DNA from: Odontocerum albicorne
Taxonomy: Eukaryota; Arthropoda; Insecta; Trichoptera; Odontoceridae
DNA: 64,000 nucleotides
Direction of reading: 5' to 3'
NCBI GenBank assembly: GCA_949825065.1
Contig: OX463838.1
Span: 5,248,251 to 5,312,250, forward strand
In this document: positions 1 to 64,000 of the stretch, piece after piece
Layout: every line of letters begins with the position of its first letter
Position numbering within the stretch: the first letter of the stretch is position 1
Notes under the pieces: generated by a model
Databases searched by the model: none
What the model saw: only the letters and a program-made list of their open reading frames with translations
Told to the model about the DNA's origin: nothing
Made by a program: the position numbers and the translations under genes

Positions 1-752
1 ATTTAAAACAAGAAGAAACCCACACTCACGAGCCCACAAAATCTTTTCCACACGTCATTCATCCTGAAAGCCCAAATACTCAAAATCCTGTCGCAATAAC
101 AACCACGCTCCGATCGACTGTCTAAATGGTTTTCCTACCTTAACCTATATATTATACTTTATTATTGATTATTATGCAACTGAATGAGTCTGTTTAAATA
201 ATGAAATCTGTTAAACAATTTTAATTTATGATTCTACAGGTTACATAGACGATTTGCTTGTTAAGAAGTTGTTAAAAAAGTGGCTGATCGATTTTGAATC
301 AATCCGATACTCGTAACTGAAAAGTGATGAAATGTATCCCTTTTAAAAGATTACCAAATATTTATACGAATTTCCTTAATTTTAACAAATGAACATTTAA
401 ATTCGATAAAAAATTTATTCAAAACACGAAAACATTTATTTCTGTGACAACGTGTTAGAGGAATAAGAAAATTGTGAATTCTAATAGAATTCATTGATCA
501 TGTAATTTCACAGAAGTCTTGAGATAACCGTGATGCTGTGAAATGAAAAATCCTTTAACGTTTTTCTCTAAAATGTATTTTTCGTCTCCAAAGAGATAAA
601 GCAAATTCTATAACTGGGAAAATAAGATTACATCTAAGCTGTTTGAAGCTTTTTCGTTTGATTGAAAATAATTTAATCGGTTTATAGAATGAAACGGTTA
701 CATTTTTTTCAGTAAAAACTTAAAAGAATACTCAATGAAGTTAAAATGTTAT
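1..752. other. AT-rich sequence without a recognised feature
   Basis: No frame of notable length and no repeat shared with the rest of the window was seen. It contains one copy of the over-represented octamer TACTCGTA at 308-315. Confidence 0.6.
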
Positions 753-768
753 TAACTATAAGAACACT

Positions 769-1415
769 CTCTCTCCATGGCTCCATCCCAACTCATTGTC
801 TGCGAAGACTGTTGGGGTCAGCTCTCCTCGTCCTCAGGTTGTATGCTCTTCTGTCCCGGACTACGTCCCTCAGGCCGTGCCTCTGCATCAGGTTATCTCT
901 TTGCACCACCCATGAATTCCTTGGTCTTCTTCTGGTTGTTATTAGAGGAAGATCCATGGAGATTGCCTGGTTCACAATGTGATCGGGTGCTCTGCATCCA
1001 ATGTGCCCATACAATCTCAATCGCCTCTCCTTTATCTTGCTGTTGATGTCTGTAACACCCAGGCTTCCACGAATGTGTGAGCTTCTTATTTTGTCTCTTA
1101 GGGACACACCTGCTGACCATCTTAGCATGCGCATTTCAGCAGTTTCTAGTTGCCTAGATTAAGAGTTATACATCGTCCAGCATTCGGAGCCATAGAGGAG
1201 TGCGGGTCTGACAATCGTTTGGTATACTTTTCCTTTTAACTTTACTGGCATTTTCGGATCACATAGAACTCCCGTCATTGATCTAAACTTCATCCATCCC
1301 ACACTAATTCTATGTGTTACATCTGCTGCACATCCTCCATCGCTATGGATGAGTGACCCAAGATACTTAAAGGGGTCACAATTTGGTAATGTTTCTCCAT
1401 CCATTTGCATTTAAG
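769..1415 (-). mobile_element. RTE-like LINE 3' fragment with 16-bp target duplication
   Basis: On the minus strand two broken frames (1410-1159, then 1134-793) encode the region downstream of a non-LTR reverse transcriptase: KYLGSLIHSDGG, then YQTIVRPALLYGSECW, and after a frame break RMLRWSAGVSL, IRGSLGV and a basic C-terminus ending RRADPNSLRR. This is the usual C-terminal tail of RTE-type LINE polyproteins. The insert is flanked by a perfect 16-bp direct repeat, taactataagaacact, at 753-768 and 1416-1431. It is therefore a 5'-truncated retrotransposition event and not a gene. The 3' end is a short GA-rich run instead of poly-A. Two further copies lie at 33432-33891 and 41715-42051. The clade name is inferred from the tail motifs; the catalytic RT domain is absent. 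Confidence 0.85.
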
Positions 1416-1431
1416 TAACTATAAGAACACT

Positions 1432-2097
1432 ATGAAATAAAAATGAGTTTTAAAGAAAATCATAATTTTATTTTAACTTACCAGCAACATCAGTTTCCAT
1501 TTTTTGTTGATATTGTTCACAATTATCAAGTTCCACAAACACACGCACGTATTCCTGAAAAAACAATCCTGAAATTAGTTTCATTAAAAAATGATATTGT
1601 TTCTTCTTATACTCGTATTTAATAATTCGTAACAAATTGAATTTTTTTTTATGTTTCAATATACTTTTGAAACAAACTCGGATAACATTGTCTGAGAAGT
1701 TCATCGAGCCACAGCTTTATGAACGTAAAATTGTCTGAAATATATTTTCACTGATGCGAAAATAATATTACCTGAAATTTACTAAGAGTTCTTGAATCTA
1801 CTTTAAATTTATTTATAACTTTGATTTCTTCATTTCACAGTGAAAATATATTTCAATCAACGAAACAATTGTTATAAAATTAGTTTTAAGCGAAATATTT
1901 TCGTTATTTATATGTAAAAAATAAAATAAAATATGATGTTATAATATCATTATAAAACAAAGGAAGAAAAAATATAAAGAAAATTAGGACAAGTAATTAT
2001 TGACATGAGAATAATAGAAAAAAAACATACTTGTAGAAAATCAGATAAAATACATTTTGCTTGTCTTTTAAATCACTTAAGGGAGATAAAACATTGT
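1432..2097. other. AT-rich sequence without a recognised feature
   Basis: A 78-codon minus-strand frame (1468-1704) is lysine- and phenylalanine-rich with no recognisable motif, as expected by chance at this composition. An octamer TACTCGTA lies at 1610-1617. Confidence 0.5.
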
Positions 2098-2101
2098 TTA
2101 A

Positions 2102-2545
2102 CCCTTCCTTCCCTGTGATGTGTTACTAGTACACATTGCTTCTAAAACCTTTAATATCTCTATAAATATAATAAATACTGGGTTCAGATTTTAGGTATTC
2201 CTCCGTAATACATTTACGCATTGAATGAAAAAAAAAATATTTATAATAATTATCACTTATCGGCCACCTCAGTGATATTTTCTGAAAATTGGGAATAAAT
2301 TCACCAATACAATCAAACGTGTGCCAGTGTGTGACGTAGGTATATTCATTCTAAAAAATGCTATGGGTGAGGGAACGACGCTATTTACGTCTCACTTTCA
2401 CTCTACCTCGGTAGATGGGAACGCAATAAATGTAATCTCGCTCGCTTCAGTAGCTTTCAGGCATTCGTTTGAGGTGGTCTCTTCGCCCGTTTTGTGAATG
2501 TCGGCCGATGTTTTTTCATGTTTTCAGTAATTAAATTTCTACACT
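2102..2545 (-). mobile_element. piggyBac-like MITE, truncated copy
   Basis: A TTAA at 2098-2101 is followed by CCCTTCCTTCCCTGTG, the terminal inverted repeat of the family whose complete members lie at 38371-38950 and 48985-49550. The internal sequence, read in reverse orientation, matches those copies through the vacuole of conserved blocks around 2190-2230 and 2440-2540. Homology stops near 2545 and the opposite terminus is missing. TTAA target duplication plus CCC-initial ends is the signature of the piggyBac superfamily. No transposase coding remains. Confidence 0.8.
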
Positions 2546-2555
2546 GGTGTTGCCA

Positions 2556-2806
2556 TATCTCAAAGCTTAAGTAGCAACCCTCGTAGCATGCTACTTGGAT
2601 GGTAGTTCTTAAGATCCTCTTGATCGCTTTTCTTATAGAGCAGTATTACTGTTGCAGATTTCCAATCTTCTGCAATGTCTTTTTCTAGAAGGCACTTGTT
2701 GAAAAGTGTTGATAAGATGGTATCCACTTCTCGACCAGTTTGTTTAAGGACATCAATGGACAAACCGTCGGTACCAGTGGCCTTACCGGATTTCATTCCG
2801 TTGATT
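2556..2806 (-). pseudogene. non-LTR reverse transcriptase fragment
   Basis: The minus-strand frame reads NGMKSGKATGTDGLSIDVLK, then EDWKSATVILLYKKSDQEDL and NYHPSSML. These match the N-terminal fingers of LINE reverse transcriptases, where the family pattern is KAPGxDGI, WxxAxVxLLYKKGD and NYRPISLL. The catalytic YADD region is absent, so only about 80 residues of a roughly 1000-residue protein survive. It directly abuts the truncated piggyBac-like MITE. It may belong to the same LINE family as 769-1415, but they share no sequence here to test this. Confidence 0.8.
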
Positions 2807-4304
2807 ACTATGATATATAGTATATATTATATACCATACATGTACATACATTCTAAGTTTGTTCAAATTTCCAGTTTCATTCTGGAAACGGATTAAACAC
2901 ATCTTGTTAAAATTATCCTTAAAATGTAAGTTAAATTATTTTCTTAGTATTTTTATGGATATTTTTTTTAGTATTTATATGGATCAAAAAGAAAAGATAA
3001 CTGCAAAAGGAGCTGCAGATACTAAGTGGAAGAGACGATCGCGTCAATTACATTGAGCAAGTGAGACTCGAAAGAAGCAACAACACGATGACGCGCAAAG
3101 ACAACCACGGCGTGATATTTAAAAAAAAAAATTCTTTATTATTGACGGGTTATTGCTAGTCATTTAAGGTTCACTTAAGTCCGCTAGATATAACGATATG
3201 TTATATTCCAAATAATAATTAAATTTTTTCGATGTCGCCCTCGAGCGTTGTTAAAATAAGGTAATAAATATTATTACTTATTTAACAAAAATGTAGATAT
3301 TTTGTGTAAAATTTATTGTAATTTTTGGATCGCTTCTAGCCATTATGGTTACATATCCCATTGTGACTAACTCTTTCATAAATTTGGCTTTTTTTATATA
3401 TAACGATTATGATGAATTATTTCATTGAAAAATAAAATAGAGGCCTTAAAAGTGTTTGAAATTATTTTACAATGAAAAAAAAATAAAATTTACTAACCGA
3501 ATTTGTTTTTTTAAAGCATGAACCGAATCAGTGTTAAGGTTTATGTGAAAAGTTTTCACCATATTTCACAATTATCTAAATTGCTCATCAGTTCTTAACG
3601 TCAAAGAGGAAATCACAAGTCATCTGTAAGAATTAAGTTAAATTAAGTAAGCATTAAATTATCCATAAACATCAGGAGAATAGTTTTCAAACATTATTCA
3701 AGATGTATTTAAGTGGTATTTGTTTACTTGAGAAACCGAACACTTGAGTCGGGTCATTGATTTGAATAGTTTTTTAAAAGGGTCGGAATAAATTTGTATT
3801 ATTTTTACAACTTATCTAAGAAATCGCCTAGGAAAAGGGTTGCCACGAAATGAAACAAAAAAAGTTTTTGTAATTCGAATTTCTCGGACAATTTTACCCC
3901 TAACGCAACCAAAGTCTCTCAATTCCTTGTCCGTTTATAATATTTTATAAAATCAAAGTATTATTTATATTCATCTAATACAGTACTCAACCTTTATATT
4001 ATATTCTTTCATAAATTAAATGTTTCCGTTTACTCGGTTTTTTCTTCAGTCGAACTATTTCAAAAGAATTACCAAGAATTTATTTAGCATTTAAGTTGGT
4101 TAGTTACTAAACTTCTATAAAAAAACCGTTTTCAGATGATTGTTTAAAAACTGTTAAAATGTCACAAATTGTTTATTTAACCCTCATTGTTTAAATAATT
4201 AAGGAAGTAAAATTAAAAATTTCAAAACAATTCAAGCGATGTTAAATAATTGAAACATGCAAAATAAAAATAGTTTGACATTAATTGTATTATATTTATA
4301 TTGT
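2807..4304. other. AT-rich sequence without a recognised feature
   Basis: Two overlapping short frames at 2675-3056 are low-complexity and show no family motif. No repeat shared with other parts of the window was seen here. Confidence 0.5.
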
Positions 4305-4362
4305 GAACAGTATAACCTAGCGGCTTTCTTGTCATGCAATCTCTTTCAACAAATCAAAAGTA
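4305..4362 (-). mobile_element. decayed SINE/LINE tail
   Basis: The stretch aacctagcggctttcttg followed by caatctctttcaac is a diverged version of the tail seen intact at 41138-41190 and 15320-15365 (aacctggcgggtttattg, then atctcttccaaccaac). No tRNA-like head or coding sequence was recognised next to it. Confidence 0.4.
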
Positions 4363-4529
4363 TGTTACAAAGATCGTTAATTAAAAAAAGAACCCTTGAA
4401 AAAACGGATGGAAATGAAAATCGAAACCACAATTCCTAGACTGGAGAAAGTCTTAGTTACAGGACCACGAAGGTGGGCATTTACATTTACATATCACGCT
4501 TATTATAACATCACTTTGGAAAAATGTTT

Positions 4530-5400
4530 ATTTTGACAAAAGGTGGCAAATAATAGCGTTTATAATAAATATGAAATCAATATATGATTATATTTTGACA
4601 AAAGGTGGCAAATTATATGGTGTATAATAAATATTAAATCAATATATGATTATATTTTGACAAAATGTGGCAAATTATAATGTCTATAATAAATATTAAA
4701 TCAAGATATGATTATATTTTGACAAAAAGTGGCGAATTATAGCGTCTATAAAAAATATGAAATCAATATATGATTATATTTTGACAAAAGGTAGCAAATT
4801 ATAGCGTCTATAATAAATATTAAATCAATATATGATTATATTTTGACAAAAGGTGGCAAATTATAGCGTCTATAATATATATGAAATCAATATATGATTA
4901 TATTTTGACAAAAGGTGGCCAATTATAGCGTCTATAATAAATATGAAATCAATATATGATTATATTTTGACAAAAAGTGGCAAATTATAGCGTCTATAAT
5001 GAATATGAAATTAATATATGATTATATTTAGACAAAAAGTGGCAAATTATAGCGTCTATAAAAAATATGAAATCAATATATGATTATATTTTGACAAAAG
5101 GTAGCAAATTATAGCGTCTATAATAAATATTAAATCAATGTATGATTATATTTTGACAAAAGGTGGCCAATTATAGCGTCTATAATATATATGAAATCAA
5201 TATATGATTATATTTTGACAAAAGGTGGCCAATTATAGCGTCTATAAAAAATATGAAATCAATATATGATTATATTTTGACAAAAGGTGGCAAATTATAG
5301 CATCTATAATAAATATTAAATCAATAGATGATTATATTTTGACAAAAGGTGGCAAATAATAGCGTATATTAGAAATATGAAATCAATATATGATTATAAT
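4530..5400 (+). repeat. 62-bp tandem satellite, about 14 units
   Basis: The unit begins ttttgacaaaaggtggcaaa and ends with atgaaatcaatatatgatta. Fourteen units follow one another with single-base changes and a few small indels. Every unit repeats the core ggtggcaaattatagcgtc. There are no unrelated spacers between units, so it is not CRISPR-like. The array is unrelated to the other satellites of the window. Confidence 0.95.
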
Positions 5401-6409
5401 ATGAAATCAATAGACAATTTATGTAACGCTGTTTACTGCTAGAAAACATATTATTTTTAAGTGTGCGCTAATTTGGGATTCAAACTCACAAAAAATTACG
5501 TAAAAATTAACGATAAAAAAAGATATATGTATTAATTCAAGTACAGTGGTCAAGTACGTCAAACGCTTGTCTTCCTAACTGAGGATTTTAAATTCAATTT
5601 CTACTTGAATCTAAATATTTAAAAGGGTCCCAGGCTATTATTAACACAAATTCTTTCAACATAATTCACGCAAGTTGAAAGAATGTTTTTCATGCAAATT
5701 GAAACATTCTAAATTTGCAATAAAAGTGCAGAACAAAAACTTACATTACAATCCCTGCTGACTTTTATTGATGCATATTGAAAAAATAAGTCCACTATAA
5801 CTGAGTACAAATAAGCTTTTTTATTTTATTTTTGATTTGATAACCGTGAATTCTCGTTCACAAAAATCTCAACAAAAAAGTACGTTTATAGCTTATCAAT
5901 ACATTTTTCCTGTACAACCTTCAACAAAAATATCGGAATTCTTTTCCATGTCGCAAAATAAATTCCTTTTCCTTGGGAATAAAATTGCAATAAAACAGGG
6001 GATCGTAAACTTTTCCATCACAGCGTCAGCATCAGACGTTTTTTTGTGTTGAAAAAAATAACGCACATTTAATATCACCGATGTTACTGTATTCTCCCAC
6101 TCCTAACGGGTAAAATAATCTCTGATAAACTCTACCACCTCTGCTGAATTCAAACCTGACCTCTCCTGACCCATCCATTCCACCTGTTCATGAGGCAACC
6201 TACTGGTCATTCACTTTCAGGGTTGGTCATGAACATTATACTCGTATTATGTAACGAATCCTTATTGTTGGTATTTAAACAAAATACCTGTGGTCATTGC
6301 AGTTGAGATCTAAATGTTTTTTTTATTTCAAGGTATTTCGGGTTAAGAGTGTTAAAACTATAAAATAAAAAGTAAAGGAATGACCACTTTTATGTAATGG
6401 GTATCTGAA
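5401..6409. other. AT-rich sequence with a faint tRNA-like trace
   Basis: Around 5545-5605 the text gtggtcaagtacgtcaaacg followed by attcaatttctac resembles a much-decayed tRNA-derived SINE head (A box, then B box), too degraded to call. The frames at 5837-6078 have no recognisable motif. Confidence 0.35.
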
Positions 6410-6715
6410 ATCCTAAATCCTATGTTAGTGATATTGGTGAAGTGTGACGCTTTTAAGTCAATTTCTTCTCTATCTAATAAATTGATTATTCAAATCGATT
6501 CAATAGGAAGAGGCACCGTGATAGAGTTTTTGCCGTTACTGTTTCAGTGGCGTTAATATTCTGCATCTAAATGTCAGTGATACGGGTGGAGTGTGTTATT
6601 TTGAGGTATATTACTTTTGCATCTACTTAATTGATTATTCAAATCGACCCAAAAGAAAGTTTTTATGATAGAGCTTTTGCTGTTGCTTTCGGCATGAAAA
6701 GCTCTATCTCTCAGT
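6410..6715 (+). repeat. diverged tandem duplication of about 150 bp
   Basis: Two successive segments (about 6410-6545 and 6560-6705) share the same order of blocks: gttagtgatattggtgaagtg versus gtcagtgatacgggtggagtg in shortened form, then ttgattattcaaatcga, then tgatagagtttttgccgtta versus tgatagagcttttgctgttg. The copies are clearly diverged, so the duplication is old. Confidence 0.7.
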
Positions 6716-6747
6716 GTAAGATATATGGATGGCCTTTGCAGCTTTAA

Positions 6748-7375
6748 CCCTTCCCTTACGGTTATAAAAATAATACGCGTGTTACGGTGTTGGGTAGTGA
6801 GTACGCAATCAAAAATTAGCGATTTTAAATCGGAAAAATAAGAACATTCATAGATAATCCCCTTAATTAATTATAATTGAAGTTAAAAATTATAATAATT
6901 GAGATTTCTTTGCTAAAACATTAAAAACCATCTGAAAACATTAAAAAACACTCACGGAACGGGCGTACGTCTAACTTATTTGCAAGCCTAGAGGCAACTA
7001 GTGGCGCTGAACGTCAGTCGCATACCCCGTGCATACGCCTTTGCTTGCGACGTTGAGACAATTCAGGTTGTCGCAATTCAGTCTAGTATGCAAGAGTGAG
7101 ATGCGAATATAGTGTCGCGCTTCCCGCATACTATTCACCCATCGTCAAGACGAGGCACTCGCCGCGTTTAAATGCGAATTTGTTTTCGATCTTTACAAAA
7201 CACCTCGATGTAGTCGATAAATTCTGATTAATATTAATATTATTTTTTAAATCAATGCGTAAATATATTATGGAGGAATACCTAAAATCTTAACCTTGTA
7301 TTTATTATATTTATAGAGATATTGATGGTTATTAGAAGCAACGTGTAGAAGATACCCAACACAGGGAAGGAAAGG
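6748..7375 (+). mobile_element. complete piggyBac-like MITE, subfamily I
   Basis: The element is bounded by TTAA at 6744-6747 and 7376-7379. Its ends are CCCTTCCCTTACGG on the left and, inverted on the right, CCTTTCCTTCCCTGTG. It is 628 bp long and has no coding capacity. The copy at 26797-27417 is the same subfamily in the opposite orientation. It shares the internal block gcgattttaaatcggaaaaa with the subfamily II copies. TTAA duplication and CCC-initial ends point to mobilisation by a piggyBac-type transposase, which is not encoded in this window. Confidence 0.88.
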
Positions 7376-7659
7376 TTAATAAGCATTTGAAGATAACTCT
7401 TTTTGGGAGGTCTTAATCAAAATTTGTGATTTTACACTCGTATGAATACTTAACTACACCTAAAGTCAAATATGTTACTATCACATATAAGAAGAAGTAC
7501 AAACATGTATTTGTAGTGCGTCGTTCCTTGGCAATTTTCTGCAGTTTTCTTAACAAATATGTTTTACTGAAGATATTCAGATGGGGGAAAGTATCTAATC
7601 TAATGGCCGCCGTAGCTTCTTCCTTCCTTCCACTCAACGCATATGTATTTTTTTATGAA

Positions 7660-7720
7660 GTGCATGGCCGTGTGGTAATGCACGGTACTTCCGATTAGAA
7701 ACCCGCACCATGCTACTCCG
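7660..7720 (+). mobile_element. tRNA-like SINE head, decayed
   Basis: The sequence gcatggccgtgtggtaatgc has the shape of a tRNA A box and D arm and is followed by ttccgattagaaacccgc, a broken T arm. It resembles the tRNA-like unit at 18425-18482. Acceptor-stem complementarity is lacking, so it is not a functional tRNA. Confidence 0.4.
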
Positions 7721-8057
7721 CTCGAATGGCCCCAGATATTTTCCGATTAGTTTTTAGGGGTATAAGAATACCTGTGAGTTAGGTAATATGTATTTTTTTA
7801 TAAAAAAAATTCTGGTGTATTCCAATCGATCTAGTACAGCGGTAGGGCCGGTGAGTTTTCTGGTGTGCAAACGGCTTACTCATTTAAAACAAACCCCACA
7901 ACACAGTTTCACTTTCCAATTTAATTGACGTTGGAATAGTAAGGGGTTGCTCGACTTGAAGGCCTAGCAACGATGACGATAAATTTATTTTGTTATATTT
8001 TATCGAGAGCACCATTTAGGTTGATATATAAATTGCCCTTTTATTATAATTATTATA

Positions 8058-8579
8058 AAGGGGTTTTCAAATTGAGCGGTTTTTTTATTCTTGGATAAAA
8101 CACAGATGACGTCGCGAACTTGCCTAAGTCTTGTGACATTTGAAAAGTGTAATGTATGACATTTATAAAAATGGAATCGTATACAGTACACCACGTTCAA
8201 ATTAAGAATTATTTGATGTATTGTAATCTCCGGAAACGGTGATGTTAATTGGCCACCAAAATCATGTGGCCTGATTCCGTTGGACTATTTTCTCTGGGGT
8301 TACGTGAAAAACCAGGTCTATAAGAATGACCCCCAATCAATTCCTCATTGGTGAGTTAGAACCGCAATTATTTAAAATGTCATCTAAAATTTTGACAAAA
8401 GAGTGGACATCTGTGGAGCTGCAAGATGTGAACGTTCGGCGGATATTGTTTTTGTGCTTAAATGCCATACATTAAATTTAAATGACCAATAAATTTGTTT
8501 TGGAATCAAAGTTAATTGTGTGTTTTATTCAATAATTAAAAAAAAATAGAATTAAAAAAACCGCTTAATTTGAAATAAA
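8058..8579 (+). mobile_element. internally deleted Tc1/mariner element (family M, copy 1)
   Basis: The left end aaggggttttcaaattgagc and the right end (ccgcttaatttgaaa) are versions of an inverted terminus better kept at 62302-62838. A short 5' stretch begins with an ATG at 8170 (Met-Glu-Ser-Tyr-like in other copies) and is joined directly to the C-terminal transposase region. That region reads WPPKSCGLIPLDYFLWGY in the frame near 8250-8310, then a decayed IGELEPQL block. Such C-termini belong to IS630/Tc1/mariner transposases of the kind annotated with an N-terminal DUF4817 helix-turn-helix. The catalytic core is deleted. It is non-autonomous. Confidence 0.85.
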
Positions 8580-8689
8580 GATTTATTTATTCAATAAAAT
8601 GCATTAATACTCGCCACATAACATATTAATCATATATTTAAATTGTTTTCTATTTATTTTGTTAAGTAATATGAAGGTATTATGATGTT

Positions 8690-8760
8690 TTTCTTAGCCT
8701 TGTTAGTAAGACACGTGACTTTCACCCCAGAGTTTTTCGTTCGATTCCATATTCGCAAAA
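8690..8760 (+). mobile_element. tRNA-derived SINE head
   Basis: The segment reads cttagccttgttagtaagac (A-box region) and, about 40 bases on, gttcgattccata (B-box consensus GGTTCGANNCC). The same layout occurs at 33262-33330 and 39333-39388. There is no acceptor stem, so this is a SINE remnant. Confidence 0.55.
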
Positions 8761-9334
8761 AATGAATAAAAAAGCCTTTCACTCTTGTAAAAGAGCTCAC
8801 CAAATAACACCGTGTACGTGTGCAAGTATTGTCGCTTTGCGTGCCGTAATGTCATCGACACATGTAATGACGAATCGAGAATTTTGTACCTACTTCAGTG
8901 AATGTAAATCCAAATGCCTGATTTTTAGGGATGAAGAAATTATTGTCTTCTGACCGCACTCTTCTATAGCAGCAAAAAATGTTTAAACATTTGGAAATTG
9001 ATAAGTTTATGAAATTAAAAAGAGAAAAAAATTCCTTCCATTGAATTGTCTTATTGATAAGCAAAAAAAAAACTTTTTACGTACAGTTATATTAAAATAG
9101 ATGTTGCTGATACCAATTTATCAGAACAGTTTTTATAAACAAATTAATATAATATAACAGTTATAATTTTCTCAAAAAAAATTCACTTTTGCGAAGGTTT
9201 ACATATTCAAGAAAGTCTGTGTGTTTTGACTATAGAGAAGCTAATAAATGATGGGCAACTACGACCGTATGGGTATTTTTTATGAAAACCTGAAAACCAC
9301 ATTACCTGAAAAGTCGTGAAACTGGAAAACTTTA
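8761..9334. other. AT-rich sequence without a recognised feature
   Basis: Frames 8762-8953 and 8852-9064 overlap on opposite strands and neither shows a family motif. No repeat was recognised. Confidence 0.5.
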
Positions 9335-9460
9335 AAATACGTAGGTATTTAAGTTGGAGCGGACTGTCAGAGATTGATATCTAAGTCAGAAGATATCATA
9401 GATTGGAAGAGCATTTGGGATAAAGCTTTGGAGGTTTTGTATTCAGGATTCTTCTAATTG
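9335..9460 (+). pseudogene. possible LINE remnant
   Basis: A plus-strand frame reads KTFKYVGIYVGA, then a segment with DIIDWKSIWDKA. This loosely resembles the KYLGxxLGxxL region downstream of LINE reverse transcriptases, followed by a tryptophan-containing helix. Only about 40 residues are readable, and chance similarity cannot be excluded. Confidence 0.25.
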
Positions 9461-9554
9461 TGACAAGTGATTTTCTCCCTATTTCCCATATAAAACTTCA
9501 ACTTGCTTTTAAATTAAATATTTAATATTTAACAACATTCAAATATTTAATTAA

Positions 9555-10340
9555 AAAGATAGACACTTGCTTAACGAAATAGATAAGCATTTTTTTGCCT
9601 AAATTGATAAAAAAAGTTTTCCTGAAAAAGATAGGCGCAATTTAACCGAAAGAGATACGCTTAGTCTTGTCCAAATATACAGATAAAATCTTACCGAAAG
9701 ATAAAAGCAGTCTTGTCAAAATATATAGATACAGTTTTACTGAAAGAAATAAGTATATTCGAAATCAAAGATATAGGTACATGCTTGCCAAAAAAGATGA
9801 ACACAGCTTTACTGAAATTAATAGGCACAATATAACCTAAAGAAATAAGCAAATTATTGCCCAAAGATACAGCATTCTTACCAAAAGAGACAGGCACAGT
9901 ATTACTGTATGAGATAAGCATAGTATTGCCGAAATATGTAAACACAGTTTTACTGAAATAAATAAACATAGCCGAACCGAAAGATGTAACCATGGTCATA
10001 CTGAATGATATGTGTAAAATTTTGCCTAAAAATATAGGCAGTCTTATCAAAAGATATAGTCACAGTACTTACGAAAAAAACAGACACAGTCGTACCGAAA
10101 GGGGTAAGCACAATCTTGTCCAAAGGGATAAGCACAATCTTGTCCAAAGGGATAAGCATAATCTTGTCCAAAGGGATAAGCACAATCTTGTCCAAAGGGA
10201 TAAGCAGAATCTTGTCCAAAGGGATAAGCACAATCTTGTCCAAAAGGATAAGCACAATCTTGTCCAAAGCGATAAACATAGACTTGCCCAAAAAGAAAAC
10301 AACCTTGCTGAAAGAGATAGGTATAGGTATAGTCTTGAGA
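9555..10340 (+). repeat. 24-bp satellite with homogeneous core
   Basis: The unit is gataagcacaatcttgtcc plus aaagg. Between about 10105 and 10276 eight units are nearly identical. To the left, from about 9555, the same 24-bp periodicity continues through strongly diverged units (for example gatagacacttgcttaacg, gataggcgcaatttaaccg, gatacagttttactgaaag). Because 24 is a multiple of three, all frames on both strands stay open, producing spurious frames such as repeated RDKHNLVQ. These are not genes. The decay gradient away from the core suggests an old array with recent local re-amplification. Confidence 0.93.
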
Positions 10341-10385
10341 AGGGGTGAAGCCTTCGTAGAACTGATATTTTTTAGCAAAGCTTAA

Positions 10386-11010
10386 GATGTGTCTCTTGTC
10401 GAATTAAAACTTTTTACTCCCATTTATTTAGCGAACAGCTCCGTGATGAATTTTAAATCGAGTTTACATCTGTTACTCTCTGCCTGTCACAAATTGGATA
10501 TTTTCGAGCAGCTCGTATATGCAAAAAAGGTACGATCCAAAATACACATTTTCATAGTATTTCATACCACTTTGAATTACTTTTAATTTACTTTAAATAT
10601 AATCAATTTAAAAAAAATACTTTAAATGTATAAAGATTAAGACTTCGATTGCAGGATCAAGAAACCTTCGAGACATCATTTAATGAAGCGAACTTGAAAG
10701 GGGAACACAAGCCTTAAAATAAGGGTTAGCAGGTTCAAGTCATCAAAGGACCATAATGCCAAATAAAATTTAATTAATATGTCGCTTTTTCTTCACACAG
10801 GTACACTCTTGAGAGAACTTTTAGAATTAATGTTTTGTAGCTTCGAGGCGCTAGGAAAACAATTAATTCAGATGAAACGGGGGTATACGTAAAAGTTTGG
10901 CAACATGAGTTGCTAGAAATCATACTCGGGATGCCTACACCCTCAGCAAGTATTACTGAACTACTGCGCTTAATTAATGATACATTTAAGGTCCAAAAAT
11001 TTCCATCCTG
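10386..11010 (+). other. possible decayed coding segment
   Basis: Three open stretches lie close together. The first (10386-10586) encodes SSLHLLLSACHKLDIFEQLV. The second follows a pyrimidine tract and CACAG at 10790-10800 and reads TLLRELLELMFCSFEALGKQ. The third, in another frame (about 10842-11010), reads DETGVYVKVWQHELLEIILG and then MPTPSASITELLRLINDTF before a stop. Their composition looks more coding-like than the surroundings, but frames change twice and no family is recognised. It could be host exons, a broken gene or an unrecognised transposon fragment. Confidence 0.22.
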
Positions 11011-11349
11011 AACAATTTAGAAAGTGTATTGATAAATAAAACCGAGGAGATTAGCATCTGAACGTGGTTTTTTTTTGCTGAAAAAAAATCTTAAATTTGA
11101 TAACTCGACGCTTAGAAGTATGTTGATTAAAGCCGATGGAAAGTATGTGGTTATCAAGTTTCTTTCAAAACAAACAAAAAGCGTGGAAGAAATAAAACGA
11201 TGTTTAATTCAAAGACAGTTTTATATAGCACCGTTTAGGGAGTAAACTTTTCTCAACAGCGCACTAACTCGAAACCAATAATATTAAACAAATCTGGTAG
11301 CTAAATCAGCGCCTGAACGCAAAATATATAGCACTATCATTGTATACAG

Positions 11350-11522
11350 AGTAACCTTGTGAGATAATTACCATGCGGCAATCTCTTCTAATCAAACATA
11401 AATATTTTTATGAGGAAACCAGACTGTAAAACTTTTTTTTTAACAGAGTTCCAGCGGAAATCGAACGCCTAGCCTGCGGGTCTGAAGAATCGCGTCTTAC
11501 TAACTAGACCACGGAGGTCGTC
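11350..11522 (-). mobile_element. tRNA-derived SINE, nearly full length
   Basis: On the minus strand a tRNA-like head (cctccgtggtctagttagta, then gttcgatttccgctggaa) is followed by a short A-rich spacer, a body containing atatttatgtttgattagaa and a tail with gagattgccgcatggtaatt. The order and length match the better preserved SINE at 41125-41307. The head lacks acceptor pairing, so it is not a tRNA gene. Head and tail are both present, so this is almost a complete element. Confidence 0.8.
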
Positions 11523-11990
11523 AAACGAATATTGGGAGAATTTTCTACATAGATAGTATGCAAAGGTAGTAGACTTCATCCAAATATGTTCTTTTGGAAA
11601 CAAACTTGATAATTTGATTAATATTTCAAAATATAATGAAATAACACGTCTTCTGTCGACTCGAGTAACATTTACTGAGAGTAAGGGGTATTAAATTAAA
11701 AAAGGTACTATCACCATACCATGCAATGGGTAGGACTGATTTATCGTATAGTAGCTCCCTATATATTCGAATTACCGATATGGATATACTGTAAAACACG
11801 GTGCAGAGACAACATTGACTTCGACCCCATTTATCGAGCTTTCAGATTTTAGAACCACTGCTGTAGACACTGAACTCTCAGTTTGCTATTGCACGTTTTC
11901 AGCAAGTATACAGTACGTGAAAAGATAACACCCACACACGTTTACTATAATCCGTGAGAGTATTGGTATCAGACTAATTATTTTATCAGA

Positions 11991-12797
11991 TATTCTAATT
12001 TGTTTTATCAAACACCGTTTATTTCAATTTTATTCTTTTTTTCAACGGTATAACCTTACCGGTTTCAAGGCTTTCACCTCCTTGTGGGTGTTTCAAGGCT
12101 CACATCACAAGTTGGTCTGCCCTAATGATGAGGTGAAAGTCTTGAAACCGGTAGGGTTATACCGTTGATAAAGTTAAATAAACAGTGTTTGATAAAACAA
12201 ATTACAAAGGATTTAAACCTCCACAATGTTAATGGATGGATAAACAAGGCAACTTCTAAAATAGAGTTACCCAACAACAATCCAGTTGGATAGGCCATAA
12301 CATCAAGCACCCAGGCCTGCTCCTTACCATCGTCGAGGGAATGATTGAGGGCAATGTCCCAGATATAGCTACATGACCGGGTGATCCGGGATGTGCGCTG
12401 TGGCAGCTACCAGGAGATGAAGAGACTGGTGGATGACAGAGATGAGTGGAGGGATCGAGTGCTTGGTGCAGACCAATCCTAGGATTGTAACCTAGATATA
12501 GCTACATGGACCGGGTGATCCGGGATGTGCACTGTGGCAGCTACCAGGATATGAAGAGACTGGCGGATGACAGAGATGAGTGGAGGGATCGAGTGCTTGG
12601 TGCAGACCAATCCTAGGATTGTAACCTAGATATAGCTACATGGACCGGGTGATCCGGGATGTGCGCTGTGGCAGCTACCAGGAGATGAAAAGACTGGTGG
12701 ATGACAGAGATGAGTGGAGGGATCGAGTGCTTGGTGCAAACCAATCCTAGGATTGTAACACAGAAAAAAAATGTTAATGCCTTAACTTTAAATAAAC
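11991..12797 (+). mobile_element. foldback element B1 (Penelope-like architecture), with nested LINE
   Basis: A perfect 12-bp duplication, tattttatcaga, flanks the element at 11979-11990 and 12798-12809. Inverted arms run inward from about 12000 and 12215 (tttatcaaacaccgtttatt against its complement). A one-sided extension, cctccacaatgttaatg continued by ccttaactttaaataaac at 12779-12797, lies only on the right. That extension is split by a LINE insertion (12235-12770). Without it the element is about 262 bp, close to copy B2. The right arm keeps a hammerhead-like core: CUAAUGA, an extra U, a GAGGU/GUCUU stem with GAAA loop, GAAACCGGUA. Family assignment is inference from architecture. Confidence 0.75.
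12235..12770 (+). mobile_element. RTE-like LINE 3' end with triplicated 134-bp segment
   Basis: The insert is flanked by ATGTTAATG at 12226-12234 and 12771-12779 and ends in AGAAAAAAA, so it is a 5'-truncated retrotransposition into foldback B1. The plus-strand frame reads SWIGHNIKHPGLLLTIVEGM, then DRVIRDVRCGSYQEMKRLV and DDRDEWRDRVLGADQS followed by a stop. This is the standard C-terminus of an RTE-type LINE polyprotein. The last 133-134 bp occur three times in tandem (12361-12493, 12494-12627, 12628-12760), each copy ending with the same stop. The triplication is confined to the LINE and leaves the flanking duplication intact. Confidence 0.85.
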
Positions 12798-12835
12798 TAT
12801 TTTATCAGACTTGGAACATTTTAATATTTATTTTT

Positions 12836-12906
12836 TTCGGGTACCACCGGTTATCGAACTCAAAATTTCCTGGTGTAAGTCAAGCGTTTTAACAACTAGG
12901 GCGCAG
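12836..12906 (-). mobile_element. tRNA-derived SINE head
   Basis: On the minus strand gcgccctagttgttaaaacg (A box) is followed by gagttcgataaccggtggta (B box). The left side is poly-T-like. It matches the SINE heads elsewhere in layout but not in detail. No functional tRNA fold. Confidence 0.5.
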
Positions 12907-13642
12907 ATATTATCATTATCCATCGAAATTTGCCTAATAAAAACATCAAAATATTTTTCTTGAATATAAAAATAAAAACCAAAAAACTTTTAGCAATTTT
13001 CGCGAAAGGATGAATAAATTTCACAAAATATTATAAAGTAATTAAGATATTTCTCGGATTTCATCATTATCAGAATCATTGCTTGAAAATAGTTGAAATT
13101 TGATTTTTAAGATAAAAAAACATCTCATCACCATCACACCCTATCCCTATTGAAGCAAGCAGAGAGGACAGATCACCATTTTATTTCATTTTGGCAGACA
13201 TGCCAATACCCCCTCTATGCTTATTTTCTTATTTTAAAGTTTTTTTTCACTTTACCCTCTTTCAACATTTTTTTCGTTTGATTATACCATACTTTTTAGG
13301 TCTTCCCAAACTTCTTGTACCTTCTTTACTACTCTTATAAGTTATTTATTGTAAATCTTACACCATTTATTATTTCTACTTGTTTAAGTCATCTCAATGC
13401 ATCTTTCTTCATATTAACCACTCTCTTCTTTCAATGCGCATTCGTACCTTATATCCTAATTCTTTATTCATTCATACATTATTTCCCCCTATTTTACTAA
13501 ACGTTCTCATTTCTTTTGTTTTTATTTTACTATCATCACTTTATTACAACGACCAAGTTTATTACATCGGTTTCGTATAGATCCAATATTATTACATATG
13601 AGGAGCAAACTGCCTTAGAAATACTCCTGTTGTTAAACATAT
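12907..13642. other. pyrimidine-rich sequence without a recognised feature
   Basis: The plus strand from about 13130 to 13600 is unusually rich in C and T, which keeps several short hydrophobic frames open (13315-13749). No family motif is visible in them. Confidence 0.5.
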
Positions 13643-13647
13643 TGTTA

Positions 13648-14642
13648 AGGGTCTTTCAAATTGAGCGGTTTTGTAAATTTTTGGATAAAACACAGATGGC
13701 GTTGCGAACTTTCCTGGGTCTTGTGACATTTGAGAAGTGTAATGTATGACATTTATAAAAATGGGGTCGTATACAATACAACAACGCGTTCAAATTGTTG
13801 AATTATTTTATGTATTGTAATCTCCGGAAACGGTGATGTTAATTGGCCACCAAGATCATGTGATCTGACACCGTTGGACTATTTTCTCTGGGATTATGTA
13901 AAAAGCCAGATCTATAATATATATTTTGTTGTTTTAATTTTTGTTGTTTTATATTTGTATTTCTGTATATTTTTGTTTTTAATTTTTATGATTGTGTGCG
14001 GTATATTATGGGATGAACATTTTTGGTCTTTCTGGAGTGATGATGCGTGAGGAATTTGATTTCGCATGATGTTTCCATTTGTAATTGAGTGTCACTGTTT
14101 GTCAGGTTGATGAGAATGTGCAACGGGGGTTTGTTTCTGTGTAATCAAAAATCGGAAAGAAGTATCGATTAATTTTTTTATGCCAAATATCCTCAGTGAG
14201 ATACATGAAAAGTCCTAGTTTACTGGGGATACGACAAATGAAAGGCAACCAACCCAGATCCATTAAAATTGTATGTCCAAATTACCTGTTGTTTTTTCAC
14301 AAATTATGTATATTTCTTGTCATGTGTAATAATAAATAAATAAATAAAAATGACCCCTTATCAATCCCTGAGTTGAAAGATGAAATTATTCGCATTATTG
14401 GTGAGTTAGAACCGCAATTATGCCAAAATGTCATCAAAATTTTTGACCAAAGAGTGGACATCAGTGAAGCTGCAAGAGGTGGACATTTGACGAATATTGT
14501 TTTTTTGTATTTTAATGTAATACATTATACTTCAATTAACAATAAAACGTTTTTTGAAATCAAAGTGAATTGTGTGTTTTATTCAAGAAATAAAAAAATA
14601 TAATAGAATTTAAAAAACCACTTAATTTGAAACATTTTTATA
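13648..14642 (+). mobile_element. Tc1/mariner family M copy 2, interrupted
   Basis: It starts with aagggtctttcaaattgagc and ends in a decayed inverted copy (accacttaatttgaaac). An ATG at 13762 opens the start of the transposase in other copies of the family (MESYT, QQRVQIVEL). The sequence is then joined to the C-terminal region: SCDLTPLDYFLWDY near 13858-13900 and, after an interruption, IIRIIGELEPQLCQN and EAARGGHLTNIVF (14373-14510). Catalytic sequence between N- and C-termini is missing. A LINE tail (13919-14345) splits the coding part. Confidence 0.85.
13919..14345 (+). mobile_element. LINE-type retroposon tail (family K) inside mariner copy 2
   Basis: The mariner sequence breaks after agatctataa and resumes with aaaatgacccc at 14346. 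The intervening DNA ends in four taaa-type repeats, typical of LINE tails. Its last 180 bases (gtttactggggatacgac, then ggcaaccaacccagatcc) also occur on the minus strand at 44222-44405. No open frame is recognisable. A target duplication is not clear. Confidence 0.7.
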
Positions 14643-14763
14643 ACCCTACATTTATCATATTGCCTGTTGCAAGTCTTTTAAAATCACACCTCGTACAACC
14701 ATCCGATGTGAACATGATTCCAAGATACAAAATTTCCTCAACGTGCTTTAATGTTTTATTTAT

Positions 14764-15021
14764 CATTGTAATTTATTTTTATCAAACACTGTTTATTCCA
14801 CTTTTATGTGACGGTATAGCCCTACTGGTTTCAAGGCTTTTACCTCAACTTCAGGGGAGCACAAACAAGACTCTTGTTTGTGCTCCCTTGAAGATGAAGT
14901 GAAAGCCTTGATACCGGTAGGGTTATACCGTCACAAAAAAATGGAATTAACAGTGTTTGATAAAAATAAATTACAATGTCTTTAAACCTCGACAACGTTA
15001 ATGCCTTAACTCTAAACAACA
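14764..15021 (+). mobile_element. foldback element B2 (Penelope-like architecture)
   Basis: Imperfect 12-bp duplications (tgttttatttat at 14752-14763, tattttattcat at 15022-15033; 10 of 12 identical) flank inverted arms that start with attgtaatttatttttatc on the left and its complement near 14965. A central hairpin (gggagcacaaacaag and its inverse) joins the arms. The one-sided extension atgtctttaaacctcgaca to taaacaac lies on the right. Each arm holds a hammerhead-like core: on the minus strand CCCCUGAAGU, U, GAGGU, AAAA, GCCUU, GAAACCAGUAGGG; on the plus strand a version with C3 and one core A mutated. Neither is intact. Confidence 0.75.
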
Positions 15022-15287
15022 TATTTTATTCATATTTTTTTATAATTAGTTCTATCATACACGATTAGATTTAAAAAATGTATATACGAGTAATTCGTAC
15101 GTTTAATTTCCTCTTTTGAAAACTAATATGTCAATTTTAGACAAATTTTTCCGTAGATTGCATCTAAACGTCGTTTTATTTCGGCCGGACATTTCCCCTG
15201 TTTCAAAATAAACTTAATAACTGCGTAGTATATAATTTTTAACATTTCAGAACCCAACAAAACAAAACGTCCTCTATCGGCTCAAGT

Positions 15288-15931
15288 TAATAAATTTATT
15301 TATTTAACCTTTTTATTGCAAATACAACCTGGCGGGTTTATTGCCAGGCAGCTATCTCTTCCAACCAACTAGACAAAAGTAATTGAATCAAGTTAAATGG
15401 TTGCATAAATAATTCAAATGAATATCCATCCCCACGAAATTCATAAACGCATACGTGAGCATATATTATGCCCATGAACCCCACAAATACGGATAATCAC
15501 CCGAACATTATTTTTCATATAAAGTGAGATATCATCAATCAAAAGGAAAGGAAGGGATGGTGGAGGGGAAAGGAAAAGAAAAATCAGGAATGAAACACGT
15601 TATTTTACTGACTAGAAATTAAGAGTTTTTTCAGTCGCTTCTTAAAGCATGCCAAGAACGGAGCGAGTCTTACATTGGTTTGTAACTGATTCCAGAGTCT
15701 CACTGTATAGACAGTAAAGGTCGACGTAAAAAAAGAGGAGCGGTGAACTGGAAAGGCCAATAGATAATCTCTGTTTGAGCGTAGCGCTAATCCATGATTG
15801 GAAAGACGCTTTAAATTTTCGGTGAGATAAGAGGGGGCAGCGGGACAGTTAAGAATATTATACAATAGAGACAGTATGTGAACTAGGCATGTATTTCTAA
15901 CATTCAGTCAGTTCAATGCCTCCTGGTATGA
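15288..15931 (-). mobile_element. Jockey-like LINE 3' end (family J, copy 1)
   Basis: The minus-strand frame 15865-15605 encodes YNILNCPAAPSYLTENL, LSNHGLALRSNRDYLLAF, VHRSSFF, TVRLWNQLQTNVRL and FKKRLKKLL before a stop. This is the extreme C-terminus of Jockey/I-type LINE ORF2 proteins. The 3' UTR (15604-15288) ends with cctggcgggtttattgcc reversed and an (aaat)-type tail. The same tail occurs in the window's SINEs. Fuller and partial copies are at 45707-46679 and 47207-47672. Confidence 0.85.
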
Positions 15932-16019
15932 CAAAAACAATAAGTAATAAAAGTATGCAAAAGGTTTCACGCCTCTAACATTTTTCTTCTGCATTAATAT
16001 AGTATATGCATTATAAAGT

Positions 16020-16182
16020 GATACATCTTCTGCATTATAAAGTGAGATATCATCAATCAAAAGAAAAGGAAGAGATGGTGGAGAGGAAATGAAAAATCGA
16101 GAATGAAACACGTTATTTTTCTGACTAAAAATTAAGAGTTTTTTCAGTCGCTTCTTAAAGCATGCCAAGGATGGAGCGTAAT
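16020..16182 (-). mobile_element. Jockey-like LINE family J fragment, copy 2
   Basis: The segment cattataaagtgagatatc to catgccaaggatggagcg repeats 15520-15666 with small changes. It is a second partial copy, in the same orientation, 90 bp beyond copy 1, which suggests a local duplication or two insertions. Confidence 0.75.
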
Positions 16183-17131
16183 GCACTCGTACATCAGAAG
16201 ATAAATGTATCAAATTTTAATTATAAGATCGCCAGATCGTGCAGTAAACGTGGTATTTCTCCATGCATGCTCTAATAATTTGTTAAGTTCGAAAACTTTT
16301 GAATCTTAGCGGTTAGCACTTGCCACCCTGTGATGGATAGCGAGTGGCCAAGACTTATATTTTATTTGATTATTCGACGTTTTAATACATGATAAAATGA
16401 TTTTTATAGCTAAAAGCGACAAATAATCTAGCAAATTTTGCAAAATTTTAATTTAAAATATACATTTTTCACTGGACGCTTAGCGTCCAGCACCGTGGCT
16501 GGCGGATTTTTTTTAGCACAGTAAGAGGCAAGTGTTAGTATAAAATATGAACCAAATGATGTGAAGAGAATAAAAACAAAAAATTAATAATGATTTACAA
16601 ATTTCAATCTAACGGAATCACTCATTAAAGAATTTGATTAATTTTGAAAACAAAGTGTGTTCTTGAGATTATATAATTGGTTAAGTACGACAAACATGGT
16701 TCGCAGACCATACTTAGCAACCGCTTGGAGTGCTACTGAGGATTATAACACGATCAGAACGGATCGAAGTTTTGTAATGGTTTCCTTTTATTGTATCGTA
16801 TACGGGTAGTTCCACGGGTGTGGCGTTATAATAAATTGGTTTTATTTTGAATTACTTTTCCCTTACCGTGTATAAAAGGGGCGTCAAACATTTTCAATAA
16901 AATATCCATGAAAAAGGTATTTTATAGATATTAGTGAATTTCCTAAACCACGTATCATTACCAGCTCCAACTCGTAGAATGCTTAACATATAGCGTAATG
17001 TTAGGTGCGATGTTCCTATTAAGACTTCCGAACAATTAAACTGTCAGTGAGAAACGTATATCAAAGATATCTCTCAATATTTTAGAGATATTATTTCGTG
17101 TTAGAGTCTTCAGGAAGATAGTTTACATCAG
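16183..17131. other. unassigned sequence with a small perfect palindrome
   Basis: CTGGACGCTTAGCGTCCAG at 16472-16490 has perfect 9-bp arms around a single T. Nothing else was recognised in this stretch. Confidence 0.5.
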
Positions 17132-17505
17132 AAACTATGAATGTTTCTGACAATTTGATGAAGATCACACCAATTGATGAACACGATAAATATGAATATG
17201 AACGATATCACAAACTATGAATGTTTCTGACAATTTGCAAGATCACACCAATTGATGAACACGATAAATATGAATATGAACGATATCACAAACTATGAAT
17301 GTTTCTGACAATTTGCAAGATCACACCAATTGATGAACACGATAAATATGAATATGAACGATATCACAAACTATGAATGTTTCTGACAATTTGCAAGATC
17401 ACACCAATTGATGAACACGATAAATATGAATATGAACGATATCACAAACTATGAATGTTTCTGACAATTTGCAAGATCACACCAATTGATAAACACGATA
17501 AATAT
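17132..17505 (+). repeat. 78-bp tandem repeat, about 4.7 units
   Basis: The unit runs gatcacaccaattgatgaac through cgatatcacaaactatgaat to gtttctgacaatttgcaa. Successive starts are at 17163, 17241, 17319, 17397 and 17475. The copies are almost identical, so the array is young. Confidence 0.95.
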
Positions 17506-18419
17506 GAATGTTTTCAGTTATTCCACGACAAATCTGATATAAAATACCTTTTAGATTTCTCAATGTTATTTTTTTTCCTACACATTTGAATTTAACACGA
17601 TGAATTTAAAGTATGGTACATATTTATCGATCAAGGAAAACAATATTCTTTTTTTATGTATTTATGCCATATTTTTTTCAGTTTTGATTATTTGTTCAAG
17701 TTTTGATGATTTTTTTTTTTTTTATTGATTTAGATCGTTGTTAATTAGGTACTGTACAATGATACAAAAAAGTATAAGAATGTATTTAGGTAGGTACTTT
17801 ACAATGATACAAAAAAACTGCAAGACTCCAAAAACCTCCTTTTCGAAATTGAAAGAAACAAACGTAAAACAGGGACGGTGAATGAACTTTTTGTGGCTCC
17901 ATTTACATTTTTTAAATGCCACTACTTATTAATATTATAATGGGAAAAATATTTTTAAACAATTTTTGTATTTGATTAAAATAAAAGAAACTCTCTTTAT
18001 AAAGAGTTGTTTTTTGAAAAATGAATTCATTACCATTTACTTACTTAATCAAAGAAACGAATTTTGAAATTTTCTAAAGCTTTTCAAACCTTCAAAGTTA
18101 ACGTTATAATAATATTTCAGGCTAGAAACACGTTTTAAAGAAATAAAATCAAATTATGCTAAAACTTCTGAAACAGAAAATTTCCTAATATTTCTATAGT
18201 ATAACCCACAACTTTCAATTAATTCCGAAGAGGGAAAATAGTCATCGACAATCTCTTCAATTTTACAACACATTGTATTAACAGGGTGCTTCAAATCAAA
18301 CTCAATTCAAAGTCTTGGTTGTTTAACGTATTAAGTTATTCTAACACACTAGCCTTGTGCCATCGAATACTAGGCGGTTAAAGTGCCTGTGTCGTTCGAG
18401 GAGAGTAGCACAGCGTTGG
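17506..18419. other. AT-rich sequence without a recognised feature
   Basis: A short duplicated phrase (ggtactgtacaatgataca and ggtactttacaatgataca, about 17748 and 17791) is the only structure seen. Confidence 0.5.
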
Positions 18420-18615
18420 GTTCGAACCGACAACCTTCCGCATGGAAGTCCAGTGCGTTACCACGCGACCATACACCTCTAATTGTAATATGAGAAATTT
18501 TTCCAACAAAATAAGAAGCCTTAAATGAAAATCTGAATGGAACTCTCTTTTGAAAAAAATGGATACCAGCCGGAATCGAACCCGCAACTCCCGGGTTGTT
18601 TTGATTTATTACTAA
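18420..18615 (-). mobile_element. two tRNA-like SINE heads in tandem
   Basis: Reading the minus strand, a first B box (gcgggttcgattccggctgg, near 18565-18585) is followed by 70 bases of unrelated spacer, then a complete tRNA-like unit at 18482-18425: tggtcgcgtggtaacgc (A box), ggacttccatgcggaagg (anticodon region) and gtcggttcgaaccc (B box). The acceptor ends do not pair and the T stem has a mismatch, so it is tRNA-derived and not a tRNA gene. Confidence 0.6.
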
Positions 18616-18978
18616 CAAACCTACGACGAGTGTTTTAAACAGTTTGATATTTGACGTTTAAGTTTTCTTGGAAATAAAATAAACGAAAAGAGATTTTTTA
18701 ATAATTTGAAGTTACCAAAAAAAAATTCGTTTTTATTTACGAAATTTAGTTATTAAATCCGAAATACGAAACCAAAACCTCATTTTCACAAATATTGCTT
18801 ATTTGAAATACAAAAAAAAAAAAAAGAAGAATACAGTTAGTATATTAATAAAAATATGTTGCGAATAGTAATTTATTTTAGTAATCGATTTATTCTTACC
18901 CCAATTGATTTTGATTTATGTTCCTTGATAAAAATGAAGTTCTTATAATCACAAACAGAAACTTGAGATATTAATTAC

Positions 18979-19111
18979 ATTGTAATTTATTTTTTAAAAA
19001 AACTGTTTATTCCAAAAAAAAAAAAAAAAAAGTGGAATAAACAGTGTTTGTTAAAAATAAATTACAATGTCTTTAAACCTCCACAACGTTAATGCCTTAA
19101 CTATAAACAAC
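18979..19111 (+). mobile_element. miniature foldback element B3
   Basis: A perfect 13-bp duplication, agatattaattac, lies at 18966-18978 and 19112-19124. Between them are only the outer parts of the family B arms (attgtaatttattttttaa and actgtttattcc against their complements), a poly-A loop of about 19, and the right-hand extension tctttaaacctccacaacg to taaacaac. The central region with the hammerhead-like core is absent. The clean duplication shows that this shortened form was itself mobile. Confidence 0.85.
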
Positions 19112-19337
19112 AGATATTAATTACGTTTTCTAAATTCATTTCTCAAATGGAATGGCTACATACACTTTGTTAGATAAAATATTTTGACAAAATTGAAAAT
19201 AATTAAAACTACATTTTTTTTACGAAATACCCAAAAAGTTCTTCTCTATATTTGGTTGTGATTATATTATATATTGAAAATAGATTTAATTATTGTTGAA
19301 GAGATAAATATAAAACAAAAGTATAAGTTATGTGATA

Positions 19338-19912
19338 TTTATTTATTTATTTAATTAACGACACACCAGTGTCTTTATATACAAATGAACATGTGACAGG
19401 TTATAGAGTACTTAAAATTATTGGCAAATAATACAAAACTTTATCTTAAACTAACATGAAGATACAAAAAGCAGTAGTAGTAATAAATTCCAGTCATTGT
19501 TTTAAAATTATTTAATAATTATATGTACATTTAAGTTCAATATACGAGTATGTTATGAATGTATACCACAAAATATTACCAAACTTCACCAAGCAAACTT
19601 ACGTAATTGTCGAAGACTTATTTTATAGAGGTAAATAACTCAGATTTGTTTTTAGTGGAATTACGCATACATAGAACAAATATTGGATTTTTTGAGAATT
19701 TTGTGGTAATTTTATGGATAGATATTGAGATATAGAAAACACATGGCCTCATTAGTAGAACGAGATGCCTGCAGAATTAAAACCTTCATACATGTTGATG
19801 CAGGGTTACTCAACTCCAGAGGCAAAGTATTGTCCTTAATGTTTTGTTTATATTACGTTATTTACATTAATAAAGAAGAGCACAAAGTTAGTAGCTATTT
19901 CTAAATATTATG
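19338..19912 (-). mobile_element. LINE family L 3' UTR, copy 1
   Basis: On the minus strand it ends with a (taaa)-type tail preceded by gtgtcgttaattaaat. Homologous blocks with the copies at 37082-37592, 39506-40210 and 53058-53272 include acatgttcatttgtatata and ctttttgtatcttcatgtta. The coding part is missing. An octamer TACGAGTA lies at 19543-19550. Confidence 0.8.
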
Positions 19913-20040
19913 AATAAATATTATGATATGAAATGATGTATCTTAGTCAAAGATGGTAAAATAATATTTTCAACTAATAAAACAAACAAAACAATTATTT
20001 TTTTTCCAAAATATTAATAAAATAAATATTTTTAGACTTG

Positions 20041-20410
20041 AACCTTTCCCTTCCTATCCTAAAAAAAATCCGCGCGTTCCGGTGCTGTGTATTCAATACA
20101 CATGTAAAAAAAGCGATTTAAACTCGGCAAAATAAGAATATTCATAGCCAATGGCTTAAATTTATTAAATTTGAAGTCAAAAGTGATAATAATTGAAATC
20201 TAATTGCTGGAAACATGAAAAAAATATCGGTTGACGTTCACAAAACGAGCGAAGAAACCACCTCAAATGGATTCTCTAGAGTTACTGAGATGGGACTTTG
20301 TCTCGGATTGTTATACCTCGAAGGAAGAAACACAATTGCGAACTGATATTCTATTTCTTGCGTTCCCATATACCTAAGTAGAGTGAGAATGAGACGTGAA
20401 TAGTGTCTTG
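20041..20410 (+). mobile_element. piggyBac-like MITE, subfamily II, truncated
   Basis: It begins CCTTTCCCTTCCTATCC and matches the 48985 copy through gtattcaatacacatgt and catcggttgacgttcac-like blocks up to about 20410. The left flank reads TTGA instead of TTAA. The right half is missing and is replaced by the 50-bp satellite. Confidence 0.75.
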
Positions 20411-20757
20411 TGTGTCTTGACCTGAGAATGTGTCTTGACCTCGATAAAATTTTTAAATTTGCATTATCAAGCTCAGAATGTAAGACACATTAAATTTAAA
20501 AAACCTCGTTAAATTTTTTAAATTTGCATTATCAAGCTCAGAATGTGTCTTGACCTCGTTAAATTTTTAAAATTTGCATTATCAAGCTCAGAATGTGTCT
20601 TGACCTTGTTAAATTTTTTAAATTTGCATTATCAAGCTCAGAATGTGTCTTGACCTCGTTAAATTTTTTAAATTTGCATTTTCAAGCTCAGAATGTGTCT
20701 TGACCTCGTTAATTTTTTTAAATTTGCATTATCAAGCTCAGAATGTGTCTTGACAAC
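20411..20757 (+). repeat. 50-bp tandem repeat, about 7 units
   Basis: The unit gaatgtgtcttgacctcgtt, aaattttttaaatttgcatt, atcaagctca starts at 20541, 20591, 20641, 20691 and 20741, with more diverged units upstream from 20411. The last unit runs straight into LINE coding sequence, so the array may have grown at the LINE junction. Confidence 0.92.
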
Positions 20758-20759
20758 GT

Positions 20760-21290
20760 TAAAAACTACTTGAGCGTAAGAAGAGATGTGCGTCTCCTGG
20801 TATACGTTGTCAAACTAGTTCGAGGAGTTGTGAGCTGTCCAGCATTACTACAAAGATTAGCGTTAAATGTTCCTAACAATTACACTAGACTGCGCCGGCA
20901 AGAACTGTTCTCAATAACATACGCAAGAACGGGTCTTCCAGCCGCTATGCCTGTTGGAAGGGCCTTAACTCTTCTGAACGGGACTGCTTCGGATATTGAC
21001 ATATTTCATATCACATTACCAAAAGCAAAAGTAAATTTTCTTCTTAGATTGAGCGCGTTAGAAAGCACTCATCAACATACCTAAATGACTGTGAATATAT
21101 GTGTATAATATGTTTGTGTGTATATACTCGTTTGTATGCATTATTTTTTATTTTATATAATTTTTTAACTTTTTTTTTTTTCCTCTATGTAATTTTTCTT
21201 ATTTTTAATGTCTTATATTTTCAAAGTAATTGAGCTAAGCCTGTTTTGAAAAAATAAATAAATAAATAAAAAATAAATAAATTAACTAAC
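20760..21290 (+). mobile_element. LINE ORF2 C-terminus and 3' UTR (family V-like)
   Basis: The plus-strand frame ending at 21084 reads VRRDVRLLVYVVKLVRG, SCPALLQRLALNVPNNYTR, LFSITYARTG and GTASDIDIF before its end. This pattern (short helix, P-rich NVPxxxTR, then a small folded tail with DIF) is the C-terminus of R1/Jockey-type LINE proteins. The protein at 56204-56680 is a relative. The 3' UTR ends in a (aaat) run at 21255-21285. Confidence 0.75.
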
Positions 21291-21961
21291 TTTTATAAAT
21301 TCTAAATTCGGATCACTCACAGGTAAAAGCACCGGCCTTATAAGAGTGTTTTTTTTTTAATTTCTAGCGTTTTAAAACTTTTTGGGTCATTGAATTTTCC
21401 TTTCTTCAAGGTAACTGTTTCATCTAAAAATATTGAACATCCTTTTATAAGAAATAACTTGGGGTTTTATTCCATTATTTTCTAGAAATTTGGAGTTATC
21501 ACTTTCGGTCCGTTGCTTATCACATGCTCCTAATTACCAACCTTTACCCTCACTGTTCAACCCTTAAAGCATAATGATAATTGGGTCTCAAGAAACGTCC
21601 CCTGTAGATTTTGCAGGGATCAAATAAAGGTCATAAAGGTTATCTAAAGGTGCAAAAATATCTTTTATCCCAATTATTCTTAGAATTTTTTTGGTAGAAA
21701 AAAAAGAGGGAATGAAACAAAACTAATTCGACAAAACTCAGGGAAAGGGTACAAAGTTGGATCATTTCAAAATTAATTTTCAAGCTATTAGCTTAATAAA
21801 GAAAAAGGTGTGAAATGTTTCAACCCATCCAGCAAGGTAATTTTTATAAAGGTATTTTTATTTTTTATAAAAATAAATTAAATATTTATAAAGGTGTGAT
21901 TGAGTTGTTGCGTTTTTTGTTTTATCAATCTTTTCATCAGATGAAACAAGTGAATTTGAAA
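21291..21961. other. AT-rich sequence without a recognised feature
   Basis: No repeat, frame or structure was recognised between the LINE tail and the mariner copy. Confidence 0.5.
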
Positions 21962-22220
21962 TAAAGGGTTTTTCAAATTGAGCGGTTTTTTAAATTCAAA
22001 TTTTTATATTCTTGAATAAAACACACAAATTGCTTTGATTTCAAAAAAATATTTTACTGGTTATTGAAGTATAATACTCGTATATGACATTTAAACACAA
22101 AAAATAATTTCTTGAATCTTCGAAAAGACTATAGTTTCATTTTGTGGTGCCATTTTTACATAAAAGAAAAAATAAGTAAAATAAAAAAACTTATTTTATA
22201 TTTTTGTGTTCACCACAGGT

Positions 22221-22280
22221 TAATTTTAGGTTCATAACTAGTTTCGAAGACCACCGTCTTCTTCGTCAGGTGAAGATAAA
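22221..22280 (-). ncRNA. hammerhead-like motif, left arm of foldback A1
   Basis: On the minus strand: AUUUAUCUUCAC, CUGACGA, one extra A, stem II GAAGAC/GUCUUC with GGUG loop, GAAACUAGUU, then AUGAACC. Stem II and the core are intact. Stem I has a C-A mismatch at the first pair (A instead of G after the predicted cleavage site) and a weaker outer helix, so this copy is probably impaired. Confidence 0.6.
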
Positions 22281-22740
22281 TTAAGTTGTTAAAATATATT
22301 ATGTACAAGTATAAATAATATAATATAGGAGGCATGAGATAGGGGGAGGGAAGTGGGTAGAGATGGGATACAATGGTGAATGAGGCGGAGAAAAAAATAT
22401 GTGAAAGTGAATGTGAATCTTTAAGGCAGGGGAGGATTTTAAATTGGAAACATATTAAGCAGAGGACTATTATGAAAATTGGTTTGGTTATTAATGATAT
22501 TTAAATGATATTTAAGTTGACATATCATTAATTACCAAACCAATTTTCATAAAAGCCCTCTGCTTAATATGTTTCCAATTTAAAATCCTCCCCTGTCTTA
22601 AAGATTCCCATTCACTTTCACATGTTTTTTTCCCCGCCCCATTCACCACTGTATCACATCTCTCCCCACTTCACTACTCCTACCTTATCTCTTTTATATT
22701 ATATTATTTACACTTGTACATAACATATTTTAACAACTTA

Positions 22741-22803
22741 GTTTATCTTCACCTGACGAAGAAGACGGTGGTCTTCGAAACTAGTTGTGAACTTAAAATA
22801 AAC
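22741..22803 (+). ncRNA. type I hammerhead ribozyme motif, right arm of foldback A1
   Basis: Stem I outer GUUUAU (22741-22746) pairs with AUAAAC (22798-22803); inner UUCAC (22748-22752) pairs with GUGAA (22787-22791). The core CUGACGA is 22753-22759, followed by an extra A at 22760. Stem II is GAAGAC (22761-22766) with GUCUUC (22771-22776) around a GGUG loop. GAAA is 22777-22780. Stem III is the self-complementary ACUAGU (22780-22785), giving a GUU cleavage triplet ending at 22786. One base between A9 and 10.1 is extra; a natural viroid hammerhead (chrysanthemum chlorotic mottle viroid) is known to tolerate this. The two-base intramolecular stem III loop implies dimeric action, as described for Penelope-like elements. 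Confidence 0.72.
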
Positions 22804-23317
22804 CTGTAGTGAACACAAAAATATAAAATAAGTATTTTATTTATTTTTCCTTTTATAAAAAAAACAATATCCGCCAAATGTCCTCTTCTTGAAGCTCCAC
22901 AGATGTCCACTCTTTTGTCAAAATTTTCGATGACATTTTGACATAATTGCTGTTCTAACTCCCCAATAACGCGAATAATTTCGTCCTTTATTTTAGGAAT
23001 TGATTGGGGGTCATTTTTATAAACCAGGTTTTTCACGTAATTTCAGAGAAAATAGTCCAACGGTGTCAGATCATTGATCTTGGTGGCCAATTAACATCAC
23101 CGTTTCCGGAGATTACAATACATAAAATAATTTTCAATTTGAACGCGTTGTCGTATTGTACACGACTCCATTTTTATAAATGTTACATTACATTTCTCAA
23201 ATGTTATATTATATTACATTTCTCAAATATAACAATACAAGACCCAGGCAAGTTCGCGACGCCATCTGTGTTTTATCCAAGAATTTAAATAAACCGTTCA
23301 ATTCGAAAGACCCTTTA

Positions 23318-23730
23318 GGTTCGAAGATTTTCTATTATACTCGTATAGTAAAACCAATTTTTTAAAGTTGTCACTGTGTTCGTTAAACTATGCCCAAAAT
23401 TGTTAGGGCTTTGCAGTCTTTATACGCAGACCGATGTCTAAAACATTACCGAATATTCAGTAGTTTTTTTGTTTAAATCTTGGAAGAAAAAAAAAATAAA
23501 ACGCTTTCGAAATGTTAACCACAATTTAAATACACTCAACACGACGGCGGCTCTGAAAAATAATTTAAACTTACTTAGTCAATTTGAAAATGCAGCCCTT
23601 GAGATTATTTTTCGCTTTTTGAAATTAGTTCAGAAAAGAATTTAGTTAGAAGTATGAAATTAACTGTCTGCAATATGAAATTTACGTAGAAAAATAGGAA
23701 AAAGTTAGAAATTTTATTTTTTGTATAATT
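23318..23730. other. AT-rich sequence without a recognised feature
   Basis: Unique-looking sequence between two repeats. It contains TACTCGTA at 23338-23345 just outside the mariner terminus. No recognisable frame. Confidence 0.5.
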
Positions 23731-23852
23731 TAAATTGCTTATTTCTTGAATCTTCGAAAAGACTATAGTTTCACTTTGTGGTGCCATTTTTTACATAAAA
23801 GGAAAAATAAGTAAAATAAAGAACTTATTTTATATTTTTGTGTTCACCACAT

Positions 23853-23915
23853 GTTTATTATAGGTTCACAACTAGTTTCGAAAACCACCGCCTTCGTCGT
23901 CAGGTGAACATAAAT
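23853..23915 (-). ncRNA. type I hammerhead ribozyme motif, left arm of foldback A2
   Basis: On the minus strand stem I inner GUUCAC pairs with GUGAAC over six bases and outer UUUAU with AUAAA. The core CUGACGA is followed by an extra C. Stem II is GAAGGC/GUUUUC with two G-U wobbles around a GGUG loop. GAAACUAGUU is unchanged. Two stem II changes keep pairing by G-U, which is consistent with past selection for the fold. Confidence 0.7.
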
Positions 23916-24539
23916 TAAGTTGTTAAAATATGTTTTGTACAAGTGCAAATAATATAATATAAGAGTGATGAGGTAGGGGGAGAGAAGTGGGGAGAGATGT
24001 GATACAATGGGGAATGGGGCGGGGAAAAAAATATGTGAAAGTGAATGTGAATCTTTAAGACAGAGAGGGGATTTTAAATTGGAAACATATTAAGCAGAGG
24101 GCTATTATGAAAATTGGTTTGGTTATTAATGACATTTAAACTTAATTTTATAGATTTTTTAATCTCGAGAATTTCTAATTGAAAACAAGCACCTAATTGA
24201 AAACAACCATTTGTTCGATATAAATCGTGGTTTGAGGATTCTACATATAAACCGAGGTAGATTGCATCTTAACAATTTGGAAATTCTCGAGTTTTAAAAA
24301 ATCTATAAAATTAAGTTTAAATATCATAAATTACCAAACCAATTTTCATAATATCCCTCTGCTTAATATGTTTCCAATTTAAAATCCCCACCTGTCTTAA
24401 AGATTCACATTCACTTTCACATATTTTTTCCCTCGCTCCATTCACCGTTGTATCACATATCTTCCCGCTTTTCTCCCCCTACCTCATATCCCTTATATTA
24501 TTTCATTTACACTTGTACAGAATATATTTCAACAACTAA

Positions 24540-24602
24540 GTTTATCTTCACCTGACGATGAAAACGGTGGTCTTCGAAACTAGTTGTGAACCTAAAATAA
24601 AC
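24540..24602 (+). ncRNA. type I hammerhead ribozyme motif, right arm of foldback A2
   Basis: The same layout as the A1 right arm: GUUUAU/AUAAAC and UUCAC/GUGAA for stem I, CUGACGA at 24552-24558, an extra U at 24559, stem II GAAAAC/GUCUUC with one A-C mismatch, GGUG loop, GAAA at 24576-24579 and CUAGUU. The extra base after A9 is A, C, U and A in the four arms, so it is a variable unpaired position. Confidence 0.68.
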
Positions 24603-24672
24603 CTGTGGTGAACACAAAAATATAAAATAAGTTTTTATTTAACTTATTTTTCCTTTTATGTAAATTGCTTAT

Positions 24673-25183
24673 ACCCACCAGCACGATGAAATAGAAGAAG
24701 ATTTATACTAGAGGCAGTGGTTGAGTACTGTTTTGGCATTATATAATTTTAAGATGACTCTTAACAAACAACAACTAACTATTCAATCTACAGTGCACTT
24801 TAAAAGTCGGTCATCTTAAGACTTAGCTTAAAGTCAATTGTTTAATATTTTAAAACTAAGCACTTGGCTTATATCTTGTTCATGATGTACAACCAAGCAG
24901 ACAATAAAACAACCTTTCAAATTTGCTAGGCTTTAAGCGATTATCAATTCATTTTCATCATCGTAAACCAAGTCTTAGATTCACATATAACTAAGTAATT
25001 ATTTTACTTATTGCTACTACAATATTTAAACTGTGAATTTAATTAGAATCTACAAATAATAATAGCCGTCATCAAGCCCATATATCAGTACTGAGAGAAT
25101 ACTTTAATCAAAAAGGTCTTTTTTGAAAATACCTGAGATTCGAAGATTGCACTCGTAGATAGATTACCGAATGCAGCCCAGTC
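24673..25183. other. AT-rich sequence without a recognised feature
   Basis: No repeat or frame of note. It separates foldback A2 from the 84-bp satellite. Confidence 0.5.
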
Positions 25184-25327
25184 TTGTCCGCGTCTTCTCA
25201 ATTTCTTTTGCATTTTGATCCTCCTACCCAAGGACTACGCCATCTTCCCCTCGACTATGATATGTGCTTTTTGTTAGTTAAGTGTTCCATTAAGTTTTTT
25301 ACTAACCCACAAAGCCACGGATGTCAA

Positions 25328-26075
25328 CAGGTTTACATATGCATAGGATACTTTGATAATTACAAAGCTGATGAAAATATGTTTTCAACCTCTTCGAAGT
25401 ACAATTCACCACAGGTTTACATATGCATGGGATACTTTGATAATTACAAAGCTGATGAAAATCTGTTTCCAACCTCTTCGAAGTACAATTCACCACAGGT
25501 TTACATATGCATCGGATACTTTGATAATTACAAAGCTGATGAAAATCAGTTTTCAACCTCTTTTAAGTATAATTCACCACAGGTTTACATATGCGTAGGA
25601 TACTTTGATAATTACAAAGCTGATGAAAATCTGTTTTCAACCTCTTTGAAGTACAATTCACCCCAGGTTTACATATGCATGGGATACTTTGATATTTACA
25701 AAGCTGATGAAAATCTGTTTTCAACCTCTTCGAAGTACAATTCACCACAGGTTTACATATGCATCGGATACTTTGATAATTACAAAGCTGATGAAAATCT
25801 GTTTTCAACCTCTTCGAAGTACAATTCACCACAGGTTTACATATGCATGGGATACTTTGATAATTACAAAGCTGATGAAAATCTGTTTTCAACCTCTTCG
25901 AAGTACAATTCACCACAGGTTTACATATGCATGGGATACTTTGATAATTTCAAATCAGTTTTCAACCTTTTTGAAGTACAATTCACTACAGGTTTACATA
26001 TGCATAGGATACTTTGATAATTACAAAGCTGATGAAAATAAGTTTTCAACCTCTTTAAAGTACAATTTACCCCAG
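25328..26075 (+). repeat. 84-bp tandem satellite, nine units
   Basis: The unit caggtttacatatgcatagg, atactttgataattacaaag, ctgatgaaaatctgttttca, acctcttcgaagtacaattcacca starts at 25328 and every 84 bases to 25916; the eighth unit has an internal deletion and the ninth ends near 26072. Since 84 is a multiple of three, a 277-codon plus-strand frame (25184-26017) and several others on both strands stay open. The plus frame is eight copies of a 28-residue unit starting QVYICIGYFDNYKADEN. Synonymous and replacement changes look equally frequent, so translation is doubtful. It is listed as a satellite, with a coding role not excluded. Confidence 0.92.
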
Positions 26076-26159
26076 AATATAAGGTGACATTTTTAACAAT
26101 GATATATAGAAACAAAGGTTCAACGAAGAACTCATCAGCATGTATGGTGAAGTTAGTGC

Positions 26160-26340
26160 AGGAAAAAATATTTAATTGCTAGACTGCGCTTGCTAGGGCA
26201 TTGCCATTGGATGCAAGTCACTAAATCTACAACAAAAGTTCTGTTAAGCTATCTAACAGGTTGTTAAAGAGCGAGAAAACCGAAATTAAATTTATTTGAT
26301 GGACGAGACGTGATGGGCAAAGGAATACTGCTGAAAGATA
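26160..26340 (+). pseudogene. LINE C-terminal remnant
   Basis: A plus-strand reading gives RLRLLGHCHWMQ, then TTKVLLSYLTGC and RKPKLNLFDGRDVMGKGILL, with a stop in between. The order RLRxLGH, PKxxLxxxL and PKLxxxD is that of non-LTR polyprotein tails. The fragment ends in the perfect hairpin at 26323-26360. Confidence 0.5.
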
Positions 26341-26360
26341 TAAATCTTTCAGCAGTATTC
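26323..26360. repeat. perfect 17-bp inverted repeat with 4-base loop
   Basis: GAATACTGCTGAAAGAT (26323-26339), loop ATAA, then its exact complement (26344-26360). There is no U tract, so it is not a Pol III or bacterial-type terminator. It begins inside LINE-derived sequence, so a snap-back duplication during repair or reverse transcription is plausible. Confidence 0.85.
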
Positions 26361-26796
26361 ATTTTCATTCAGATAGTCAAAACTTATCTTGAGTTCCGAT
26401 GATGATGGTTAGGATACGCAGACTATGGAAAAGTTAGTAGTACAATAAGTTCTAGTATGTTGATAAATCACTTACAAACACGTGTTAGAAGAGTCAACAA
26501 CGCTGCAAAAGCAAAGCGTGGGCGTTAGAGGGCTGACTTGCATAATTTAACAGCGCTAAATTATTCGCGCGAGTAAAGGCAATGCCCTCGTAGACGATGT
26601 TTTGCGGAGATGTTTGTAATAGGCTTTTGGATTTTTGCCATTTTTTGAGTCAAATGCTGTATTTCAGTAACTGGTTACTTTTCAGTCACACATTCGTTTT
26701 CGGTTTTGTTAAATTTCTTGCTTCAACTCGAGAGTATTTTACTTTTTTGAGCGCATTATTACATGAAAAATGGTATCTATGAAGTGTCTCCTTTAA

Positions 26797-27417
26797 CCTT
26801 TCCTTCCCTGTGTTGGGTATCTTCTACACGTTGCTTCTAATAACCATCAATATCTCTATAAATATAATAAATACAAGGTTTAGATTTTAGGTATTCCTCC
26901 ATAATATATTTACGCATGGATTTAAAAAATAATATTAATAATAATCAGAATTTATCGACTACATCGAGGTGTTTTGTAAACATCAAAAACAAATTCGCAT
27001 TTAAACACTGCGAGTGCCTCGTCTTGACGATAGGTGAATAGTATGCGGGAAGCGCGACACTATATTCGCATCTCACTCTTGCATACTAGACTGAATTGCG
27101 AGGAGTTGAATTGTTTCAACGTCGCAAGCATAAGCGTAAGCGCTGGGGTATGCGACTGACGTTCCGCGCCACTAGTAACTTCTAGGCTTGCAAATAGGTT
27201 AGACGTACGCCCGTTCCGTGAGCGTTGCCAGATGGTTGTTTAATGTTTTCAGCAAATAAATCTCAATTATTATAATTTTTAACTTCAATTATGATTAATT
27301 AAGGGGATTATCTATGAATGTTCTTATTTTTCCGATTTAAAATCGCTAATTTTTTATTGCGTACTCACTACCCAACACCGGAGCACGCGTATTATTTTTA
27401 TCACCGTAAGGGAAGGG
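26797..27417 (-). mobile_element. complete piggyBac-like MITE, subfamily I
   Basis: TTAA at 26793-26796 and 27418-27421 bounds a 621-bp element with ends CCTTTCCTTCCCTGTG and, inverted, CCCTTCCCTTACGG. It is the reverse-orientation sister of 6748-7375, matching along its whole length (for example cgcgacactatattcgcatc). No open frame of note. Confidence 0.88.
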
Positions 27418-27619
27418 TTAACAAGCTGAAGAGATAGTTATCAGAGGGTGCCTTATTAGAACTATTAGGGGAATGGATTAGAAAAACCTATTCCAGTTTA
27501 TTTTTTTACTCCCTAGTGCGTTAATTGGTGTGATACCATGAGTGGCAATGAAGTAGAAAAATCTCATTCAGGTCTACGTTACGTTGAAATCAACGACACG
27601 TGTTTTCAAAATTTTCATG

Positions 27620-27960
27620 TATTGAAAAAATTTGACTGTTTCATATTTTTCCATGAAAATACTGTCTCCAGAAGATTGTCCCCAAAATACTTCTTTTCTG
27701 CGCGATAAATTTTGAAGGTACCATTCTATCAACTGCTTCTTCATATCAGGATCAAAATATTTAATTCAGGTTTCATTGTCATGAATATGCATGATATGAA
27801 AAGCCTTTCCTTTGTCTGAAACCTCTGGTAAAGTTTCTTATATTTGACTTTCAGAGCTTCGTTTTGTTCATTTGTTAGTAACTTCATGATTCGCCTGGCG
27901 CAAAACGTCTTGTTTCAGAGTTTCGTTGTTGATTTTCATAGTTATTTTACGATATATTGT
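27620..27960 (-). pseudogene. mariner transposase remnant
   Basis: The minus strand contains HDNETWIKYFDPDMKKQ directly followed by LIEWYLQNLSRRK, with frame breaks on both sides. This resembles the region around the first half of the mariner catalytic domain, where the family pattern is GDETWxxxxDPExKxQSxxW. The acidic residue before ETW corresponds to a catalytic aspartate of the DDE/D triad. Upstream frames are broken. It is not closely similar to family M of this window. Confidence 0.45.
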
Positions 27961-29851
27961 ATGTTACATAGAATTGATAAAATCATTATGAGGTTTTGTT
28001 TTTTTTATCAGTGTTTTAATCAAGCTTTTGTTTTTTTTTTGTTTTTACTGTCATCACTGGTCGGTCGTTGTAGGGCTGATGTATTTTTTTTCTTTTCCCT
28101 TCAAGTGCCTGATATGACGTCTTAGTTTGCTCACATCCATACATTTCTTTCAAATAAGGAATTTGTAGGGATCCACGGTCGTCGCTGAATATTGTCGCAT
28201 ACATACGGTCAATGACCGATGAAACGACCTTTGGATACCTCGATAAATTATATTAAACAGTCCAAAGGTCACATGCCAACTATTGACGCCGGCCGAGCAT
28301 CGCGCCGCATTCCATACTAGAGAGAGAACGCACCACGCTGTCTCGCCAGTTTCGTAAATAAAATATACCCACATACGACAATAAACCATTTCTGCATTCA
28401 CAGAAGCGAGACAGAAACATATCGCGAACGCATTCTCGTGCACATTCCAAAAACATATAAATACCTACGTTACCATAAAAATAAACACTCTCTCTTTCCG
28501 CATTGCGATCTAACGTATTTTATTTATTTATCAACAACCATCATCATCACGTCCCACTAGGACACATTCCGTTAAAAATTCAATCACGGCTCATTGTTTT
28601 ATACTTTTATTTAAAACATCCACTGTTAGATCTGCTCATGTTACACACTCATATGACTGATTGTGTCTACTCCGTATGGTGGAACTTAGTGACAAGCCAA
28701 ACTTTCGACAGCGGTAGATTTGAGATAAAAAAGCTAAGAAGCTTTAATTTTTTACCACTTCTCGTATTTTAATAAACCTGGTAAGAAAATTATAAAAGTC
28801 ATTGATATGTTTTACAAGCTCAAATATATTGAATTTATATATAAATCTGAAACTTTCGATTTTTTGCGATATTGTAACAAAATTAAGGAATGTTTTCCCC
28901 TCGGCTCTTTTAAAATATAAAGAGTGTATCAAAGTCGAATTTTGAATGGAAGAAAACAAAGTTTTAGATGATTATTTAACAAAGTTTTATTAAAAATAAC
29001 ACTGGAAACGATCTGTTTTAGTAAGCAAGAAGCATTTGTATTAATGCTTTTAAATCTATTAATTTTATAAACGAACAATGTACTTTATAAAAGAAAAAAC
29101 TAATCAATTAAGCATTTATTGAGCTTTTTCGCATAAAAAATAAAAACCTTCGTAGCTTCAGAAGAAAAACTTTTGTTTCTCAGCCCGGAGATTTTAGATT
29201 CGATTTTCGTTGGAATCCAAAATTGGGTCACATTCTGTTTATTTTCACACCTTTTTGGTTGGCTAAAGACATTGCCACGTGGCACCATGTGATTGTTAAA
29301 TAATACAATACAAAGCCTGCTTTTGAAAAGAAGATGATTGATAGTTATAAAATTTTGAATGAGGACGTAAAAATTATCTTCTTTCGTCTCTACCTTCATG
29401 CGAATCGATAATTTGGTCGTATTGCAGAGCATGGTCAAGAAATAATATTGTCTTCGGATCCAATATTCAATGCAACGAGGTAAGAACCAATTGGTTTGTC
29501 ATTTAACGTGTTGGCCATAATATGTTACAGCATATGAAAAGGTGTCAAGGTTCACACATGTACTAGGCGTGCACGAGTATAAATTCACTAGACTGGGTCC
29601 CTGTTTTAGTAAGTTTGTTTATGAGCACCATCGGAAATCGAACCCAAAATTTCGTGGTAGAAGTCATACGTCGTATGACAATAAAATACAAGTTACAAAG
29701 CACTGTTTAGAGAGCAAACTTTCATCAAGCGCACTCTAACTGGAAATAAGAAGTTACTTTTACTGACAGATTAAAAATATAACAAAATAAATATACATGA
29801 GTTGAGTGTAAGGATAGCAAGTAGTGGCTGCGGTCATTAGATTAAATACAA
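27961..29851. other. unassigned sequence with a GC-richer pocket
   Basis: Around 28265-28345 there is an unusually GC-rich stretch (gacgccggccgagcatcgcg, then ctgtctcgccag), unlike its surroundings. Short frames on both strands lack motifs. A tRNA-like B box, gggttcgatttccgatggtg on the minus strand at about 29626-29646, marks a decayed SINE head. Confidence 0.4.
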
Positions 29852-30054
29852 CCGGCGGTAAGTAATACACATCGGGCTTTAGAAAGAGACTGTTGGCCAT
29901 AATCGGCTAACTACGGCTTTGTAGAGCGTCGTCTCTGTCCCTAGAACGCTTGACAACGACTGAGAAATCACGACGAAACACGTGCATGAATGGGCCGAAG
30001 TTAGCCGATTATGGCCGACAGTTCTTAAATCCGATGTGTATTGCTTACCGCCGG
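29852..30054. mobile_element. short MITE with composite inverted ends
   Basis: The left end CCGGCGGTAAGTAATACACA is repeated inverted at the right with one difference, and an inner inverted pair (ggccataatcggctaact) follows on each side after 14-16 unmatched bases. The element is 203 bp. Its centre contains gactgagaaatcacgacg and cgaaacacgtgcatgaatg. No clear target duplication is visible, so the superfamily is unknown. The 142-codon frame crossing it is fortuitous. Confidence 0.7.
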
Positions 30055-30973
30055 GTACTGTACTTCCTGTTTTACCAACTAGGTAACAGAGGGCATTGTT
30101 TGCTATCGAAATTTTGTGAATAAAGAAATAAATATGTCTGTGACCAAATTGTTTTTTTGTCAAATCATTCCAAATATTTGTACGTTCAAAATACAATTTT
30201 ATATTAATTTGCACAATAATTACGCACCAACCCAAAATTGCGAGAAAATATATAATAGTTGAGAAATCAGATGATTTCGTTAAATAACGAGAAACCGATG
30301 TTTTCAATTTAAAATGAAATGTCTCTTTTTTTTTTAAGAAAGTATAATATTCAAATTTAATAATTCGCTAAGGTTTTTATTGATTTCAATCCAGGATTTT
30401 CAATTTGATTTTTTCCAAGCGGATAGATTTGCCCCAAAATATTTTGTAAGGCGATACGAATTTGTCGTCTTTATGCAATAAACATCCAACGAACAACACG
30501 TGTCTTGCTTATTGGAAATATCGAATGTGAATGCGAATTAAGTTGGAAATTTTTGGATATTTTTTAGTGACATTTAGAAGATTTAATGAGTTTGAATCAA
30601 ACCTTGATACTTGTATTCTGCTGGCGGACCACATATGTTTCATTGCTACATCTGATGCGTTTTCATTATGTTTTGCGAGATTAATGTTTTTTTTTCTCCG
30701 TTTCGGAAATTTATATTTTTTCATTTTATCAAAGTCATATTTTTAGTTAATGTATTTATAAACATTTATTAATTAGAATTTAAAAAAAATATTTTAAGGG
30801 TGGTTTTCTGAATAAAAATATAATAAGTTAATCATATACGATCAATAAAATTTAGAAAGGAATATTTGAATGGGCTGGTCACATTGAGAGAACGATTCCA
30901 AAACATTGTATATAAAACGAGTATATAAAAAGCAAGCAACAGCAAAAGGAATCGAATTGGAAAGTTGATTTTT
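30055..30973. other. AT-rich sequence without a recognised feature
   Basis: Frames at 30509-30746 overlap on opposite strands and show no motif. Confidence 0.5.
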
Positions 30974-31262
30974 TTTTCACTCAGAGTAGATGAGAAGCAT
31001 GGAGAGCACTCATGGTAGGTGAGAAGTATGAAGATCACTCAGGGTAGGTGAGAAGTATGAAGAGCATAAGTATGAAGACCACTCAGAGTAGGTGAGAAGC
31101 ATGAAGAGCACTCATGGTAGCTGAGAAGTATGAAGATTACTCAGGGTAGGTGAGAAGCATGAAGAGCACTCATGGTAGGTGAGAAGTATGAAGATCACTC
31201 AGAGTAGGTGAGAAGTATGAAGAGCATAAGTATGAAGACCACTCAGGGTAGGGGAGAAGTAT
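30974..31262 (+). repeat. 29-bp tandem minisatellite
   Basis: The unit actcagggtaggtgagaagt plus atgaagatc is repeated about nine times with a recurrent 14-base variant insertion (ataagtatgaagac). A higher-order pattern of alternating tcagg, tcaga and tcatg subtypes is visible. Confidence 0.9.
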
Positions 31263-31280
31263 GAGCGTCACATATTTAAG

Positions 31281-31998
31281 GGGGTATTTTGCTCTAGAGG
31301 CGTGAATTTCGGGCGTTTTTTCGGTTTAAATAAAAAAAAAACAAAAAATATTTTTAACATAAATTTTCTAAGAGTTTGTTTATTCATAATTTGATAATGT
31401 ACAAAAATAATTTTTGAAAAAAAATATTGAAAATTCAAAATATCAGCTGTTATATCTTGTCGTAAAAAAGGGGGTAAACTAGTTGACATGATTGGAACCC
31501 TTTTGTAAATTAAAAACAAAAATCATACACAGTTTCTTAATAAAAAATAATGTCGTTATAGTTGGTACCAAAAACAAATTCTTCAAATGGCGGCTGTCTG
31601 AAAAAACGTCTATTTTTTTACCCTTTTTTTATTTAAAAAAAATGTAAAAAAAATATTTTAAAATTTTTCATGGTAGGGACGATATAAAAACATTTATCAA
31701 AGTTTTATACCAAATTTGAAGGCAATCGGTTATATAAAACTTGAGATTGTTTGTCGACCAGGTTGAAAAACGTAGTTTCAAGGAAAACGCGTTTAAAGTT
31801 TTGAGATTATTGTCCGAGTCATTCCGGTGCGGCGGAATTGCTGCCTCATTTAAAGCTATGAGTATAACTTCATAAATATTGAGAATTTAAAAATTTCCTT
31901 CTGAGAACATATTTTTAAAGGTCTGAACTTTAAGAATATGCAAAAAACAAAAAAAATGTTTTCAAATATCTAGAGAAGAATAATAGAGTAGAATACCC
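31281..31998 (+). mobile_element. non-autonomous DNA element with GGGTATT ends (family G, copy 1)
   Basis: The left end GGGTATTTTGCTCTA and the inverse of the right end, GGGTATTCTACTCTA, differ at two of fifteen positions. The interior is AT-rich and shares long blocks (tgtcgttatagttggtacc, then tcttaaagttca-like text) with 35097-35841 in the opposite orientation. No transposase remnant was seen. Target duplication is unclear. Confidence 0.7.
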
Positions 31999-33259
31999 AA
32001 ATTTCTAGAGTAGAATAAATATGTATCTATTCTACATACATCTCTCGATTGCTCTTGGAGTCTATGTATCTGCACCATACACGCATATTGCAAAGATTTG
32101 ACTTAACTAGGGGCATTTACGTTGTGATGGTAATAGTTATTTTATTCCATATCTTTTTAAGCTAAATATTCCATTCTTTGCCATTCAAGTATATATGTAG
32201 ATATGTTGGACATATGTGGATATGGTGGATATATGTTGATATGGTGGATATATGTGGATATGGCAAAGTCTATGGCAAAGGATATATGTGGATATGGCAA
32301 AATATACAGTCGTGGATTCGAGGAAGCAGAAATCTGTCTATGCTTACATACATACCATCGCACCATTTTCTGTAAGTATAAACACTGAATTGAACTGTCA
32401 GGGTAGGCAAAGGGGATAAAGAATCAGATTTTTGTTTCTCGAAAGGCATTCTTAACCAATTACTCGTACATTCATACAACTTCTACGACTTTCTTTGTTT
32501 TCTTATTTTAGAATATCATTCACTTGATCCAACCATACTTCCTTATACTTTCGCTGGAATGAATTATGATGATATGCACTCGTTTATATATGCTTAAATA
32601 TCTAGCTGATAGACATGAATGGTACTACTTTATAAATCCCATTACAGACAAACCTATACAAGGCGGTCACCCATTTACTTAAATATCATAAAAACAGGTA
32701 GAACGGAGACTGGATCTTTTTTGCGTATAACCCTCAAATTTAAGGAAAAGGATTTGAGTGGAAGAAAATATATTCCCAGGGGAATTCTTCTGAAATGTTC
32801 TCCGAAAGATATTCTCTCTCGAGAGGAAATTGAGATTCTTATTAACATAATGGTAATGAGTTGCTAACGGTTTCTCTAGGAGTTTCTTGAGCCGTTTTCG
32901 TTTATTCCTCCTCAAAAAGTGTATATCTTTGATTAAATTATTCAGTTTAACGATTAATGATTTGGAACTGTATTGATTCAATTAAAATATTCATATATGT
33001 GAAGTGTTATATTTAAATAACGATTTTCAATACAAAAAGTATTTTCATATATACGACTTATTAAGTGCTAAAGATACATGATTGACTGTATTTCTCTAAG
33101 CTTTGAAGACCAAGGATTAAAACAGAAATGATCAAACCTTTGATAATATTAAACAACTTGGTTTTTAAGAATTTAGAACTGTATTGATTCTATTAAAATC
33201 ATTTTATCTATGGATAGGTGTTTCATAATGAAGATGTTACCAAAATGAAATAATGGTTT
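31999..33259. other. unassigned sequence with a short TGGATA tandem
   Basis: Around 32195-32300 the phrases tatgtggatatggtggata repeat about five times in an 18-21 bp rhythm. The frames at 32619-32981 show no family motif. An octamer TACTCGTA lies at 32461-32468. Confidence 0.5.
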
Positions 33260-33261
33260 TC

Positions 33262-33332
33262 ATGACTTAGTTGGTAAGACGCTTGACTGATACACAAGGG
33301 TTTCAGGTTTGATTCCCGATGGAACCTGTAAA
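33262..33332 (+). mobile_element. tRNA-derived SINE head
   Basis: gacttagttggtaagacgct (A box) and ggtttgattcccgatggaac (B box) stand 40 bases apart, followed by a run of A. The body after it is not recognisable. Confidence 0.6.
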
Positions 33333-33431
33333 AAAATAATATTAGCCTGGTTAAAAGATTTCTATGTTAACAATGCTTACAAGCGCTATACATTTGCAAT
33401 TATTATTGTTTCCTCACATGAGGTAGTATTG

Positions 33432-33891
33432 TATACCAAACGATTGTCATACCCGCACTCTACTATGGCTCCGAATGCTGGACGATGTATATCTCTTACT
33501 CCAGGCAACTAGAAACTGCTGAAATGCGCATGTTAAGATGGTCGGCTGGTGTGTCCCTAAGTGACAAAATTAAAAACTCACGCATTCGTGGAAGCCTGGG
33601 TGTTACAAACATCAACAGCAAGATGGATGAGATGCGATTGAGATGGTGTGGGCACGTTGGATGCAGAGCACCTTATCACATTGTGAACCAGGCAATCTCC
33701 ATGGATCTTCCTCGAATAACAACCAGAGGAAGACCAAAGAATTCGTGGGTTGTGCAAAAATATAACCTGATGCAGAGGCACGGCCTGGGGGACGTAGTCC
33801 TGGACATAAGAGCTTACAACCTGAGGACGAGGAGAGCTGACCCCAACAGTCTTCGCAGAAAGTGGGTTGGGATGGAGCCAGGGAGAAGAAG
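33432..33891 (+). mobile_element. RTE-like LINE 3' fragment with 16-bp target duplication, copy 2
   Basis: A perfect 16-bp repeat, acatgaggtagtattg, lies at 33416-33431 and 33892-33907. The insert encodes YQTIVIPALYYGSECW, a frame break, then TAEMRMLRWSAGVSLSDKI, IRGSLGVTNINSKMDEMRLR, WCGHVGCRAPYHIVNQAISM and a basic end RADPNSLRRKW, then GAAGAA-type tail. It is cleaner than copy 1. The 258-codon frame 33485-34261 merely runs from the LINE into flanking DNA and is not a gene. Confidence 0.9.
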
Positions 33892-34248
33892 ACATGAGGT
33901 AGTATTGAAAACACGTGCGATGACTAACTACGAGTTCTGTGACTATTTAAATGGTTTTAATCTCGAAAAATTGATGAATTGGGCTAAATCTTCAATATTG
34001 TTGAACAATCAATCTCTCGGACATTTTCATTTGCCACAATTGCTTACAGTATTGTGGCTTTTTTTTGACTTGTTGTTAATATCTTTCTCTGTGGCAGTCA
34101 AACATAAAATAGTACTAAAAAAGACTTACTCGAGGAATAAACGAAAGACGAGAACGCTGAAAAATACGCTTAACTTTTGTTGTCTCTTAATAATATACAT
34201 TCAGCACGTTTGGAATGAAGTTAACAACGAAAATTATTTACTTAAGAC

Positions 34249-34635
34249 CAGCGACGATTAGTCTGGAGGTGCGTTGGTGCGCTGAACTGGTGAAATAATT
34301 CACAATAATTAAATTATATATTCGCAAAAATGACTTCCAAAAATGTTAAAAATATGTATAAGAATACTGATAAATAGTACAAGTATTTTTATTTAAGTGA
34401 AAATTCCAAAAGATTTAAAGTAAAATCTAAAAAAATATTCCTTTCAAATTGACCGGCCAAGATTGCCAATACTATCGGAGCGATCTCCAATACGCACCGG
34501 ACAGAAACGCCGATTCATATAGGGCAGACAGAGACATACAGTAAACCGTGAGACAGCGATATTTAATATTCGGTCAGCGTCTCGAGGTGCGTTGGTGCTC
34601 AGTGCACCAACGCACATCGAGACCAGCCGCCGCTG
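34249..34635. mobile_element. hAT-like MITE with internal hairpin
   Basis: The left end CAGCGACGATTAGTCTGGAG and the inverse of the right end, CAGCGGCGGCTGGTCTCGAT, continue into the shared block GTGCGTTGGTGC. The flanking octamers cttaagac (34241-34248) and gtaaagac (34636-34643) agree at six of eight positions, as expected for an aged 8-bp hAT duplication. At the right end GTCTCGAGGTGCGTTGGTGC (34579-34598) pairs with 34604-34623 in 19 of 20 positions around a five-base loop, so the right terminus is a duplicated, inverted terminus. No coding sequence. Confidence 0.72.
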
Positions 34636-34643
34636 GTAAAGAC

Positions 34644-35096
34644 TTCTTCCCGAAAAATACTAAAACACATTCTGAAAAACTTTTTGTTGTTTATGAACTT
34701 TTATAACGCAATTTAAATATATTGAATGTAAAAACATCAGCGGGATGTACGGTATTGTAAGAAAGATATCCGGTAGAAGTTTGTTATGTATTTTAAATTC
34801 CGACATATTTCCAAGAAATACTGGCTGCTTTCCAGACAACATATTATTTAACAATGTATGAATTAAAACTAAATTGTATAATATGGTGTATAAAAAGGTA
34901 TCAACCATCTAAATATGATGCGAGATATAGAAAAGGATAAATAATGTATTTACCACTATAATGTTATTTTATTGTTGAATTTATTTTTCAAATTATCATT
35001 TTGAATATGAGAAATAGGTGATATACGAAAATGTAAATTTAAAAAAAGTTGCAAGTCAATGGTAAAAACAGGTGCGTCACTTGTTTTAAGTTAAAA
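34644..35096. other. AT-rich sequence without a recognised feature
   Basis: The minus-strand frame 34660-34908 is hydrophobic and unrecognised. Confidence 0.5.
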
Positions 35097-35841
35097 GGGT
35101 ATTCTACTGTATAAATTTGAAAAATAATCGTTTTATTTTGCATATTCTTAAAGTTTAGATACCTTTAAGAATATTGTTTTTTTACTGTTTTAAAAATGAT
35201 AAAAAAAATTGCAACTTTTTGTTTTTAAGACAACTTTAGGGACGGTTGTCCCGAATGGAAAGATGATAAGGATGATCGTTGTTTTAATAAAACTCGTTGA
35301 AATCGGAATATGCAAAGAGGTATTTTATTGTTAAACGTCGGTATTTATAATATTTGGAATGTGTGTAGAAAGGCGCAGAAGATATGTCGCTGTCTCGTTC
35401 TCGCTAAACAATATTTACTGTTACACGTACCGTATTTATATGATTTGTAGAAAGGCGCAGAAGATATGTCGCTGTCTCGTTCTTCCTAAACAATAACAGC
35501 GGCTCGCGCTGTGATCACAGGGAGTAAGGATCGCTACACAACCACCATTTTACGTTTTATTTATTTTGCTACCAACTATAACGACATTATTTTTAATTAA
35601 GAAACTGTGTATAATTTTTGTTTCAAATTTACAAAAGGATTCTTATCGTGTCGACCAGTTTACTCCCTGTTTTTTTTTACAAGATATAACAGCAGATAAC
35701 TTAAATTTAAAAAAAAATCATAAACTTTTTTTACATTCTCAAATTATCAATAAACAAGCTGTAAAAAATACATGGGAAATTTTTATTTTTTTATAGTCTG
35801 AAAAATCGCCCAAAATTCATGCCTATTCATGTAGAATACTG
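35097..35841 (-). mobile_element. family G element, copy 2, inverted
   Basis: The left end is GGGTATTCTACTGTA; the right end is the decayed inverse GTAGAATACT. The segment 35560-35830 is the reverse complement of 31281-31560 with substitutions. It contains a direct duplication of tgtagaaaggcgcagaagat (about 35368 and 35451, with 18 more shared bases), absent from copy 1. Confidence 0.7.
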
Positions 35842-37081
35842 TTTTCAAAGTTGACTTATCTTTAAGATTAAAATAGAATTCAACAACATTAATATACTCG
35901 TATTTCAATAAATACTATCATATCAATAAATAAATTTCTCGAAAAATATTGAGATATTTTTTTCTTATATTCTTTAACTCACTTATATGATATAATAATA
36001 TACGAGACATTCTGTTCTTCCATACACTTGACAAAAAATATAATAATTGGTTTGAGTATTAAATATTTCCCCACATATGATACATGCCTTGAAAGTGTTT
36101 TGAATGAGTTTTTATTTAAACCTTTCCCATTTTATCTGAAACGAAAACGAATCCTTCGACAAACAGATTTTTTCTTGTCACCCAAATAGATTTTTTTACA
36201 GCACAAATACAAATAGAATTAAAATTATTCCAAAAGTTTTTCTCACGAAAAGCAAAGAGATTTTATTTTTTTAATATAATGATAAGAATTCTTTTTTTTT
36301 GCTATTTTAAATCCACTTCTGAAATTTATAAGGCTTTACCATAAAAATGTGTTATATAAAAACAAGTAATAGTCTGTCAGTTATGACGGAAATATATTTT
36401 TTTCAATGCGTCTTTTTGCTGCTTTGTATAGTCGTTTTTTTTTTCTCTCGTCTCGCTAACTCGTTGCGATTGATGTAATCGTATTTTCCTTTTAACATCA
36501 GCCTCTCTTTTAATAACCATTTTATCATTTCGATCCACCATTCTAAGTGTTATATTTTGAATTAAAATGTTGTGTTGCCGAAACAATAAAATAAATTACG
36601 TTTTAAGGTAATTTTTAACAAAAGAATTCGTTATATCCATTTCCGAAATGACACTGGCAATCTTCATTATATTCATTTCCAAAATAACACTGGCAATCTT
36701 CAATAATGTAGAATTTGAATTAAACGAAACTTAGAACAGAGTGTAAATTTAAGTGACAGAAAACTTTATGTAAACTGTAAACAACCAAATTCATTCATTT
36801 ACATAATAACATTATTATGTGAAATTCTAATAATTCATATTAAAATTATTAGAAGAATTAAGCATTCTCACTCATTATAACTGTTCGCTAATTTTATTAA
36901 GATATTTTTCTTACCAAAAGTAAATTCACCTTCTCTTTATAAATACATTATTTGCCATTGTTATCTTGTGTGTCATATCATGAAATGACAGCTGTTAAAT
37001 AATATTTGAAAAATAAAAAAAATCTAACATAATCATCTCATCATCATCATAAAAAATCTAACATAAGCATGACCTCTATAA
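35842..37081. other. AT-rich sequence with a 40-bp duplication
   Basis: ccgaaatgacactggcaatc at about 36642 recurs as ccaaaataacactggcaatc at about 36681, a short tandem duplication. Otherwise nothing was recognised. Confidence 0.5.
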
Positions 37082-37595
37082 TTCGTATGCAAAGTCTTGG
37101 AAACGAGTTTTGCAACAATTTAGATATTTTTAATATAAGTATATAAAGTATTCGCCAGAATATATATCACAACAATATTTAGAAATAGCTACAAACTTTG
37201 TGCTCTCCTTTATTAATATAAATAACGTAATATAAACCAAACATTAAGGACAATACTTTGCATCCGGAGTTGAGTAACCCTGCATCAACATGTATGAAGC
37301 TTTTAATTCTGCAAAGCAACTTGCATCTCGTTCTACTAATGAGGCCATGTGTTTTCTATATCTCAATATATATCTATAAAATTCCCACAAAATTCTCAAA
37401 GATTATTAAATAAATTTAAAACGATGACTGTAATTTATTATTACTACTGCTTTTTGTATCTTCACGTTAGTTTAAGATAAAGTTTTGTATTATTTGTCAA
37501 TAATTTTAAGTACTTTATAACCTGTCACATGTTCATTTGTATATAAAAACACTGTTGTGTCGTTAATTAAATAAATAAATTAAAAAAAAATAACA
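37082..37595 (+). mobile_element. LINE family L 3' end, copy 2
   Basis: It begins with the end of the coding part (attcgtatgcaaagtcttgg, then aacgagttttgcaacaattt, matching 40005-39930 reversed) and runs through the 3' UTR to gtgtcgttaattaaataaat. It is the plus-strand counterpart of 39506-40210. Confidence 0.85.
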
Positions 37596-37699
37596 CCCAA
37601 TTAGAGAAGTTCAATTCGGAATTGAAATGACACGTGCGAGATTTCTCAATATGAGATAAGTTTTCTATAATTATAACTTAAAGTTCGGCAACGCATGAT

Positions 37700-38092
37700 T
37701 TTAACCTTATGGTGCTGAAAAATGCTGGTGAAAACTAGAATGCTGAATAAGCTACAAACATCTGAAACGTGGATACATATGAGTTTTTTCAGTATTTCTT
37801 GATTTCATCTTATCTCAAACACAGAGCACGCGTAGAATGAACGCTCCTTACTATCACAAAAATGGCGAAAGATTGGATTTCTGGGTCATATATTGAGAGG
37901 AGAAAAATATCACTTCCTAAAATTAACATTCATGGACAAAATTTAGGGTTGACGTGGAATAAATAGAAGACACCTGCCATGGTTACAAAACATTCGCAAA
38001 TTGACAGGTATGCAGAAAGTAGAGGAGCTGTTCCGTGCCGCCAAAGATATTTTCTCAAAAGTTATCGCCAACATTAAGGTGATTGGACAGGG
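37700..38092 (+). pseudogene. non-LTR LINE C-terminus, frameshifted
   Basis: After several broken frames a clean stretch reads WLQNIRKLTGMQKVEELFRA, then AKDIFSKVIANIKVIGQGT and a stop. WLxNIRxWTGxxxxELFRAA is a hallmark of the last 40 residues of many LINE polyproteins, also visible in decayed form at 45372 and 57190. Upstream a CCATGG-type and RRKISLPKINIHG segment keeps parts of the preceding domain. Confidence 0.7.
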
Positions 38093-38370
38093 TACATGAA
38101 CAAGAGAATAATTGATTAATAACTTTTAAACTGAAACTATGACAACGCCTAAGATCACATACGGACGTAAGTGATGTAATTATGATTGATTTAATTAGCG
38201 GAAAAAATTGAGTTATCAAGTTACGAGTATAATTACATTTTTACAAGAAATCATTTTAAGGTAATTTCTACACATTAATATTTAAATACCAATTTGTATT
38301 ACACTTTCGTAACATACGATAAAGTCTGATAAGTTTATTATGATGTAATAATCTCTACAAACAGATTTAA

Positions 38371-38950
38371 ACGTTATCTTTCATTTCCTGTGCTAAAAAA
38401 ATCCGCACGTTTCGATGCTGTGTATTCAATACACACGTAAAAATGAGTGATTTAAAATCAGAATAATAAAGATATTGATAGCCAATTGCTTAAATTAATT
38501 AAATTCGAAGTCAAAAGTGATAATAATTTAAATTTAATTGCTGAAAACATGAAAAAAACATCGGCCTACGTTCTCAAAACGGGCGAAGAGACAACTGAAG
38601 CGAGCAAACTGAGATTCTGTTTCTTGCGATCCCATATACCGTAGTAGAATAAGAGTGAGACGTGAATAGCGTTGCTTCTCACCCATAGCGGTTTTTTTAG
38701 AATGAATATACCTACGTCATACGCTGGCACACGTTTGATTGTATTGGTGAATTTATTCCCGATTTTTGACAAAATATATCTGATGTGGCCGATAAGTGCT
38801 AATTATTATTAATATTATTTTTTTCATTCAATTTGTAAATGTATTATGGAGGAATACCTAAAATCTGAACCCAATATTTATTATATTTATAGAGATATTA
38901 AAGTTTTCAGAAGCAATGTGTACTAGTTACACATCACAGGGAAAGAAAGG
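38371..38950 (+). mobile_element. complete piggyBac-like MITE, subfamily II
   Basis: TTAA at 38367-38370 and 38951-38954 bounds 580 bp. The left terminus is degraded (CGTTATCTTTCATTTCCTGTG in decayed form, shown by position) and the right terminus reads inverted CCTTTCTTTCCCTGTG. Internal blocks match 48985-49550 throughout. Confidence 0.85.
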
Positions 38951-38989
38951 TTAAACAAGCCTTAAGTGAAAACCAGATTGGAACAGTTT

Positions 38990-39080
38990 TTTTTTAATCT
39001 GGGAACATACGGTAACCGGTAACGAAGCCATAACCTTTGGGCTAGAAAATAGGCGTCTTATTAATTGATCCATATAAGTT
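38990..39080 (-). mobile_element. decayed tRNA-like SINE head
   Basis: On the minus strand ggatcaattaataagacgcc (A box) and gcttcgttaccggttacc (degenerate B box) follow each other, with a poly-T run at the left. Low sequence conservation. Confidence 0.4.
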
Positions 39081-39329
39081 GCTATTTATAAAACTTAAAT
39101 GGTGAAATACAAAAAAAAACTAAAACTTAATTATTCAAAAAGTATTTGAAATTGGCGTGTTTCAATTAATTATTTATAAATGAAATTGAGCAAAATATTT
39201 AGAATCTTAAGTTTTCTAACTTGCTTGAAATGTATAGAATGGACCCGAACAAGGTGAATAAAAAAGCTGACATGAAATATAGTTATTGGTACAAAAGTCA
39301 ATAGCTATGTTCGATATAAGCTTTCTCAG

Positions 39330-39390
39330 CGGCCTAGTTGGCAAGACGCCAGTCTAAGTATCCGCTGGTTTAAGGTCCCGATGTTGACTA
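39330..39390 (+). mobile_element. tRNA-derived SINE head
   Basis: agcggcctagttggcaagac (A box) followed 30 bases later by ggtttaaggtcccgatgttg (degenerate B box), then an A-rich run. No acceptor pairing. Confidence 0.5.
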
Positions 39391-39505
39391 AAAAATGGCC
39401 TTTGTCTGGTTTTCAAATATGATCTTTTCAACGTATTTCTGGTTAGATGAAAGAATTGTTAAATTAAAGAAAGTTTGTCGGGTTGTAGTGTACAATGGAA
39501 GTTAT

Positions 39506-40210
39506 TTATTTATTTATTTAATTAACGACACAACAGTGTCTTTATATACAAATGAACATGTGACAGGTTATAAATTACTTAAAATTATTGACAAATGATA
39601 CAACTTTATCTTAAACTAACATGAAGATACAAAAAGCAGTAGAATAAATTACAGTCATGGTTTTAAAATTATTTAATAATCTTTGAGAATTTTGTGGGAA
39701 TTTTATGGATATATATTGAGATATAGAAAACACATGGCCTCATTAGTGGAACGAGATGCAAGTTGCTTTGCAGAATGAAAAGCTTCACACGTGTTGATGC
39801 AGGGTTACTCAACTCCAGAGGCAAAATATTGTTCTTAATATTTGGTTTGTATTACGTTATTTATATTAATAAAGGAGAGCACAAAGTTAGTAGCTATTTC
39901 TAAATATTGTTGTAATATTCTGGTGAATACTATATATACTTATATTAAAAATATCTAAATTGTTGCAAAACTCGTTTCCAAGTCTTTGCATACGAATTAT
40001 AGAGGAGTTGATTTTATAGTTAGTATAACAATTTTCGGTATAAAAGGGATTGAGCTGTCTTGTGGATCTAGTGGGGATACGAAATGAGATACTTGCGAGT
40101 AAGTGAGGTGCATCAATCACTGAGTGAATGATTTTGTATAGCAGTACTATATCGGCTGTTTTTCTTCTGTCACACAGCTTCAAGAGTTTCACTGCATTCA
40201 ATAAGTTTCA
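39506..40210 (-). mobile_element. LINE family L, C-terminus and 3' UTR, copy 3
   Basis: The minus-strand frame 40201-39887 (104 codons) reads KLLKLCDRRKTADIVLLYKI, IDAPHLLASISFRIPTRSTR, LNPFYTENCYTNYKINSSII and NLDIFNISI. This is the end of an R1/Jockey-type ORF2, with the same order of elements as 56204-56680. The 3' UTR follows to the (taaa) tail at about 39506. It is the most complete L copy here and is 5'-truncated near 40210. Confidence 0.85.
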
Positions 40211-40215
40211 CTGCA

Positions 40216-41124
40216 ATAATTATCATACGTATAATGCAAAAAGCAACATATAAGTTATCGATTTTTTTTACCGAAATCTTTATTGAAACGAAAATCAATG
40301 GTTTATTTTCAATTTTAAATCATCAATTACCTAATAACAACTTTTTCCAAATTTGGTGATTCACTAAAGGCTTAATATAAAACTAGTAATGCACGTTCAT
40401 TATCATCTAATACGGGTAACCAAACTAAAATGAATTTTGTGACAAAATTATAATGAATTTTGGTATGAAATTATAATTAATTTTGCAACCCGGATTTTAT
40501 CGAAAACCGCAAAATAATAACAGTTAAGCTGTGAAATATTGGAAATTGATTTTTTATATAATGAACCTTCAATATGATACATTTATAAAATGATTTATTT
40601 TAACAGATGAACTTTTTATCATAATTTTTAATAATAATTTTGAATAATAATAATTTTGAATAATAATAATTTTGAATAATAATTTTGAATAATAATAATT
40701 TTTAATAATAATTTTGATAATATTTTTTTTAATCATAACTATTTTTCAAAAACACTTTTTTCAATCAAATGCCTTTAGAGTATGTTTTTAATCATTACTA
40801 TTTCTAAAAAATAAAATATTAAGATTATTTTATATAAAAGTTATATGTTTATATAATAATTTTGATAATTATATAATAATTTTGGTCATAATCATAATTT
40901 TTAATCATAACTATTTTTTTATAAAAACGTTTTTCAACAAATGGCTTAACAGTAATGTTTTTAATCATAACTATTTCTAAGAAATAAAATATTAAGATTA
41001 TTGTACATAAAAATTATACGTCGGAATAAATTTAAGTAAGTTCATAGTTATAATATATAAATGAGATTAGATTTTAAGATATAAATTTTTAAATACTCGT
41101 GGGTACAGAATTTGGCAAAATTTT
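40216..41124. other. AT-rich sequence with a TAATAATTTTGAA microsatellite
   Basis: From about 40610 to 40735 the unit taataataattttgaa repeats irregularly. A second, looser run of ataattttga and catttttaatcataac is near 40850-40910. No coding signal. Confidence 0.7.
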
Positions 41125-41307
41125 GTTTTTTTTTTTTAACCTGGCGAGTTTATTGCCATGCGGCAATCTCTTCCAACCAACCAGAAATATATTTTTATAG
41201 GCCCTAATTGACCATAATGGAATCCTATTTAAAAAATATGGGTTCCAGCGGGGATCGAACCCGCAACTTCCGGATCGGTAGACAAGTGTCTTACCACCAC
41301 ATGACTT
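41125..41307 (-). mobile_element. full-length tRNA-derived SINE
   Basis: On the minus strand: tRNA-like head (gtggtggtaagacacttg, then ttgcgggttcgatccccg), an A-rich joint, a body, and the tail ctggttggttggaagagatt followed by gccgcatggcaataaactcg and poly-A (poly-T at 41125-41137). The tail matches the 3' end of LINE family J at 15320-15365, which suggests J-type machinery mobilises it. The frame reading GIEPAT-like peptides across such SINEs is an artefact. Confidence 0.88.
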
Positions 41308-41714
41308 GATTATAATAAAAGTAACAAATAAACAAAATCTCAATCAGTCAGTATTTGGAACAATGTTTTGATACATTATTTAATTGCTTTGTATATGATC
41401 TTGATTATTTGCTTATTTTATGATTTAGAACATTGTTTACAGATTTGGTTTTCAGTGCCTTTTCAGGGCATTAAAATGGTATATTCTACCCTGAGTGAAC
41501 ATTTCCTAAAAGCTCCGGTATCTCAAAAACCAAACACTTTTTACTGTATACGTTATTATATTTCTACAAGAAGTTTTTAATTAAAAAGCGCAACTGTATT
41601 TTTTTAAGTACTTGTGGCACATATCAAATGTTTTTCGTACATTTATGTTTTCCGTTGTAATAATGTGTACATTTCGATGTTTTTTTTTAAATTATGTTAT
41701 TGAATACCACTTTT

Positions 41715-42051
41715 GGTATCTTATTCTCCCTGGCTCCATCCCAACTCACTGTCTGCGAAGACTGTTGGGGTCAGCTCTCCTCGTCCTCAGGTTGTATGCT
41801 CTTCTGTCCCGGACTACGTCTCCCAGGCCGTGTCTATGCATCAGGTTATCTTCTGCATCAGGTCATCGCAATCGCCTCTCCTCCAACTTACTGTTGATGT
41901 CTGTAACACTTAGGCTTCCACGAATGCGTGAGCTTTTTATTTTGTGTCTAAGGGACACACCAACTGACCATCTTAGCATGCGCATTTCAGCAGTTTCTAG
42001 TTGCTTGGAGTAAGAGTTATACATCGTCCAGCAGTCGGAGCGATAGAGGAG
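41715..42051 (-). mobile_element. RTE-like LINE 3' fragment, copy 3, internally deleted
   Basis: ACCACTTTT at 41706-41714 and 42052-42060 flanks the insert. The minus strand repeats the tail of copies 1 and 2 (ctgctgaaatgcgcatgcta, then ggacgacgtagtccgg-like text, ending ggagccagggagaataag). About 110 bp present in the other copies are missing near 41850-41870. Confidence 0.82.
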
Positions 42052-42060
42052 ACCACTTTT

Positions 42061-43569
42061 TGTTATGTGAAATGTTTTTAAAGTTTATTTGACCACTGTT
42101 AATTTTAATGTCGATTTGTTCTTTTTTTGTAAAAGCTGCGGCCATTAAAAATCAGTTTATATATAAATATAACTTAGTTCCCCTAAAAGTTTTTTATGTT
42201 ATTTTTCAAAATAACATTTTATAAAAATTAAGTAGAGTAGCCCATCCTTTTAATGTCAAAGCCGTGAACGCTTGAAATATACTTGTAATTTTATCAATAG
42301 TAAAATGTGCTCTGACGTGGGGTTGCAAATGAGTTAAATAGCGTTCATATTGAATTGAAACATTATTCGGATTTCATAGACATGTTTTGAATAATGTTTA
42401 TAAATGCTGTATTCCGCTATACGTTTACAAAATTTATGAATATGACATACTTGTATGTTTATATACGAGTACATTACTTTCATAAAATTTAATTGTTTAA
42501 TTTCAAAAACATTCAACCAATTTGTTTAAAAACTCGTAAGAACTTCGTACTAAAAGGTGACTTCTAGAACTTATAAAATCATAGAATCTTCGAGTTTTTT
42601 TTATTGGTTAGCGTTAGTTTTCCTGTGAAATATTTCAATGGGATTGGTCTTTGTCTGCGTCGATGTGTTCGAAATATGTGTGGCGTATGCAGATTGAGGA
42701 AGTTTTTGAAGATAAGCCTACACTCTACCTAAATTAAATATATTTAAATGAACGCTGATGAAATATGCTGTAAAATTTGATTGATTCATGAAAAGAGGGT
42801 TTTGAATGAAAAATCGAAAAATAATAAAACATTTTTTAAAGTGTTTTCCTCTTATAAAGTTTTTTTGTTTTCTCTCTCTCGGAATCTATGCTTACTGGTA
42901 AAGCAACCAATGCATGTGTTACCTGTTTGAATATAATTGAGGAAATATGACTAAATATTATTGATCGATAGATAGTCTATCCGTTATGATCGAGAATGAC
43001 TGTCAACCATCCAATGCCTTTGCGTTTATTGAATTATTGTATGTAATATAGTGCACTTCAACAAGCATACATTCTTGTCCAATCAAACTCAAAGTTCCGA
43101 TGGCAAAGATTTAAAAAAACGAGACAAAAAGTTGGTTAAATAAGCAAGTCTTTCGTTTTACATTTTACTAAAATACTGATATTGTAATGCTTAAAAGCAC
43201 TTCAAGAACTCTCAATATACGAGTATTATACCACATGCCAAAGATTCTGTCGGTTCCTTTACAAATGATAAACAGACATGCCCAGTAGATACTGGGTAGA
43301 ATAAATTTATCAAAAGGTATCAAACTCGCCCAAGTAGAGATGACAATTTTTTTCACATTTTCTGTTATAATTTTATGTCACATGGCGTATGGATGAATAT
43401 TGCTCTTCATTCCGGTTTCAGCACCAATAATTACAATATACGAGTACACCTATTATAAACTCTATAGTCATACTTTTTGTTTGCATTATTGACAAAGAGC
43501 CCCTCTACTCTTTTTCATTGTACAATAAATTTCCCGACAAGTTGATTTCAATGAGGTAAATTCAAAGTG
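42061..43569. other. AT-rich sequence without a recognised feature
   Basis: Contains three octamers TACGAGTA (42464, 43218, 43439). Frames 42334-42516 and 43168-43356 show no motif. Confidence 0.5.
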
Positions 43570-43612
43570 TTTTTACCACTTGGCACGGATTTCTCATGTT
43601 ACACAAAGAGGG
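43570..43612 (-). mobile_element. 3'-terminal fragment of LINE family V
   Basis: The minus strand text gagaaatccgtgccaagtgg followed by taaaaa matches the 3' UTR end of the LINE at 56715-56745. Only this terminal piece, plus ccctctttgtg upstream, is present. Confidence 0.6.
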
Positions 43613-43695
43613 TCTGCTACTTCCTATCTGACGAATCAATATATTTGCCACATTTATCAAACGTATTCAAACTTTTTCGTTTTACGGCACCCTAA

Positions 43696-44158
43696 TGCCA
43701 TGTTTACACGAGCTTAGTACTTGTCGTTAGTGCTTCTCACTCGCACTTGTCACTCTCACTTGTATCCCCGAGTAAACAAGCATATTAGTACTAAGCATTA
43801 GTAAATCTGGCAAGTGCAAGTGAAAAGGAGGTCAACGTATTTACTAAGCGACAAGCAGCTACCCCCACCTCAATTCAACTAAGCACGTGTCGCTTGCAGA
43901 GTCGTCTAAACAGCCGCGGCAAGTGTTTAGTGACAAATTGAAACGGCAAGTGAGCGCACGTGTTCGTTTTTTTTTGGTATTTGAACACATTTCTCAAAAC
44001 AAAGCGGCGGCGGTTGTCCATTCCGGACGGATGTCGTGCTACTAATACCTCTTTCGTGACACCAACGTGTGAAGGGTTTCTTCTCACTTGTCACTAAGTT
44101 TAGCTTAGTGTAAACGATAAGTACTAATGATAAGTACTAAGCTAGTGTAAACATGACA
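43696..44158. mobile_element. MITE with TGYCATGTTTACAC ends
   Basis: The left end TGCCATGTTTACACGAGCTT and the inverse of the right end TGTCATGTTTACACTAGCTT are near identical and are followed on each side by subterminal repeats of agtacttatc and gttagtgcttctcac type. The 463-bp element is clearly richer in G and C than its surroundings. A 70-codon minus-strand frame in the middle (44087-43875) has no recognised family. Flanking duplication is unclear; the ends resemble those of hAT or PIF/Harbinger MITEs but do not decide. Confidence 0.7.
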
Positions 44159-44221
44159 GTGTATTGATTTTTTTTCACAGCATTAAAAAAAACTCACCAA
44201 ATATTGACCACCAATATTTAT

Positions 44222-44405
44222 TTTAATTTCTTATTTAATTTACACATGATAAGAAATATACACAATTTGCGAAAAAAAAAACAACAGATTATTTAATTTG
44301 AACACAATTTTAATGGATCTGGGTTTGTTGCCTTTCATTTGTCGTGTCCCCAGTAAACTAGGCTTTTGCCTATATCTCACTGAGAACACGAAACTAGCAC
44401 ATAAC
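44222..44405 (-). mobile_element. LINE-type tail, family K copy 2
   Basis: The minus strand carries gtttactggggacacgac, ggcaacaaacccagatcc and ttaaaattgtgttcaaatta, the same order as at 14205-14345. The minus-strand frame 44530-44240 has no recognisable domain. Confidence 0.65.
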
Positions 44406-45371
44406 CAAAAGCTCATCCATAAATAAGAGCTCAGAAAATATATAACCAAAGGCTTACGCATCCGGTGTTCCTGTGGTTTATTACACAAATTCTCATATAT
44501 TTGAATCAATCTAGACACAGAGATATTCATTTCCTGTTCTTCGTTAGATTATGAGTGTTATTTGATTTTTATAACATCTACCGCCAAAACCCAAATTTGC
44601 AGAGATAGGTTATCATAAATAAAATCAGAATTCACTAAACTGGAGCACCCAGCAAAGCATATTTATCCTTTAATGATATCTAAACCTCAATTAGTTCATT
44701 ATCAACGTGTTTCGTTTTGAATGCATTAAGATTGCCAGATATTATTTAATTTTCCGAATATACTACCACGCTCCTGGTAATAAATTGGCACACCTCAAGG
44801 TGCCGAGGCGCACACTTTGTAAGCCCTTGAATAAAGGAACAGTATTTAATTCAAACACTACTGAGTGTTTTTTACTATCAGTCTACGCTGGAAGACTTTT
44901 ATATATTTTTTTCAATATATCGAACATCGTAACTGAGGACAGTTAAATTGTTATTTAAAAATATTTTTTTTTTATTGATTTCTTTTATTGTGTATATCAA
45001 TATGAAGCATCAAATATTAGTCACCTTATATCATCGCTTCTCAACATGTGGGCTGCAACATAACAGGAAAGTCGCGAAAACAAAAAAAGTGCGGAAAAGG
45101 AAAAAAACACATTTTTTGATAAAAACGAACACATTTATTTTCCAATATTATAGTCCAAAATGCGTCATTGCAACAAGATCAAATTATTTAGCTACCCTGC
45201 GAGTGGCGTAAAGCTGTTAATATTAAACAGGCTTACTGTCTTTGTGCTAGTACAAAATGTATGCAGACGTATGCACATGTCTCCGCAAGATATTAAGTTT
45301 TTTTACGAGGGTCGAAAAGTCTTATTTTTTTTTATTTTCGAGTCGCAAGACTAAAACAAGGACATCAACGT
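44406..45371. other. AT-rich sequence without a recognised feature
   Basis: Overlapping short frames at 44707-45354 are low-complexity with no family motif. Confidence 0.5.
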
Positions 45372-45706
45372 TGGTAGTATGAACCGACTGGAAGCATTCG
45401 AAATGTGGATGAACCGGAAAATGCTACGGATACCCAGGACGGATATGGTCAGCAACACAAGGGTTCTTCAAAGAGCTAAAGTTGATAGAGAGTTGCTGAC
45501 TAATATTAAAACACGAAAGGTGTCCTACTTGGGCCATGTACCATAGTTAGAGGAGCAAAGTAAAAATGACTGCATCTGATCGTCTAAGGCAAAATAGAAG
45601 ACCCAAGAGACGTTGGCAGGAGGCCAATCTCCTGGCTCCGCAGTATACGTGATTGGACTGGCATAAGGGGCGTTGGAGATCTTTTTCGGGCTGCCGGGAA
45701 CAAATA
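45372..45706 (+). pseudogene. LINE C-terminus (family E), interrupted copy
   Basis: The plus strand reads SMNRLEAFEMWMNRKMLRIP, RTDMVSNTRVLQRAKVDREL, LTNIKTRKVSYLGHV and, after breaks, decayed RRRWQEANLLAPQYT and a LFRAAG end. This is the C-terminal zinc-finger/helix region of RTE-type LINEs. The 3' end of the same element resumes at 46680-46745 (ctactctcaggtgatattc) after LINE J, and a second copy lies at 57190-57652, where both parts are contiguous. Confidence 0.8.
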
Positions 45707-46679
45707 TTTATTAAACACTTTTATGCAAATACAATCTGGTGGACGTATTGCCAGGCGGAAATCTCTTCCAGCCAACCAGACAAAAGGAAATGAAGCAAGT
45801 TACGTGGTCGCATAAATCATTCAAATAACTATCCATCCCCACGAAATCCATAAACATATACGTGAGCACATGCCCACGAACCCCATAAAGACGGACAGTC
45901 ACCCAAATATTTTTTTTCATATAAAGTGAGATATCATCAATGAAACGGAAAGGAAGGGATGGTAGAGAGGACAGGAAAAGAAAAATCAGGAATTAAACAC
46001 GTTATTTTACTCACTAGAAATTAAGAGGTTTTTCAGTCACTTCCTAAAGCATGCCAAGGACGGAGCAAGTTTTATATTGGTTTGTAACTGATTCCAGAGT
46101 CTCACTGCATGGACAGTAAAGGACAACGTAAAGAAAGAGGAGCGGTGAACTGGAAAGGCCAATAAACAATATCTGTTTGAGCGTAGCGCTAATCCATGAT
46201 TGGAAAGACGCTGAAAATTCTCGGCGAGATAAGAGGAGGCGGCGGGACAGTTAAGGATATTATACACTAGAGACAGTATGTGAATTTGACGTCTATTTCT
46301 AACATTCAACCAGTTCAATGCCTTCTGGTATGAAGTTACATGATCGTACTTATGTAGGTTGAAAATGAATCTTAGGCACGCATTTTGAAGACGCTGTAAT
46401 TTGTCCAGCTGTTCCTTTGTAACATCCAAGTAACATACGTCCGCATAGCCCAGAATCAGAAAGAACAGAGATTGTACGAGTAAAATTTTGGTTTTGGTTG
46501 GAAGGAATCTTTGCAACACTTTAAGGGAATGAAGGCTGAAGAAGATCCTTCGGCTTACCTCATTTATCTGATCTCTCCATGAAAGTGTGTTATCTATTAG
46601 CACTCCTAGGTTTTCAACAGTTTTATGGGGATGAAGACTGAAGAAGAGCCCGAAGAAGGAATGAAGTCTGAAGAAGTTG
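45707..46679 (-). mobile_element. Jockey-like LINE family J, most complete copy, nested antisense in LINE E
   Basis: The minus-strand frame from 46679 to 46037 reads HKTVENLGVLIDNTLSWRDQ, SRRIFFSLHSLKVLQRFLPT, FFLILGYADVCYLDVTKEQL, LQRLQNACLRFIFNLHKYD, then SYLAENFQRLSNHGLALRS and VRLWNQLQTNIKL. This is the post-RT region of Jockey-type ORF2. The 3' UTR ends in tgtttaataaata. The 310-codon frame 46969-46037 starts in antisense LINE E sequence, so its first 80 residues are chimeric and not original. No target duplication is obvious. Confidence 0.88.
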
Positions 46680-46745
46680 TCTACTCTCAGGTGATATTCA
46701 ACGTTGGGGGAACCTGACATGGCACTGGGAAAAAGAAGATTAAAA
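46680..46745 (+). mobile_element. 3' end of LINE family E
   Basis: gtctactctcaggtgatatt, caacgttgggggaacctgac and the GAA-rich end correspond to 57587-57652. Together with 45372-45706 this is one element cut by LINE J. Confidence 0.8.
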
Positions 46746-47206
46746 CTGTTTAGAAATGATGTCCTATGTTGTTTTGTCGTATCAAAACTCCATTTAACGT
46801 TCCCTGTTAGCTCAAGTTTCATATATAACTCACGAATATATACTATCATCATCCAAATTTTATGACCGACATCAACACTAATTAGGATATTTAATACTTC
46901 ACCCGAATAAATTACTCCAAGTTTCGTTAAATTGCCCCCAAATATCCCAGAGGTCATTAGGTAAAACAAATTACTTTAACAATCTTTTCTCTAAACACAT
47001 TACAAAGAAGCTTCAATAATTGGATTCTTTAGATTAACTCATTTGTGTCCGAATATACAACTGACACCTAACTGCAAACTTAATATTTAATTAGGTAATA
47101 CGAGTTGTGTTAATGTATTTAATTGGTGTTAATGTTATTTCAATATCGTATCAATGTTATTTCAATTATATTTAATTGGTGTAACTATTCAGCTTTACGT
47201 GTACAG
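46746..47206. other. AT-rich sequence without a recognised feature
   Basis: Near 47110-47175 a phrase of the type aatgttatttcaatatcgta repeats twice with ttaattggtgt. Nothing else. Confidence 0.5.
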
Positions 47207-47672
47207 CTTAGAAACAGACGCCAAATTCACATACTGTCTCTATTGTATTATATCCTTAACTGTTCCACCACCCCCTTTTATCTCGCCGAAAATTTCAACG
47301 TATTTCCAATCATGGATTAGCGCTACGCTCAAACAGAGATTGTCTATTTCCAGTTCACCGCTCCTCTTTTTTTACGTCGTACTTTACTGTCCATGCAGTG
47401 TGACTTTGGAATCAGTTGCAAACCAATATAAGACTCGCTCCGTCCTTGGCATGCTTTGTGATTGTCCGTCTTTGTGGGGCTCATGGGCATATGCTAACGT
47501 ATGTGTTCATGGATTTCGTGGGGATGGATAGTCATTTGAATGATTTTTGTGACCACGTATTTTACTTCATTTACTTTTGTCTGGTTGGTTGGAAGAGATT
47601 TTCGTCAATAAGCCATAAGCCCGCCAGATTGTATTTGCAATAAAAGTGTTAAATAAACAAATAAATAAATAT
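47207..47672 (+). mobile_element. Jockey-like LINE family J, copy 3
   Basis: The plus strand starts with RNRRQIHILSLLYYILNCST and continues, across frame breaks, through PISPK-, ISATLKQRL- and NQYKTRSVLGM-coding text equivalent to 46290-46040. An internal deletion joins the coding end directly to the 3' UTR (gattgtccgtctttgtgggg). The tail is gtattttgcaataaaagtg-like with (aaat) repeats at 47645-47672. Confidence 0.85.
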
Positions 47673-48119
47673 GTAATGCCGTTCATTTAACATGTCAAAT
47701 GATCGACGATCTCTGAGCATAATGCCTTTCTCTCAGTCTGAGTGCTGCATGTCCGATTACCATTTTTTTACAAAAAAATTTGAGCCTAATTTTTATCAAA
47801 TTTATGATAAATCAAAAGAGATTGCCACAAAGCATAAAAAAAACTGTAGGTTGTACTGTATACAGCGAAAATGATAATAAATTGCCTTTTTTTTGGTAAA
47901 CATCAAAACAAAGTTAAAAGCTTCAATTATAATTTCAGATGGAACGAAAAAAATAAACGGAACCTGTTAAAAGGTTGTCAACTAAGTGATGTTAACCTCT
48001 TCATACGAGGCAGTTGTTTAAGACGACGAATCATGAGTCACGAATTTATAATTATGGTTCTAAGTGAATAAATGACATTCATAAACCTAGTTGATAAACC
48101 GCCTATCATACAGCCCGTC

Positions 48120-48400
48120 GTTGCGGTTTAGATTCAGTTCAGTTAAGATCAATCCCACAATTACCCTCGCTGCTGGTGGGGGACAAAATAAGCCCCCATC
48201 CAGCGCGGTCTACACGAGAAGATCAAAATCTTCTTTTTTTATGAGCGCGACGTCACGTAGTGACGAAGAAGAAACCACCCAAAGATACTCTATCTCCGTT
48301 GACGACACACCCGAGCGTGAAAAGAAAAGCAGTGACGCCGGACTTAAGGTCTGAAATCACGGAAGAAGAAAAATTACTCGCTGCGATATAATAATTTTAG
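48120..48400 (+). mobile_element. unclassified structured repeat, copy 1
   Basis: CTGGTGGGGG (48171-48180) and CCCCCATCCAG (48191-48201) form a hairpin around acaaaataag. Downstream, ccatccagcgcggtctacac, gtagtgacgaagaagaaacc and agtgacgccggacttaaggt recur in diverged form on the minus strand at 54420-54640. A second hairpin, gtgacgccggacttaaggtc with ctgaaatcacgg, follows. The plus-strand frame 48091-48354 ends with acidic/basic residues but has no family match. A tRNA-like phrase (tagttgataaaccgcct, ggtttagattc) just upstream, 48085-48135, may be its head. Confidence 0.5.
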
Positions 48401-48480
48401 TATACCGTGGCTCAAAGTCTGGAGTTCAAACAGCCCAGCAAATTGGTCGTGCTTTCACAAAAAAATCAAATGCTACAAAA

Positions 48481-48715
48481 CTATCCTTTGACACCATTTA
48501 ATCGAAATGCCCAAAGGGTACAAAGATGAATCGATGTAAGAATAAGTGGAGTTTCCTTAAAAAATCCTGACTCGATTTTCATCGCAATACTAGAGAATGT
48601 ACTCTGCAGATTTATTATGATGGTCGCAAAAAATGCAACAGGGGGAAGGAACAAGATTGAAGCTAAGAAGTATGCCATTAAAGCTCCCATGGCCATTATA
48701 TAGTTAAAGCTCTCA
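48481..48715 (-). other. hydrophobic frame of unknown origin
   Basis: The minus strand encodes NYIMAMGALMAYFLASILFL, PPVAFFATIIINLQSTFSS and TSIHLCTLWAFRLNGVKG before a stop. Two hydrophobic segments of membrane-helix length are visible. Upstream and downstream splice signals are not convincing. It could be an exon of a membrane protein or a chance frame. Confidence 0.2.
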
Positions 48716-48719
48716 CAGC

Positions 48720-48785
48720 ATTCATTCAGGTTTAAGTGGTGAGTACCTTGAGATCTGATTTCGATTCCCGTAAGATATCAAATCA
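48720..48785 (+). mobile_element. tRNA-like SINE head, decayed
   Basis: ggtttaagtggtgagtacct (A box) and gatttcgattcccgtaagat (B box) stand 35 bases apart. No body recognised. Confidence 0.45.
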
Positions 48786-48984
48786 CTTAAAAAGGATTTC
48801 AGCCTGGTCCTCACTTAAGGCTTTTAAGTTTTATATGATAGAAATAAATTGTAACATAGCTATAATTCCGTCGAGTAGTACTGTACCTAAATACAGCGAA
48901 AGTATTATATATTACTGTACAGGCTTGATAAATTAGGAGTTAGACAATTCTGTCTCCTAGTCACTTTCTTCACTAATACATTAA

Positions 48985-49550
48985 CCTTTCCCTTCCTGTG
49001 CTTAAATAACCCGCGCATTCCGGTGATGTGTATTCAATACACATCAATACACATGTAAAAATGAGCGATTATAAATCGGAAAAATTAGAATATTCATGGC
49101 CAATCGCTTAAATTAATTGGACTTGAAGTCAAAAGTAATAAAAATTGAAATTTGATTGCTAAAAAACATGAAAAAAGACATCGGCTGACGTTCATAAAAC
49201 GGGTGAAGAGACCACCTCAAACGAATGCCCGCGAGCTACTGAAGCGAGCAAACTTGGATTATATTTCTTGCGTTCCCATATACCGAAGAAAAGTGAGAGT
49301 GAGATGTGAATAGCGTCAGTTCCTCACCCATAGCGGTTTTTTGGAACGTCACTCTTTGACACACGTTTGATTGTATTGGTGAATTTATTCCCGATTTTCA
49401 CAAAATATCTCTGATGTAGCCGATAAGTGCTAATTATTATTAATATTATTTTTTTCATTTAATGCGTAAATGTTTTACGGAGGAATACCTATAGATAATA
49501 AAGTTTTTAGAAGCAATGTGTACTGGTTACACATCACAGGGAAGGAAGGG
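48985..49550 (+). mobile_element. complete piggyBac-like MITE, subfamily II reference copy
   Basis: TTAA at 48981-48984 and 49551-49554 bounds 566 bp. Ends are CCTTTCCCTTCCTGTGC and inverted CCCTTCCTTCCCTGTG. Between them are gtattcaatacacatc, gcgattataaatcgg, catcggctgacgttcat and gttacacatcacaggg, all shared with the other members. No open frame. Confidence 0.9.
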
Positions 49551-49982
49551 TTAACAATGTGGATACGTCAAGTCATAGTACCATGTAAATTAATAAATGA
49601 CCAAATTTTTCATATTTCTTTATCGATTAATAGAGCTTAAAAACAATACCAGTTATTAAGTCTAACAAAAAGCACAGTTCTCTGAAACTGTTGTTTCCGC
49701 TTTTAATATTCAACAGGTGCTTTTAAAAAATCATTAATAAATTTTTCGAATTTTCAAAATCCTTTCAGTTTTGTAAAGATTCTGTAGAAAAAAAAAATGT
49801 TTTTCTAATTTCATAATAACTAATCCAAAATTAAATTGAGTAATAATTCAATTCAATATCACTTTGAAATATATTATGCCTTGAAATAAATTGTACCATA
49901 ATTAGAATTTTATCTTAAATTTCCCCCAACAAGTGATACCAATAGGTTATAAGCCAACAGCCAACAACGTCTCTATGCAAGT

Positions 49983-50330
49983 TTGTTTTGTCGTTTCAAA
50001 CGACAAATGGTTCAATTTCTTACTTTGCCCTCCTTGAGGGTAAAGTTGCCGTGGCGAATAATTTGCATTTATATTGCCCTTCATTATAATTTCAAAAATG
50101 ACAACCTTGCCCCTCTTATCGCGGGGGTAGATTTTATTTTGCATGGAAATTGTTGGAAAATTTACACATCCTTTAACGCGCAGCCAGAAGACGAAAACAT
50201 GTTTCAAGGTGATAAATCTAAAATGTTACTTATTGAATTAGAACAGGTTGACGAAAAAATTGCCAACGTTTCAGTAATAGAGATAAAAAATCTACATGTT
50301 TTGGAAAAATTCAAGTGTTTTGCACTGTGA
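49983..50330 (+). CDS. uncharacterised frame with coding-like composition
   Basis: The frame contains NDNLAPLIAGVDFILHGNCW, KIYTSFNAQPEDENMFQGDK and SKMLLIELEQVDEKIANVSV before its stop. Its 5' part may be in another frame: 49982-50091 can also be read as LSFQTTNGSISYFALLEGKV followed by AVANNLHLYCPSL, and a single-base slip near 50090 would join the two. No family is recognised. No plausible splice acceptor or start context was seen. It could be an exon, a decayed gene or a relic of an unknown mobile element. Confidence 0.25.
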   Translation: MFCRFKRQMVQFLTLPSLRVKLPWRIICIYIALHYNFKNDNLAPLIAGVDFILHGNCWKIYTSFNAQPEDENMFQGDKSKMLLIELEQVDEKIANVSVIEIKNLHVLEKFKCFAL

Positions 50331-50627
50331 ATATTAATGCGTTTATGTGATTTCATCATAAACGCTTAAATTATGAAAGTATGACATAGCAAATTTATTA
50401 TAAAAGTAAAAGTGAGAGTCATGGAAGAGTGTGAATGAAAAAAATATGATTGGACCAAGTGATCGAAATTATGAAAAAAGGAAAGGTTAGGAGTAAGAAA
50501 ACAGAAGAAACTGTAAAAGAAGATGTTTTGATCTGGAGGTAGCCAAGGATGTACACATATTTCATGATATGTAAATTAGGCGCTCAGTATTCTCTACCAA
50601 CAAAGAAAATTTAAAATGGCATAATAG

Positions 50628-50981
50628 ACGACCTCCATGGCCTGGTGGTTGCGGGTTCGATCCCCGCTGGAACCCAGATTTTTTTAAATAGGATTTTTTT
50701 TTTTTTAACCTGGCGAGTTTATTGCCATGTGGCAAATCTCTTCCAACCAACCAGAAATATGTTTTTATATGCCCTGAGTGTTAACCAGACTGGAATCCTA
50801 TTTAAAAAAAATTGGGTTCCAGCGGGGATCGAACCCGCAACTTCTGGATCGGCAGACGAGTGTCTTACCACCAGGCCATGGAGGATTCCAGTCTGGTTAA
50901 CACTAAGGGTTTATAAAAACATCTTTCTGGTTGGTTGGAAGAGATTGCCACATGGTAATACACACGCCAGGTTAAAAAAAT
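50628..50981. mobile_element. cluster of three SINE pieces in inverted arrangement
   Basis: Three parts abut. A plus-strand head (50628-50692) keeps ggttgcgggttcgatccccg but has lost the anticodon region. A near-full minus-strand SINE runs from poly-T (50696-50707) to accaggccatggagg at 50886. A plus-strand body and tail (50884-50981: ccagtctggttaacactaag, then ctggttggttggaagagatt) follows. The last two form an imperfect palindrome with arms of about 95 bases around the tRNA-like head. Frames such as 50645-51037 are SINE translations, not genes. Confidence 0.85.
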
Positions 50982-51202
50982 GGTTTGTATTTATGCGATG
51001 CTTTTTTAATCAGTTATCAGATTTCATTTCATATTGAAGCAAGTTACTGTTTCAAATTGCACGATGGTTCCAGTAAAAAACAAATTTGTATCGACAATTT
51101 TTGTGAATTTTGAAATACAGCATATGATTCGTACCTCTCCTTATTATTTAGTATAGCCTCTAACTCTGATCACCATAAAGAAACTTTTGAAATATAGTGG
51201 TG

Positions 51203-52093
51203 CATATGAGGACGTAACATGAAAAAAAGATCATGTCCATCGGATACAAAAAATGAGGAGGTAACAAGAAAAAAAGATCATGTCCATCGGATACAAAAAA
51301 TGAGGAGGTAACAAGAAAAAAAGATCATGTCCATCGGATACAAAAAATGAGGAGGTAACAAGAAAAAAAGATCATGTCCATCGGATATAAAAAATGAGTT
51401 GATAAAGCAGATTTTTTTCTTATCGATAGTACGGAGCCATTCAAAATTTTTATTTGAAAGAAAAAAGCACTTAAATCATTTTAAAATCATAAAAAAACAG
51501 TCTTTTTTCAAAAAGAATCTTGTACGAGCTTTAAACCAATCAAAAACAATCATGTTCAAATTGACCAATCATGGCTTTCCGATTGTGTCTAACTTCACAC
51601 CAGTTCACCAGCAACTGTCAGTTTTAAATCGTATGTGCAGTGTATTGTCATTATACAGCTTTATCTACCTACATTTATAATATTTATAGTTTTTAAGTAA
51701 TATTTCTTCTTATTTTGTAACCCTTTACTTATATTATTTGATTAAAATAAATTACTCTACCCAATTATTTTTTGATTATTTTTTGCAGCACCTGTATAAT
51801 ATTTTTGAAATTAACAAAAAAACATCATGTCCCAGACCTGTTCAATAAAAAAAGATTAAAATAGAATTGTTTACTCAAAAGGGATCATGCCCATATTTTA
51901 AACTAGAATAACTATTTTAATTATTATGATTCGATTTTAAACAACAAATCAAGTCCCCTTTAGCGACTTGAAAGATTTCAGATATTTCTACAATGAATTA
52001 TGTCATATATTTTTAATGCAAACAGTTTTTTTGCGACTCCTAACATTCTGATTTGGTGGACATGTCCTTTTATTAATATTGCCTCCTCATATG
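51203..52093 (+). mobile_element. possible unclassified element with 47-bp tandem
   Basis: CATATGAGGACG at 51203-51214 recurs inverted at 52081-52093 as CATATGAGGAGG. A 47-bp unit (gaggaggtaacaagaaaaaa, agatcatgtccatcggatac, aaaaaat) is repeated four times from about 51210 to 51400. The phrase atcatgtcc or its relatives recurs at 51825, 51884 and, inverted, 52059. The frame 51399-51680 is basic and unrecognised. The boundaries rest on only 11 of 12 matching terminal bases. Confidence 0.35.
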
Positions 52094-52225
52094 AATGCTA
52101 ACTATTACATGGAATGACAAAGTCAGCAAGTATGATATTAAAACGTATGAATTATATTAAAACGTATGAATTAAGATATTGAAGTATTGTCTGCATAACA
52201 GATATTAATTCTTAGTTTTAGTTTT

Positions 52226-52347
52226 TTTGTGTTTAAATGTCATACATTATAATTCAATGGACAATAACAAGTGTTTTTGAGATGAAAGCAAATTGTGTGT
52301 TTTATTCAAGAATAAAAAAAAATCGCTCAATTTGAAAGACCCTTTAT
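52226..52347 (+). mobile_element. Tc1/mariner family M 3' end, fragment
   Basis: gtgtttaaatgtcatacatt, then gtgtgttttattcaagaata and tcgctcaatttgaaagaccc with a terminal TA reproduce the last 120 bases of family M. The 5' part is missing. Foldback B4 follows within 20 bases. Confidence 0.85.
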
Positions 52348-52367
52348 AATAAATAAATCATAGTTTT

Positions 52368-52525
52368 GTTTATAGTTAAGGCATTAACGTTGTGGAGGTT
52401 TAAAAATATTGTAATTTATTTTTAACAAACACTGTTTATTCCACTTTTTTTTTTTTTTTTTTTGTTTTTTCTTTTTTTTTTTTTTAAAAAGTTGAATAAA
52501 CAGTGTTTGTTAAAAATAAATTACA
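52368..52525 (-). mobile_element. miniature foldback element B4
   Basis: A perfect 13-bp duplication, aaatcatagtttt, lies at 52355-52367 and 52526-52538. Inside are the one-sided extension on the left (gtttatagttaaggcattaa, cgttgtggaggttt) and short inverted arms (attgtaatttatttttaac, acactgtttattcc and complements) around a poly-T loop of about 50 bases broken by single G and C. It is the inverse orientation of B3 and likewise lacks the hammerhead-like core. Confidence 0.85.
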
Positions 52526-52539
52526 AAATCATAGTTTTA

Positions 52540-53057
52540 TAAGTCAAGGTGTGGAATAGTGTATCGGTTGTGTTATAAGTTTCACCAAGATAATACATTT
52601 AACTGTTTTGGTTGAAAATATTTAAAAGAAGGTTAAACTATAACTGACAATCAAGAATATAACATATTTATAGAAAAAAATATGGTTTTGAAAACATAGT
52701 AAAAAAATTACAAGAAAACATAGAAAATCTTATAATATCTTGGTATGATTTTTTCACTAAAACTTTACTACTTTTTACATTCAATTAGTAACTTAATGTT
52801 TATAGATGATACGTGATTTTTTAAACCGTGCAATGAACAAAAATTTCTTAAGTACATAGGAGACATTTTGATATGTTTCATTAAAGAATATATAAAACAT
52901 TTATTTACAATATTCAAACAAACAATTGCTAACTGAAATAAACCATTGAAAAATAAGTGTTTAATATTTAATTCAAGTTTTCCCTGAAGTAATCAAGAAA
53001 AACTTATATACCTACTAGGACAGGCAGCAATAAAAATGTGATTGCTTTACCCACTGA
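52540..53057. other. AT-rich sequence without a recognised feature
   Basis: No frame or repeat of note. Confidence 0.5.
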
Positions 53058-53272
53058 TATTTATTTATTTATTTAATTAACGACACAAGTGTCTTTATAT
53101 AGAAATGAACATGTGACAGGTTATACAAGTACTTTAAATTATTGACAAATAATACAACTTTATCTTAAACTAACATGAAGATACAAAAAGCAGTAGTAAT
53201 AATAAATTACAGTCATCGTTTTAAAATTATTTAATAATTATATGTATAATAAAGTTCAATATACGTTATATC
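53058..53272 (-). mobile_element. LINE family L 3' UTR, copy 4
   Basis: The minus strand ends gtgtcgttaattaaataaat and contains aacctgtcacatgttcattt. It stops at the TA that flanks the mariner element next to it, and no L sequence resumes beyond that element. Confidence 0.8.
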
Positions 53273-53274
53273 TA

Positions 53275-53934
53275 TTGGATGTTAAAATAAGTTGTGTGCG
53301 TTTTTTTCAAATTTAAAAATGATCACCAAAAGTAAAACAAAATGGTAAAGGTTATACGTCATTCGAAAGGAAAATTTCTGTTCTACAAGACATTGTGTTT
53401 GTTTTTACGTTACATATATTATTTTATTTGATTACAATCCCTCAAAATGGAATGTCAAGTAGACGAAAGTGAGCATTTTCGACACCTCCGTTCGCGTTCA
53501 ATCGAGGGAATAAAGCTGCCAAAGCTACTCGCAATATTTGCGAAGTGTAAGGTGAAGATGCTATAAATGAAAAGACAGCTCGTTAATGGTTTTTGCGTTT
53601 CAAAGACAGTAATTTCGACCTGAAAGACATAGAGCGTTCCGGACGATCAGTGGACTTCGATGAGAACCGCTTAAACAATAATTTTCATGAAGATATCCTT
53701 CAAAGCACCATAGAATTGGCTGAGCAGATAAATTATAGTCACATGAATGTATACCACCATGTGGCTTGTAATCAAATAAAATAATATATGTAACGTAAAA
53801 GCAAACACAATATCTTGTAGAGCAGAAAAATTTCTTTTGAATGACGTATAACCTCTTTCATCTTGTTTTACTTCTGGTGGTCATTTTTAAATTTGAAAAA
53901 AAAAAAAACGGACACAACTTATGTTAACACCTAA
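53275..53934 (+). mobile_element. Mos1-type mariner relic with about 160-bp inverted ends
   Basis: TA at 53273-53274 and 53935-53936 flanks the element. The left 160 bases (ttggatgttaaaataagttg, aaaatgatcaccaaaagtaa, gttatacgtcattcgaaagg, gtttttacgttacatatatt) recur inverted at the right with about ten per cent differences. The centre encodes the N-terminal transposase region: HFRHLRSRSIEGIKLPKLL-like text with breaks, then RFKDSNFDLKDIERSGRSVD, FDENRLNNNFHEDILQSTIE and LAEQINYSHMNVYHHV. That is the paired helix-turn-helix and linker of mariner/SETMAR-type transposases. The DD34D catalytic part is entirely deleted. Confidence 0.9.
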
Positions 53935-53936
53935 TA

Positions 53937-54419
53937 CAAAGGTAAGATAGTTAAAATAACCTGGGGTTCGTATTGTTAGGACCGCTTTTCTTTAAAACTT
54001 ATTCCCTGTTCCTAATACCATTTTACTTCTACATCTTTTGGGCATATTTGGATGGATATGGATACAGTTTAGTCATATTATCATGTATCAATTTCTGCAA
54101 AACTTCTTTTACAATATTCTTAAATCTTTTACGTGTCACAATGTTTCGTTCGCAAATAAGTATTTCTTTAACGCTGGAGTTGCTCACTGTCTTATAGATC
54201 TGAATAAATTCTCAGATCACATTTTGACCTACTGCGGTCATAATCAAATTATTAACTTTTCATGGATGTTCCATTCAGCCTTACATCGGCTTAGATCGAT
54301 TAACAACTCCAATCCAGTGGCATTAATTGATAGTTTTGCTGCTTTAGAAATTTTGTATGAAAGTACTGGCAACATGCTACGCTCTTTGAACTCAATACCT
54401 TTAGCCCTTTTATAAGTAT
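53937..54419. other. unassigned sequence
   Basis: The frames 53973-54197 and 54038-54415 are hydrophobic in part (a run of about 20 aliphatic/aromatic residues near 54000-54090) but no family is recognised and they overlap in different frames. Confidence 0.4.
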
Positions 54420-54640
54420 ACTTAATATGCTGAGAGTCATTTCTTTCTACCGTGACGTTGGACTTTAAGTCCGTCATCGTCACTATTCGTTTCACCGCCA
54501 AAGAAGACTCCATTTGGGCAGTTCCTTCTTCATCACTACGCAACATTGTGAAATAGGAGATTGTTATCTTCTAATATAGATCACACTGGATGGGAATTCA
54601 TTTCGTTTCTCATAACAATGAAGGTGGTGATATCATTGAA
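54420..54640 (-). mobile_element. unclassified structured repeat, copy 2
   Basis: On the minus strand ccatccagtgtgatctatat, gcgtagtgatgaagaaggaa and tgacggacttaaagtccaac correspond block by block to 48191-48350. The hairpin gtgacgatgacggactt with aaagtccaacgtcac is better kept here than in copy 1. The 100-codon minus frame across it is not recognised. Confidence 0.5.
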
Positions 54641-54944
54641 ATGAACTGAACTGCTTTTAAAAGGTTATCTAAAAAAATGTCTAACGTTTTTTTTTTTTTT
54701 CAAAAATTAACTTGCATAAGTTCCCATCATCAAATAATTAGAAATAACCGAAAGATTTTTGACAACCTGCATGAAAATTATCCTCACCTACTTTAGAGGG
54801 TTGCCAGAAAGAATGGTGAAAGTTTGGAGAAGCTGGTGATCATGAGGGTAGTAAAGAGAATGCGAGCACGAGAAAGGTGGTCTTTAAGATGGGCAGACCA
54901 AATAAAGTAGTTATCAACAACCTGTGTAAGCGCTGCATTTAACA

Positions 54945-55145
54945 TTAAAAAGTACCACAAAATTTGATACATAGCAAAACACCATAACACTCAGCATTTT
55001 GCACAAGAATAATAAGAATCACCAAATTTGATACATAGCAGAACACCATAACACTCAGCATTTTGTACAAGAATAAAAAGAAACACCAAATTTGATACAT
55101 AGCAGAACACCATAACACTCAGCATTTTGCACAAGAATAAAAAAT
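54945..55145 (+). repeat. 64-bp tandem repeat, three units
   Basis: The unit caccaaatttgatacatagc, agaacaccataacactcagc, attttgcacaagaataa plus a short spacer occurs three times with few changes. Confidence 0.9.
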
Positions 55146-55810
55146 ATAATTTAAGTCAATACACCCTACACTGAGTATTTAATAAATACGTTTTTATCAA
55201 AGTCATATCAAACGCACATTCTCCAATTAATTAAGTACTGGGTAAAAGGCCTAAAATTCAAAAAGTGTGAATTATCCTTAAAACAACTTTAAATAGTTAA
55301 GGAAAAAAATTCTTCAAATAGTTATTCCATGCCATAATTAAATTAACAAAATTATACAAGTTACTCTAGTGACGGTAGAAAAAAAATTTATTTAAAGCAT
55401 ATTACGTTAGAATTTCATCCAACAACAATTTCAGCCAATTTTATTAAAATCGTTAAAATCTTCTAAGTTAGAATCTTGAATGTTTCAAAGCATATTCAAT
55501 AATATTTCCTTTAGTGAAGACACGATATGAATTAGTCAAGTCAATTTAAAAATTTCTTTAAGAAATTCCAGTGTTATTCTTTTTGAAATAATGTTTTTGG
55601 CTTCTATTATAAATAATTAATTTAACATTGATTTTATAGCTAATGAATGCATACAAAATTTCACCTAGGATATAATTAATTATTTTTTGTCAATTCATCA
55701 AATACATAAGAGCTAGAATATTTTATGGAAAGTGTAATTTATAAAAAGTTTTTAAAAACCTCATAAAAAATCCCTTGTTAAAAAAATACTAATTATCTGG
55801 CGATTTTTTT
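55146..55810. other. AT-rich sequence without a recognised feature
   Basis: Very AT-rich. If the exon candidate at 55817 is real, this would be its upstream intron. Confidence 0.4.
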
Positions 55811-55816
55811 TTTCAG

Positions 55817-56012
55817 CATGTTTCAAAAACCCTTCGTCATGAAAATAAGGCCATGTCAAATGTTCAATCCCATCGAAAAAGGGTTGAAAATCTCATTTAT
55901 TCCGTTGGCCATGCGCACGTTATTTAATCACTGCCCAATTTTTATCGTATCGTTTAATGACACTTTTGCAGCTATTTTATGGGCCAGCTTTTATGACACT
56001 CAGTGCAAAGAC
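55817..56012 (+). CDS. candidate internal exon
   Basis: A run of ten T and TTTTCAG ends at 55816, a strong splice-acceptor layout. An open frame follows: MFQKPFVMKIRPCQMFNPIE, KGLKISFIPLAMRTLFNHC, PIFIVSFNDTFAAILWASF and YDTQCKD. The sequence at 56013 is GTATGT, a good splice-donor form, giving a 196-bp exon. The frame also runs on to 56078. No protein family is recognised and no neighbouring exon was identified, so the call rests on splice-like signals and open frame only. Confidence 0.25.
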
Positions 56013-56203
56013 GTATGTATTGTATACATACAAAGCAAATGTTGTAAAGGGGAAATAATTAACTTGAAATTGGCTTGACCTATAAATACTGAATTTACTA
56101 TTGAAGTAACGTATATTCCGTTATTTTTTCTATTGATAAAAAAACGTTTGATGGATTAATTCAAATATCTTAACTGAGACTATACAAGACATCAAGCAGT
56201 TAG

Positions 56204-56757
56204 GATCTAATTAGAACCAAATTAGAATATGCATCTACGGTTTGGGCTCCTCATCAGCTCAAATATAAAAACAATATAGATCAAATACAAAAAAAAATCC
56301 TCAGATATCTATGGTACAGAACAAAGGGCAATTACCCAAATTATGCTCACCATGCCGAACTTCTCACGGTGTGTAACTATAGAAGCCTCGAAACAAGAAG
56401 ACAAGAATCCATTGCGATATTCCTAATAAAGGTTTTCCAAGGTTCCTTTAACTGTCCTGCGATTCTAGAAGCACTAAGTTTATATGTACCCAATAAATAT
56501 AGCCGTGCAAGGAATCACCCTCTGTTCTACATACCAGCTTACAGGACGAATATCATGGCTAAACACTCAGTCACGCGTGGTATAGAGATATTGAACCAAC
56601 TGAATGACACGGTTGATATATTCTCGGTACCGACTAGCAGTATGAGAAGAATCCTGGCTGATATTATTCCTAACGAATAAGCTAACGCTAGAAGCAAACC
56701 CTCTTTGTATAACAGGAGAAATCCGTGCCAAGTGGATAAAAAAAAAAAAAAAAAAAC
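56204..56757 (+). mobile_element. LINE ORF2 C-terminus with poly-A (family V)
   Basis: A frame without ATG runs from 56204 to the stop at 56678. It reads DLIRTKLEYASTVWAPHQLK, IDQIQKKILRYLWYRTKG, LTVCNYRSLETRRQESIAIF, SFNCPAILEALSLYVPNKY and DTVDIFSVPTSSMRR. YASxVWxP and the following RxQxKxLR pattern are classic for the region after the reverse transcriptase of R1/Jockey-type LINEs. The 3' UTR ends gccaagtggat and an 18-base poly-A at 56740-56757. A terminal fragment of the same family lies at 43570-43612. Confidence 0.85.
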
Positions 56758-57189
56758 AGAGAGTATGGTGTAATTATTTATTCTTCAGAGCAGTTGACAA
56801 ATATTTATAAAATTAAAGTGTGAATTCCTAATTCAGAAATTACAGTTGATGAATTCAGATGAACATGTACTTAGAGAAGCAATAAAATTTAAAAGAAATG
56901 TATCAAAAGAACACAATAAACATTTTATTTGTCACGTCAAATACAAACGTCTTAAAAAGCTTCCAAGTAGATAAATATGCTTGTATAAATAAATGAGAAA
57001 TCTTATTTGTGATTATCTTATTAAATAATAAAGTTTTCAAAAGATTAACACATTAACAATAATACAGAAACATACACAAAATAGCTAAAAATAAAAAGTT
57101 TTTCAACATTAAAAAAATTAAAAGTGACAGAAATTCTTAAATGAGAAGCGTATTTTGCGATGATAATCTAAACTTGAAACTTCGACAAC
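56758..57189. other. AT-rich sequence without a recognised feature
   Basis: Separates two unrelated LINE fragments. No frame of note. Confidence 0.5.
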
Positions 57190-57652
57190 GGTTAGTCAAA
57201 TGCTACATTTGATCAGTGTTATTGCATGAAGTGGAATCATGGACCCTCAAAGTTGATAGTATGAACGGACTGGAAGCATTCGAAATGTGGATGCACCGGA
57301 GAATGCCACGGATGCCCTGGACGGATATGGTCAGCAACACAAGTGTTCTTCAAAGAGCCAAAGTTGATAGAGAGTTGTTGAATAATATTAAAATCCGAAA
57401 GGTTTTCTATTAGGGTCATGAACTTAGAGGAGCAAAGTACAAATTACTGCACCAGATCATTCAAAGCAAAATACAGGGTCGAAGAGGTGTTGGCAGGAGG
57501 CAAATCTCCTGACTACGCAATATACGTGGTTGGACTGGTATAAGTAGCGTTGTATATCTTTTTCGGGCTGCCGGGGACAAAAATGCCTACTCTCAGGTGA
57601 TATTCAACGTTGGGGGGACCTGATATGACACTAGGAAGAAGAAGAAGAATTC
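57190..57652 (+). pseudogene. LINE C-terminus and 3' end (family E), uninterrupted copy
   Basis: The plus strand reads LVKCYI, stop, SVLLHEVESWTLKVDSMNGL, EAFEMWMHRRMPRMPWTDMV and SNTSVLQRAKVDRELLNNI, then, past two stops, RRGVGRRQIS and GWTGISSVVYLFRAAGDK. The end is ctactctcaggtgatattc to a GAAGAAGAAGAA run. It shows the order that LINE J has broken at 45372-46745. Confidence 0.85.
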
Positions 57653-58771
57653 AGTTATTTGGGTGTCTTTTTCAGTCAGATTACAGAAGAGTTATGAAAT
57701 ATATCGAACGAAATGTAGCGATAGGAAACTAAGTCTATGGGACATCAAAACATTCGATTCAAACAGTACCAAAATCTGATAACATGATATTCCATTCTAG
57801 TATTTAAGATATAACTTTGACGTGGAAAACAAACTGAAATGAGCCGAATAAATGCTGTAGAAATTCGTGCACTGAAATAAAATCCATAGGGTGACAATGT
57901 ATGACAGAAAACGGAATAATGTGATGAGTTTGATCTTATGACTGATGTGTTGAGTAAGATGACAAGAGCACTTTGTGATGGTTTGGGTAAATATAACGAA
58001 TTAATAAAGAAAGATCAACAAAATAAATAAAGGAAAAAATAGAGAAAGATTAACAAAACAAAGAAATATGTAAAATGAAGGCGTGATTTAAGATGACTAA
58101 ATAAAGTGTGGTTGGATCATGTAAATTATATTTTTAAAGAAGGAAACGCGGAAAGTCAGAAAAATTGTAAAAATTGTATAAGAAAGTGTATGGATGAAAA
58201 AGAGGCGAAAGATATGTGTCGAAATTAGAAAATTTGGAAAAAGCAGTCCACTCTACTTGCCCTGAGAAGGAAATGACGTGAAGGTATATATGTATGTCAC
58301 AACCCAATCCACTGAATAAGTATAAAGACAATAAAGACATTTTGATTTTTATTGCTACATAGCCCAAACAAATACTCACGCATAAAACTTTAAGAAATGT
58401 GAAACTCGAAATTAAAAATTAAATAGATGTTAATAAAAGTATTCGCAAGATGAAGTTGAAAAAAAAATTCACAGTTGCCTTCTGCAAACGATTCGGCTTA
58501 TACGAGTAAAGAATATTTCAAAATAAGCTGACTTGGCAAAAGCTCTGAAAGAGACGGCAGCCACGCTGAGGAAATGAAGATCCTGCTAATTAGTAACAAC
58601 GAGAGCTTTTGCAGCTTGTGTCATAAAAGTAAAAAAAATAAATTCAACAGAGTTTCTTCGAGTTAAGTTCAAGTATTTTCATTTCATATTAAAGCTATGC
58701 TCAAATTATGGATTTTTTTTATAAAATCTTTAAATTTTATTAATAATAAATGGTAAATCTATATAATGCAA
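57653..58771. other. unassigned sequence, possible further LINE debris
   Basis: The text from about 57660 to 58120 is A/G-rich with many GAAAGATxxxACAAAATAAA-like phrases (for example gaaagatcaacaaaataaat and gaaagattaacaaaacaaag). No readable domain. An octamer TACGAGTA lies at 58501. Confidence 0.4.
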
Positions 58772-58775
58772 TTAA

Positions 58776-59066
58776 CCTTTCCCTTCATTACGGTGCTGTG
58801 TATTCAATACATATAAATACACATGTAAAAATAAGCGATTTGAAATCGGAAAAATAAGAATATTCATAGTAAATCGCTTAAATTAATTAAATTCGGGGTC
58901 AAAAGTGAAAATAATTTAAATTTAATTGCTGAAAACATAAAAAAAATATCAGCCGACGTTCACAAAACGGGCAAAGGGACCACTTCAAATAATTGCCCGA
59001 AAGCTACTGAAGCGAGAGAAGCGAGCGAAGTGAGATTCTATTTCTTGCGTTCCCATAAACCGAAGT
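58776..59066 (+). mobile_element. piggyBac-like MITE, subfamily II, truncated
   Basis: TTAA at 58772-58775 precedes CCTTTCCCTTCATTACGG. Matching blocks to 48985 (gtattcaatacatat, gcgatttgaaatcgg, tcagccgacgttcac) run to about 59066. The right half and right TTAA are missing. Confidence 0.8.
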
Positions 59067-59329
59067 AGAATTAAATTCCACATAACAATTTCCTAATCCT
59101 AAAAAAAAAAACGTTAACAAATGGAAAAAAGCAATGCATAATATATACTTTTCCTAGGAGCTAAGAAGTTTCACTTCTACCGCGCGAGAGTCTCACGCAT
59201 CTGTTTTTTTTTGTTATTATATTATAATTTATCAATTAAAAATTTTTGATGAAATAACAAACATAATTTTGCCAACCCTTTGTAATATATGGGCCCGAAG
59301 CGTAGGTCATGCATGATACTCAAAGATCG

Positions 59330-59712
59330 AATACGCTTTAAGATACTTGGCCCCAAACAGGATGTATGTAGTTGTGGGAAAATTGAGATCTAATGAAGAA
59401 ACTTGAACATTTACGAGACACTCACTAATTACCAGTGACATAAGGTCACGGAGATTGGCGTGGATATGCCATGTAAACAGATATCAGTTGACGCGATTAA
59501 CAAATATCATAACCTTAGCCCACATGAAAGACCTATATAAAGCAGAGACTTTAAAATAACGTGTAGCAGGATCTTAGGTGGCTGAGAGCGGAGGAAAACT
59601 GGGAAAAGAAGAAAGCAATGGAAGACTGGGAGAAGAGAATGAGCAACCAATTTTGGCATGGAGAAAAATCGTCCGGGAGGCTGTGCATCAATTTAATTGT
59701 CATTTGAGATAA
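59330..59712 (+). pseudogene. decayed LINE C-terminus
   Basis: A broken reading gives SDIRSRRLAWICHVNRYQLT, then GKLGKEESNGRLGEENEQPI and LAWRKIVREAVHQFNCHL. The order RRLxWxxHVxR, basic GRxxGRP-like linker and a final W/R helix is that of non-LTR tails. Similarity is faint. Confidence 0.35.
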
Positions 59713-60714
59713 GATTTAATTGAATTTTTATAAAAGCATTAGGAAGCTGATTTTAACTTAAAACTCAAGGGAAATGTTAACGGGGCTTAAACAAGGGTTG
59801 TTTTATTTGATAAGATTATAAAAACTTATGAATTATAATACTAAATAATTTGACAACAAGACACACTGATTTACGCTGTGTTTAATATACTTATTAACAA
59901 TCTTAGTTAAATCCATTTTAAAAATCTAACAAGTGCTTTTAGCAAAAAATAGTAATACACATTTAAACGTACAATTTTCACCTACTTCGGCAATCTTAAC
60001 TGTCAATTCCCTAAAGTATTTTTGTTTTTTCTCGTAAAATTCTCCCCTGACAAAATGCGACGATGCTCATAAAATGTTCACTTATTTTACATGACGACAA
60101 ACATAATAACGTCGAGTTTAAACGATCCTCGTAAAAAATACTATTTCCCTATGAGATACAAACTAATTTATTTTGTTTGTAATTCAAGCAAAAGTCTCAT
60201 TACAGGAACTTTATTTGAGATGAGATTGCCAACTTACCTAGAGGTTTAAATCATGAAAAACTCATTAAGATTCGAATTCTCATCCCCCAGATCGGAAGGA
60301 GGTAGGAACAAACATTAAGACCGAGGTAGGCGCTGAAATCTTACTTGTATTGTGAGCTAGAGATTTATTATGATAATTTCTCGGAAAAAATATGAGCTCG
60401 AAAAAAAAAATTAAACCCAATTCGTGTGGTAAATAGAAGAGCCTTGGTAATATCCACGTTATATTTTTATATGGTAATGAATCATAACAATTTATAAGGT
60501 TTTCAGTAAATATGTCATTTTAATTTTGTTTTCAATTTATTAAACAAGTATTGTTCATGTATAAAAATAATCCTTTCTCATGTCTAAATTAATATAAAAG
60601 GGACTGAAATTAGATGTGTGTAAGCATAAGAGTTCCTACCAACATAACACAATTTTAAATGTTATTTAAAATATCAAAAAAACATGCAAACAACCTGTAG
60701 GAAAAAAATAGTAA
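59713..60714. other. AT-rich sequence without a recognised feature
   Basis: No frame, repeat or structure recognised. Confidence 0.5.
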
Positions 60715-60718
60715 TTAA

Positions 60719-61572
60719 TCCTTCCTTCCCTGTGATGTGTAACTAGTACATTTTTTTTTTATTATTATACAAAGTAAATTATTGTGCAAACATTTGTCAA
60801 GGCTATACCTATATACAAATTTATTACTTAACTAATCTTAAGTATATGTTATAATTTATGCACTTACTTAATCTTATTTTCCTACATATTATTTTATTTT
60901 GTTTATTCAATCTTAATATATGAGATCTTAGAAATAATTAACACCTACATACTACTAATAACTAGATAACAATTCTTACACTAAATATTTAGCAAAAACA
61001 AGTTCATTCGTACTTGTTATCCATCACATTCACTCAGACCTTGAACGTAAAGTGTAACTAGTACACAATGCTTCTAAAAACTTAAATATCTCTATATGAT
61101 AAATATAATAAATACTGGGTTCAGATTTTACGTATTCCTCCGTAATACATTTAAGCATTGAATTAATAAATAATATTAATAATAATTAGCACATATCGGC
61201 AACATCAGAGATATTTTGTGAAACTCAGGAATAAATTCACCAATACAATCAAACGTGTGCCAGTGTGTGACATAGGTAAATTCATTCTAAAAAACCAGTT
61301 CGCTCACTTCTTTCGCTTCAGTAGCTTTTGAGGAGTCATTTGAGGTGGTCGCACCACCCGGTTTGTGAACGTCGGCCGATGTTTTTTTCTTGTTTTCAAC
61401 AATAAATTTCAATTTTTATCACTTTTAACTTCAAATTTAATTAATTTTAACGATTGGCTATGAATATTCTTATTTTTTCAATTTTAAATCGCTCATTTTT
61501 ACATGTATATTGATGTGTATTGAATAGACAGCACCGAAACGCGCGGATTTTTTTAGCACAGGAAGGGAAAGG
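60719..61572 (-). mobile_element. piggyBac-like MITE, subfamily II, with nested retroposon
   Basis: TTAA at 60715-60718 begins the element (TCCTTCCTTCCCTGTG). The other end is CACAGGAAGGGAAAGG followed by TTGA (61573-61576), a decayed TTAA. Removing the insert at 60751-61065 leaves about 539 bp that match 48985-49550 in reverse orientation. Confidence 0.87.
60751..61051 (-). mobile_element. retroposon insertion with 14-bp target duplication
   Basis: gtgtaactagtaca occurs at 60737-60750 and 61052-61065, and the MITE sequence is continuous across it. The insert begins with ten T, the poly-A tail of a minus-strand retroposon, and is 301 bp. It has no tRNA-like boxes or coding motif. It is best read as a heavily 5'-truncated LINE or an unknown SINE and has no second copy in the window. 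Confidence 0.8.
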
Positions 61573-61576
61573 TTGA

Positions 61577-62299
61577 TGAAGTTTCATGGCAAAATTCCGT
61601 CGTATATTTTTTTTATATTATATACCAGCCCATACAAAATAACTGGGTGTTTTTTCAATTATTTTAGAACAGATAATATATATGGATCGGATCTTTTTTG
61701 CATATCACACCCAATTTAACTTTGGCTTGTATTATTTTTCTTTCAGAAAATAACAACCTGCTAAATATTATTTAATACGAGATAAAAAATTATTGTAGTT
61801 TAAACCGGGACGACATATTAAAACGAAAATATTTATAAAGGATATCCAACATAGGATAGATATTTCTAGTTATTTGGATCATAAACACGCAATATCTAAT
61901 TTTTAAAAACATGTTTTACGTAATATATATTTCTTGTGAACGTAAAACTTTATGTTTATGTAATATAAGAAAGAAAAGTTTTATACGTAAAATATCCGAT
62001 TGTCAGTCTTTTATGAAATGCCTTATGCTATTTTTTTTCAATATTTTTAAACAAATGTAAGTATATTTTAGGTGTTGCATCTTGAAAAAGAAAACTCATT
62101 TTAGACTAAATGTGAGTGTTGAGTAAACAAAGCATGTTTAAGACTGCATTTGATTAAATCTACGAAAGATCCTTAAATGTTGTTCGGGAGCAAACTATTT
62201 ACTTTCTGTTTGGCAGTTTGATCAAATTTTGTAGAAACAATGATTTTGAATTTTAACGTAATATTATATTTTTATTTCAGATTTACAAAAAAATTTACT
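61577..62299. other. AT-rich sequence without a recognised feature
   Basis: No frame of note; a T-rich run and TTTATTTCAG lie just before the mariner copy. Confidence 0.5.
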
Positions 62300-62301
62300 T
62301 A

Positions 62302-62838
62302 AGGGTCTTTCAAATTGAGAGTTTTTTTTAATTCTTGGATTAAACACAGATGGCGTCACGACCTTGACTGGATCTTGTGACATTTCAGAAGTGTAACGTA
62401 TGACATTTATAAAAATGGAGTCGTATACAACAACAATAACGCTTTCAAATTGAGAATTATTTTATGTATTGTAATCTCCGGAAACGGTGATGTTAATTAG
62501 CCACTAAAATCATGTGATCTGACACCGTTCGACTATTTTATTTGTGGTTACGTGAAAAGTCAGGTCTATAAAAATGACCCTAAATCAATTCCTGAGCTCG
62601 AGGACGAAATTATTTGCGTTATTGGTGAGTTAGAACCGCAATTATGCCAAAATGTCATCGAAAATTTTGACAAAAGAATGGAGATCTGTAGAGCTGCAAG
62701 AGGTGGACATTTGACGGATTTTTTTTTGTTTAAATATCATACATTATACTTCAATGACCAATAAAAAGTGTTTGAAATCAAAGTAACTTGTGTGTTTTAT
62801 TCAAGAATTTAAAAAAATCGCTCAATTTGAAAGACCCT
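62302..62838 (+). mobile_element. Tc1/mariner family M, best-preserved copy
   Basis: Termini are agggtctttcaaattgag and, inverted, agggtctttcaaattgagc, each next to TA. The 537-bp element carries an N-terminal codon block from the ATG at 62416 (MESYTTT-type) and the C-terminal transposase: SCDLTPFDYFICGYVKSQVY, KNDPKSIPELEDEIICVIGE, LEPQLCQNVIENFDKRMEIC and RAARGGHLTDF. The domain between these, with all catalytic acids, is absent in every copy, so the deletion is ancestral to this non-autonomous family. The protein type is the IS630/Tc1/mariner group annotated with DUF4817. Confidence 0.9.
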
Positions 62839-62840
62839 TT

Positions 62841-64000
62841 ATATGGTAAACATGGGCTAAAAGTATACTTTAATCTAAGTTTAATTCAGTCTTGATATAT
62901 TCTTAAAAATACATAAAATTCTGGGTTCCCATTAATGAGTTTTTATTTTGTAACTTTGAATCAATTAAAAAAATTGATAGTGAAATTATATTCAATGCGT
63001 AGATGGAATGTAACAAAAAAATTACATAATTTTATTTTAACCTTAATTCCAAATTCAAAATCTTTTTTTTTGTACGAGTATAAGCAATTGGAAAAAAAAT
63101 CGCACTTTATTCATAATGAATTTAAATATTAATCGTTACTCTTATTTTATCGTATTATTTCAACTAGTTGAAACCCGTGAAATATTCATGGAATTAAAAC
63201 ATTCTACATTTATGAAAATATGTATTGATAAATGTAAAATTGGTTCATATCATTTTTACATCGTCCCCTTTAACACCGGTTCAAAAATTGTTAGCTAGGT
63301 ATTTAAAATTCGTTCAGTATCACGGACCCACCGAGATTCAAATTTTGAATAACTTTCGGAGAGAATCCAAGTATTCCTCTCTCGCTCTCTTGTATTCAAA
63401 ATTCGTATTCTTTCTTTGGCGACAACCATCGTATGGGTTTTGGCCTATTATTTTAATTTAATTATTAATATTAATTTTAATCAATGCTTACTATAAACTG
63501 ACCCATTCTTTTGATTTCGTAGTATTTTTTTTGTTAGAACTATTCTCAAAACTTAAAAAAAAAACAATATTCGCGCTTGCAGAGTAATACAATAGTGTGG
63601 AATTTTTCAGTTTATATATCATTTATCTTAACTCAAGAATATATAAAACTTAAGATAATGATTCTCTATTCAATGTTTGATGAGATCAAAGAGCACTTAG
63701 TTAATTAATCTAATTTGAGACGAAAAATCTCAAAAAACTTTTCTTTAGTAAGATCAGACATCTGTATACTCACGAGACTATCTGTTTTCTTAGTTAACTT
63801 TAAGATAGCATATTTTTGCTAAAAAAGCTTGAGCGAAAGTTTTCAAGAAAATGTATTTAAAAAGTCTACAAACATTGAAATAAATAAAAAAAAAACCTTC
63901 CAAATGTCAAGATGTTAGCGCCAAGAAGTAATTTTATTATGCCTCGCATTTCTCATTCTGTTTTCTTGTGATCTCGTTATTTTAATGTATTGTGTAGTGT
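62841..64000. other. AT-rich sequence without a recognised feature
   Basis: Three short overlapping frames (62935-63461) show no family motif. TACGAGTA occurs at 63073-63080. Confidence 0.5.

Follow-up and report, generated by a model that had tools for sequence, protein, structure and literature searches.

Putative type I hammerhead motifs in the pLTR of head-to-head Penelope-like element insertions in Odontocerum albicorne

Hammerheads in the pLTRs of Penelope-like elements (PLEs), inverted pLTRs and tails have all been published previously. Such hammerheads were described by Cervera and de la Pena (2014) and Lunse et al. (2017), as cited in later papers. In the Anolis PLE the hammerhead is located at the pLTR-ORF junction, and the tail is the stretch between two adjacent internal start sites; both strands are nicked and extended, the start site shows no strand difference in vitro, and the hammerhead needs protein while insertion in vitro proceeds without it (PMC11167929). 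Penelope of Adineta vaga and Drosophila virilis has inverted pLTRs, one of which may carry a tail, as stated in the relevant part of PMC3846280. The sections of the reviews used in this study assign no known role to PLE hammerheads. A comparable minimal architecture is seen in the type I hammerheads of salamanders and newts, which have a stem III of one pair with a palindromic tetraloop and work better as dimers; these differ in forming direct tandem repeats with circular RNA expression, and no link to PLEs is stated in the part of the source used (PMC7229834).

The DNA analysed here, referred to as the window, is the whole stretch of 64,000 nucleotides from Odontocerum albicorne. It contains two separate insertions, A (22109-22858, recognized by its ends, duplication and empty sites) and B (23743-24660, recognized by its exact duplication), each with a tailed arm on the left and an untailed arm on the right. 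Their anatomy and positions can be read directly from the sequence. The inverted arms are 338 and 287 nt long and 89% and 84% complementary, respectively. The target duplication of A is 10 bp with one mismatch (AAAAAATAAT at 22099-22108 and AAAAAACAAT at 22859-22868), and that of B is 12 bp and exact (TAAATTGCTTAT at both 23731-23742 and 24661-24672). Element A was inserted in an older repeat, and empty sites were found elsewhere in the window. No Pol III B box was detected on either strand of A or B, while the A box gave three loose matches in A and none in B.

All four arms carry a motif with the parts of a type I hammerhead, on the forward strand in the right arms (A, 22741-22803; B, 24540-24602) and on the reverse strand in the left arms (A, 22217-22279; B, 23853-23915). 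The preliminary description listed all catalytic elements in order at 22741-22803 (+), and each part was found there. In the 5' to 3' direction, the stem I strands GUUUAU and UUCAC are followed by CUGACGA, an extra A, GAAGAC-GGUG-GUCUUC, GAA, ACUAGU, U17 at 22786, GUGAA and AUAAAC. Cleavage is predicted after 22786 in this arm, and after 22236, 23870 and 24585 in the left arm of A, the left arm of B and the right arm of B, respectively. The pattern CTGANGA-N17-GAAACTAGT was matched with zero mismatches by all four arms, at 22753-22785 (+) and 22237-22269 (-) in A and at 24552-24584 (+) and 23871-23903 (-) in B. Likewise, CUGANGA, GAA, A15.1-U16.1 and H17 are present throughout, and the 13 core columns are identical in the four arms, in agreement with the earlier statement of an unchanged core. 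The inner pairs of stems I and II, stem I being the open end, are all intact in two of the four arms; the stem I closing pair is gone in the left arm of A (C.A), and the right arm of B has one A.C in stem II. It had also been proposed that stem II varies partly through G-U wobbles. This is true of two G.U pairs in the left arm of B; as an argument for the fold it is nevertheless weak, since no pair is altered on both sides among the four arms, and their share of paired cells does not exceed that of shuffles.

U17 is uncommon among natural hammerheads. In the plus hammerhead of chrysanthemum chlorotic mottle viroid an extra A is located between A9 and stem II. One inserted base was observed at this place in each of the four arms (A in both arms of A, C in the left and U in the right arm of B), so that none of them has the usual hammerhead form, which lacks an insertion here. 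The extra base noted earlier is therefore real, and the second PLE family considered below also has one. The extra A of the viroid is documented in the relevant part of PMC3705267; the extra base is shared, with no sign of a relationship between viroid and window arms.

The genome from which the window comes was searched and comprises 1.287 Gb in 1,241 contigs. The 63-mer gave 985 first-look candidates; identity was 97-100% in each of the 40 that were scored, and 30 loci were fetched. The pattern of this hammerhead had 1,846 genomic matches at up to two mismatches, and the reversed pattern had none. In the 20 extended loci the arm is either single and truncated at its inner side or double, head to head with variable junctions, and some copies continue into coding sequence. 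Broken reverse transcriptase (RT) and/or GIY-YIG pieces stand directly before the arm in two loci (L223 and L216). A third, L232, has the order RT frame, GIY-YIG, arm with hammerhead and tail, with an inverted untailed arm at the opposite end. Its RT frame (RVT_1 37.6 bits, cut-off 29.6) has 372 codons, the longest open frame seen in this first family, and its GIY-YIG piece scores 21.4 bits, which like the other first-family value of 20.5 bits is slightly below the cut-off of 22.6. No intact ORF was seen in the first family, in which four of the 18 RT matches at >=72% identity are stop-free over a 109-aa stretch.

Because genomic copies run from the RT and GIY-YIG piece straight into the arm, the arm was assigned as a pLTR, and by its protein parts and layout the source element is a PLE. 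Element B retains HLIENNHLFDINRGLRILHINRGRL of an L232-type protein as a remnant of the GIY-YIG region (24190-24264, +), and the same stretch is present in L216, L223 and L232. The inner end of its right arm (24250-24378, +) matches the closing portion of the PLE coding sequence: L232 aligns here over 2326-2735, its open frame extends as far as 2454, and the inner 129 bp of the arm coincide with the end of that frame. The 'foldback family' of the preliminary description is thus better described as head-to-head PLE insertions, and it is very probable that these are truncated copies whose motif is a type I hammerhead in the pLTR, just 5' of the ORF start.

A second PLE family was revealed when the RT piece from L223 was used as query. 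This gave 1,796 candidates, and among the 150 places scored, 18 were at >=72% identity and 132 at 53-57%. Eleven of the latter lie in open frames of 824-825 codons; some of these units follow one another in tandem at intervals of about 2.6 kb, and others form head-to-head pairs. In one locus of this family, L233, GIY-YIG scores 24.0 bits (cut-off 22.6) and RVT_1 25.9 bits, below its cut-off of 29.6. GIY-YIG is followed there by CUGAAGA-U-GAGGU-GAAA-GCCUU-GAA-ACCGGU-A-GGG (motif example at 689-720 of L233), and the ATG of the long ORF lies 56 nt past the predicted cut. Nine second-family motifs were found in a scan of 352 kb (the window and loci of its own genome), with U as the extra base in eight and G in one. 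The pattern of this hammerhead had 42,507 matches genome-wide at up to two mismatches (reversed, none), L233 being the one whose surroundings were read. A head-to-head arrangement with a spacing of about 60 bp is seen for some of them (C1:3032253 and 3032315).

Eight of the nine second-family motifs were aligned with the four window arms and L232; the motif left out (L226 7440, -) has a stem I of one pair. In this alignment 88.3% of the cells are paired, with both-sided change in four pairs and 17 cells and a covariation of 0.312 against 0.172. None of 500 shuffles reached the number of cells or the score, while 249 reached the pair count and 463 the number of pair types. The compensated changes occur in each of the three helices and reach the centre of the stem III palindrome. 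They represent few independent events, since they lie mainly between the two families; the outer two stem I pairs are mostly unpaired in the second family. The hammerhead reading is settled because the arm is a PLE pLTR, a place where hammerheads are known, and because a second PLE family has a differently spelled, compensated hammerhead in the same place. The type I hammerhead fold of the preliminary description was therefore right, though mainly on grounds other than its own, namely the PLE homology and these helices, both of which are properties of the sequences compared.

An Rfam covariance search gave zero hammerhead matches above threshold in the window, in a 3.3-kb piece or in any of the four arms, which taken literally is one of the outcomes that the preliminary description had named as refuting. 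No hammerhead was returned at the gathering score for the whole window or at E <= 10 for 21901-25200 (3.3 kb). When 76-nt pieces were used, RF00163 matched full-length in three arms with 17.8, 17.0 and 11.6 bits (right arm of A, right arm of B and left arm of A) against a gathering cut-off of 34, and gave no match in the left arm of B. This cut-off is not decisive for the window arms, because a hammerhead with a long stem III in a viral contig (L020, 206-271, -), which looks complete by eye, likewise falls short, scoring 26.5 and 25.4 bits where the cut-offs are 56.3 and 48.5. Rfam hammerhead cut-offs can evidently miss motifs of this kind. Matches to MIR774 and MIR8001 were rejected as the element's own hairpin apex, far under the cut-off.

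The chance expectation was estimated from simulated windows of the same dinucleotide make-up, read on both strands (66,000 windows, or 4.2 Gb). A loose descriptor with stems I and II of >=4 bp gave 193 matches in 9,710 windows (0.02 per window), and stem II >=6 with stem I >=5 gave 13 in 8,875 (0.0015 per window). Only two matches were found in 66,000 windows when both stems were >=5 and the pairs G10.1-C11.1 and C15.2-G16.2 were present, and none when these canonical closing pairs were combined with stem II >=6 and a loop <=8. In a control with real DNA from viral contigs, both stems were >=4 in none of the 120 matches listed for CTGANGA..GAAACTAGT (at least 120 exist), compared with two of the four window arms; the geometry of this test does not count the long-stem-III hammerhead of L020, which is among the 120. 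Two patterns gave at least 120 and 60 matches in the viral contigs, and one exact pattern gave none.

The motif showed no excess conservation, with 40 of 46 columns invariant against 233 of 298 in the rest of the arm, and 75 of 299 arm windows were conserved as well as the motif. The fold energies of the isolated 63-mers were also unremarkable (z of -2.00, -0.86, -1.60 and +0.34), and in the best predicted fold of the isolated right arm of A part of the core pairs with stem III. Transcripts of the whole elements are predicted to fold at -463 and -462 kcal/mol for A and -532 and -529 kcal/mol for B, and in these four folds 42 to 46 of the 46 motif bases are paired more than 100 nt away. The lack of covariation within the family, the plain conservation, the modest folds and the buried motif fit dead copies of a mobile element. 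Because the predicted whole-element fold buries the motif, the hammerhead in the window copies is most likely a passenger. At 22718-22735, just 5' of stem I, AACAACUUAGUUU is almost complementary to GAAACUAGUUGU (22777-22790). In the fold predicted for the arm alone, this pairing is a competitor of the hammerhead, which could reflect a switch or chance.

The ends were examined in 30 places, comprising 28 from the 30 fetched loci (two of which are one element and one the window) together with A and B; 10 further scored 63-mer matches lie outside this set. Two outer ends were found in 18 places, and in every one of them one end is tailed and the other is not. Target duplications were found in 14 of these 18, measuring 12 bp in eight and ranging from 10 to 18 bp. 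The other 12 places are without two outer ends (L202 and L222 look like duplicates); the other end of L217, L202 and L222 consists of a bare tail. Exactly one tail is also seen in L232, which is outside the 18, and some copies are a truncated single arm, in one case with a duplication of 11 bp. In the hammerhead sense, the untailed arm terminates at CCTTTTATG, and the tailed arm is 48 to about 50 nt longer, through ATGGCACC... (MAPQSETIVFSKIQE), the ATG of which is likely the ORF start. The tail of B (23743-23787, -; ATG GCA CCA ...) would accordingly hold the likely first codons of the PLE ORF, and in this arm the first end, the ATG and the second end lie 76, 82 and 127 nt past the predicted cut. 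The left end had been considered as a second, degenerate hammerhead; the similarity was weak (equalled by 11 and 79 of 500 shuffles), and it is now read as the PLE tail. The outer ends at which the two arms begin are fixed, and the internal junction at which they meet varies. The strict presence of a single tail in two-ended copies suggests that each such insertion uses both start sites, one per end.

Compared with known PLE pLTR hammerheads, those described here are alike in their position at the pLTR-ORF junction, the minimal stem III, the pair of fixed start sites enclosing a tail and the ORF nearby downstream, but differ in the extra base between A9 and stem II, in U17 and in having a separate ATG 82 nt past the cut. 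The ORF of the Anolis PLE instead begins at stem II, and the cut lies 26 bp inside it (PMC11167929). Head-to-head pLTRs, one tail, short duplications and an ORF start in or near the pLTR are shared with Penelope of Adineta vaga and Drosophila virilis, whereas exactly one tail in 18 of 18 copies and duplications of mostly 12 bp, rather than 8-10 bp, set the present elements apart from what the relevant part of PMC3846280 describes. Three features were not found in the literature searched, which did not extend to the primary papers on PLE hammerheads: the additional base in the core of two PLE hammerheads, the number of copies of the second, and a one-tail pattern of this strictness.

The extra base also bears on the templates of the two arms. 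It differs between arms in eight of the 15 two-armed elements readable on both sides (B, L182, L184, L190, L198, L206, L209 and L210) and agrees in A, L183, L191/L192, L196, L200, L203 and L208. One arm of most of the 15 was chosen by a query carrying A; the 14 arms not so chosen have T in eight, A in five and C in one. Among the first 100 exact matches listed, the base is A in 87, T in 12 and G in one, and the 10 head-to-head pairs visible there all agree (nine A/A and one T/T), two of these pairs being also among the 15 elements. Different templates for the two arms are possible in some insertions and are not the rule, because all 10 visible pairs share the base. The idea that the extra base is the U of a conserved AUG was rejected: T occurs in eight of the 14 non-query arms, but in just 12 of the first 100 exact matches listed, and is thus not the main state in the first family.

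We infer cleavage, dimerisation and two cDNAs. The PLE enzyme would nick each strand of an AT-rich target, the nicks being about 12 bp apart; two cDNAs would be started, one at either internal start site, and joined head to head. RNAs spanning the pLTR-ORF junction would be cut after U17 by the hammerhead, probably acting as a dimer and/or helped by the PLE protein; cleavage as a dimer is favoured because stem III is a bare self-complementary hexamer.

The palindrome invites two related proposals. The fold may be kept for a non-cutting use, stem III pairing two PLE RNAs so that the dimer would be the template for two cDNAs. Stem III is indeed a perfect palindrome in both families (ACUAGU and ACCGGU) with a compensated change at its centre, arms differ in the extra base in eight of 15 elements, and the Anolis hammerhead requires protein and is dispensable for insertion in vitro. 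We nevertheless consider this use unlikely, given that the 10 head-to-head pairs visible among the first 100 exact matches listed agree and that the complete catalytic core would need a separate reason. The same agreement lowers to a quite improbable level the combination of two concerted target-primed cDNAs, one per start site so that each head-to-head copy has a single tail, with a stem III palindrome holding two RNA templates in at least some insertions; taken by itself, the one-tail component has a much higher probability than this whole. If true, palindrome-held templates would give PLE hammerheads a role that has so far been lacking.

Other origins fit the arms far less well than truncated head-to-head PLE insertions. 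The very short palindromic stem III resembles that of the salamander repeats, the AT-rich unit has a few hundred bp and the target duplications exceed 4 bp (in relation to the part of PMC7229834 used), all of which could point to a non-autonomous animal retrozyme, that is, small non-coding type I hammerhead repeats moving as circular RNA. Such an origin is very improbable, as the arms stand head to head in 18 of 30 places with no direct arm tandem noted in the 20 extended loci, and the unit adjoins PLE coding sequence. The arms (338 and 287 nt; 89% and 84% complementary) and duplications of 10 and 12 bp would also suit a foldback DNA transposon that is bounded by long terminal inverted repeats and carries the motif incidentally. 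This explanation was dropped because the ends proved unequal, all 18 two-ended copies having the 48-nt tail at just one of their ends; truncated single-arm copies (one with an 11-bp duplication) and variable internal junctions also oppose it, leaving it scarcely credible. It is finally conceivable, though highly doubtful, that a PLE pLTR merely resembles a hammerhead by chance: the sub-threshold Rfam scores, the 0.02 loose matches per simulated window and the lack of covariation within the family would agree with this, while the absence of any match of equal quality in 66,000 simulated windows, the compensated helices at the same position in a second PLE family and the fact that hammerheads are an established pLTR feature, in the portions of the literature drawn on, all argue for a true hammerhead.

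This genome offers a large natural record: the hammerheads of its two PLE families differ in spelling, and their patterns match at 1,846 and 42,507 places. With insertion ends apparently corresponding to one RT start site each, the order of PLE insertion events becomes testable, as does the question of whether the ribozyme or its palindrome participates in insertion.

Several other features of the window were noted. The older repeat family giving the empty site of A (22000-22108 with 22859-23073) also occurs near 8300-8550, 14344-14600 and 62515-62817, and its frames look transposase-like by eye. Tandem repeats are located at 4405-5510 (62 bp), 25244-26047 (84 bp), 20388-20813 (50 bp) and 12375-12776 (134 bp). 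A tRNA-like sequence at 50818-50882 (-), scoring 32.5 bits against an Rfam cut-off of 29, is possibly the head of a tRNA-derived SINE.
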